Positions 1 through 38,811 of a stretch of 38,811 nucleotides of DNA are shown here, one piece after another. Source of the stretch: Lentimicrobium sp. L6 (GTDB lineage Bacteria; Bacteroidota; Bacteroidia; Bacteroidales; UBA12170); contig NZ_JABKCA010000057.1 in assembly GCF_013166655.1 (NCBI RefSeq), positions 1 through 38,811 of the forward strand, in the 5' to 3' direction. Positions within the stretch are counted from its first letter, which is position 1. Every line of letters starts with the position of its first letter. Below the pieces are notes generated by a model. That model was given only the letters and a program-made list of their open reading frames with translations. It was not told the DNA's origin and did not search any database. A program made the position numbers and the translations under genes.

Positions 1-193
1 ACCGATTGCTTACGCTTCGATTAAATTACACGAGACTTAAATGGGTAACCCTATCATTTTATTTACTTTTAGGAATGGACTCCGCTTTTAAATACTTTTG
101 TCAGTAAGAAAATAAATAGTCCAGTATTAGACCGGAAGGGATGGGCATTTTAACTTCGTTGAGCTCGTAGAACTCGGTTCTTGCAAATACTTA

Positions 194-201
194 TAACTTT
201 G
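194..201 (+). promoter_or_regulatory. Bacteroidota -7 promoter box for the exonuclease/GIY-YIG gene
   Basis: TAACTTTG matches the Bacteroidota -7 consensus TAnnTTTG exactly. It ends only 5 bases before the ATG at 207, so a transcript starting a few bases downstream would have almost no leader. I do not see a convincing -33 TTG at the usual spacing of about 19. Confidence 0.5.
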
Positions 202-206
202 TGGCA

Positions 207-1562
207 ATGGAAAAATATGCGGTAATAGATGTAGAAACTACTGGGTTGAGTCACAAAACGGAGCGACTTACAGAAATTGCGATTGTTGTTATAGAGGATG
301 GTGAAATTGTGAATGAGTTCAGCAGTTTGATTAATCCAGAGCGCAAAATTCCATATAGAATTACTCAGTTGACGGGTATTAATGATCAGATGGTTCAAGG
401 GGCACCACATTTTTATGAGATAGCAAAGCAAATCGTGGAACTTACCACTAATTGCATATTTGTAGCTCATAATGCCTCTTTCGATTATCGTTTTATTCAG
501 GCTGAATTTGCACGTTATGAATTCGATTATCATAGGAAGGTTCTCGATACCGTAAAGCTAGCCCGGAAACTCATGCCCGGTTTCCGCTCCTATAGTTTGG
601 GGAAGCTAACAGCTCAATTGGGCATTAAAATAGAAAACAGGCATAGAGCCATGGGGGATGCTGCAGCTACCGCCCAATTATTCATCATGCTTTTAAATCT
701 TCAGCCTGAAATTACTCAATTGAATCTAAGGGGACTCCATTCAAACTTAAAAAAAGAAATCCTCGATTCTTTACCTCATGAAACTGGAGTCTATTATTTC
801 TTCGATGAAGCTCATCAATTGATTTATATCGGTAAAAGCAATAATATTCACAGTCGTGTGCTTTCTCATTTGAGTAATACCACCACAAGGAAAGCCATTG
901 AAATGCGAGAACGAATAGCAGATGTAAATTATGAGATTTGTGGAAGTGAGTTGGTGGCTCTTTTATTAGAGTCCAACGAGATTAAGATCCACATGCCTGT
1001 TTATAATCGCGCACAGCGACGAACAGCTTTTGTTTGGGGTATGTATCAGTATTTGAATGAAAGTGGCTATATCTGCTTGCGCTTAGCTAAAACCAGTGAA
1101 GAAAAGGAAATTCCTGTCAATGTTTTTAAAACCAAGAGAACGGCTTTATCAGAATTGGAGAGATTAACAGAGGAGTTTCAATTATGCCAAAATATGAATG
1201 GTTTGTATCAAAGTTCTGGAGCTTGTTTTCATTATTCTATTAAGCAATGCCTTGGAGCTTGTGTAGGAGAGGAGCTTCCTGATAAATATAATAAGCGAGT
1301 AGAACAGTTGATCAATCTTTATCAATATCAGAATCGTAATTTGTTGATAGTGGATTCGGGTAGACGAGTTGGGGAGAAATCCATCATATTGATTGAGAAT
1401 TTCGTATATCAGGGTTTTGGATTTGTGGCAGAAGAAGAATTAGATCAATCTATAGAGGTCATTAAGTCTTTCATCAAATATTATCCAGAGAATAAAGATG
1501 TGGCCACCATTATTCGGGGGTATTTGAGACAGAAAAAAGCGGAAGCAGTTATTGAGTATTAA
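207..1562 (+). CDS. DnaQ-like exonuclease fused to GIY-YIG (UvrC/Cho-like) nuclease
   Basis: A two-nuclease fusion of about 451 residues. The N-terminal part (about 1-165) is a DEDDh 3'-5' exonuclease like the DNA polymerase III epsilon subunit: VIDVETTGL carries the first acidic pair, VAHNASFDYRF the second motif, and HRAMGDAAAT the His and last Asp. From about 190 comes a GIY-YIG domain (GVYYF, then LIYIGKSNNIHSRVLSHL), as in the UvrC N-terminus and Cho. The Cys-containing C-terminal part (CFHYSIKQCLGACVG) resembles the equivalent region of such fusions. By family it probably acts in DNA repair rather than as the replicative proofreader. I chose ATG 207; an in-frame GTG lies at 201 but overlaps the promoter box. 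Its TAA overlaps the stop codon of the convergent thioredoxin gene. Confidence 0.9.
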   Translation: MEKYAVIDVETTGLSHKTERLTEIAIVVIEDGEIVNEFSSLINPERKIPYRITQLTGINDQMVQGAPHFYEIAKQIVELTTNCIFVAHNASFDYRFIQAEFARYEFDYHRKVLDTVKLARKLMPGFRSYSLGKLTAQLGIKIENRHRAMGDAAATAQLFIMLLNLQPEITQLNLRGLHSNLKKEILDSLPHETGVYYFFDEAHQLIYIGKSNNIHSRVLSHLSNTTTRKAIEMRERIADVNYEICGSELVALLLESNEIKIHMPVYNRAQRRTAFVWGMYQYLNESGYICLRLAKTSEEKEIPVNVFKTKRTALSELERLTEEFQLCQNMNGLYQSSGACFHYSIKQCLGACVGEELPDKYNKRVEQLINLYQYQNRNLLIVDSGRRVGEKSIILIENFVYQGFGFVAEEELDQSIEVIKSFIKYYPENKDVATIIRGYLRQKKAEAVIEY

Positions 1563-2005
1563 AGATGCTTTTCAATTTCTTTTAGCAAAGTAGCTTTGGG
1601 TTTGATGCCCACAAATTGTTTCACCATTTCGCCATTTTTAAATACCATAATGGTTGGTATACTTCTGATACCATATTTAGCGGCCATCTTTTTATTTTTA
1701 TCCACATCCATTTTACAGATATTGGCTTTTCCAGCAATCTCGTCTGCTAGCTCGTTAACAATGGGGCCTTGCATGCGGCAAGGAGCACACCATGGTGCCC
1801 AGAAATCGACCAAACTCACACCCTTACCAATTACTTTTTCGAATGTCTGATCTGTTAAGTCTATGGTGTTTTCACTTGTCTCTGGACCTCCTCCGCCTAT
1901 GAGTACACGACGTATTTTATACATTCTAACGATAAGGAATAATACGATTGCTGCTAATAATAAAACAGGGGTTAATAGGTTCCAATTGGTTTCAAGTATA
2001 ATCAT
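1559..2005 (-). CDS. membrane-anchored thioredoxin-like protein
   Basis: 148 residues. One N-terminal membrane segment (about 10-27, LLTPVLLLAAIVLFLIV) is followed by a basic stretch (RMYKIRR) and a complete thioredoxin fold. The active site is WCAPC rather than the canonical WCGPC. The buried Asp (LVDFW) and the cis-Pro loop (IRSIPTIMVF) are kept. The basic residues after the membrane segment suggest the thioredoxin domain faces the cytoplasm by the positive-inside rule, which is an inference. The gene starts inside the stop of the upstream soluble thioredoxin gene (ATGA overlap, 2002-2005), so translational coupling is likely. Both genes share the segment C-x-x-Q-x-P-I-V-x-E-L after the active site, pointing to tandem duplication. 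Confidence 0.88.
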   Translation of the reverse strand: MIILETNWNLLTPVLLLAAIVLFLIVRMYKIRRVLIGGGGPETSENTIDLTDQTFEKVIGKGVSLVDFWAPWCAPCRMQGPIVNELADEIAGKANICKMDVDKNKKMAAKYGIRSIPTIMVFKNGEMVKQFVGIKPKATLLKEIEKHL

Positions 2006-2319
2006 ATTAAGTTTTTTATGTGCTTATTATTGAGAATAGTTTCTTTTGATTGTAAGCCAGCAAACCTTTCTATTTCTTCTCCATTATGGTAAAGAACTAG
2101 CATAGGAATATTTCTGATTTTTCGCTCATTAGCAATATATTTATTCTCATTGATATCGACTTTTGCAACATTTAAAATACCTTTCAATTGCTCCGCTAAT
2201 TCTTGAACTATTGGATCTTGAGTGAGGCAAGGAATGCACCAAAAGGCCCAATAGTCTACTAAAACCCAGCCTTTGGCAAGTTCAGTATTGAAGTTCGTGA
2301 AGTTTAAATCTTTTATCAT
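2002..2319 (-). CDS. thioredoxin-like protein with WCIPC active site
   Basis: A 105-residue, single-domain, soluble thioredoxin. VLVDYWAFWCIPC holds the conserved buried Asp and the CxxC redox pair, and IRNIPMLVLYHNGE the cis-Pro. The intervening residues Ile-Pro differ from the standard Gly-Pro and would be expected to alter redox potential; that is inferred from the family. It is the first gene of a two-gene unit with the membrane-anchored paralogue and has its own consensus promoter just upstream. Specific partner unknown. Confidence 0.88.
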   Translation of the reverse strand: MIKDLNFTNFNTELAKGWVLVDYWAFWCIPCLTQDPIVQELAEQLKGILNVAKVDINENKYIANERKIRNIPMLVLYHNGEEIERFAGLQSKETILNNKHIKNLI

Positions 2320-2335
2320 ACAAATAAATATTCGG

Positions 2336-2366
2336 CAAAGGTAAATTAAAACTTGCTAGTGGCAAA
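2336..2366 (-). promoter_or_regulatory. consensus Bacteroidota promoter for the thioredoxin pair
   Basis: Read on the minus strand: TTTG, 19 bases, then TACCTTTG. This fits the Bacteroidota housekeeping promoter TTTG-N19-TAnnTTTG exactly. It lies 16 bases upstream of the ATG at 2319. Confidence 0.75.
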
Positions 2367-2370
2367 TAAA

Positions 2371-3228
2371 TTAGATGTTATTTTCTTCCTCAGGAGCAAG
2401 AAGGGCAGCACCGCAAATTTTACAGAATCTAGCTCCATCCTCATGTTTGTCACAATGGCAATTTTCACAAACTAGAGTGTTTAGATTTATTTTTCTTTTA
2501 TTTTCAGATTTAATCATTTCGGAAGAAACGATACCTGTCGGTACGGCAATAATGGCATAACCCATAATCATAATAATGGATGCTAAGAACTGTCCAAAAA
2601 CTGTAGTTGGCGCAATATCTCCATAGCCTACTGTAGTTAATGTTACTATTGCCCAATAGATGCCTCGGGGAATACTGGTAAAACCATTTTCTGGTCCTTC
2701 TACAATATACATAATAGAGCCCATCAAGACGACTATGGTCATAATGATTTCTAGAAAAACAGTGATTTTATGACGGCTATTATAAAGACTATCACGTAAT
2801 ACTTGAGAAGCGCCAACGTATCTACCCAATTTCAGAATTCTAAAAACTCTGATGAGTCTGAATATTCTAATCACCATCATAAAGTGGGACCCAGTAAGTA
2901 CCATACTTAAATAAGTAGGGAGAATGGCTAGAAAGTCAATAATTCCATAAAAACTAAAAATATAATTTTTGAAAGGATTTTTAGTGATGTAAATTCTAAG
3001 GAAGTATTCTATGGTAAAGAATATAGTAAAGGTCCATTCTAAGACGAAGAATAATTTAGAAAACTTTTCATTGATAGAATGCACACTGTCGAGCATGACA
3101 ATAATAACGCTGAGAAGAATAGCGATGAGAAGCAAAATGTCAAAAGCCTTTCCCATGGGAGTATCTGCTTCCTGAATAATGGTATGAAGCTTATGTTTTA
3201 TACTTTCTTTTGATTTATTCATCATCAT
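2371..3228 (-). CDS. voltage-gated-type potassium channel with C-terminal zinc ribbon
   Basis: About 285 residues. Six membrane segments are visible. S4 has the spaced arginines of a voltage sensor (RIFRLIRVFRILKLGR), and the pore loop carries the K+ selectivity filter TTVGYGD before the last helix. The cytosolic tail ends in a zinc-ribbon-like set of cysteines (CENCHC, then CKICG) instead of an RCK/TrkA domain. Family: Kch/ion-transport tetrameric cation channel of the inner membrane. The longest reading frame begins with TTG at 3237; I prefer one of the clustered ATGs (3228, 3225, 3222). The start overlaps the end of the upstream lipoprotein gene, so the two are probably cotranscribed. The physiological trigger is unknown. 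Confidence 0.88.
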   Translation of the reverse strand: MMMNKSKESIKHKLHTIIQEADTPMGKAFDILLLIAILLSVIIVMLDSVHSINEKFSKLFFVLEWTFTIFFTIEYFLRIYITKNPFKNYIFSFYGIIDFLAILPTYLSMVLTGSHFMMVIRIFRLIRVFRILKLGRYVGASQVLRDSLYNSRHKITVFLEIIMTIVVLMGSIMYIVEGPENGFTSIPRGIYWAIVTLTTVGYGDIAPTTVFGQFLASIIMIMGYAIIAVPTGIVSSEMIKSENKRKINLNTLVCENCHCDKHEDGARFCKICGAALLAPEEENNI

Positions 3229-3613
3229 CTTCTTCAATATTCATTTCATAAGGAATGCTCACGCTGTAGGATCTTTCACTATTTTGTACTTTGCCATTAA
3301 ACCTAATGATCCACAAACCGTCGAAACTTTCATAGCCTCCAATCAATTGTTCTTCGTTTTGAGATAGTAACCTGGAATTAAAATCCTGAAAGTATACTGC
3401 GCTGTTAGGAGAAAGTATAGTGACCGAATCTAAAACAATATCGTAATTGGTGCATTTGGCCACAAAAGTAGCAGTGGCAATGGATGGCTGGGTAACCAAG
3501 AAATTGACTTCATTGGGGTCTATATTTTCTTTGAGTTTATCACTTTTACAATTGAAAAATGAAAGACCCAAGAGTAAAATAAAGAATATTGAAAGTATTT
3601 TAGTTTTGGTCAT
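3215..3613 (-). CDS. small lipoprotein of unknown function
   Basis: 132 residues. A hydrophobic signal ending in LSFFNC fits a lipoprotein signal peptidase site (Cys about 22). The mature part is beta-rich with no domain I recognise, and the C-terminus is strongly acidic (EEDDDE). The frame can be extended upstream to 3676, but ATG 3613 gives a clean signal peptide and lies 7 bases after a TACATTTG promoter box, so this start is preferred. The gene overlaps the K+ channel gene downstream and begins just after the TIGR02757 gene. No function is assigned. Confidence 0.75.
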   Translation of the reverse strand: MTKTKILSIFFILLLGLSFFNCKSDKLKENIDPNEVNFLVTQPSIATATFVAKCTNYDIVLDSVTILSPNSAVYFQDFNSRLLSQNEEQLIGGYESFDGLWIIRFNGKVQNSERSYSVSIPYEMNIEEDDDE

Positions 3614-3620
3614 ATTAGAG

Positions 3621-3652
3621 CAAATGTAGTAAAATTCACAGATCTTTTTCAA
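3621..3652 (-). promoter_or_regulatory. promoter for lipoprotein / K+ channel unit
   Basis: On the minus strand TACATTTG (3628-3621) fits TAnnTTTG. A TTG lies upstream with a spacer of 21 instead of 19. It overlaps the 3' end of the TIGR02757 gene and leaves a leader of only a few bases before ATG 3613. Confidence 0.5.
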
Positions 3653-4406
3653 AAACACCCATCCCAAAAAGAGCAAAGTCGTATTTTATTGGATCTTGTG
3701 GATCTAATTTCTTTAAATTCTGGCTCACTTCTTCAACAGCTTTCCAATCATTTGATTTTCTCAGGAGTAAACCGAGCTCACGAGCATTACGAGCGGTATG
3801 CACATCTAAAGGAAGCAAAAGGTCTGCCATAGAGATCTGTTTCCATATTCCAAAATCAATTCCAGATTGGTCTTTTCGGACCATCCACCTCAGGAACATG
3901 TTTAATCGCTTCGAAGCCGAGTTTTTCTCAGGATTAGAAATGTGTTTTCGTGTTCTTAGGGGATGATCAATAGAAAAGAAAACCTCATGAAGCTCAGATA
4001 ATCCTCTTTTAATTCCTCCGGTTTTATATCCATTATTGATGACAGTCTCCAATCCATTATGATTTTGGTAGATGTTTTGAAGGCTTTCAATAAAAAAGAG
4101 AATATCTTCGGGTAACATAGTTCTGTGCCGGAAATCGCTAAATCCGATCCTATCTGCAGGGCTGTGATTCATAATAAAATAATGAGGTTCAAATTCCATC
4201 AGCTGCATTAGCTTTTTAGCATTCTTTAGAATAGTTGGCCTTTGACCCCAAGCTATGGAAGAGGCTAAAAATCCAGCTATTTCTATATCTTCTTTTTTTG
4301 AAAAATAATGAGGAATTTGAATAGGATCTAATGCAATAAATTCCTCATTACAATAGGCTTCATATTTTGAATCCAATAAGGTTTTGATTTGTTTTAGGCC
4401 GCCCAT
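3636..4406 (-). CDS. TIGR02757 (DUF2400) family protein
   Basis: 256 residues, cytosolic. It matches the TIGR02757 family by the segments FLASSIAWGQRPTILKNAKK near residue 45 and LPLDVHTARNARELGLL near 195, with the C-terminal PIKYDFALFGMG. The HTAR region resembles a helix-hairpin-helix/DNA-glycosylase-like fold, but the biochemical role of the family is not established to my knowledge. The ATG overlaps the last 13 bases of the upstream CHAT gene, so it is likely expressed with it. Confidence 0.85.
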   Translation of the reverse strand: MGGLKQIKTLLDSKYEAYCNEEFIALDPIQIPHYFSKKEDIEIAGFLASSIAWGQRPTILKNAKKLMQLMEFEPHYFIMNHSPADRIGFSDFRHRTMLPEDILFFIESLQNIYQNHNGLETVINNGYKTGGIKRGLSELHEVFFSIDHPLRTRKHISNPEKNSASKRLNMFLRWMVRKDQSGIDFGIWKQISMADLLLPLDVHTARNARELGLLLRKSNDWKAVEEVSQNLKKLDPQDPIKYDFALFGMGVFEKDL

Positions 4407-7400
4407 TTTTTTCTTCTTTGAAATATGAAAACTCCAAGGGCTAATAATATGGTGCTACCAAGAATTATCATATCCCATCTTTTCCTTTGTACAAATTGTA
4501 ATTTGGCATCATCACCCATCAGGGTTAATCCAGCCCAATAATATGGATGAGCGTATAACGCATTACCCTGTGCCAATACTTCTACCTTGGCTCTGTAAAG
4601 GGCTTGGCTTTTTTTGTCACCATTTGCCAAATATTGATAAAACTTGTCTATCACCAGAGCGCCAAACCTATCGTTCACTTCCCAAAGACTCATAATGATA
4701 GCTGGTACGCCAGCAAACTGGAAACCAGAACTTAAACTCATAACTCCTTCACCCTTTTGCAAGGCTCCATCGCCAGTGCTACATCCACTTAAAACAGCTA
4801 ATTCTGCATTTAAATCGAGTCCTAATAGTTCGTAGGTATTCACCAGACCCGAATTGGTTTCTTGGTTATAGGTGAATAGTAGTTTCGAATAAAGAGGATC
4901 CTCATCATTGATTTGGGTGTGCATAGCTAAATGAAGGATTCCTGCATTTTTTGCTTCTGTTTTAAAAATCTCTTCCGAAGCTTCTGAACCAATAAAAGTT
5001 TTAGTTTTTAGATTTCTTTCTATGCTTTCTACTTCCATTTTAGCATAATCTAAAGGGCGTAAAAAGTTATATTCTTCAGGGACGGAATCTTGTTTTTTAT
5101 TGTTTTGATATAAAGGTGCAAATGCGTAAACCTTATCGTTTGGTTTTGTTTCCCTTGACCTCATATTAAAGTAGATCTGCATGGAGTTAGCCACATTTGA
5201 TTTATGCTTTTTGATGAGATAAGGTAGGGTTCTGTAGTCGGGTCTTTCCGTTTTAACATCCTCAGTGAGCAATACATCAAAGGAAATATAGCTTAATTGT
5301 CCATCTGGAATAAAAATAAGATCTTTATTTTCGATCTGCTTTTCAATAGGTTTAATGAGTTTTTGATAGAGTGATCGACTGCTTTTAGTAAAAGTAACAA
5401 ATTCCTCGTAGCTATTATCCGTATCTACTTTTTTTAGCAGTTTGACAACGTTTTCTATGTTTTGAAAAAAACTTGAATCAATGCGCTCAGTGTAAAGCTT
5501 AACTTCTTCATGACTTAGGGTGATGATATTCAGTAAGCTGTCACTAATAGAATAATTAATAAAAGCAGTATTTGCTGGTGCTTTTTTCTGAATATCACAC
5601 ATGCTTAATTCCTTAAAACCATATTTTAGATTATAAAAACTGGAATAGTTTTCTTTATACTCTTTTTGGATGCTATCTAAACTCAAGCTAATTTGGTAGG
5701 CTTTCTGATCTAGTTCTTTGATGGTTTTAGGCTCATTGTTTAAACTGATTTCTACTTTTATTTCTTCCTCAATCCTTCCCATTTGAGACTTTAAATCCAA
5801 TTCTTTTTTAATTAAATGCTTGGGAACCTTTAATAGCTTTTTCTTTTCGAGAATATTTAATGATTGATAAAGTGTAAAGGATTTCTTTCCTTCAATGAAA
5901 TTGAAAATCTCAGATATTACATTTGCGTCATTAGTTTTAGAATACAGAATATATCCCACATCTATAGCTTGGTTATAAACATAGTGATTTTGTTTGCTAG
6001 ATTGTAAACTTTCAATCTGATCATAATTTCTTCTTAATTCGTTGACGCAGTATATGTAGAGTTTGTAGGTGTCAAATGACATTTCTAAATCTGTTATATC
6101 ATTGGTCTTTAGATATAATAAATAGAGGCCATATGCCTTCCAAGCCAAGGCGTTATTAAAATCGGGGGTGTTTGGGATTTCATCTGCTCTTGGATTCACA
6201 TAAATATCATAATTACTGAACCTATCGGAGGAGCTGCAAAGTGAAGACTGTAAGCTATCAAGACCTTGATTTATTTCCCCTATTTCTAAATAATGAGCTC
6301 CAAGTATATTGAGAGGAGCACTTAAATAAAATGAGGGACCATTATATTGTTGATACCAATTGGTAATGGCATTTTTTAAATATTCTTCTCCCCTTGAAAC
6401 ATCCTCTTTCTGCTCAATAAGAAATTGACCATAAACATAATAGGTCTGAGAAAGTTGGAATGCTTGAGGATCGTTTAAACTCAGATAATAATCTAAAGAT
6501 ATTTGATATAGAGAGTCTGCAATGTGATTCTGTTCTAAGGAAAAAAAAACATCAGCTAAATCTCTGTAAGCCATGTTCTTGCTTTCAGGATAGAGGCTTA
6601 GCGATTCTTTATAATATTGAATGGCTATTTTCATCTTACCAAGACCTTTATATGATAATCCAATATATCTATTGATATTGGCTTTTGTGGCCCTGCTCGA
6701 ATGGGAATCTGAGCTGTAGATGTGTAAGGCCATTTTTAGTTGTTTAATAGCCTGAGTGTATTGGTTACTTAGCATTAAAGTAGAAGATTTGTCTCGAAGT
6801 AGCAGAGCTAACTCAGTCTCCTTATGGTCGAATTTTAATAGAAATTCCTCAGCAATGTTAAAGTAGCTTTCTGCTAGGTCTAAATTGTCACTATATAATT
6901 CCGCATATGCTATTTGTTTGTAAACCATATACTTTATTCTATAGTCATCTTTTTTAGAATCATCGAATCCTCGAATGGCTTTTTTAAGATAAAACCTTGA
7001 AGAATCATTGATTCTATTAGAAGAATAATGAATGGACAACATATAATAGAATTGGGCTTGGTCAGATCCTGGGTATTTCTTTTTATTGGCTATTTGAAGT
7101 CCGGTATCAATGTAAGCAAAGTATGCTTTCATTCTATTTGTCTTACGATAGCAGTTTGTGTATTTTGAATATTCATAAGCAAAAGAAGTATCGTTCTTAT
7201 AATATTCCTTGTATAGATGAAAGTAGTCTTTGAATTCAGAAATAGCCTGTATGTAATTCCGGTCGTAATAACTCAACAAGGCTTTTAATTGCGTTGCTTT
7301 GGTTAATAGATGCCTATCGCTATGGTTGCTTATTGCAAACCTATTATATATGGTTTCAATGTGAGTACGGTAATCGTTCACATTGTATTTGTCAATAGAA

Positions 7401-7591
7401 TTAAGGTAGTTGATAATATTGCTTTTATAATTGGCATTGTTAAGGATAATGGAGTCGGCCAAATGTAAATGAAGTTCATCAATATTATTGGTCAAAGGAT
7501 TGTTTTTCGAGTTTCTTTGTTTAGGAGATAATTGCCCAAAAACGTTGAAGAAAACTAAGTGAATAAAAATCAATACAATGAAATACCTCAT
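4394..7591 (-). CDS. exported TPR-CHAT (caspase-like) protein with C-terminal membrane anchor
   Basis: 1065 residues. A signal peptide (1-19) is followed by a long helical TPR-type array (about 60-480, with repeats such as ATKANINRYIGLSYKGLGKM), a charged coiled-coil stretch (about 590-650) and a CHAT domain (about 720-1025). CHAT is a caspase-clan peptidase fold; the catalytic pair is visible as His in LHLAMH (about 890) and Cys in LSGCSTG (about 937). A last hydrophobic helix (about 1038-1056) followed by RRKKWAA anchors the C-terminus. Signal plus C-terminal anchor suggests most of the protein lies in the periplasm, which is inferred. Substrate unknown. A near-match promoter box (TATTTTAG) sits about 15 bases upstream, and a terminator separates it from the preceding T9SS gene. 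Confidence 0.88.
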   Translation of the reverse strand: MRYFIVLIFIHLVFFNVFGQLSPKQRNSKNNPLTNNIDELHLHLADSIILNNANYKSNIINYLNSIDKYNVNDYRTHIETIYNRFAISNHSDRHLLTKATQLKALLSYYDRNYIQAISEFKDYFHLYKEYYKNDTSFAYEYSKYTNCYRKTNRMKAYFAYIDTGLQIANKKKYPGSDQAQFYYMLSIHYSSNRINDSSRFYLKKAIRGFDDSKKDDYRIKYMVYKQIAYAELYSDNLDLAESYFNIAEEFLLKFDHKETELALLLRDKSSTLMLSNQYTQAIKQLKMALHIYSSDSHSSRATKANINRYIGLSYKGLGKMKIAIQYYKESLSLYPESKNMAYRDLADVFFSLEQNHIADSLYQISLDYYLSLNDPQAFQLSQTYYVYGQFLIEQKEDVSRGEEYLKNAITNWYQQYNGPSFYLSAPLNILGAHYLEIGEINQGLDSLQSSLCSSSDRFSNYDIYVNPRADEIPNTPDFNNALAWKAYGLYLLYLKTNDITDLEMSFDTYKLYIYCVNELRRNYDQIESLQSSKQNHYVYNQAIDVGYILYSKTNDANVISEIFNFIEGKKSFTLYQSLNILEKKKLLKVPKHLIKKELDLKSQMGRIEEEIKVEISLNNEPKTIKELDQKAYQISLSLDSIQKEYKENYSSFYNLKYGFKELSMCDIQKKAPANTAFINYSISDSLLNIITLSHEEVKLYTERIDSSFFQNIENVVKLLKKVDTDNSYEEFVTFTKSSRSLYQKLIKPIEKQIENKDLIFIPDGQLSYISFDVLLTEDVKTERPDYRTLPYLIKKHKSNVANSMQIYFNMRSRETKPNDKVYAFAPLYQNNKKQDSVPEEYNFLRPLDYAKMEVESIERNLKTKTFIGSEASEEIFKTEAKNAGILHLAMHTQINDEDPLYSKLLFTYNQETNSGLVNTYELLGLDLNAELAVLSGCSTGDGALQKGEGVMSLSSGFQFAGVPAIIMSLWEVNDRFGALVIDKFYQYLANGDKKSQALYRAKVEVLAQGNALYAHPYYWAGLTLMGDDAKLQFVQRKRWDMIILGSTILLALGVFIFQRRKKWAA

Positions 7592-7613
7592 AGAATATTT
7601 TTTGCTAAAATAG

Positions 7614-7645
7614 AAAAAAAGGGACTATAGAATATGTCCCTTTTT
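7614..7645 (-). terminator. intrinsic terminator after the T9SS cargo gene
   Basis: On the minus strand: A-tract, GGGAC, a ten-base loop, GTCCC, then seven Ts. It lies between the stop at 7688 and the start of the CHAT gene, so the two are separate transcription units. Confidence 0.8.
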
Positions 7646-7687
7646 GAGATAGTGTAAAAATTGTACAAGTGCAAAGTACACACGCGA

Positions 7688-8905
7688 CTATTTACGGACC
7701 GTTATAGATCCTTGAACTGATTTTGATTGATAATTTATTTGATAGAAGTATAAACCTCCTCGTAAATTTCTTGTATTGATTTGAAGTTCTTGGTTACTTA
7801 CTGTTGAATAATAGGTTTCAACCATTTGACCAACTGTATTGTATATTTTAACTTCAACTTTACTATCGGTATTTAAATGAATACTGAATGATTCGTTACA
7901 TGGATTTGGATAAGCTGTAGCAAGCTTACTCATCATGTTTTGATTTGTTGTTTTGAATTGAACGGAAGAAAAGTTAACATAAGGTAGTATTTGACCTTTA
8001 TTGTCTAATATATGTGTGCCTTCTACGATTTCAAAATGCTCTATTTGCTCCACGCTAATATCAGTCTTTTGTTTAATTCTTATATTTAGAACAGCTGTTT
8101 CGGAGTCAAATTTGTAGGTTTCTTGTCCAGTCCATCCAATTCTAATTTCATCATTTACAATATTATATTCTAAACCTTCTATACTTGATTCTATAGCTAG
8201 AACATCTATGAGTTCATCATTATAATTTAAAACGATTCCTATTCCATTTGTATTGATGGTTTCTGTAAAATATATGGGAACTAGTAATTCTTCATTGCTA
8301 AGTTCAGTGATAGATGTGTAGGTCATCATAGCATTGAATACAGATTTATCATCTCCGTTTTCAGTATTTAATGTGCCATTAGCCACTGTTCCTGCTGGAC
8401 CCCCGGTTGCCTTTAATTCATTGATCTCAAAATTCCAATCAGGTAAGTACCAATCGCCAACTGGTAAAGGTTGCCCCATAATATAGTAATTGAATAGTAA
8501 GGTCCAGAAGTCACTACTTGTGACTTGTCCATCCCCAGTTACATCTGCAGCTATCATTTGAATTTCATCAAACTCAATATATCCATAAAGATAACTTAGA
8601 ACAGTAAAAGCATCAGCTAAATCTACATATGTGTTTTCTGCATCATATTCAAATTTTGCTGTATATGATTCCCCAATCATCAAATCTTCAAAGAAAAAAT
8701 ATCCATCGGAATTAGTATAGGTGGTTGCGATAAATTCGTTATTACTATCGAATAAATCAACTTCAACTCCACCCATAATGTGGTCAGGTTGATTCAAACA
8801 AATAACATTACATGAGTAATTATCCGTTTGCGCATAGCTATTTATTGAAAATAACGTTGTCAATATTAGACTAAAAAATGCTAAAAATAGTTTGGTGTTT
8901 TTCAT
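7688..8905 (-). CDS. type IX-secreted protein with dockerin-like and cohesin-like segments
   Basis: 405 residues. Signal peptide about 1-25. Residues 30-95 resemble a prealbumin-like/carboxypeptidase-regulatory beta domain (VDLFDSNNEFIATTYTNSDGYFFFEDL). About 95-145 holds a dockerin-like calcium loop (ADVTGDGQVTSSDFWTL). About 200-315 is a beta-sandwich like that of cohesin-type segments. The last 75 residues form a type A T9SS sorting domain (YPNPCNESFSIHL, VKIYNTVGQMVE, GGLYFYQI, ending in a basic tail). It should therefore cross the outer membrane by the type IX system and be attached to or released from the cell surface. No enzyme domain is seen. Upstream lies the module shared with the divergent histidine kinase. 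Confidence 0.87.
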   Translation of the reverse strand: MKNTKLFLAFFSLILTTLFSINSYAQTDNYSCNVICLNQPDHIMGGVEVDLFDSNNEFIATTYTNSDGYFFFEDLMIGESYTAKFEYDAENTYVDLADAFTVLSYLYGYIEFDEIQMIAADVTGDGQVTSSDFWTLLFNYYIMGQPLPVGDWYLPDWNFEINELKATGGPAGTVANGTLNTENGDDKSVFNAMMTYTSITELSNEELLVPIYFTETINTNGIGIVLNYNDELIDVLAIESSIEGLEYNIVNDEIRIGWTGQETYKFDSETAVLNIRIKQKTDISVEQIEHFEIVEGTHILDNKGQILPYVNFSSVQFKTTNQNMMSKLATAYPNPCNESFSIHLNTDSKVEVKIYNTVGQMVETYYSTVSNQELQINTRNLRGGLYFYQINYQSKSVQGSITVRK

Positions 8906-8937
8906 AATGCTTATTCTTTTTTACTTCTCCTATCACT

Positions 8938-8969
8938 TATTAATACCTAAAAATGGAAAAACGTAACCC
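8938..8969 (-). promoter_or_regulatory. bipartite promoter-like module, T9SS side
   Basis: Minus strand: GGGTTACGTTTT, 12 bases, TATTAATA. It is identical in both parts and in spacing to the module at 9305-9336 on the other strand. It ends 32 bases before ATG 8905. The TATTAATA could act as a -10 and TTACG as a -35, or both as a protein-binding site. See findings. Confidence 0.65.
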
Positions 8970-9304
8970 TAAAAAAGGAATTATTTTTTGTAAAAGATTG
9001 TTTCTCTTGCTTAAGTTGCACGAATACAATGCTTTGGATTCCAGTTAAAAAATAAGAAAAGAGCTGTTATTTTTATCCATATGTTATTAATGTATAAAAT
9101 TAAGCTAAATGATTAGCGATTTCAATGTTTGTAGATGAGGTTTAGCATATTTCTCAGAAGTGGAAGAAACAGACCACATTATCAGATGCAAATATTTAAA
9201 TATGCTTTGTTAACAAGTGCCTCATTTGTTAATAGTTATTAGGATTCTATTGTTGATAACTAATAGGACCTAATATAGAGAAAGCAAAAAAAATGTGGAC
9301 TTTT

Positions 9305-9336
9305 GGGTTACGTTTTGTGTGGAAACGATATTAATA
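9305..9336 (+). promoter_or_regulatory. bipartite promoter-like module, histidine kinase side
   Basis: Plus strand: GGGTTACGTTTT, 12 unrelated bases, TATTAATA, ending 17 bases before ATG 9354. It pairs with the copy at 8938-8969 in the same 448-base divergent intergenic region. A purine-rich stretch (AGGGGG, 9340-9345) follows and can serve as ribosome-binding site. The rest of the 8906-9353 spacer shows no gene. Confidence 0.65.
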
Positions 9337-9353
9337 GTTAGGGGGAATTAACT

Positions 9354-10208
9354 ATGATTAATGAAAACTATGTAAAAACACTCGAGAAACGAATTTTGGA
9401 CCTCGAGGAAGAATTAAAATTTAAGGATAAAGAGGTAGATGGCCTCAAGGGAGCATTTTTAGCAAATGTATCTCATGAGATTCGTACGCCAATGAATGCC
9501 ATTGTTGGTTTTTCAAGTTTGTTAAAGGATCCAGGCTTTAGTCCGGAAGAAAAAAATGAATTTATTGATGAAATCACCCAGGCTTCCAATCATTTAACTG
9601 AATTGATAGAGGATGTTATTGAAGTAGCTAATTTGCAATTCAATAAAAAATCTCAATCTGTTAAAGAGGTTATTGATCCGTATCAGTTGTTATTCGAAAT
9701 TTTTGAGGAGTATCAGTATAAAAAACAAGCCTTATATAAAGGTGAAATTGAGATGCGAATCAAAACCAATAAGGATTTATTGAGTAAAGAATTTATCTCC
9801 AATCCTCGAATGCTTCATAAAGTTCTTGAGAATTTAATCGACAATGCTTTTAAGTTTACCAAAGAAGGTAGCATAGAGTTAAATATCGAATTTTACGATA
9901 ATTACTTGGAGTATGTGGTTAGTGATACAGGTATTGGTATTGCTTCTGATAGATTGAGCACTATTTATAATAATTTCAGTAAGGTTTGGAAGAAGAATGG
10001 CGAAGTACTATATGAAGGTCTAGGAATAGGATTGTCATCAGCAAAAAACTTCGTGGATTTATTGGGAGGTATTATTCAAGTACAATCTCAAGAGGGAAAA
10101 GGAACTATTTTTTATGTGAGTGTTCCTTATATCTTTAAAGATAAGCCACTTGAATTAAACGATGTTGAAACAAAAAATCCAAGTCAATATCTTTCTTTGG
10201 GTGCTTGA
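9354..10208 (+). CDS. soluble orphan histidine kinase without sensor domain
   Basis: 284 residues with no signal or membrane segment. A short coiled coil (about 4-32) precedes the HisKA domain; the phospho-acceptor is His41 in NVSHEIRTPMN. The HATPase_c domain follows: N-box LENLIDNAFKF (Asn164), G1 box SDTGIGI (Asp191), G2 box EGLGIGLS (about 221-228). All catalytic boxes look intact, so it should autophosphorylate. No receiver domain and no adjacent response regulator are present, so its partner is encoded elsewhere. Such kinases in this phylum often receive input through partners or the coiled coil. It is divergent from the T9SS cargo gene and shares its promoter-like module, so the two may be co-regulated. 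Confidence 0.9.
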   Translation: MINENYVKTLEKRILDLEEELKFKDKEVDGLKGAFLANVSHEIRTPMNAIVGFSSLLKDPGFSPEEKNEFIDEITQASNHLTELIEDVIEVANLQFNKKSQSVKEVIDPYQLLFEIFEEYQYKKQALYKGEIEMRIKTNKDLLSKEFISNPRMLHKVLENLIDNAFKFTKEGSIELNIEFYDNYLEYVVSDTGIGIASDRLSTIYNNFSKVWKKNGEVLYEGLGIGLSSAKNFVDLLGGIIQVQSQEGKGTIFYVSVPYIFKDKPLELNDVETKNPSQYLSLGA

Positions 10209-10258
10209 ACCTGTTGTTGGAGAACCAACGATTAAACTCATATTTCTGAAAATAAAAA

Positions 10259-10283
10259 AGGCAGTTACTCTCAATAACTGCCT
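10259..10283 (-). terminator. minus-strand intrinsic terminator without an obvious gene upstream
   Basis: AGGCAGTTA and TAACTGCCT (9-bp perfect stem, 7-base loop). The T-tract is only on the minus strand (CCTTTTTTATTTT); on the plus strand the stem is followed by CTCGCGC. It therefore ends a minus-strand transcript, yet no annotated minus gene lies upstream (10284-10661). See the finding for the short frame that ends just before it. Confidence 0.7.
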
Positions 10284-10293
10284 CGCGCATAAA

Positions 10294-10434
10294 CTATAAA
10301 CACTCACTAATTCTTAATATCGTTGCCTTATTATCATTCAAAAATAATAGGAAATACTCTCCATTGCAATGCCTAATACGTAAATAGGTCTTTTCAATCT
10401 GTAGGTGGATGTGTTTTAGGCGAATTTGTGTTTT
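10294..10434 (-). pseudogene. possible gene remnant (46 open codons, LytTR-like pattern)
   Basis: A 46-codon frame, opened by a TAA at 10437-10435, ends with TAG 10 bases before the minus-strand terminator. It has no ATG or GTG start. Its segment RIRHCNGEYFLLFLNDNK followed by an LRIS-type strand resembles by eye the beta strands of a LytTR DNA-binding domain. This could be the tail of a decayed response-regulator gene, or chance. Very uncertain. Confidence 0.2.
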
Positions 10435-10497
10435 TTATTTCAAATGTTTCCTTCCTATTTCATGTATTTGATTATTTTTACCACCTGAAAATCAAAA

Positions 10498-10656
10498 ATG
10501 AGCGATAAGTCATTTGTATATTTAATCGTGGGCATTGTCATAGCCCATTTTGTATTTGGAGCAGGGTATCTAATTTGGAAAATTTACACCGCCCCCAAGT
10601 CTAAGTCCGAACCTGAAAAACTAGACAACAACAATCATATTCATTCTGAAAATTAA
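10498..10656 (+). CDS. 52-residue single-pass membrane microprotein
   Basis: A reading frame of 52 codons beginning MSDKSFVYLIV. Residues about 6-27 form one hydrophobic helix (VGIVIAHFVFGAGYLIW), and the C-terminal half is hydrophilic and charged (KSKSEPEKLDNNNH). It ends 5 bases before the start of the sugar permease gene, so cotranscription and translational coupling are likely. Family not recognised. It may be an accessory subunit of the transporter, which is inferred from position only. No clear Shine-Dalgarno site is seen. Confidence 0.6.
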   Translation: MSDKSFVYLIVGIVIAHFVFGAGYLIWKIYTAPKSKSEPEKLDNNNHIHSEN

Positions 10657-10661
10657 TAATT

Positions 10662-12047
10662 ATGGAACAAACTAAAACAAACTACGGTTTCTCACTATCT
10701 GTACTCACGTCCCTTTTCTTTATGTGGGGGTTTATCACTGTTTTAAATGATATTCTTATTCCTCACTTGAAAAATGTATTTGACTTAACTTATTTCCAAG
10801 CTATGTTGATCCAGTTTTCATTTTTTAGTGCTTATTTTATTGGAGGCTTCCTCTATTTTATTATTTCAAAAACATCCGGGGACCCTATCAATAAAATAGG
10901 ATACAAAAATGGAATTCTCTTGGGTTTATTAGTATCGGCTATTGGAACGGCATTATTCTACCCTGCTGCACAATTTCATATGTATGGTTTTTTTCTTTCT
11001 GCATTATTCGTGCTTGGCCTTGGTTTTGCTGTTTTGCAAATTGCAGCTAATCCTTATGTGGCTATTTTAGGACCTGAAAAACAAGCCTCTGCTCGATTAA
11101 ATCTTTCTCAAGGTTTTAATTCATTTGGTACTACTATCGGACCGGTAATTGGAGGATTCTTAATTTTCGAATATTTCAATGTAGGACAAGAAGGTGCTGA
11201 TTCTGTAATCAAGCCCTATTTAATGTTAACTGCAATGCTATTAATTCTGTTGGTGATTATTAAAATGATACCATTGCCAAGAATTCAACAGGAGGTGAGT
11301 AAAGAAAGTACAGGAAAAGGGGCATTGGCATACCCACACCTAAAGTATGGTGCCATCGCTATTTTTCTCTATGTGGGAGCTGAAGTTGCTATTGGTAGTA
11401 TTTTAGTGAGCTTTATTGGCCTCGATAATATCGCTGGGATGTCTGAATCTGCAGCCTCTGCCTTTATTGCCTTTTATTGGGGAGGAGCCATGATTGGCCG
11501 TTTCTTAGGCGCTATTTCATTAAGTGAAATGGAATCTAAAAAGAAATTCCCATTAATGTTTGTTGTTTCTTTAATTGCTTTTGCAGTCATCTTCTTTGTG
11601 GTTGATGCCAGAAATAGTATTAACTTTCTTGATATAGCACCTTACCTAGGCTTCTTAGTACTAAACTATTTTGGTTTTATATTTGGAAAATCAATGGCGG
11701 CAAGGACCTTAACTGTATTTGCTATTTTCCCAATTGTATTATTGATGGTGGGGATGTTTACAGAAGGAAGTATAGCCATGTGGGCTATTTTAGGTATTGG
11801 AATTTTTAATTCAATTATGTGGTCTAATATCTTCACGCTCGCTATTAAAGGGCTTGGCAATAATACCAGCCAGGGTTCTAGTGTTTTAGTGATGTTTATT
11901 GTTGGTGGAGCTATTCTTCCTCCAATCCAAGGTTTACTAGCCGATTATATTGGTGTTCAATTGTCTTTCTTTGTTCCATTATTAAGTTATGTTTACTTAG
12001 CATGGTATGGATGGAAGGGACATGTTATTAAAGCTCCAAAACAATAA
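10662..12047 (+). CDS. sugar:proton symporter, FucP/GluP type MFS permease
   Basis: 461 residues with 12 predicted membrane helices. It belongs to the fucose/glucose-galactose branch of the MFS: FFMWGFITVLNDILIPHLK in the first helix, and the signature GLGFAVLQIAANPYVAILGP followed by SARLNLSQGFNSFGTTIGP, typical of gluP/fucP-like proteins. It should import a neutral hexose or deoxyhexose at the inner membrane; the exact sugar cannot be read from sequence. It lies between the microprotein (5 bases upstream) and another MFS gene (6 bases downstream), forming one operon. No sugar catabolic gene accompanies it here. Confidence 0.9.
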   Translation: MEQTKTNYGFSLSVLTSLFFMWGFITVLNDILIPHLKNVFDLTYFQAMLIQFSFFSAYFIGGFLYFIISKTSGDPINKIGYKNGILLGLLVSAIGTALFYPAAQFHMYGFFLSALFVLGLGFAVLQIAANPYVAILGPEKQASARLNLSQGFNSFGTTIGPVIGGFLIFEYFNVGQEGADSVIKPYLMLTAMLLILLVIIKMIPLPRIQQEVSKESTGKGALAYPHLKYGAIAIFLYVGAEVAIGSILVSFIGLDNIAGMSESAASAFIAFYWGGAMIGRFLGAISLSEMESKKKFPLMFVVSLIAFAVIFFVVDARNSINFLDIAPYLGFLVLNYFGFIFGKSMAARTLTVFAIFPIVLLMVGMFTEGSIAMWAILGIGIFNSIMWSNIFTLAIKGLGNNTSQGSSVLVMFIVGGAILPPIQGLLADYIGVQLSFFVPLLSYVYLAWYGWKGHVIKAPKQ

Positions 12048-12053
12048 TCTTAA

Positions 12054-13205
12054 ATGCCAGAAAAGCAAAAATTCAGATGGGCAAAAGTACTTGATATTAG
12101 TGCTGCTCATATGCTACATGATATTTATAGTGCTTTTCTGGCACCTTTGTTCCCTATTTTAATTGAACGATTGGGCCTCAGTTATTTTATGATTGGAGGC
12201 TTATCTGTTATTCAAAGAATTGCCTCCTTGTTTAATCCAATCATCGGATTAATGGTAGACCGAAAAGACCTACGCTACTTTATTATATTTACTCCTGCTA
12301 TTACAGCAATTTGTATGAGTCTGATTGGACTGGCTCAGAATGTGTATCAATTAGCCTTTCTTTTGTTTGTGATGGGATGGAGTGCTGCCTTTTTTCATGT
12401 ACCAGGCCCAGTGTTAATCAAACGGATGAGTGGTGATAGAGTAGGTTTGGGAATGAGTTTTTATATGGTGGCAGGAGAGTTGGCCCGTTCATTAGGTCCA
12501 ATTATTATTGTAGCCGCCGTTTCTTGGTGGGGGATAGAAGGAACTTATCGTTTAATTCCTGCAGGTTTGGTAGCTTCATTTATCTTGTTTTTCCGCCTTA
12601 GGAAATTGAAGCATATTGAAGTCAAAACCAAGAAAATAGAGATTAGTGTTAAAGAGATTTTGATTGAACTCAAAGGTTTTTATTTAAATATAACGGGTTA
12701 TACTTTTGCTCGTGGACTCCTCAAGGCTTTACTGATCACTTTTTTGCCCACTTATTATGTGAGCCAAGGTGAAAGTCTTTGGTTTGCAGCCTATACTTTA
12801 TCCATCCTCCAGTTTTCGGGTGCTCTGGGTAGTTTGCTAGCGGGTGGCTACTCTGATAAAATAGGGCGTAGAAAAACACTTATTATTATTGCTTTAATGA
12901 CTCCTGTTTTGATGCTATTGTTCGTGTTGACAAGCGGTTGGATGAATATGATCGTCTTGGTGCTGATTGGTTTCTTTATGTTTGGTTCGGGGCCCGTATT
13001 ATTGGCTTTGGTTCAAGATATGAGTTCAGAAAGACCCAGCTTCACCAATGGTGTCTTTATGACCATCAGCTTTGCTTTTGGGGCTTTTGCAACCTTATTT
13101 ATTGGAGTATTGGCTGATTTTATTGGGCTAGAAAAAAGTTTTATGCTTTCCCCTATTTTCGCTCTTATTGCCATACCTTTTGCTTTTAGGCTGAAGAATA
13201 AATGA
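12054..13205 (+). CDS. MFS transporter, fosmidomycin-resistance-like
   Basis: 383 residues and about 12 membrane helices. ISAAHMLHDIYSAFLAPLFP at the N-terminus, FFHVPGPVLIKRMSGDRVG after helix 4, and YSDKIGRRKT in the second half resemble the Fsr-type efflux branch of the MFS. This is a family-level call; the substrate is unknown and import is not excluded. It is 6 bases after the sugar permease gene and probably cotranscribed. No obvious terminator follows it before the ECF promoter at 13332. Confidence 0.82.
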   Translation: MPEKQKFRWAKVLDISAAHMLHDIYSAFLAPLFPILIERLGLSYFMIGGLSVIQRIASLFNPIIGLMVDRKDLRYFIIFTPAITAICMSLIGLAQNVYQLAFLLFVMGWSAAFFHVPGPVLIKRMSGDRVGLGMSFYMVAGELARSLGPIIIVAAVSWWGIEGTYRLIPAGLVASFILFFRLRKLKHIEVKTKKIEISVKEILIELKGFYLNITGYTFARGLLKALLITFLPTYYVSQGESLWFAAYTLSILQFSGALGSLLAGGYSDKIGRRKTLIIIALMTPVLMLLFVLTSGWMNMIVLVLIGFFMFGSGPVLLALVQDMSSERPSFTNGVFMTISFAFGAFATLFIGVLADFIGLEKSFMLSPIFALIAIPFAFRLKNK

Positions 13206-13331
13206 TGGCATGAGTAGTGGTTTAAATGATTGAATGGAAGAGTTATGCTAGCATTCCCAATTGAAAATTATCTTCTTCTCTCCTTGTAACATTCCGCCAT
13301 GGTTTCTTACTGTCATTATTTTTCAAATTCA

Positions 13332-13361
13332 TTGCAACCCTTTCTATTTTCTTTTGTTCTT
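13332..13361 (+). promoter_or_regulatory. ECF-type promoter of the sigma factor operon
   Basis: TTGCAACCC, 15 bases, GTTCTT, with TATAG four bases further. The same elements with the same spacing recur at 15617-15646 before the DUF2807 gene. Layout (GCAACC, 16 bases, GT) fits an ECF promoter, and its place before an ECF sigma gene suggests autoregulation. Confidence 0.65.
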
Positions 13362-13429
13362 TTGTATAGGGTTGTTAAATGACCTAGGACGAAATTCCGT
13401 ATTTTTAGAGAAATATAAAATTCAGAGAT

Positions 13430-13969
13430 TTGGATCTACAGATTCATAAAGATTTAATAGAGAAAAGTAAGCGAGGGGATTCACGTTCGCAGTATGAGCT
13501 ATATCAGCTTTATAGTAAGGCTATGCTCAATACTTGCTATCGAATGATGAATAATTTAGAGGATGCTGAAGATATGCTACAGGAGTCGTTTTCTGATGCA
13601 TTTCGTAAACTAAATACCTTTGTTTATAAGAGCACTTTTGGAGCTTGGCTGAAAAGGATAGTAGTGAATAATTGTATCAACGAAATCAAGCGAAAAAAAC
13701 CAGATTTGCAATACTGCGAAGAATTGCCACATCCAAAACCAGAGACTGAAAATCAGGATGGACTAAGTGTGGAGCAGATTAAAAAAGCAATGCTTCAACT
13801 TCCGCAAGGTAGTAGACTCATCTTCTCACTTTATCTATTAGAAGGATACGACCACAGGGAGATATCTAGTATTTTAAACATGAGTGAATCTAATTCAAAG
13901 AGTCAATTTATGAGAGCTAAAAGACGGATAAAAGAAATATTAACAGAGGAGGTTTATTATGAATCATGA
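13430..13969 (+). CDS. ECF RNA polymerase sigma factor
   Basis: 179 residues. Region 2 spans about 18-85 (core-binding and -10 recognition, NLEDAEDMLQESFSDAFRKL and FGAWLKRIVVNNCINEI). Region 4 spans about 115-170 (LPQGSRLIFSLYLLEGYDHR, then a helix-turn-helix in SSILNMSESNSKSQF). No sigma-3 domain, as expected for ECF sigmas. The only reasonable start is the TTG at 13430; an in-frame stop lies at 13406 and the first ATG would remove region 2. The gene overlaps the anti-sigma gene by 11 bases. It probably directs transcription from its own promoter and from the one at 15617. Confidence 0.9.
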   Translation: MDLQIHKDLIEKSKRGDSRSQYELYQLYSKAMLNTCYRMMNNLEDAEDMLQESFSDAFRKLNTFVYKSTFGAWLKRIVVNNCINEIKRKKPDLQYCEELPHPKPETENQDGLSVEQIKKAMLQLPQGSRLIFSLYLLEGYDHREISSILNMSESNSKSQFMRAKRRIKEILTEEVYYES

Positions 13970-14534
13970 TCCATTTGAACAATTTGTGAAAGATCACAAA
14001 GAGGAATTTGATCATCTTGTGCCACGAGAAGATTTATTTGAAAAGATTGAAACCAGACAGCCCAAAGTCATACGGATGTCAGCAAAGGCCATCTTTACAA
14101 GGGCAATAGCGGCGATGTTGATTTTTGCTGTAGGTTTTGCTGCCAATGAGTTGTTCTCATTTGATCGAACTGTTGATTCTAGATTAGTCAATGAAAGTAA
14201 TTATGAAGATTCGGAGAATTCCTCTTATAATGATTTCTATGAGATGCAAATGTTTTATACACAACAGATAGATTTAGTTAGAACCGATATCGTGGCTTTA
14301 TCTGATGGTGATGAAGTCATTAATGAAGAAATTGACCTACAATTAGAGGATTTGAAAAGTATTTTTGAAGAACTCAAAGATGATCTTAACGATCAAACCA
14401 ATGATGAGGAAGTGATAGAGGCCATGATTATGAATTATAGAGTAAAGTTGAAAATGTTAGAAGAAATGAAGAGCCAACTTGACCCAAGTACAAACTATAA
14501 TGAGGAGGATAGATATGAGACAACTGATATTTAA
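13959..14534 (+). CDS. probable membrane-anchored anti-sigma factor
   Basis: 191 residues. The N-terminal cytosolic part (1-45, FEQFVKDHKEEFDHLVPREDLFEKI) resembles the short sigma-binding region of Bacteroidota anti-sigma proteins and has no HxxxCxxC zinc motif. One membrane helix follows (about 47-63, AIAAMLIFAVGFAANEL). The outside part is very acidic and helical, with long Glu/Asp/Leu runs suggesting a coiled coil. A strong AGGAGG precedes ATG 13959. The role is inferred from position directly after, and overlapping, an ECF sigma gene. Confidence 0.75.
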   Translation: MNHDPFEQFVKDHKEEFDHLVPREDLFEKIETRQPKVIRMSAKAIFTRAIAAMLIFAVGFAANELFSFDRTVDSRLVNESNYEDSENSSYNDFYEMQMFYTQQIDLVRTDIVALSDGDEVINEEIDLQLEDLKSIFEELKDDLNDQTNDEEVIEAMIMNYRVKLKMLEEMKSQLDPSTNYNEEDRYETTDI

Positions 14535-15615
14535 ATCTGTTATTGTTATGCTGATTTCTATGGCAGGAAATCTGTCTGCTCAGAATTTTCAGAAAACCGC
14601 AAAGTATAAGGAAGTATTTCCTCTTAGTGAGAAAATAGAAGTTTCCATCATCAACAAGTATGGGGATGTTCAAATTGTTCATTGGGATCAGGATTCGGTT
14701 AAAGTTGAAGTTGACATAGAAGTGAACTCAAACAAAGAGACTAAGGCAGAGAAGCTATTTGCAGCTATTCATGTGGATTTCAAAAGCAATTTCTTTTATA
14801 TAGTAGTTGAAACAAGTTTAGTAGGTAAAAGTAGCCTATGGACAGATATCTCCGATAAAACCAAGATGATTTTCAACTCTAGTACTACTTCTCGAATTAA
14901 CTATGTAGTCTATATTCCATCTTATGCCCATTTAATTGTGAAGAATAAATATGGAAATGTTTATATGGGTGATTATGAGGGGGAACTGAGTGTTGATGTT
15001 TCCAATGGAGATTTCAAAGCTCATGTACTCACTGGAAAAACTAAACTTAAATCATCTTTCGGGAATATCTATGTCAATAGGGTGGATCAATTATTATTAG
15101 AATCTGCAAATGCAGAGATAGAAATAGAAGAGTGTAAATTCTTAGAAACCAATACTCGCTCCTCAAAAATTTATTTAGACGAAGTGGATGAGTTGAGCTT
15201 AGCCTCTTCTCATGATAAATATCACATTGGGAGTTTAAATTCTATTCATGGCAATGGGAATTTTACTTTCTTAAAGATAAAACAACTCAATCATCAGGTT
15301 GATATTAAGCAAAAGTATGGCTCATTACATTTTCGTCATATCGATTCTGAGGTGGATCGTTTTTACCTAAATACTTATAAGTCTGATATCCATTTAAGCC
15401 TATCTTATGAGCAGGCCTATGCCTTAGATTTTCGGGCTATTAATCCGCCAATTATCCAGTATCCAACTGGCGAATATTTAAAATCAGAAGAGATTATTGA
15501 TGAAGAAAAAGGATTGAAAAGTGTTAAAATAGAATGGGGAGGGGATGGCTCTGGTAAAGTGGTACCCCTTAATATACAGGCAGAAGAAGGAAATATATTT
15601 ATAAATGTGAAATAA
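14515..15615 (+). CDS. exported DUF4097-like beta-solenoid protein
   Basis: About 366 residues. Signal peptide about 1-22 (ending NLSAQ). The mature protein is built of repeated short strands with N/K-Y-G-N/D turns (INKYGDVQIVHW, VKNKYGNVYMGDYEG, SSFGNIYVNRV, KQKYGSLHFRHID), as in DUF4097-type putative adhesins. The frame can be extended to a TTG at 14479, but AGGAGG at 14503-14508 sits 6 bases before ATG 14515, which decides the start. It overlaps the anti-sigma gene by 20 bases. Probably periplasmic or surface exposed; function unproven. Confidence 0.8.
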   Translation: MRQLIFKSVIVMLISMAGNLSAQNFQKTAKYKEVFPLSEKIEVSIINKYGDVQIVHWDQDSVKVEVDIEVNSNKETKAEKLFAAIHVDFKSNFFYIVVETSLVGKSSLWTDISDKTKMIFNSSTTSRINYVVYIPSYAHLIVKNKYGNVYMGDYEGELSVDVSNGDFKAHVLTGKTKLKSSFGNIYVNRVDQLLLESANAEIEIEECKFLETNTRSSKIYLDEVDELSLASSHDKYHIGSLNSIHGNGNFTFLKIKQLNHQVDIKQKYGSLHFRHIDSEVDRFYLNTYKSDIHLSLSYEQAYALDFRAINPPIIQYPTGEYLKSEEIIDEEKGLKSVKIEWGGDGSGKVVPLNIQAEEGNIFINVK

Positions 15616-15616
15616 A

Positions 15617-15646
15617 TTGCAACCCTTGAAATATTGATTTGTACTT
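15617..15646 (+). promoter_or_regulatory. second ECF-type promoter, before the DUF2807 gene
   Basis: TTGCAACCC, 15 bases, GTACTT, then TATAG three bases on. Elements and spacings equal those at 13332-13361. It begins right after the DUF4097 stop codon and about 48 bases before ATG 15694, so the last two genes of the cluster can be boosted independently. Confidence 0.65.
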
Positions 15647-15693
15647 ACATATAGAAATCAAACTAGCAATTGAAAAACAAAAATAATTATATC

Positions 15694-16458
15694 ATGAAAA
15701 CAAAATTAGTAATCATTTTAGCTGTTCTTATTAGTTTAGGAACTACTTCTTGTAGAAAAGGGATCTTCATTAGAGGAAACAATAATGTTAGCACAGAAAC
15801 AAGAGAGTTGTCAGGATTCTCAAAGTTAGCCAACAATGGAAGTTTTGAAGTTACAATAATAAAAGATACCATATCTTATGTTGTGATAGAGGCTGAATCA
15901 AATATTATTCCTTATATTGAAACTAGTATCAAAAACGGAGCTCTAATCATTGATAGTAGAGAGACTATAAGCCCTCGTCGTTCTATGAAGTTGACCGTAT
16001 ATACTCCTGAAATGGAAGCAATGGAGTTGAAAGGAAGTGGCAGTATCTTTAGCGAGGCATTTGAATCTGATTCTTTTTCTGCTGTTGTAGATGGGTCTGG
16101 CGATATAACAGCCACTGCCAGTTGTTCTGAAACTTATTTACGAATAAATGGTTCAGGAAATTTAATAGCAAACCTTTTCACAGAGAATCTAGATGCTGAA
16201 ATTCACGGCTCAGGTAGTATTACACTATATGGACAAGGAACCCACAGTACTATGGGCATATTTGGCTCTGGTAATATTAAATATGTAGATTTTGAGCAGA
16301 AGTATTGTGCTGCTAAATCCGATGGTTCTGGGAATATTTATGTTCAAGTTAGCGATGGCCTAGATGCTCAGATATTTGGCAGTGGTTCTATATATTATAG
16401 AGGAAATCCACTTGTAAATTCAGAGATTATCGGTTCTGGAAGTGTAATTAAACAATAG
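15694..16458 (+). CDS. DUF2807 (head GIN domain) lipoprotein, putative adhesin
   Basis: 254 residues. The signal peptide ends in LGTTSC, a lipobox (Cys20). Residues about 35-110 match the head GIN/DUF2807 start (ETRELSGFSKLANNGSFEV, then YIETSIKNGALII). From about residue 110 a ladder of eight x-GSG-[SDN]-[ILV] turns repeats every 16-25 residues, the hallmark of a regular beta-solenoid. Likely an outer-membrane-anchored or periplasmic structural/adhesive protein. The frame extends to a TTG at 15670, but ATG 15694 gives the clean signal. It is under its own ECF-type promoter within the sigma cluster. Confidence 0.85.
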   Translation: MKTKLVIILAVLISLGTTSCRKGIFIRGNNNVSTETRELSGFSKLANNGSFEVTIIKDTISYVVIEAESNIIPYIETSIKNGALIIDSRETISPRRSMKLTVYTPEMEAMELKGSGSIFSEAFESDSFSAVVDGSGDITATASCSETYLRINGSGNLIANLFTENLDAEIHGSGSITLYGQGTHSTMGIFGSGNIKYVDFEQKYCAAKSDGSGNIYVQVSDGLDAQIFGSGSIYYRGNPLVNSEIIGSGSVIKQ

Positions 16459-16486
16459 ATAATTAAAATGTTAAATATAAATAATT

Positions 16487-17188
16487 ATGAAAGCAAAAGT
16501 ATTTTTTAAATTAGTAGTTATCGCATTAATTATTGGAATAAATGTTAATGTATATGCTCAAGACGAAAAGAGTGAACAAGAGTATAAAACCTTATTTTCA
16601 AATAAAGATGGGCGTACTGAGCATGGAGGTTATTTAGGCTTGACCATTGGGTATACGGATATTGACGCAAGACCAGCTCTAGAGATAGGAGGACGTGCTG
16701 CATGGGTTATTAATCATCAGTTTGCATTTGGATTTGCTGGAAAAGGGTTCTTTAATAATTTAGATAAGCCTACTCCAGCATTGGATTCTGATTATTTTCT
16801 AGCTGGTGGTTATGGAGGTCTTTTCTTTCAACCCATTTTGTTTCCTAAATCACCTGTTCATGTTAGTTTCCCAATTATTTTAGGAGCAGGAGGTGTTTAT
16901 TTAAACCCAAGAGAAAACAAAAAATACCATTGGGATTACGATTATGACTATAATTATTCCTATGACTCGGATTTTTATTTGGTATTTGAGCCAGGTGTAG
17001 AGGTTGAATTTAATATGTTACGATATTTAAGAATGGCAGTTGGGGCTTCTTATAAATTTACTAATGATGTTAACCTTGTATATGAATATGCTGTAGATGG
17101 ACAAGATGCCAAAAATTCTATCACTGTATCTCCTTCAGCATTGGATAACTTTTCTGTAAATATCGCTATCATGTTTGGTTGGTTCTAG
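16487..17188 (+). CDS. outer-membrane beta-barrel protein
   Basis: 233 residues. Signal peptide about 1-25 (ending VNVYAQ). The rest is amphipathic beta strands with aromatic girdles and Gly-rich turns (GGYLGLTIGYTDI, AGGYGGLFFQPI, VEFNMLRYLRMAVGASYKF) and ends in a terminal aromatic residue (IMFGWF), as for small outer-membrane barrels. A Tyr/Asp-rich loop lies near 145-165. It is the last gene of the ECF cluster, 28 bases after the DUF2807 gene, and is followed by a terminator. Confidence 0.78.
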   Translation: MKAKVFFKLVVIALIIGINVNVYAQDEKSEQEYKTLFSNKDGRTEHGGYLGLTIGYTDIDARPALEIGGRAAWVINHQFAFGFAGKGFFNNLDKPTPALDSDYFLAGGYGGLFFQPILFPKSPVHVSFPIILGAGGVYLNPRENKKYHWDYDYDYNYSYDSDFYLVFEPGVEVEFNMLRYLRMAVGASYKFTNDVNLVYEYAVDGQDAKNSITVSPSALDNFSVNIAIMFGWF

Positions 17189-17227
17189 AGGAGTCAAAAT
17201 ATAATATTTCTGATGAAATATTTCTCG

Positions 17228-17261
17228 GTCGGGTAGGGCTTCAGTTCTATTCGACTTTTTT
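17228..17261 (+). terminator. intrinsic terminator of the ECF cluster
   Basis: GTCGGGTAG pairs with CTATTCGAC (9 bp with two G-U pairs), loop of ten bases, then six Ts. It lies 40 bases after the stop codon of the barrel gene. Confidence 0.7.
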
Positions 17262-17424
17262 ATTTCTAATAATATGAGCCAATCTAAGTTATCAGTTGTT
17301 ATGATATAATTGTGCCCATGATGCAATGAAAAACCTTAAGTTATTTGCGAGTAACTTTCGTATACGATAAGTAATTTAAAGGCAGAAGGGAAATAAAAAT
17401 CATGATGATTAGCCATAGGTATTG

Positions 17425-18873
17425 CTACTCAGGAGTGAGAACACCACATATGAAATTAACTAAATCTCGAGAAGAAGAAATAGGGGATAGTGTTAGTTTA
17501 AATGGTAGTTTTTGTCCAGTACTATCTTTGAGTTTTAATCTGTAGGAATAGTTTTCTTGATATTTTAAGAGTATGCTTTGAATATCGTTTTTAATATTGG
17601 TATTTATTTTTTTTGGAACAAATGCACTGATGTTCTTGTTTAGACAACCATTTTGAGAATAACCTAGAGTTTTCTCCCAATTGTCAGAGAGAAAAATAAA
17701 ATCACCTTTTTTGGTTATGGTAAAATGGATGTCATTTGTATTATTGAGCATTTTTAAGGCTATAGCCTTTTGGGTTCTAAGTTTTTCTTCAAGAGTTTTT
17801 ATGAGATTAATATTTCTTGCTGAAACTTGTATTTCAATAATAAGTCCTCTTTTGTTTTTTATTGGAGTAAAGAAGAAATTAAACCAAACAGCTTGTTCCA
17901 TTTGAACTTGGATTTCGCAATTGATTTGCTGGATACCTTCCTCAAAATCATGAATAATTTGGGCTAACCCTGGAAAATCACCTTCCCCAAAGTAGCTGAT
18001 TATATTATTTTTATCTGCACCTGCTATGAAATTTATTTTTTTTAAAGCTGGATTATGAAATAATATAGAACCTTCTTTGTTTATTCTAAGAATGATATCT
18101 TTTTGTTTTTCAACAATGCCCTGATATAAATTTAGTTTTTCAGTAAGCATCATCACCTGTTTTTTTGATTGGTGAATTTGATTCATGAATTCCTTGTTCA
18201 TTCGTTGATAATCTGTCACTCTTTCTTTTATTGAATCTTCTATATGTTCAGCTTGATTAAGTAATTTTTCTTGGTTAATAATTCTACTAAAAGAGCTTTT
18301 TAGTTGGGCTTGTATGTTTTCTATTACGATTTTGAAGTATTGACTATGTGTGAATTCTTTTTTGGATAGCAGGAGGAGGGAGATTTGAGAAGATTTATCC
18401 TTTATTATCGGAAGGATTACTCTGGTTTGATAAATAGCCAGATATCTATGAAAAGGATTTGTTTCGTGTTGCTTGGTATTTGATTTAGAGTAGTAATATT
18501 TATTCTTCTCAGGAAAAAAATATGAACTGTATTCCAAGGGTTTTTTTTGAGCAGATAATTCAGTCAAAAACTTTTTAGGACAGGATTTTTGTTCTGGAAT
18601 ATGAAAATCTTGGTTTTCATTCTTCCTTTGGAAAAATGCAATCGAATGAATATTAGTAATTTTAGTTAAGTATAAAATGCTGATCTCAAAAACATGTTGC
18701 ACCGATTTTGCTTTTAACATAGCTTTAGCCATCTCGCTTTTAATATTCATAAATTCAAATATATTAGCCTCGGTACTGTGCAGTGATGGACGTAGCCTAA
18801 GCCTTTTGTTTTCTGCAGTCAGCTTGTCTATTTTTTCCTGAAGAGCTTGGTATTTTAGGTCAAGTTTGTTCAT
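17425..18873 (-). CDS. GAF-like/PAS sensory protein without an output domain
   Basis: About 482 residues, soluble. N-terminal coiled coil (LDLKYQALQEKIDKLTAENK), a GAF-like domain (about 45-205), a long helix (about 215-260), one PAS domain (about 265-365, IILRINKEGSILFHNPALKK) and a second PAS domain (about 385-480, HFTITKKGDFIFLSDNWEKT). There is no histidine kinase, GGDEF, HTH or other output, and the protein ends right after PAS 2. The frame can begin with TTG at 18897, but a TATATTTG promoter box covers that codon, so ATG 18873 is preferred. It may be a partner sensor for a separate kinase; that is inference. Confidence 0.75.
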   Translation of the reverse strand: MNKLDLKYQALQEKIDKLTAENKRLRLRPSLHSTEANIFEFMNIKSEMAKAMLKAKSVQHVFEISILYLTKITNIHSIAFFQRKNENQDFHIPEQKSCPKKFLTELSAQKKPLEYSSYFFPEKNKYYYSKSNTKQHETNPFHRYLAIYQTRVILPIIKDKSSQISLLLLSKKEFTHSQYFKIVIENIQAQLKSSFSRIINQEKLLNQAEHIEDSIKERVTDYQRMNKEFMNQIHQSKKQVMMLTEKLNLYQGIVEKQKDIILRINKEGSILFHNPALKKINFIAGADKNNIISYFGEGDFPGLAQIIHDFEEGIQQINCEIQVQMEQAVWFNFFFTPIKNKRGLIIEIQVSARNINLIKTLEEKLRTQKAIALKMLNNTNDIHFTITKKGDFIFLSDNWEKTLGYSQNGCLNKNISAFVPKKINTNIKNDIQSILLKYQENYSYRLKLKDSTGQKLPFKLTLSPISSSRDLVNFICGVLTPE

Positions 18874-18894
18874 TAATAAATGTTCATATGATAG

Positions 18895-18902
18895 CAAATA
18901 TA
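18895..18902 (-). promoter_or_regulatory. -7 promoter box for the PAS protein gene
   Basis: TATATTTG on the minus strand fits TAnnTTTG and lies 21 bases before ATG 18873. No good -33 TTG at spacing 19. Confidence 0.5.
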
Positions 18903-18984
18903 GTTATTCAATTCCTTTTTTTAAGTGATTATGAATATTTTATGATCAAATTTGATGATAAAAATATTATATTATGGTGTAGAA

Positions 18985-19018
18985 ACAAAAAAACCAGAGC
19001 TATTAACTCTGGTTTTTT
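18985..19018 (-). terminator. intrinsic terminator after rpoD
   Basis: CCAGAG, seven-base loop, CTCTGG with A- and T-tracts on both sides, so it can act in both directions. It lies 20 bases beyond the rpoD stop. Confidence 0.85.
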
Positions 19019-19037
19019 AATCAATTGCAGGTAGCAA

Positions 19038-19901
19038 TTATCCTAAATACGTCTTTAAAATCTTACTTCTAGAAGCATGTTTTAATCTGCGGATTGCTTT
19101 TTCCTTGATTTGTCGCACGCGTTCACGAGTTAAGTCAAACTTTTCACCAATCTCTTCAAGAGTCATTGGATGGCTTCCGCCAAGTCCAAAATATAAGCGG
19201 ATGACATCAGCCTCGCGAGGAGTTAAAGTAGATACTGCACGGTCAATTTCTTTACGTAAACTATCATAAAGTAATTCAGTTTCAGGAGTAACGCCTTCAT
19301 CATTTTTCAATACGTCGTACATATTGGTTTCCTCGTCAGATAGAAGAGGAGCATCCATTGAAACATGACGTCCATTGTTTTTTAGTGATTCTTTTACTTC
19401 TTCAATTGTGATTTCTAAATACTTGGCTATTTCTAATGCTTTTGGCTCGCGCTCCAATTCTTGTTCAAGATGCGCATAAGCTTTATTTATTTTATTGATA
19501 GATCCAATTTTATTCAATGGCAAGCGAACGATTCTAGATTGTTCCGCTAATGCCTGAAGAATAGATTGACGAATCCACCAAACAGCATAAGAAATAAATT
19601 TAAATCCTCTGGTTTCATCAAAACGTTGAGCTGCTTTAATTAATCCCATGTTACCCTCATTAATTAAATCCGGTAAACTGAGTCCCTGATTTTGATATTG
19701 TTTAGATACTGATACTACAAAACGAAGGTTGGCTTTTGTTAGTTTTTCAAGGGCTATCTTGTCGCCTTGCTTGATTCTTTTTGCCAACTCTACTTCTTCG
19801 TCTGCTGTGATCAGCTCAACTTTACCAATTTCTTGTAGGTATTTATCTAATGACGCAGTCTCACGATTGGTTACCTGCTTGGTAATTTTTAGTTGCCTCA
19901 T
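19038..19901 (-). CDS. rpoD: primary RNA polymerase sigma factor (sigma-70 group)
   Basis: 287 residues, the short form usual for the housekeeping sigma of Bacteroidota, which lacks the long region 1.1 and non-conserved region of the E. coli protein. Region 1.2 is [16 protein letters not shown], region 2 runs through [20 protein letters not shown] and [20 protein letters not shown] (-10 recognition), region 3 about 125-200, and region 4 ends in the [23 protein letters not shown]. It should read the TTTG-N19-TAnnTTTG promoters seen here. It follows pnp by 62 bases; the spacer holds an ECF-like promoter match. Confidence 0.95.
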
Positions 19902-19938
19902 AGCAAATTATTTATTTCAATTAATCAACTTATATTAT

Positions 19939-19962
19939 ACGAAATAAGCATAAATAGGTTGC
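19939..19962 (-). promoter_or_regulatory. possible ECF-type promoter before rpoD
   Basis: Minus strand GCAACC, 16 bases, GTATAA. The -35-like part and the spacing equal the two promoters in the 13-16 kb sigma cluster; the -10-like part differs beyond GT. It lies 38 bases before ATG 19901. Tentative. Confidence 0.35.
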
Positions 19963-19963
19963 G

Positions 19964-22216
19964 TTATCTTCTGCGATCGCGTGAACCTCTATCCCTGTCT
20001 CTACTATCTCTGTCTCGTCCACCACCGTTTCCTCTTCCACGGTCGTTGCTTTTTCTGTCTCTATCTTGTCTAGGAGGTCTTTCTACATAACCTTCTGGTT
20101 TTGGTAGAAGTGCCTTAGCTGATAGCTTTAATTTACCAGTAACATTATTAACTTCTAATAATTTTACTTTAATCATATCGCCAGCAGATAAAACATCCTC
20201 GACATTTTCAACTCTATCGTAGTTGATTTCGGAGATATGTAATAATCCTTCTTTACCAGGCATGATTTCAACAAAAGCACCAAAGCTTGTGATAGACTTA
20301 ATCTTGCCTTCGTAAGTTTCTCCTTCTTCTGGTTGTGCTGTAATGCCTTTAATCCATGCTATAGCTGCATCAATTGAAGCCTTATCACTAGATGAAATAT
20401 CAATTACACCTTGGTCACCTACTTCTTCTAATACAATAACCGTTTTTGTTTCAGCTTGAATCTCTTGAATGATTTTTCCACCAGGTCCAATAACAGCACC
20501 AATAAATTCTTTAGGAATGAAGATTTTCTCAATTCTAGGAACGTGTGGTTTGTAATCTTCTCTAGGTTCAGAAATAGTCTTTTCCATTTCACCTAAAATA
20601 TGAAGTCTACCAACGCGCGCTTGCTCTAAAGCTTCCTCTAAAATTTGGTAAGACAAACCATCTACTTTAATGTCCATTTGACAAGCAGTGATTCCATCTC
20701 TAGTACCTGTTACTTTGAAGTCCATATCTCCTAAGTGATCTTCATCACCTAGTATATCAGAAAGAATAGCATACTTGTCTGTTTCAGTATCAGAGATTAA
20801 TCCCATTGCAATGCCTGAGACTGGTTTAGGGATAGCAACACCTGCATCCATCAATGCTAAAGTACCACCACAAACTGTTGCCATTGAAGAAGAACCATTA
20901 GATTCTAAAATATCGGAAACAATTCTAATGGTATAAGGTACCTCTGCTTTTGGAGGAATAACATGTTTTAGGGCTCTTAAAGCTAAATTACCATGTCCAA
21001 CTTCTCTACGGCTTGTACCGCCTTTAAATCTTGCTTCACCAACACTAAACGATGGGAAGTTATAGTGTAACAGGAAATTATTTTTTCCATCCAGGATAGC
21101 GCCATCAATCATTTGTTCATCCATCTTGTTTCCAAGAGTAACGGTTACTAATGATTGAGTTTCTCCTCTTGTAAATATAGCAGAACCATGAGTCATGGGA
21201 AGGTAATCAACTTCACACCAGATTGGTCTGATTTCATCTAAGTTTCTTCCATCTAAGCGAGATCTTTCATCAAGCATAAAACGACGAATCGCTTTTTTCT
21301 CAACGTCATGGTAGTATTTACCAATTAAAGGACCATTTTCCTCAAGAATTTCTTCAGAAAGAGTTTCTTTATATTCATCAATTATAGCTTTGAAAGCAGC
21401 CGAACGATCATGTTTTGCGGATGCTTTAGCAGCAACAGCATATACTTTGTCGTAAAGCTTCTCTTCAATATCTTTAGCTAAATCTTCATCACTTGTTTCG
21501 TGACAATATTCTCTTTTTGTCTGCGCTTTTTCAATTTCCCCAGCTAGTTCTATTTGACCTTGGCAGTGAATTTTAATAGCGTCGTGAGCGATTTTCATGG
21601 CTTCTAGCATTTCTGCTTCCGAAACCTCTTTCATCTCACCTTCAACCATCATGATGTTATCCATTGTTGCAGCCACCATTAAATCCATTGTAGCATTCTC
21701 AACCTGATCGAACATCGGGTTTACAACATATTCGCCATCAATTTTAGCTACTCTAACTTCTGATATTGGGCCATGGAATGGAATATCAGAAACAGCTAAA
21801 GCAGCAGATGCAGCTAAAGCAGCTAAACTATCGGGCATCACTGTTTTATCCGAAGAGATTAGAAATACCTGAACCTGAGTCTCGGCATGATAATCATCTG
21901 GGAATAGTGGACGAAGAGCTCTGTCAATTAAACGAGAAATTAGTATTTCATGTTCCGAAGGGCGAGCTTCTCTTTTGAAGAATCCACCAGGAAACTTACC
22001 TGTAGAGGCGTACATTTCTCTATAATCTACTGATAGGGGCATAAAGTCCACGTTATCTTTTGCCTCTTTGCTGGAAACCACAGTTGCTAAAAGCATAGTG
22101 TTTCCTTGTCTCACAACAACCGACCCGTCAGCCTGTTTGGCTAGTTTGCCAGTCTCAATGGAAATGGTAGTACCATCTGCCATTGTCATGTTTTTCGTGA
22201 TCCCAATTTGTGACAT
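19964..22216 (-). CDS. pnp: polyribonucleotide nucleotidyltransferase (PNPase)
   Basis: About 750 residues. Two RNase PH cores (about 10-230 and 310-540) flank an alpha-helical domain. The phosphate-binding/catalytic part of the second core is visible ([15 protein letters not shown], then [17 protein letters not shown]). A KH domain ([17 protein letters not shown]) and an S1 domain ([20 protein letters not shown]) follow, then an Arg/Gly/Asp-rich tail ([17 protein letters not shown]), likely disordered and RNA-binding. It degrades RNA 3'-5' by phosphorolysis in the cytoplasm. The frame is open to 22273, but MSQIGITKN at 22216 is the natural start. It lies downstream of rpsO, the conserved gene order. 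Confidence 0.96.
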
Positions 22217-22262
22217 AATTTCTTTTCTTATGATTATTAATTCCTTTATAAGGATAAATACC

Positions 22263-22290
22263 AAAAAAGGCAATCTGAAGAATTGCCTTT
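22263..22290 (-). terminator. hairpin terminator between rpsO and pnp
   Basis: Minus strand GGCAAT, seven-base loop, ATTGCC, six Ts. It lies between the rpsO stop (22338) and the pnp start (22216). It may end most rpsO transcripts while allowing some read-through, or serve as a processing site, as the rpsO-pnp spacer does in E. coli. Confidence 0.75.
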
Positions 22291-22337
22291 AAGGTTTCGT
22301 TTTATGTTATTATTGTAGCGATATCTAGAATAAAAGA

Positions 22338-22607
22338 TTACTTTCTTAATCCTAAAGTCTTAATAATACTACGATAACGCTCAATGTCCTTAGACTTAAG
22401 ATAATCTAACATTTTTCTTCTCTTACCTACTAAAATAACCAAAGATCTTTGAGTTACTTTGTCTTTTTTGTTAGATTTTAAATGCTCGGTTAGATGTTTG
22501 ATTCTGAAAGTGAATAAAGCTACTTGACCTTCTGGGCTTCCAGTATCGATGTCATTATTACCATGCTCAGAGAAAAACTCTTTTTTAATGTCTGCTGTTA
22601 AATACAT
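22338..22607 (-). CDS. rpsO: 30S ribosomal protein S15
   Basis: 89 residues, the standard length. S15 features: NDIDTGSPEGQVALFTFRIKHLTEHLKSNKKD and LVGKRRKMLDYLKSKDIERYRSII, which bind 16S rRNA helices in the central domain. It is the first gene before pnp and has its own perfect consensus promoter. Confidence 0.97.
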   Translation of the reverse strand: MYLTADIKKEFFSEHGNNDIDTGSPEGQVALFTFRIKHLTEHLKSNKKDKVTQRSLVILVGKRRKMLDYLKSKDIERYRSIIKTLGLRK

Positions 22608-22640
22608 ATTATTGATTCTTTATTTTCTAAATTCGGGCTG

Positions 22641-22671
22641 CAAAAATACAATTAAGTTTTTGATTGACAAA
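22641..22671 (-). promoter_or_regulatory. consensus promoter of rpsO
   Basis: Minus strand TTTTG, 19 bases, TATTTTTG, an exact fit to TTG-N19-TAnnTTTG, 34 bases before the ATG. Confidence 0.78.
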
Positions 22672-22811
22672 ATATTTTTGCAAAAACTTTTAAGCTTTGT
22701 TTAGGTGATTATCAAAACATTAAGCGCCTACGAAATTAATCACTTTTTTTAGTTTTTTACTATTGATATTTAGGAATTATAATTTGATTATTTTGAGCTT
22801 GATTTTATGTG

Positions 22812-23801
22812 CTAGTTTTGTTTGCTATTTTTATAATCAAGAATGCATCCCGCTGTTAGCCAGTCGGCTATAGCTTGTCTGTTTTGGTATTTAATAAAAC
22901 GTATTTGGTCTTGGCTGTTTTGAATATTCCCTAGTTCTAAAAAGCTGGTTACTGGGTCTGTGTATTTGATCATGTATAGATTGTCTCTTGATTTGGCTAC
23001 TCCACTAAATCCTCTTGTGGGTTGGTGTTGTTTGTATTTTTTTTCAACAGTATTAATTAAATTGGAGGTGAATTTCTTTCCCGATTTACTTTTTGAACTA
23101 TAGTAACCAAAAATATCAACCCTTTGATTTTTATATCTCGAATCAATATGGATGACCATCATTCGTTGGTATTTACCTTTATTGGTTTTATATAGTTTGT
23201 TAACTGCTCTTGCTCTCTGTCTAAGCTTCTTATTGGAGCCGTATGGGATTTTCTGATTTTTCCAAATGGTTTCTTCTTTATCATTAGGTAGATAGGCCAG
23301 ATCGCGTATCCCATCGTCTTTATCACGTGTAATCATATATGCCGTTGCTCCATGGCTAATTAATTCTCTGACTAGTCTAAGACTGATATCATATGCGTAT
23401 TCATCCTCACTTAAAGTATGACCATCTCTTTTTCCCTGTGCTCCAGGGTCCGGCCCGCCGTGGCCTGCGACTACATAAAAAACGGCTCCTTTTAAATCTT
23501 GACTTTTGGATTTAACTTGTGCATATTTGCTCCCGAAAATATCAAAGCTTCTAGAAGAACTTAATTGTTTCGCATTGGGGAGCAGGTATTCCTTACCTAT
23601 AATTAGATAGTTGTTGTCCTTAAGCTTTTTTTCGTTGAGCTTTATGAAGGCTTTTTGCATTTCTGGGCTGTCAATTCCGTTTCGTTCGAGTAGGGTGTGT
23701 ATTCCATCTCCAGGCTGTGCTTTGACCTTTTTATTCTCGATCTGTGCAGTAGCAATACTAGATAGAATTAGTATATATAGAATGACGCTAAAAAATCTCA
23801 T
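22812..23801 (-). CDS. N-acetylmuramoyl-L-alanine amidase with LysM-like N-terminus
   Basis: 329 residues. Signal peptide about 1-19. Residues about 25-80 look like a degenerate LysM module (KAQPGDGIHTLLERNGI through GKEYLLP). An Amidase_3 domain spans about 100-315. Zinc ligands are visible: His in VVAGHGGPDPGAQG, Glu in LSEDEYAYDISLR, His in MVIHIDSR; the catalytic Glu is in SFLELGN. It should cleave the amide bond between N-acetylmuramic acid and the stem peptide in the periplasm during cell separation or turnover. The third motif is IHIDS rather than the more usual IHANA type. A TATCTTTG box lies 10 bases before the ATG. Confidence 0.88.
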   Translation of the reverse strand: MRFFSVILYILILSSIATAQIENKKVKAQPGDGIHTLLERNGIDSPEMQKAFIKLNEKKLKDNNYLIIGKEYLLPNAKQLSSSRSFDIFGSKYAQVKSKSQDLKGAVFYVVAGHGGPDPGAQGKRDGHTLSEDEYAYDISLRLVRELISHGATAYMITRDKDDGIRDLAYLPNDKEETIWKNQKIPYGSNKKLRQRARAVNKLYKTNKGKYQRMMVIHIDSRYKNQRVDIFGYYSSKSKSGKKFTSNLINTVEKKYKQHQPTRGFSGVAKSRDNLYMIKYTDPVTSFLELGNIQNSQDQIRFIKYQNRQAIADWLTAGCILDYKNSKQN

Positions 23802-23811
23802 CTTTTTTTTA

Positions 23812-23819
23812 CAAAGATA
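23812..23819 (-). promoter_or_regulatory. -7 promoter box of the amidase gene
   Basis: TATCTTTG on the minus strand, 10 bases before ATG 23801, giving a very short leader. The divergent barrel/SPOR gene has its own TATCTTTG at 23987. Confidence 0.6.
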
Positions 23820-23986
23820 TTCTTCAGTGAATTTTGTGAGAACATACTCTATAATATTTATTAAGTTTTGTTTGTTAATATTTGCTTAGAAATCGCTTTG
23901 CGCCACAATTAATAATTTGTAATTTCAATTTATAATAAGTTGTTAAAAAAAATGATGTTCTCGAGAGATAATATACTCAGAATGTA

Positions 23987-23994
23987 TATCTTTG
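23987..23994 (+). promoter_or_regulatory. -7 promoter box of the barrel/SPOR gene
   Basis: TATCTTTG on the plus strand, 112 bases before ATG 24107, so a leader of about 105 bases is implied. I see no recognisable riboswitch in it. The 305-base divergent spacer (23802-24106) has no gene. Confidence 0.5.
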
Positions 23995-24106
23995 TTTTCG
24001 TCAAAATGTAAGTTGTTTATGTTATGCTTATCACCCAATTTAGTATATTCGCATCAATAATTTATTATTGATAATCGTATAATGCTCGTGTATTTGAAAA
24101 AAAGTT

Positions 24107-25750
24107 ATGAATTATAAATTATTTCTGAGTTGCCTATCACTTGTTGTCTTTTCGATGCTGATTGCAGTTGATACCTATGGTCAAAGAATAAAACCAAATA
24201 GGTGGTTTGTTTCTGGAGAAGGTGGTGTTTCTGTGTTTTTTGGTGATATCAAAAGGTATGATTATGTGCCGGACTTTGAATCCCCCAGTGAGATTCAGCC
24301 CATGTTTAGTCTTAATGTGGGTAAGGAGTTTTCGCCTGTTTTTGGTGTTAGAGGTCAGTTTTTATATGGCAAGCTTAGTGGTCACAAGAAGTCGGCCAAG
24401 TGTAATTTTGAAGGGACTGTTTTTGGTGCGCATGCATTAGTAGATTTTAATCTTATATACCTTTTGACTAAGCATCGGTATGGTGATAGTCGTATTAATA
24501 TTTTAGCAAGCCTTGGTGTTGGTTATATAAATTGGGACTCAAAATTGTATTCAGATAATCCTTTTCCCGACGGTACTTATTTGGTTGATGAAAACTCTAA
24601 TGGTGCCTTGAGTTTTCCGGGTGCTTTAAGTATAGAGTATCTCATCACAAAAAATATTTCGGTTGGTATATCTGGAATGTTGTATGTGGTGTCTTCAGAT
24701 GAGATTGATGCTAAGCCAGGTGGAATAAAAATGGATATGATTAATTATAATAGCATAGGTTTGGTATATCGATTTGATTCTAAAAGAAAAGCTTCTCGAA
24801 AAAACATCAAATATCGACTCGATGCTAGTATTTATGAGCCTACAGAAAAGGAACTTCCAATTGTGGGAGGTGCTGTTGTTGCTGTTCCTGAAGGTCAGAA
24901 TGAATCAGCTGAGTCTGTTAGTAAGAATCAAGACCTTGCTGTTGAGAATGGGCAAGCAGGTGAAGGTGGTAATGGTGAGAAGCAGTTGGTAGAAGAATAT
25001 GAAGCAGTTGAAAAAACTCATGAATACCAGATTAATCATGAGCTTGAGAAAGAGGCAATGGAGAAGGAGACTTGGGCTTCGAAAGGTGATGATGTTTGGC
25101 CAGGTATTAATTTCTCTGTACAAGTAGCTGCAACGAAAAATCCTAGAAGCCCTGAAGAGTTGAAAGAACAGTTTGGTATTAAGTCCAGGGTGTTTGAGAG
25201 GTTTGATGGTGAGTGGTATAGATATTCAGTTGGTCATTACGATAAAATGTGGAGAGCTAAAGAGTTAAGGAATACCATAAGAAGTACTAATGGGATTGAA
25301 GATGCTTTTATTGTCGTTTATCGCGATAATGAAAGGATAAGTTTAGAAGAGGCATTAAATTATGCTGCAAGAACTCAGTCTGTAGTACTTGTTAAGGAAG
25401 AGCAGCAAGTTAGTGAAGAAGATTTAGAGAAAGTTTACCCTTTAATAAGATTAGATCAAAGTATTCCATCGGAAGGTATACTTATTGGAGTGCAGATACT
25501 TTCTGTTCGAAACGATCATTATCCTTTAGGTGTATTTAGTGGGATCTATGGAATAGAGAAAAATATCTTGGTTAATATAAAATCACCATGGCATAAATTA
25601 ATAGCCGTTGGCTTCGATGATTATGAAAATGCTCTTGATTATCAAGACTATGCCAGATCTAAAGGATTTATTGATGCTTTTGTAGTCGCTTTTAAAGATG
25701 GGAAGCGAATAAGTATTTCTACCTTGAAGTCTCTCACTAATGGGCAGTAG
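24107..25750 (+). CDS. outer-membrane barrel protein with two SPOR-like domains
   Basis: 547 residues. Signal peptide about 1-25. Residues 30-230 form a small outer-membrane beta-barrel (WFVSGEGGVSVFFGDIKRYD to YNSIGLVYRFDSKRK). A charged linker (about 245-325) leads to a first SPOR-like domain (about 328-415, NFSVQVAATKNPRSPEEL, then FIVVYRDNERIS) and a second (about 455-545, GVQILSVRNDHYPLGVF, then FVVAFKDGKRIS). SPOR domains bind denuded peptidoglycan at division sites, so this may tie the outer membrane to the cell wall; the link is inferred. The neighbouring divergent amidase could make such denuded glycans. Confidence 0.82.
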   Translation: MNYKLFLSCLSLVVFSMLIAVDTYGQRIKPNRWFVSGEGGVSVFFGDIKRYDYVPDFESPSEIQPMFSLNVGKEFSPVFGVRGQFLYGKLSGHKKSAKCNFEGTVFGAHALVDFNLIYLLTKHRYGDSRINILASLGVGYINWDSKLYSDNPFPDGTYLVDENSNGALSFPGALSIEYLITKNISVGISGMLYVVSSDEIDAKPGGIKMDMINYNSIGLVYRFDSKRKASRKNIKYRLDASIYEPTEKELPIVGGAVVAVPEGQNESAESVSKNQDLAVENGQAGEGGNGEKQLVEEYEAVEKTHEYQINHELEKEAMEKETWASKGDDVWPGINFSVQVAATKNPRSPEELKEQFGIKSRVFERFDGEWYRYSVGHYDKMWRAKELRNTIRSTNGIEDAFIVVYRDNERISLEEALNYAARTQSVVLVKEEQQVSEEDLEKVYPLIRLDQSIPSEGILIGVQILSVRNDHYPLGVFSGIYGIEKNILVNIKSPWHKLIAVGFDDYENALDYQDYARSKGFIDAFVVAFKDGKRISISTLKSLTNGQ

Positions 25751-25866
25751 TTTAGTTTTTCTTTAATCTGTTAACATTAAGTTAATATTGAATTAATACA
25801 ATCATAATATTTGTTCTTCTCTCCTTGAGTTAAATATGGTTTATTTTGCAAAAAAAACATATTTAA

Positions 25867-28140
25867 ATGGAGAGTATTTATATTGTAATTGTTGGAGTGC
25901 TATTTATCTTAGCAATATCCGACTTGGTAGTGGGGGTCAGTAATGATGCTGTAAACTTCCTAAATTCTGCGGTTGGTTCTAAAGCGGCAAGTTTTAAAGT
26001 GATTATGTTCGTCGCGGCCCTGGGAGTGGTAGTTGGGGCTACATTTTCAACGGGTATGATGGAGGTGGCCAGAAAAGGAATTTTCCATCCTCAAATGTTT
26101 TATTTTTCAGAGATTATGGTGATATTCTTTGCCGTGATGATTACTGATGTCATTCTCTTGGATACTTTCAATACTTTTGGTATGCCAACTTCTACAACTG
26201 TTTCAATTGTTTTCGAGTTATTAGGGGCGGCTGTAGCTATTGCCTTATTGAAGGTAATGGGCGATAGTGGATTGTCAGTCTCTGACTACATTAATAGTAG
26301 TAAAGCTTTGGCTATTATTTCTGGGATATTGTTATCTGTTGTGGTCGCTTTTTTAAGTGGAGCGATTATACAATATATTAGCAGATTGATTTTCTCCTTC
26401 CGATTTAAAAAGAAAATGAAATTATATGGCTCTATTTGGGGAGGGCTCTCTATTGCAGCTATTACATACTTCATTTTAATAAAAGGGCTCAAGGGATCTC
26501 CTTATGCTAGTTATGAAATGGCAGATGGAGTGCTGCTTAAGGAGTGGGTTCAGGTAAATGCTGTTTTAATTATAGGTTTTAGCTTTGCTGCTTGGACGGT
26601 CTTGCTACAGATGATAACTTGGCTGTTTAAGATAAATATTTCTAAGGTGATTGTGCTGGTAGGTACATTTGCTTTGGCAATGGCTTTTGCAGGAAACGAT
26701 TTAGTAAATTTTATTGGAGTTCCTTTGGCGGGTTACGAATCATATATGCAGTTTGCCGCTAACCCTGGAGCAGATCCAAATGCTTTCTTAATGACTGGAT
26801 TGGGTGGCAAAGTTGAAACACCATTTATATTTCTGATTTTGGCCGGTGCAGTGATGGTAGTTACACTTTATTTTAATAAAAAGGCTAAAAGAGTTATTAA
26901 AACTTCTGTTGATTTAAGCCGTCAAGATGAAGGTACTGAACGATTTGGGTCTACAATGTTTTCAAAAGTATTAGTTCGTTCGGCAATTCGTGTTAATAAA
27001 CGTGTTTCCAGTATTCTGCCTCAGAGAACCAATGACTTTATCAGGCAGCAGTTTGATGCTTCTAGAGCTGAAGAGGTTTTGGAAGGAGAGGAAAGACCTG
27101 CATTTGATATGATTAGAGCTTCTGTAAACTTAGTAGTGGCTAGTATATTGATATCCTTTGCAACTTCTTTAAAACTTCCTCTATCCACAACTTATGTTAC
27201 TTTTATGGTGGCTATGGGGACTTCGTTAGCTGATAATGCATGGGGCAGAGAAAGTGCTGTTTATAGAATTACAGGTGTTATTTCTGTAATAATGGGTTGG
27301 TTCTTTACAGCTATGGCGGCTTTTACTGTTGCTTTTGTGGTGGCATTTTTATCACAACTAGGTGGTTTTATTGTAATTGGGTTGTTTATTTTAATTGCTG
27401 CTTATAGTGTGATTAGATCTCATATTAAAGGTAAAAAATCAGAGGATGCACAAGAAGAAGAAAAACAAGTAAGCGAATTAGCAGAATCGGTGAGTGTTTC
27501 AGATATTCATCTAGAATGTAAATCTTCTGCCTCAGATTCTTTCCATTTAGTAGCTGACGTGTTTGGGGGTATGGTAGATGGCTTGGCAAGTGAGAATAGA
27601 AAGGAATTAAGTCATACTTTCAAGAAAGCAAAATCTTATAATAAGAAAGTAAAACGAGCAAAAGGTGATATTAAGAATGTCATTTTGCGCCTTGATGATG
27701 ATGCTTTAAACTCTGCCCAGTATTACACGCTGGTTCTCGATTATATGAGAGAGATTGGTCGCAATTTGATGTTTATTACAGAGCCTTCATTGGAGCATGT
27801 TGATAATAATCATAAACCTATAGGTCCAAAGCAGACAGAAGATTTATCTGTCTTAAACAAAGATATTGAATCGTTTGTGAATGCTGCTGTTCAGATCATC
27901 ACTGAAAGTTCATATCAAAGACTTCCTGACCTATTAAAACAGAGTGAGGGTATATTGAGTAATATGGATGGCTATACTATGGCCCAGATTAAGCGTTTGA
28001 AGAAGAATAAAACAGGCGCTAAGAATACAAAGTTATTCTTAGATGTATTGGCTGAGACTAAGTCATTAATGGTGAATATGGTTAATCTGACCAAGTCAAT
28101 GCGTGACCTATCAAAAATAGGTGGCATGTATTATGAATAA
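25867..28140 (+). CDS. PiT-family inorganic phosphate transporter with PhoU-like C-terminus
   Basis: 757 residues. The PHO4/PiT duplication is visible: GVSNDAVNFLNSAVGSKAA near residue 22 and AGNDLVNFIGVPLAGYES near 277, each with the GxNDxxN/F phosphate-sodium motif, and TFGMPTSTTVSIVFELLG plus KLPLSTTYVTFMVAMG in the paired helices. About 12 membrane segments run to residue 515. The last 240 residues are soluble, helical and resemble a PhoU-like domain, absent from the E. coli PitA type. The cation is probably H+ or Na+. No Pho regulon genes are adjacent. Confidence 0.9.
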   Translation: MESIYIVIVGVLFILAISDLVVGVSNDAVNFLNSAVGSKAASFKVIMFVAALGVVVGATFSTGMMEVARKGIFHPQMFYFSEIMVIFFAVMITDVILLDTFNTFGMPTSTTVSIVFELLGAAVAIALLKVMGDSGLSVSDYINSSKALAIISGILLSVVVAFLSGAIIQYISRLIFSFRFKKKMKLYGSIWGGLSIAAITYFILIKGLKGSPYASYEMADGVLLKEWVQVNAVLIIGFSFAAWTVLLQMITWLFKINISKVIVLVGTFALAMAFAGNDLVNFIGVPLAGYESYMQFAANPGADPNAFLMTGLGGKVETPFIFLILAGAVMVVTLYFNKKAKRVIKTSVDLSRQDEGTERFGSTMFSKVLVRSAIRVNKRVSSILPQRTNDFIRQQFDASRAEEVLEGEERPAFDMIRASVNLVVASILISFATSLKLPLSTTYVTFMVAMGTSLADNAWGRESAVYRITGVISVIMGWFFTAMAAFTVAFVVAFLSQLGGFIVIGLFILIAAYSVIRSHIKGKKSEDAQEEEKQVSELAESVSVSDIHLECKSSASDSFHLVADVFGGMVDGLASENRKELSHTFKKAKSYNKKVKRAKGDIKNVILRLDDDALNSAQYYTLVLDYMREIGRNLMFITEPSLEHVDNNHKPIGPKQTEDLSVLNKDIESFVNAAVQIITESSYQRLPDLLKQSEGILSNMDGYTMAQIKRLKKNKTGAKNTKLFLDVLAETKSLMVNMVNLTKSMRDLSKIGGMYYE

Positions 28141-28166
28141 AGTATTGGTGTAAAATAAAATTTTAG

Positions 28167-28199
28167 AGCCGTTTCTTAATTAGAGCCGGCTTTTTTTTT
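28167..28199 (+). terminator. intrinsic terminator after the phosphate transporter
   Basis: AGCCG and CGGCT (5-bp GC-rich stem, 15-base loop) followed by nine Ts, 27 bases after the stop codon. Confidence 0.7.
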
Positions 28200-28352
28200 G
28201 ACTTATTTGTTCGAGCTAATACTTTCCTCATGGTTAATACAAATATTCCACAGAGATTAGTATGAACCTACTGTATAATTAGAATTTCAGATGTGTATAT
28301 TGAATGCTGTCTCATTTGAGCTAATTACCTGATGCTATGCAAAGTTTATAAA

Positions 28353-28611
28353 GACTTCCGCAGGAATGTCTAAGCCGCCTTATATCAAAGTCGTTAAGCC
28401 TGACTTACTTCAGGAAGTCGGAGCAAATGGCGTGAAGGAATAAAAAACAATACTGTTTGACCCTCGTTAGTGATCATTCGTAGAATGTCACTATAGGGAG
28501 GAGTTTATGCTGACATGTAATCGTCAACATTTATTGTTTTTCCGGAAAGGCATTTGTGGAGTAGTCTTTGATATACAGCGGAGGTTTTGTAACACTTTTC
28601 CAAAAAGTGTT
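28353..28611. repeat. structured non-coding stretch with three inverted repeats; possible decayed dispersed element
   Basis: The 28200-28839 spacer has no clear gene. It holds an inverted repeat GACTTCC/GGAAGTC (28353-28359 and 28413-28419), a long hairpin CCCT..TAGTGA-T-CATTC/GAATG-TCACTA..AGGG (28461-28498), and a hairpin AACACTTTT/AAAAGTGTT (28591-28611). A 25-codon frame beginning MSKPPYIKVV ends with TAA at 28443 inside the first part. The stretch looks richer in GC than its flanks. It may be a remnant of a repeated intergenic element; a single window cannot prove it. Confidence 0.4.
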
Positions 28612-28650
28612 GAAGAGAAATATATTATCATGCTTTTTCAGATTAAATGA
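28507..28650 (+). CDS. 47-codon reading frame with a strong ribosome-binding site, unknown
   Basis: ATG 28507 is preceded by AGGGAGG (28495-28501) five bases upstream, the best Shine-Dalgarno-like sequence in this spacer. The product would be 47 residues, starting MLTCNRQHLLFF, basic, with three cysteines and no recognisable family. The purine-rich stretch is also one arm of the hairpin at 28461-28498, so translation could be controlled by its folding. It may equally be chance within a structured element. Confidence 0.25.
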   Translation: MLTCNRQHLLFFRKGICGVVFDIQRRFCNTFPKSVEEKYIIMLFQIK

Positions 28651-28839
28651 ACCATTTGGGTAATATATTTATTAATAATAGCTTCCTAAATTAACAAGAG
28701 AAAAAATGACTAGATTGTCCATCCCCCAGAAAAACACGTTGATCCTATATTTGTCTGGAATGATAATCAATTCATGGCATTGGTTTTGTAAATGAATGTT
28801 GAGTTATTCTTTTTCGTTTGTAATAAGAGTGGCCAAAAT

Positions 28840-28874
28840 AAAAGCGGCATCGTTAATAACAATGCCGCTTTTTT
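28840..28874 (-). terminator. intrinsic terminator after the tail-specific protease gene
   Basis: AAAAGCGGCAT, 11-base loop, ATGCCGCTTTT with T/A tracts on both sides; 16 bases beyond the stop at 28890. It can act in both directions. Confidence 0.85.
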
Positions 28875-28889
28875 AGGGTATTAAATCTT

Positions 28890-31034
28890 TTATTTCTTTC
28901 TAATGGCTTTTAAATCTTCAAGGATGTAAATAGATTCTAAGATATAATTGTCTTTAGTAATCTCGTCGTGCCACTCATCTGTTGTTACTCGTTTTGTACT
29001 ATCTGCGTTTATTTTTGGGGTATCAAATTTTAAATCTCTAACAGAAATCGCTAAAGTGTCCTCCCCAATGTGCTCGAATTGTTTAATAAAATCTTTTCGG
29101 GCTTTTTTATCAATTTCGTACTTATCAAATTTTAGGGGTTCAACAGTTTCTTCTCTTCTTTTCTTCACCCATTTGGCATATTTTTCAATTTCATTAAAGC
29201 TTGAGTTTGCTTTTGTTCTTTTGCTGCTATTTTCTTTAATGTATTGATAGTTTGGGATGTAGTTGTCAAGTTTTTGGTATTCAACAGCTGCGATTTCGTC
29301 CCAGGGAAGAGCAAAATCCATTTCTTTTTCGCCGAAATCTATATAGGAATAGTTCGTGGGTAAAATAACATCGGGAACAACTCCTTTTAATTGGGTGGCT
29401 CCACCATTGATTCTATAGAATTTTTCCATCGTGATTTTTAATGAACCAAAACTTTTATAGTCATTGAACTTTGATGGAAGTAGTCTGTCTAAATCAACAA
29501 ACTGCTGAACGGTTCCTTTGCCGAATGTGGAATTAGAGCCAACAATAACTGCTCTTTGGTAATCTTGTAGGGCTGCCGCAAGAATTTCTGAAGCAGAAGC
29601 GCTGGTCTCACTGACTAAAACAACAAGGTTGCCATCGTAGTTTAGTATGTTATCATGGTCTCTTAATACGCTTTGTTGGCCAATACTGCTTCTTCTTTGT
29701 ACTACTGGACCTTGATCGATAAATAGACCTGCTATTTCTACTGCGTCACGTAAAGAACCACCACCGTTACCTCGAAGGTCAATAATGACATTGTCAATAC
29801 CTTCGCTAGTGATTTTTTCTAATTCTTTTTTCATATCAGCACCACAACTTCTGCCTTTAGGATCGTTGAAGTTGGTATAGAAACTTGGAAGATAAATATA
29901 TCCTACTTCAAGTCCTTTCTCATTTTTTGGGCTAATAACCGCAGATTTCGCATAGGTTTCTTCTCGAATAACTATGTCACGAATAATCGGAACTACCATA
30001 ATTGTACCATCGGGTTTTTTAATAGTTAGTCTAACCTCTGTTCCTTTGGCTCCTCTAATCAACTTTACGGCCTCGTCAAGTCTCATGTCATAAACGTCTA
30101 CAGGCTCCTCATCAGCTTGTCCAACCTTCATAATAAGGTCTTCTTCTTTTACAAGGCCAGTTTTCCATGATGGACTGCCCGGCAATACTTCTACTACTCT
30201 GATATAACCATCTTTTGGTGATAGTGTGGCTCCGATTCCTTCTAGTTGTCCTGAGAATCGGATATCGAAATCTTCTTTCAATTTTGGAGGGAAGTAATTA
30301 GTGTGGGGATCGAAGACGGCAGCTAATGAATTTTCATAAACAGATATTCTATCGGTATTATTTACCTGATCTATCATTCTATGGAACCAGTCGTCCTGTC
30401 GTTTGAGAATTTTTTTTCTAGCGTCTGCTTCTAGTTCTGGAAAAGTTTTAATAGTTACAGTATCACTTTTTTCTGAAGCATCGGTTTGTTCCTTTAGTTT
30501 GGTGCTGATGTTCGTAATGGTTTGGTATTTTAATGCTTTTCTCCAACGTTCTTTTAACTCATTCATATTTTTACAATAAGAAACTTTGTCAGGATCCATT
30601 TCAATAGATTCATCAATTTCATAATTGAAGGGTTCTGCAAGTATTTCTTTATAAAGCTCTTGTATTTGGAGTGTTCTTTTGTTTAGGGTAGAAATAGAAA
30701 TGTTGAAAAAGTCTAACTTGTCCGCTGTAAGTTGATTGTCTAATTCGTATTTATACTCTGACAACATGTCTATGTCTTCCTGTAATAAGAAGTTTTTGCT
30801 TCTATCGATATTCTTCACGTATTCTTCGAAAAACTCAAAAGACAAGCTGTCGTTAAGTTCTTTAGGAGAATAATGTGCTCTTTCTAAAGAAGAGATAATC
30901 ACATTGCTTAAAATCTTATTCTTTTTATTGTCGAATATTTTTTGCTGAACTTCGTCTTCAATGTCGGTCTGCGCAAATATGGGAATGTTGAATAATAGTA
31001 TGATTGCGATTAGTAGATTCGTGTTTCTGATCAT
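28890..31034 (-). CDS. carboxy-terminal processing (tail-specific) protease, S41 family
   Basis: About 714 residues. Signal peptide about 1-21 (ending IPIFAQ). An N-terminal helical Prc-type domain, a PDZ domain (about 230-310, GATLSPKDGYIRVVEVLPGS), then the S41 core. The catalytic Ser is in VLVSETSASASEILAAA and the general-base Lys in STFGKGTVQQF, both as in E. coli Prc/Tsp. A long C-terminal domain follows. It should degrade or trim envelope proteins in the periplasm after recognition of their C-termini. The frame extends to 31088, but ATG 31034 gives the clean signal peptide. Confidence 0.93.
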   Translation of the reverse strand: MIRNTNLLIAIILLFNIPIFAQTDIEDEVQQKIFDNKKNKILSNVIISSLERAHYSPKELNDSLSFEFFEEYVKNIDRSKNFLLQEDIDMLSEYKYELDNQLTADKLDFFNISISTLNKRTLQIQELYKEILAEPFNYEIDESIEMDPDKVSYCKNMNELKERWRKALKYQTITNISTKLKEQTDASEKSDTVTIKTFPELEADARKKILKRQDDWFHRMIDQVNNTDRISVYENSLAAVFDPHTNYFPPKLKEDFDIRFSGQLEGIGATLSPKDGYIRVVEVLPGSPSWKTGLVKEEDLIMKVGQADEEPVDVYDMRLDEAVKLIRGAKGTEVRLTIKKPDGTIMVVPIIRDIVIREETYAKSAVISPKNEKGLEVGYIYLPSFYTNFNDPKGRSCGADMKKELEKITSEGIDNVIIDLRGNGGGSLRDAVEIAGLFIDQGPVVQRRSSIGQQSVLRDHDNILNYDGNLVVLVSETSASASEILAAALQDYQRAVIVGSNSTFGKGTVQQFVDLDRLLPSKFNDYKSFGSLKITMEKFYRINGGATQLKGVVPDVILPTNYSYIDFGEKEMDFALPWDEIAAVEYQKLDNYIPNYQYIKENSSKRTKANSSFNEIEKYAKWVKKRREETVEPLKFDKYEIDKKARKDFIKQFEHIGEDTLAISVRDLKFDTPKINADSTKRVTTDEWHDEITKDNYILESIYILEDLKAIRKK

Positions 31035-31154
31035 TTTGGGTTTTTTAATTATTGTAAAAGTGGTGGTACAAAAAAATAATCTCATCAATTTTCAAAAATA
31101 GGAAATTTACTTCAGCAAATGCCTGTTATGCCGTTAATATTTGTTAAGCTAAAT

Positions 31155-31188
31155 AAAAAAAACACCCGACGTTTGCCGGGTGTTTTTT
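31155..31188 (-). terminator. intrinsic terminator after gyrB
   Basis: CACCCG/CGGGTG stem with an eight-base loop, flanked by A- and T-runs of at least six on either side, 37 bases beyond the gyrB stop. Confidence 0.88.
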
Positions 31189-31224
31189 GGAATATATATT
31201 GAGTTTAATTAAGATACAAATACC

Positions 31225-33195
<1,971 letters not shown>

Positions 33196-33206
33196 TTATA
33201 GTCGCG

Positions 33207-33214
33207 CAAAGATA
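33207..33214 (-). promoter_or_regulatory. -7 promoter box of gyrB
   Basis: TATCTTTG on the minus strand, 23 bases before ATG 33183. No clear -33 TTG at spacing 19. Confidence 0.6.
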
Positions 33215-33374
33215 ATTAAAATATGCTAAGATTGGGTGTTTTAAAGCTTCACACAATATTTGTTTTTATTAACAATTGTTAATGTTTGAAAGGCTTGAAG
33301 TCCTTGTGCTTATAGGTCGTTTTATTTGAGTCAATTGTGGATAAGAGATTATTGATATTGACCTTATTTTACAC

Positions 33375-33402
33375 TTGTCGTCCATCTTTTATTTTATCTT
33401 TG
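33375..33402 (+). promoter_or_regulatory. promoter of the CoA-binding/transketolase operon
   Basis: TTG, 17 bases, TATCTTTG, ending 13 bases before ATG 33416. The -7 box is exact and the spacer is two short of the usual 19. The only promoter I see for the five-gene run to 38354. Confidence 0.6.
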
Positions 33403-33415
33403 CCAAAAAAACCAC

Positions 33416-33778
33416 ATGCAAAAGAAAACTTTGGTATTGGGAGCTAGCCCAAAGCCAGAAAGATATTCTTATAAAGCAGTGAAAATGCTTCAAGAATATC
33501 AACATCCAGTTGTGGCAGTTGGATTTCGTGAATCAGTAATAGATACGATCCCAATCCATAAGGGAGAGCCCATTTTCGAGGGTGTCGATACTTTGACTCT
33601 TTACCTTGGCCCTCAAAATCAAAAGAATATTTATCATTATATACTAAAGATTAATCCTAAACGTATTATCTTTAACCCAGGTACCGAAAATTCTGAATTA
33701 ATGAATTTGGCAAAAGAGAATGGAATTGAAGTAGAAGTTGCATGTACCTTGGTTTTATTATCAACCAATCAATATTAG
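33416..33778 (+). CDS. CoA-binding (Rossmann-type) domain protein
   Basis: 120 residues, a single CoA_binding_2 domain: TLVLGASPKPERYSYKAVKM at the N-terminus (nucleotide-binding loop), HPVVAVGFRE, and IIFNPGTENSELMNLAKENG near the C-terminus. Family resembles the CoA-binding part of succinyl-CoA synthetase alpha and YccU-type proteins. Small cytosolic protein; substrate and role unknown. First gene of the operon, with the next start 4 bases downstream. Confidence 0.88.
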   Translation: MQKKTLVLGASPKPERYSYKAVKMLQEYQHPVVAVGFRESVIDTIPIHKGEPIFEGVDTLTLYLGPQNQKNIYHYILKINPKRIIFNPGTENSELMNLAKENGIEVEVACTLVLLSTNQY

Positions 33779-33782
33779 TTTT

Positions 33783-35132
33783 ATGAAGCAATGGAGCTTA
33801 TACCTGTTAATTATCCTATTATCATTGAGTAGTGTTTTAGTGGCCCAAGCCCAAATTGAGTCTCGTTTAGCGATTCATTGTGCCACTAAGCAAATTGAAA
33901 TTCCAGTTCAGTTTAAAAATTTGGAGAACATTAAATCCATACATCTTAAATTGAAATTTGACAATACCTTGATTCAATTTGATAGTAGTGTGTATCATAA
34001 TTCTGATTTTGAATTAGAGAATAAAGAGGAGTATAGAATAAAAACTTCTGTATCTAACGATACCATCTCAATAGATTGGGCAGCCTACTATGGAGTTAAC
34101 CTAGAGGATGGTCTATTTCTATCACTGCTTTTTACAGAAAAGCCCAGTGCAAATGGGGATGCAATTTTTACTTGGTTTGAAGAGGTTTGTAGTTTTACTA
34201 ATGTTACAGATTTAGATATTGATGCTAGTTATATAGTAGATGCTAGCTTGCCTGTACCTTATGTAAGTGAAGTTGAAATAGACTTTGAACAATTTACAAT
34301 TGGCTGTAGAGATGATAGTGAAAATGGTGGTTGTAAAGCTCAAGCAGAAGTTAATATATCTGGAGGAACGGCTCCATATATTTATAAATGGAACGATAAG
34401 TTTAATCAGAATGATAGTATTGCAATAGGTCTTTGTCAAGACCCAGTTTTTGTTTCTATTCGTGATGCAGGAGGTTGTATTTATGGAGATTTGTTCAAAC
34501 CTGTTATTTATGCTGCTGCAGTATATGATATAGCCGCAAATCCAGAAGAAATTTACATTACAAAACCCGATGTGGAATTTGCAATAGAAATAGAGGATGG
34601 TTTTATTGAAAAATATGAATGGGATTTTGGTGATGAATCTAAAGCCTATTCAGATATCACGACCCATACTTATCAACAAGTGGGTACCTATGATATCTCC
34701 CTTTATACTGAGAATATAGATGGGTGCGATACTATTGTTTATTTAAATACTTTTGAAGTAAAAGAATTAAATTTTTGTATCCCCAATGTATTCACTCCTA
34801 ATGGGGATGGTGTAAATGATACTTGGATTTTTAAAATTATTGGTGGTGATGGTGGAGGAGAAGATTCTGAAGAGTCATTAAAATCAACAGGAATTCAAGA
34901 AGTAACCAAGTGTACTGGAGATGATTTAGTGTTTCAAGAACATTTTAAATCTACCGAGTTGGTGATATTTAATAGGAATGGCTCCAAACTTTTCGATTGT
35001 ATAAATTGTACAGATAATTGGGATGGCGGTGGATTGCCAGATGGAGTTTATTTTTATGTATTTACATGGGAAGGTGAATATTCAAATGGAAAAGAACAAG
35101 GAAGTGTAACCATTCTCGGCGGACAGAATTAG
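33783..35132 (+). CDS. type IX-secreted protein with SprB-like and PKD domains (type B sorting signal)
   Basis: About 449 residues. Signal peptide about 1-24 (ending VLVAQAQ). A cohesin-like beta-sandwich (about 25-155), an SprB-repeat-like segment (about 165-245, AEVNISGGTAPYIYKWND), a PKD domain (about 255-335, YEWDFGDESKAYSDITTHTY) and a CHU_C/type B T9SS signal (CIPNVFTPNGDGVNDTW, FNRNGSKLF, WDGGGLPDGVYFYVFTW). It should be secreted by the type IX system and held at the cell surface. No enzyme domain. The frame can start at 33738 inside the upstream gene, but ATG 33783 gives the signal peptide. Confidence 0.87.
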   Translation: MKQWSLYLLIILLSLSSVLVAQAQIESRLAIHCATKQIEIPVQFKNLENIKSIHLKLKFDNTLIQFDSSVYHNSDFELENKEEYRIKTSVSNDTISIDWAAYYGVNLEDGLFLSLLFTEKPSANGDAIFTWFEEVCSFTNVTDLDIDASYIVDASLPVPYVSEVEIDFEQFTIGCRDDSENGGCKAQAEVNISGGTAPYIYKWNDKFNQNDSIAIGLCQDPVFVSIRDAGGCIYGDLFKPVIYAAAVYDIAANPEEIYITKPDVEFAIEIEDGFIEKYEWDFGDESKAYSDITTHTYQQVGTYDISLYTENIDGCDTIVYLNTFEVKELNFCIPNVFTPNGDGVNDTWIFKIIGGDGGGEDSEESLKSTGIQEVTKCTGDDLVFQEHFKSTELVIFNRNGSKLFDCINCTDNWDGGGLPDGVYFYVFTWEGEYSNGKEQGSVTILGGQN

Positions 35133-35155
35133 AAAATTATTGACTAAAAATAGAA

Positions 35156-36001
35156 ATGGAGAAAGTTAATCAAATCGAAGCGTTTGCTTCACAAGTTAGA
35201 AGAGACATTATCAGAATGGTACATGGCGTGAAATCTGGTCATCCAGGTGGTTCATTGGGTTGTGCTGATTTCTTAAGTACTCTTTATCAAGAGGTATTGG
35301 ATTATAGTCCTGAGAATTTTACTTTAGATGGAACAGATGAGGATTTGTTCTTCCTATCAAATGGACATATTTCGCCAGTATGGTATAGTGTTTTAGCTCA
35401 TAGTGGATTTTTCCCAGTTGAAGAATTAGCTACCTTTAGAAGATTGGGAAGTCGACTACAAGGACATCCTACTACTCATGATCATTTACCAGGTATTAGA
35501 ATCGCTTCGGGTTCACTTGGTCAGGGTTTGTCGGTAGCTAACGGAGCAGCACAAGCTAAAAAACTTAATGGCGACAAGCATTTAGTGTATACACTTCATG
35601 GTGATGGTGAATTGAATGAGGGTCAAATCTGGGAAGCTGCTTTATATGCTGCAGCTAAAAAAGTGGATAACCTCATTGCAACTATCGATTATAACCAAAA
35701 GCAAATAGATGGTCCTATTGAGGAAGTAATGGATTTAGGGGATTTAAAAGCAAAATGGTTAGCCTTTGGTTGGGAAGTTTTAGAAATGGATGGTAATCAA
35801 GTTTGTGAGATTATCGATACCATGAAAATAGCCAAATCAATGACAGGTAAAGGAAAACCTATCGTTATCATTATGAAAACAGAAATGGGTGCCGGAGTCG
35901 ACTTTATGATGGGAACTCATAAATGGCATGGTTCACCTCCAAATGATGAACAAGCTGCTGATGCACTTTCTCAATTAACAGAAACGCTTGGCGATTATTA
36001 A
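35156..36001 (+). CDS. transketolase, N-terminal (TPP-binding) subunit
   Basis: 281 residues, the N-terminal half of a split transketolase. SGHPGGSLGCADFLSTLY, LSNGHISPVWYSVLA and the diphosphate/Mg2+ motif GDGELNEGQIWEAALYAA ending in NLIATIDYNQKQIDG bind thiamine diphosphate. With the C-terminal subunit it would transfer two-carbon ketol units in the pentose phosphate pathway. Its TAA shares a base with the ATG of the VWA gene (TAATG), so the two are coupled. The partner gene lies beyond the VWA gene, not adjacent as I would expect for such pairs. Confidence 0.94.
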   Translation: MEKVNQIEAFASQVRRDIIRMVHGVKSGHPGGSLGCADFLSTLYQEVLDYSPENFTLDGTDEDLFFLSNGHISPVWYSVLAHSGFFPVEELATFRRLGSRLQGHPTTHDHLPGIRIASGSLGQGLSVANGAAQAKKLNGDKHLVYTLHGDGELNEGQIWEAALYAAAKKVDNLIATIDYNQKQIDGPIEEVMDLGDLKAKWLAFGWEVLEMDGNQVCEIIDTMKIAKSMTGKGKPIVIIMKTEMGAGVDFMMGTHKWHGSPPNDEQAADALSQLTETLGDY

Positions 36002-37386
36002 TGATTAAAAAACTTATATATTACATTTCTATAGTTTCTTTACTTCTTGTACTGAAGCCTTTAGCGGCTCAAGAGCAAAAACAAGAAAAAGAAGAAATCA
36101 CTCGTTTACTTTTTGTATTCGATGCTTCTCAATCTATGTTCGGACGTTGGAATTACCAACAGAAGATATTTGCAGCTAGAGAAATATTATCCAACTTTTT
36201 GGATAGCCTAGCAACAGTTGAGAATGTAGAAGTGGCTTTTCGAGTATTTGGTGATCAATATCATGTGCCTCCTCAAGTTTGTGAAGACAGTCGATTGATT
36301 GTGCCGTTCGCAAAGAATAATTCTAAAAAGATTAAAAAGGCGCTTAAAGATATTGTTCCCAAAGGAACTACACCAATTTCTTATGCTTTAGAAGAGGCTG
36401 CTGCTGACTTCCCCGATTGTGATCATTGTAGAAATATCATCATTTTAATAACTGATGGTATTGAAGAATGTGAAGGAGACCCATGTGAAGTCAGCCTACG
36501 CCTTCAGGCCAAAGGAATCATGTTGAAACCATTTGTAATTGGAATTGGAAAAGATTTTAAAGGACAATACGATTGTGTGGGAACTTTTATTGAAGCAGTT
36601 ACTGAAGAGGATTTTGTAACTGGATTAAATGTGATGATCAGCCAGGCTTTGAATAATACTACGGCGCAGATTAATTTGTTGGATGCAAATAATCAGCCAT
36701 CAACAACTAATGTAGCGGTAAGCATATATGATCATTATACAGGTTTGATGAAGCATAATTTTATTCATACCCTGAATGCTTTTGGGGTTCCTGATACTTT
36801 ATTTTTAGATCCTAGAAATGTATATGATATAGTGGCTCATACCATACCTCAAGTGAGATTGGATAGTGTTATTATAAATGAAGCTGAACATAATACCATT
36901 GCCTTAAAAGCACCAGTTGGAGTTTTGAATTTAGAAGTAGATAGTAAAGAGCCCATAAATGGGATGCAAGCATTGGTGCGAAAACCAAATGGTCCTCTTA
37001 CTTTAAATGTGCAGCAGTTCGGACAAAAAGAAACTTATTTAACGGGTTATTATCAGTTGGAAGTTCTAAGTCTGCCGCGTTTAATCATTGATAGTATACT
37101 GATTTCTCAAAATCATGTGACCAATGTAGATATTCCTGGACCGGGTATTTTGGTAGTCAAGAAGCCAGGCCTTGGTTATGGAAGCATATTTGAAGAAACA
37201 GAGGAGGGCTTAGAATGGGTTTATCGATTTAGAAATGAAATTAATCATATTGAATCTTTATACCTATTACCTGGCAATTACCGTATTGTTTATAGAAATA
37301 AGTTTTCAAATTCCACTTTAGATAGTATCGAAAAGCGTTTTAAAATTAAAACTGGAGCTACAGTAACTCTGGATTTAAACAAATAG
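36001..37386 (+). CDS. exported VWA-domain protein inserted in the transketolase operon
   Basis: 461 residues. Signal peptide about 1-24 (ending KPLAAQ). A von Willebrand factor A domain spans about 33-215 with an intact MIDAS: DASQSM (Asp and two Ser), KGTTPIS (Thr), LITDGIEEC (Asp). Paired Cys residues (CDHC, and others) suggest disulphides, fitting an exported protein. Residues 215-460 are beta-rich with no domain I can name. It begins in the stop of the transketolase N gene and ends in a TAGTG overlap with a possible GTG start of the C gene. Possible ligand or partner unknown. See finding. Confidence 0.85.
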   Translation: MIKKLIYYISIVSLLLVLKPLAAQEQKQEKEEITRLLFVFDASQSMFGRWNYQQKIFAAREILSNFLDSLATVENVEVAFRVFGDQYHVPPQVCEDSRLIVPFAKNNSKKIKKALKDIVPKGTTPISYALEEAAADFPDCDHCRNIIILITDGIEECEGDPCEVSLRLQAKGIMLKPFVIGIGKDFKGQYDCVGTFIEAVTEEDFVTGLNVMISQALNNTTAQINLLDANNQPSTTNVAVSIYDHYTGLMKHNFIHTLNAFGVPDTLFLDPRNVYDIVAHTIPQVRLDSVIINEAEHNTIALKAPVGVLNLEVDSKEPINGMQALVRKPNGPLTLNVQQFGQKETYLTGYYQLEVLSLPRLIIDSILISQNHVTNVDIPGPGILVVKKPGLGYGSIFEETEEGLEWVYRFRNEINHIESLYLLPGNYRIVYRNKFSNSTLDSIEKRFKIKTGATVTLDLNK

Positions 37387-37397
37387 TGAAAATAAAT

Positions 37398-38354
37398 ATG
37401 ATGAAAAAATATACATATACAGAGAAAAAAGATACGCGTTCAGGGTTTGGAGCTGGTCTTTATGAGTTAGGTAAAACAAACCCTAATGTGGTAGCATTGT
37501 GTGCTGACCTAATAGGATCATTAAAAATGAATCAATTTGCTGACGAGTTTCCAGATCGTTTCTTTCAAGCTGGAATAGCAGAAGCGAATATGATTGGTAT
37601 GGCTGCAGGTTTAACCATTGGAGGTAAAATTCCTTTTGCTGGTACTTTTGCCGCTTTTGCTACTGGTAGAGTTTATGATCAAATTCGTCAAAGTGTAGCT
37701 TACTCCGAAAAGAATGTGAAAATATGTGCTTCTCATGCTGGAATTACCTTAGGAGAGGATGGTGCAACACATCAAATCCTCGAGGATATTGGTTTGATGA
37801 AGATGTTACCAGGTATGACAGTTATTCATACTTGTGATTATAATCAAACCAAAGCAGCTACTTTAGCCATAGCAGAGCACGAAGGTCCCGTTTATTTAAG
37901 ATTTGGACGTCCAGTTGTGCCTAATTTTACTGTAGCAGACGAGAAGTTTGAGATAGGAAAAGCTCAAATGTTGAACGAAGGTACTGATGTTACTATTGTA
38001 GCAACAGGACATATGGTATGGGAAGCTATTTTGGCTGGTGAGGAACTTGAAAAACAAGGGATCTCTGCAGAAATCATTAATATTCATACCATTAAACCTT
38101 TGGATGATGCTGCTATTTTGAAATCAGTTGCAAAAACGGGTTGTTTGGTAAGTGTGGAAGAGCACATGGTTGCAGGTGGTTTAGGAGAAAGTATTGCCTC
38201 ATTATTGGCAAAAAATACACCTTGCCCTATGGAATTAATTGGCGTTAATGACGAATGGGGACAGAGCGGAACACCTGTCCAGTTATTGGAAAAATATGGC
38301 CTAAATTCGGAAAGCATTATACAGTCAGCTTTAAAAGTTGTAAAGAGAAAATAA
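37398..38354 (+). CDS. transketolase, C-terminal subunit
   Basis: About 318 residues: the PYR domain (FFQAGIAEANMIGMAAGLTI, GTFAAFATGRVYDQIRQSVA, with the Glu of the AGIAEAN motif activating thiamine) and the C-terminal domain (VEEHMVAGGLGESIASLLAK). Pairs with the subunit at 35156 to form an active enzyme; both halves are intact, so this is a natural split, not a broken gene. GTG 37386 overlaps the preceding stop; ATG 37398 or 37401 is preferred. Ends 17 bases before a strong terminator. Confidence 0.93.
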   Translation: MMKKYTYTEKKDTRSGFGAGLYELGKTNPNVVALCADLIGSLKMNQFADEFPDRFFQAGIAEANMIGMAAGLTIGGKIPFAGTFAAFATGRVYDQIRQSVAYSEKNVKICASHAGITLGEDGATHQILEDIGLMKMLPGMTVIHTCDYNQTKAATLAIAEHEGPVYLRFGRPVVPNFTVADEKFEIGKAQMLNEGTDVTIVATGHMVWEAILAGEELEKQGISAEIINIHTIKPLDDAAILKSVAKTGCLVSVEEHMVAGGLGESIASLLAKNTPCPMELIGVNDEWGQSGTPVQLLEKYGLNSESIIQSALKVVKRK

Positions 38355-38371
38355 GTTTAACATAGGATGTT

Positions 38372-38398
38372 AAAAAACAGGTCTTTGACCTGTTTTTT
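38372..38398 (+). terminator. intrinsic terminator of the transketolase operon
   Basis: AAAAAACAGGTC, loop TTT, GACCTG and six Ts; perfect 6-bp GC-containing stem extended by the A/T tracts. Usable in both directions. Confidence 0.88.
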
Positions 38399-38409
38399 AC
38401 TTTGTGTAT

Positions 38410-38441
38410 AAACAACAGTTTATTAATGAAAACTGTTGTTT
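38410..38441. repeat. perfect 12-bp inverted repeat
   Basis: AAACAACAGTTT and AAACTGTTGTTT around an eight-base loop (38422-38429). It is not followed by a T-run on either strand, so it is not a standard terminator. It could be an operator, an RNA hairpin, or a processing site. Confidence 0.7.
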
Positions 38442-38539
38442 ACCTTAATTAAAATACAAGAATTATAATTTGAATTCCGAAATTCAGACAAGTCTACTAA
38501 AACCATTTAGCTAAGTTATTGATACTAGGATTTGTACTA

Positions 38540-38706
38540 TTCTGGCATGTATTTTGTTATAAAAAGGTCTGAGTTCTTTCATTAAGTTAATCTTAATAAA
38601 TAGCGTTGGAGTGGTTACCGCGCTATGGAGTAGTGATACTCCGCATAATTAATATTTTTTTAATAATTGTTCGAAAGCCAGAGAATTTCTTCTTTGGCTT
38701 TTTTTT
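38540..38706 (+). ncRNA. candidate structured RNA ending in an orphan terminator
   Basis: No reading frame of note. Contains AGCG/CGCT (38602-38605 with 38621-38624), a perfect hairpin GGAGTA-GTGA-TACTCC with a GNRA-type loop (38627-38642), and a 12-bp terminator (38674-38701, loop TTTC) with a T-run to 38706. No plus-strand gene precedes it after the operon terminator at 38372-38398. Start position estimated; no exact promoter box seen. Confidence 0.35.
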
Positions 38707-38754
38707 GTGCCTGATTTTATGAAATAAATTTAAAAGAAATACATCTATTTCAAC

Positions 38755-38805
38755 AAAAAAAAACTCCAAGAACTAGAATAAAATTCCAGTCCTCAGAGTT
38801 TTTTT
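38755..38805. terminator. hairpin with A/T flanks at the window edge
   Basis: A-run plus ACTC at 38755-38766, and GAGT plus T-run at 38796-38805, with an inner imperfect stem (ACTAGAAT/ATTCCAGT). Probably the terminator of a convergent minus-strand gene beyond the window, or bidirectional. Confidence 0.5.
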
Positions 38806-38811
38806 AATAAA

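Follow-up and report, generated by a model that had tools for sequence, protein, structure and literature searches.

The window, i.e., the whole 38,811-nucleotide stretch of Lentimicrobium sp. L6 DNA analysed here, carries a gene for a T9SS-secreted surface protein and a divergent gene for a histidine kinase, whose start codons are separated by a spacer of 448 bases (8906-9353, from the ORFs), the length given in the preliminary description (Table 1). The surface protein also contains an SdrD_B-like segment that scores below the Pfam cut-off, and 96 bases downstream of its gene lies that of a TPR-CHAT (caspase-like) protein, which the preliminary description had not noted, the two likely forming one operon. 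By hydropathy, the TPR-CHAT protein has an N-terminal export- or signal-like segment and a C-terminal membrane segment, so that the protease would face the periplasm. Its CHAT-site residues H887, H891 and C937 are identical in all 48 aligned sequences, the window's included, and it is the sole CHAT match at E ≤ 1e-10 in the window's genome (96.5% complete). This genome is referred to as G000; other G numbers denote genomes of the same genus, L numbers loci and C numbers contigs of G000. The kinase shows no membrane segment by hydropathy and no input domain in Pfam.

Table 1. Features of the window and perfect sites of the refined pattern in its genome
Feature	Position or contig	Strand	Description
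1065-aa TPR-CHAT (caspase-like) protein	4394..7591	-	Pfam CHAT, 184 bits
405-aa secreted surface protein	7688..8905	-	Signal segment, dockerin-I, T9SS type A sorting domain (Pfam, NCBIfam)
Predicted ECF-type promoter, T9SS-protein/CHAT genes	8938..8969	-	Start codon 32 bases downstream
Boxes of the T9SS-side copy	8969-8958 and 8945-8938	-	Box 1 GGGTTACGTTTT; 12-base gap; box 2 TATTAATA
Predicted ECF-type promoter copy before the histidine kinase	9305..9336	+	Start codon 17 bases downstream
Hairpin ATAGTTAG-GGGGAA-TTAACTAT	9334..9355	+	G run in loop; over the kinase start codon
284-aa histidine kinase	9354..10208	+	HisKA and HATPase
Perfect sites 1 and 2	Window		Surface-protein gene; kinase gene
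Perfect site 3	C8		1102-aa T9SS subtilase; GEVED, PKD and T9SS sorting domains (Pfam)
Perfect site 4	C125		734-aa surface-fibre-like protein, no Pfam match
Perfect site 5	C59		195-aa ECF sigma factor gene, then 245-aa single-pass TPR protein

The spacer contains the two-box module GGGTTACGTTTT-N12-TATTAATA in two exact copies, one per strand and each pointing towards its gene, just as had been described; the 12-base gaps differ between the copies, in agreement with their description as unrelated. A scan of the window allowing up to three mismatches retrieves these two matches against 0.01 expected, and none of 100 shuffles yields two. In a post-hoc control, an opposed 12-mer common to both strands arose in 70 of 2,000 dinucleotide shuffles of the spacer, and one accompanied by an equally spaced 8-mer pair in 8 of 2,000. 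Since some such pair does arise in these eight shuffles, the coincidence in the spacer is by itself only moderately surprising, and the significance of the module comes from the genome scan described below, not from the spacer alone. The housekeeping -7 box TAnnTTTG, previously reported as missing from either copy, is absent from both strands of the entire spacer. Compared with this housekeeping Bacteroidota promoter, as given in the accessible part of PMC9723704, the module occupies the same upstream position, yet its box 2 does not match.

Sites across the genome and the genus

The preliminary description had proposed a genome scan together with a list of downstream genes. With up to three mismatches, the full pattern occurs at six places in the 5.1-Mb genome against nine for the reversed-pattern control: the window's two copies are exact, one place has one mismatch, two places have two and one has three. 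The refined pattern GGGKTACGYTTT-N12-TATTAA, fitted to the first five places found with the full pattern, gives five perfect sites, none at one mismatch, one at two and 11 at three, i.e., 17 in total against 59 for the reversed control. As a spacing control, a gap of 13 instead of 12 bases returns 18 places, all at three mismatches and none at two or fewer, against 43 for its reversed control. Because the reversed controls outnumber the pattern in each of these scans, places at three mismatches mean nothing; they were excluded as evidence, except for the kinase side of G003 and the surface-protein side of G009, which were sought at orthologous places. All five perfect sites precede genes, each lying upstream of, and facing, an ORF at a distance of 1-157 bases.

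One of these sites lies on a short contig (C125, locus L009) with two very similar surface-fibre-like genes, at 13-975 and 5111-7315. By eye, the pair is similar over the length of the shorter gene, and the perfect motif stands before the gene of the 734-aa protein.

The two window copies are conserved very differently. On the surface-protein side, the motif is present with 0-3 substitutions in 7 of 7 same-genus genomes in which that side is visible: none in G000, G003, G007 and G001, one in G002 and G006, and three in G009, whose copy shares the GGGTAACAATTT form with its own ECF promoter. The kinase gene is found at E ≤ 1e-60 in 8 of the 11 genus genomes, and a full kinase-side match only in G000 (1/8). 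In G003, whose kinase is 92% identical, the kinase side reads GAATCACGTTTT, with box 2 intact and three substitutions, all in box 1. None of the other six has the motif at three or fewer substitutions; five of them (G002, G006, G007, G001 and G010) carry TAnnTTTG 19-23 nt before the kinase start, and G009 has neither. The contrast of 7/7 with 1/8 argues that the surface-protein/CHAT promoter is the old one, and that the kinase copy was either gained recently in G000 or lost in its relatives. The earlier proposal that kinase and surface protein belong to one regulon is thus upheld for G000 alone.

The same distribution would fit a functionless kinase-side copy, arisen by chance or transiently present, with a promoter on the T9SS/CHAT side alone: the full match occurs in a single genome, the G003 substitutions all fall in box 1, and most of the remaining relatives have TAnnTTTG in its place. 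However, all 20 box bases of the kinase-side copy are those of the surface-protein copy, i.e., the form used in G000, and in Ancylomarina and Marinifilum the motif precedes the peptide-then-kinase stretch of the related cluster described below. We regard a functionless kinase-side copy as possible but doubtful, and retain the reading of both copies as predicted promoters in G000.

The z score of the hairpin over the kinase start codon is -2.3 in both G000 and G003, which share an identical stretch, and -1.9 in G002. Its word AGTTAGGGGGA persists in G000, G003, G002 and G009, unlike the promoter upstream, and the hairpin is a possible translation-control element.

A family-wide pattern detects 27 places distributed over 11 of 11 genus genomes, with none for the reversed control. 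Of the 27, eight are ECF promoters and another three are G000 sites that went into shaping the pattern, leaving 16 new places. Behind the genus sites lie surface-protein/CHAT genes, the subtilase and the fibre-like protein and, by eye, lipoproteins and small helix-turn-helix genes, as well as one C10 peptidase identified by Pfam. The test of drift also used 27 sites: the single sites of G008 and G010 were excluded, as was one member of an identical G006 pair, and those at C125, the G002 ECF gene and the G009 surface-protein side were added. Box identity is 0.927 within genomes vs 0.814 between genomes, a difference reached by 0 of 5,000 label shuffles, whereas spacer identity is 0.392 within vs 0.398 between (2,783 of 5,000 label shuffles). 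In the nine G000 and G003 sites of this set, box 1 reads K-T-A-C-G and box 2 TATTAA; the other eighteen have TAA or TGA in box 1 and CAT or CAC in box 2. Since the boxes drift in concert at unlinked places and the spacer does not, these comparisons of sequence point to one trans-acting factor that reads all sites, most likely the autoregulated ECF sigma factor encoded on C59.

Small helix-turn-helix-like genes (66-113 aa) recur by eye behind the motif (L104, L111, L112, L219 and L227; in L227 the motif lies 476 nt away and has one mismatch). Several of them are followed by lipoprotein-like genes and one by a C10 peptidase gene. No Pfam match was obtained for five proteins or fragments near motif sites and for two more (L201, L100).

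The ECF sigma gene and its predicted promoter

In G000, the GTG start codon of the C59 sigma gene lies one base past the 32-base motif. The encoded protein scores 22.5 bits with Pfam Sigma70_ECF (cut-off 21.1) and 40.9 bits with NCBIfam sigma70-ECF, just below the cut-off of 42.9; searched in 41 genomes, it has a match at E ≤ 0.001 in 32, and the nearest ECF among the matches in named records is that of a Bacteroidales metagenome-assembled genome (L119, 84% identity). The boxes stand directly before the ECF GTG in 9 of 9 same-genus genomes with visible upstream DNA, reading GGGTTACGTTTT-N12-TATTAATAA-GTG in G003 and GGGTAACGTTTT-N13-ATTAATAGA-GTG in G005; in G002, GGGTAAC and CATTAATA are kept and the T run is lost. 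In the window's genus, the ECF/anti-sigma-like pair lies near porX and tsaE, on a contig separate from the window. The porX gene (NF052313, 819 bits) occupies 9958-11532 of the C59 locus (L007), ~3 kb upstream of the ECF gene; among seven named same-genus loci with upstream DNA, six have porX close to the ECF gene as well.

An alignment of 13 ECF proteins led to the best 80 of 269 relatives in named Bacteroidota records, 72 of which lie outside the genus. Within 75 nt upstream of these 72 non-genus ECF genes, GGTWAC-N(1-2)-TTT occurs in 32, against 0.21 expected from shuffles; TAnnTTTG occurs upstream of 29, against 6.56 expected. Only one gene has both boxes and 12 have neither. Autoregulation by a GGTAAC-type box is therefore not universal, given the 29 genes with TAnnTTTG and the 12 with neither.

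Two asymmetric boxes with fixed spacing that face the gene, together with a conserved site before the sigma's own operon within and outside the genus, indicate with good confidence an autoregulated ECF promoter. Very probably, to judge from these sequences, the repeated word is the promoter of a single alternative sigma factor whose own gene is among its targets. The earlier suggestion of a -35/-10 pair for an alternative sigma factor is strongly supported by these results, the candidate factor being the C59 ECF sigma. Against a promoter speaks the position of the ECF GTG only 1-2 nt after box 2, as a leaderless or nearly leaderless transcript would therefore be needed; in the accessible part of PMC9723704, leaderless mRNAs make up only 5.5% of the classified mRNAs of Flavobacterium psychrophilum.

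The preliminary description had also offered two half-sites of one regulator. The module would then be an operator for a transcription factor, such as a response regulator or PorX, which would activate the sigma gene and the other targets through a different promoter; an activator could indeed read a fixed two-box element as well, and PorX is encoded near the ECF gene throughout most of the genus loci. Yet GGGTTACGTTTT and TATTAATA are different words, neither direct nor inverted copies of each other, and as asymmetric boxes they face the gene. Box 2 occupies the position required of a -10/-7 box, the spacer retains no TAnnTTTG, and at the 72 homologous ECF genes the box and TAnnTTTG are mutually exclusive but for one gene. 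The half-site reading is thus disfavoured, and we consider an operator very improbable. PorX as a direct regulator was kept as a rival only: at the 72 non-genus ECF loci (flanks of up to 6 kb, tblastn), a single weak match of ~115 residues was found, in L173. A housekeeping promoter was rejected on the absence of TAnnTTTG from the spacer and the mutual exclusion at homologous ECF genes. In what follows, the module is treated as a predicted promoter of the ECF sigma.

Related clusters in other Bacteroidota

At the 80 ECF loci, with flanks of up to 6 kb, tblastn searches with the window or C59 proteins (E ≤ 1e-6) place a TPR-CHAT gene near the ECF gene in 48 loci, a TPR anti-sigma-like gene in 54, a T9SS protein in 3 and a kinase in 18, the last count being weak because kinases are common. 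No CHAT gene is found in the remaining 32 loci, nor in 10 of 36 even where both flanks are complete (26 of 36 have one). Short double-glycine peptides are encoded in 36 of the 80 loci, all 36 with CHAT and none among the 32 CHAT-less loci (Fisher 1e-12), and the three loci with a T9SS protein lack such a peptide. The double-glycine regular expression matched 39 of 80 loci (3 in reversed DNA); by eye, L130, L133 and L198 were discarded as unlike peptides, along with one extra match each in L126 and L145. None of the three discarded loci has a CHAT match, and retaining them would give 36 of 39 with CHAT; loci shortened by contig ends may miss a CHAT or peptide gene. With double-glycine leader profiles, one of six peptides passes (TIGR01847, 19.0 bits, cut-off 15.7), three are weak and two give no match.

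In 28 of the 36 peptide loci, no more than 110 nt separate the strict box from the first scored peptide. The other eight comprise three with a one-substitution box in that stretch, three whose exact box is 101-246 nt distant, and two lacking a box within 450 nt. Examples of such peptides are found in L154 (10752-11575), L155 (10722), L165 (10500), L174 (10841), L179 (271-437) and L145 (9634). In several loci the peptides are arranged in tandem, usually with the ECF-type box before the first copy, and some of them have an acidic and then hydrophobic C-terminus, e.g., DDILV.

In six named strains, a locally adjusted pattern with up to one mismatch occurs at 34 places against 8 in reversed controls; a spacing control with the gap one base longer, run on six genomes, gives 2 places against 4. 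Fourteen of the 34 places are exact, and two of the six strains have no exact place. Three of the exact places lie before ECF genes and four before double-glycine peptide genes, and among the remaining seven are places before an anti-sigma-like gene (by eye) and a C25 (gingipain-like) peptidase gene (Pfam). Of nine genomes searched, seven contain a single CHAT match at E ≤ 1e-10, four named strains among them. In Marinifilum flexuosum, Ancylomarina salipaludis and Prolixibacter denitrificans, the sole CHAT gene stands between motif-bearing ECF and peptide genes, and that of Sunxiuqinia elliptica lies at a distance of 2 kb from a site with one mismatch that precedes a peptide gene. In L167, the motif, ECF gene, anti-sigma-like gene, CHAT gene, T9SS protein gene and the start of a kinase gene are all found within 7 kb.

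ECF specificities can overlap. The sites might accordingly be promoters of a different, paralogous ECF sigma factor, with the C59 sigma only a target, and sigma-like paralogs do exist in G000 (22 first-look candidates scored, 2 at E ≤ 0.001). However, the motif stays with homologs of the C59 ECF gene across families and drifts with the genome, and in the named relatives it stands before ECF and peptide genes that belong to one cluster. We judge a paralogous sigma factor quite unlikely, and keep the C59 ECF sigma as the candidate reader.

These comparisons lead us to infer that the module forms one cluster elsewhere in Bacteroidota and is split over two loci in the window's genus, where a common promoter would re-link them; the window would hold the half with CHAT, the T9SS protein and the kinase. 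In L145, L149, L172, L143 and L153, the CHAT-adjacent ECF gene has TAnnTTTG, and the peptide/anti-sigma-like part has the GGTAAC box; clusters of the L145 type are perhaps a version with a constitutive sigma gene. In L146 (10847) and L175 (5806), the motif lies upstream of an exporter-like gene, with a peptide gene in between. By its DCGPACL word, this gene may encode a peptidase-containing (C39) ABC exporter.

A proposed protease-sigma circuit and known systems

The second gene of the ECF operon matches only TPR and TPR-like families in Pfam and nothing in NCBIfam; its product is a putative anti-sigma factor by position and layout, not by profile. All 39 homologs have exactly one membrane segment, starting at residue 76-132. 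The structural model (mean pLDDT 86.0, pTM 0.58) has a helical N-terminal part and TPRs behind the membrane segment, and its fold matches are numerous TPR domains, including several whose structures contain bound peptides, a generic outcome for TPRs. The CHAT model (mean pLDDT 80.9) finds its best fold matches in separase and the Craspase TPR-CHAT protein, with DdvA, a transmembrane anti-sigma factor, at rank 14. The window protein thus combines a TPR-CHAT protease fold with the catalytic His and Cys. Among PDB sequences, phmmer finds no match for it.

We consider it highly probable that the module acts as a promoter for a single ECF sigma factor. Box 1 would serve as the -35 and box 2 as the -10 element, across the 12-base gap. 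The sigma factor would transcribe its own operon, encoding itself and the single-pass anti-sigma-like protein whose C-terminal half is TPR, together with the genes for the T9SS-secreted protein and the membrane-anchored TPR-CHAT protein, the T9SS subtilase, the surface-fibre-like protein and, in G000 only, the soluble histidine kinase. The trigger may be a secreted partner, i.e., the T9SS protein in the window's genus and the double-glycine peptide in other lineages, upon which the periplasmic TPR-CHAT protease would cleave or otherwise inactivate the TPR anti-sigma protein; the ECF sigma would then be freed and the positive loop closed. By analogy with known systems, we propose with modest confidence that the CHAT protease acts on the anti-sigma protein and that the peptide or T9SS protein is the signal. 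More tentatively, the unit may be a CRISPR-free circuit resembling peptide quorum sensing, in which a peptide or T9SS ligand is sensed by the periplasmic TPRs, CHAT inactivates the anti-sigma protein, and the freed sigma would activate its own operon together with the ligand gene, secreted proteases and the kinase; type III-E CRISPR might then have re-used such a protease-inhibitor-sigma unit.

To our knowledge, few ECF regulons have been worked out in Bacteroidota. The short repeated word may allow the promoters of a single ECF sigma to be read in many Bacteroidota, and it leads to the partners of a non-CRISPR TPR-CHAT protease that appears to be uncharacterised. If CHAT does act on the anti-sigma protein, the unit would be a natural relative of the type III-E CRISPR protease-sigma arm; should the peptides act as signals, Gram-negative Bacteroidota would possess a peptide-based communication system. 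The combination of CHAT protease, putative membrane anti-sigma protein and secreted peptides or surface proteins appears to be a widespread and apparently undescribed signalling module: among the literature matches listed, at the level of titles and abstract starts and in a collection with few subscription papers, no description of an ECF/TPR-anti-sigma/CHAT/peptide unit in Bacteroidota was found, and a search for the CHAT domain together with ECF sigma and Bacteroidetes returned no paper. PADLOC matched no model to any of the four proteins scanned.

The closest parallel is type III-E CRISPR, in which, according to the accessible part of PMC10028731, the TPR-CHAT protein Csx29 cleaves Csx30, an inhibitor of the ECF sigma factor CASP-sigma, which has binding motifs in its own locus. 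As in that CASP/Craspase system, a TPR-CHAT protease, an ECF sigma factor and an inhibitor, here putative, occur in one genetic unit, and the ECF sigma has motifs in its own locus. The window CHAT fold matches the Craspase TPR-CHAT structure 8d9f_A with a TM score, normalised to the target, of 0.56. Unlike in CASP, the CHAT protein here carries both an export-like segment and a membrane segment at its C-terminus, the role of inhibitor would fall to a single-pass TPR protein, and the cluster includes secreted peptides or T9SS proteins.

RpoE/RseA/DegS, a system also named in the accessible part of PMC10028731, is another point of comparison. It is a protease-activated ECF/anti-sigma pair whose single-pass anti-sigma layout and autoregulated sigma operon are also predicted for the present module, whereas the candidate protease here is caspase-like (CHAT) instead of DegS and the C-terminal part of the putative anti-sigma protein is TPR. 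PorX/PorY-SigP of Porphyromonas, as presented in the accessible parts of PMC4800418 and PMC8265659, likewise ties an ECF sigma factor to T9SS, and PorX is encoded near the ECF gene here. In contrast to that system, the T9SS-related targets of the present module are cargo proteins, and TPR anti-sigma-like and CHAT genes belong to it.
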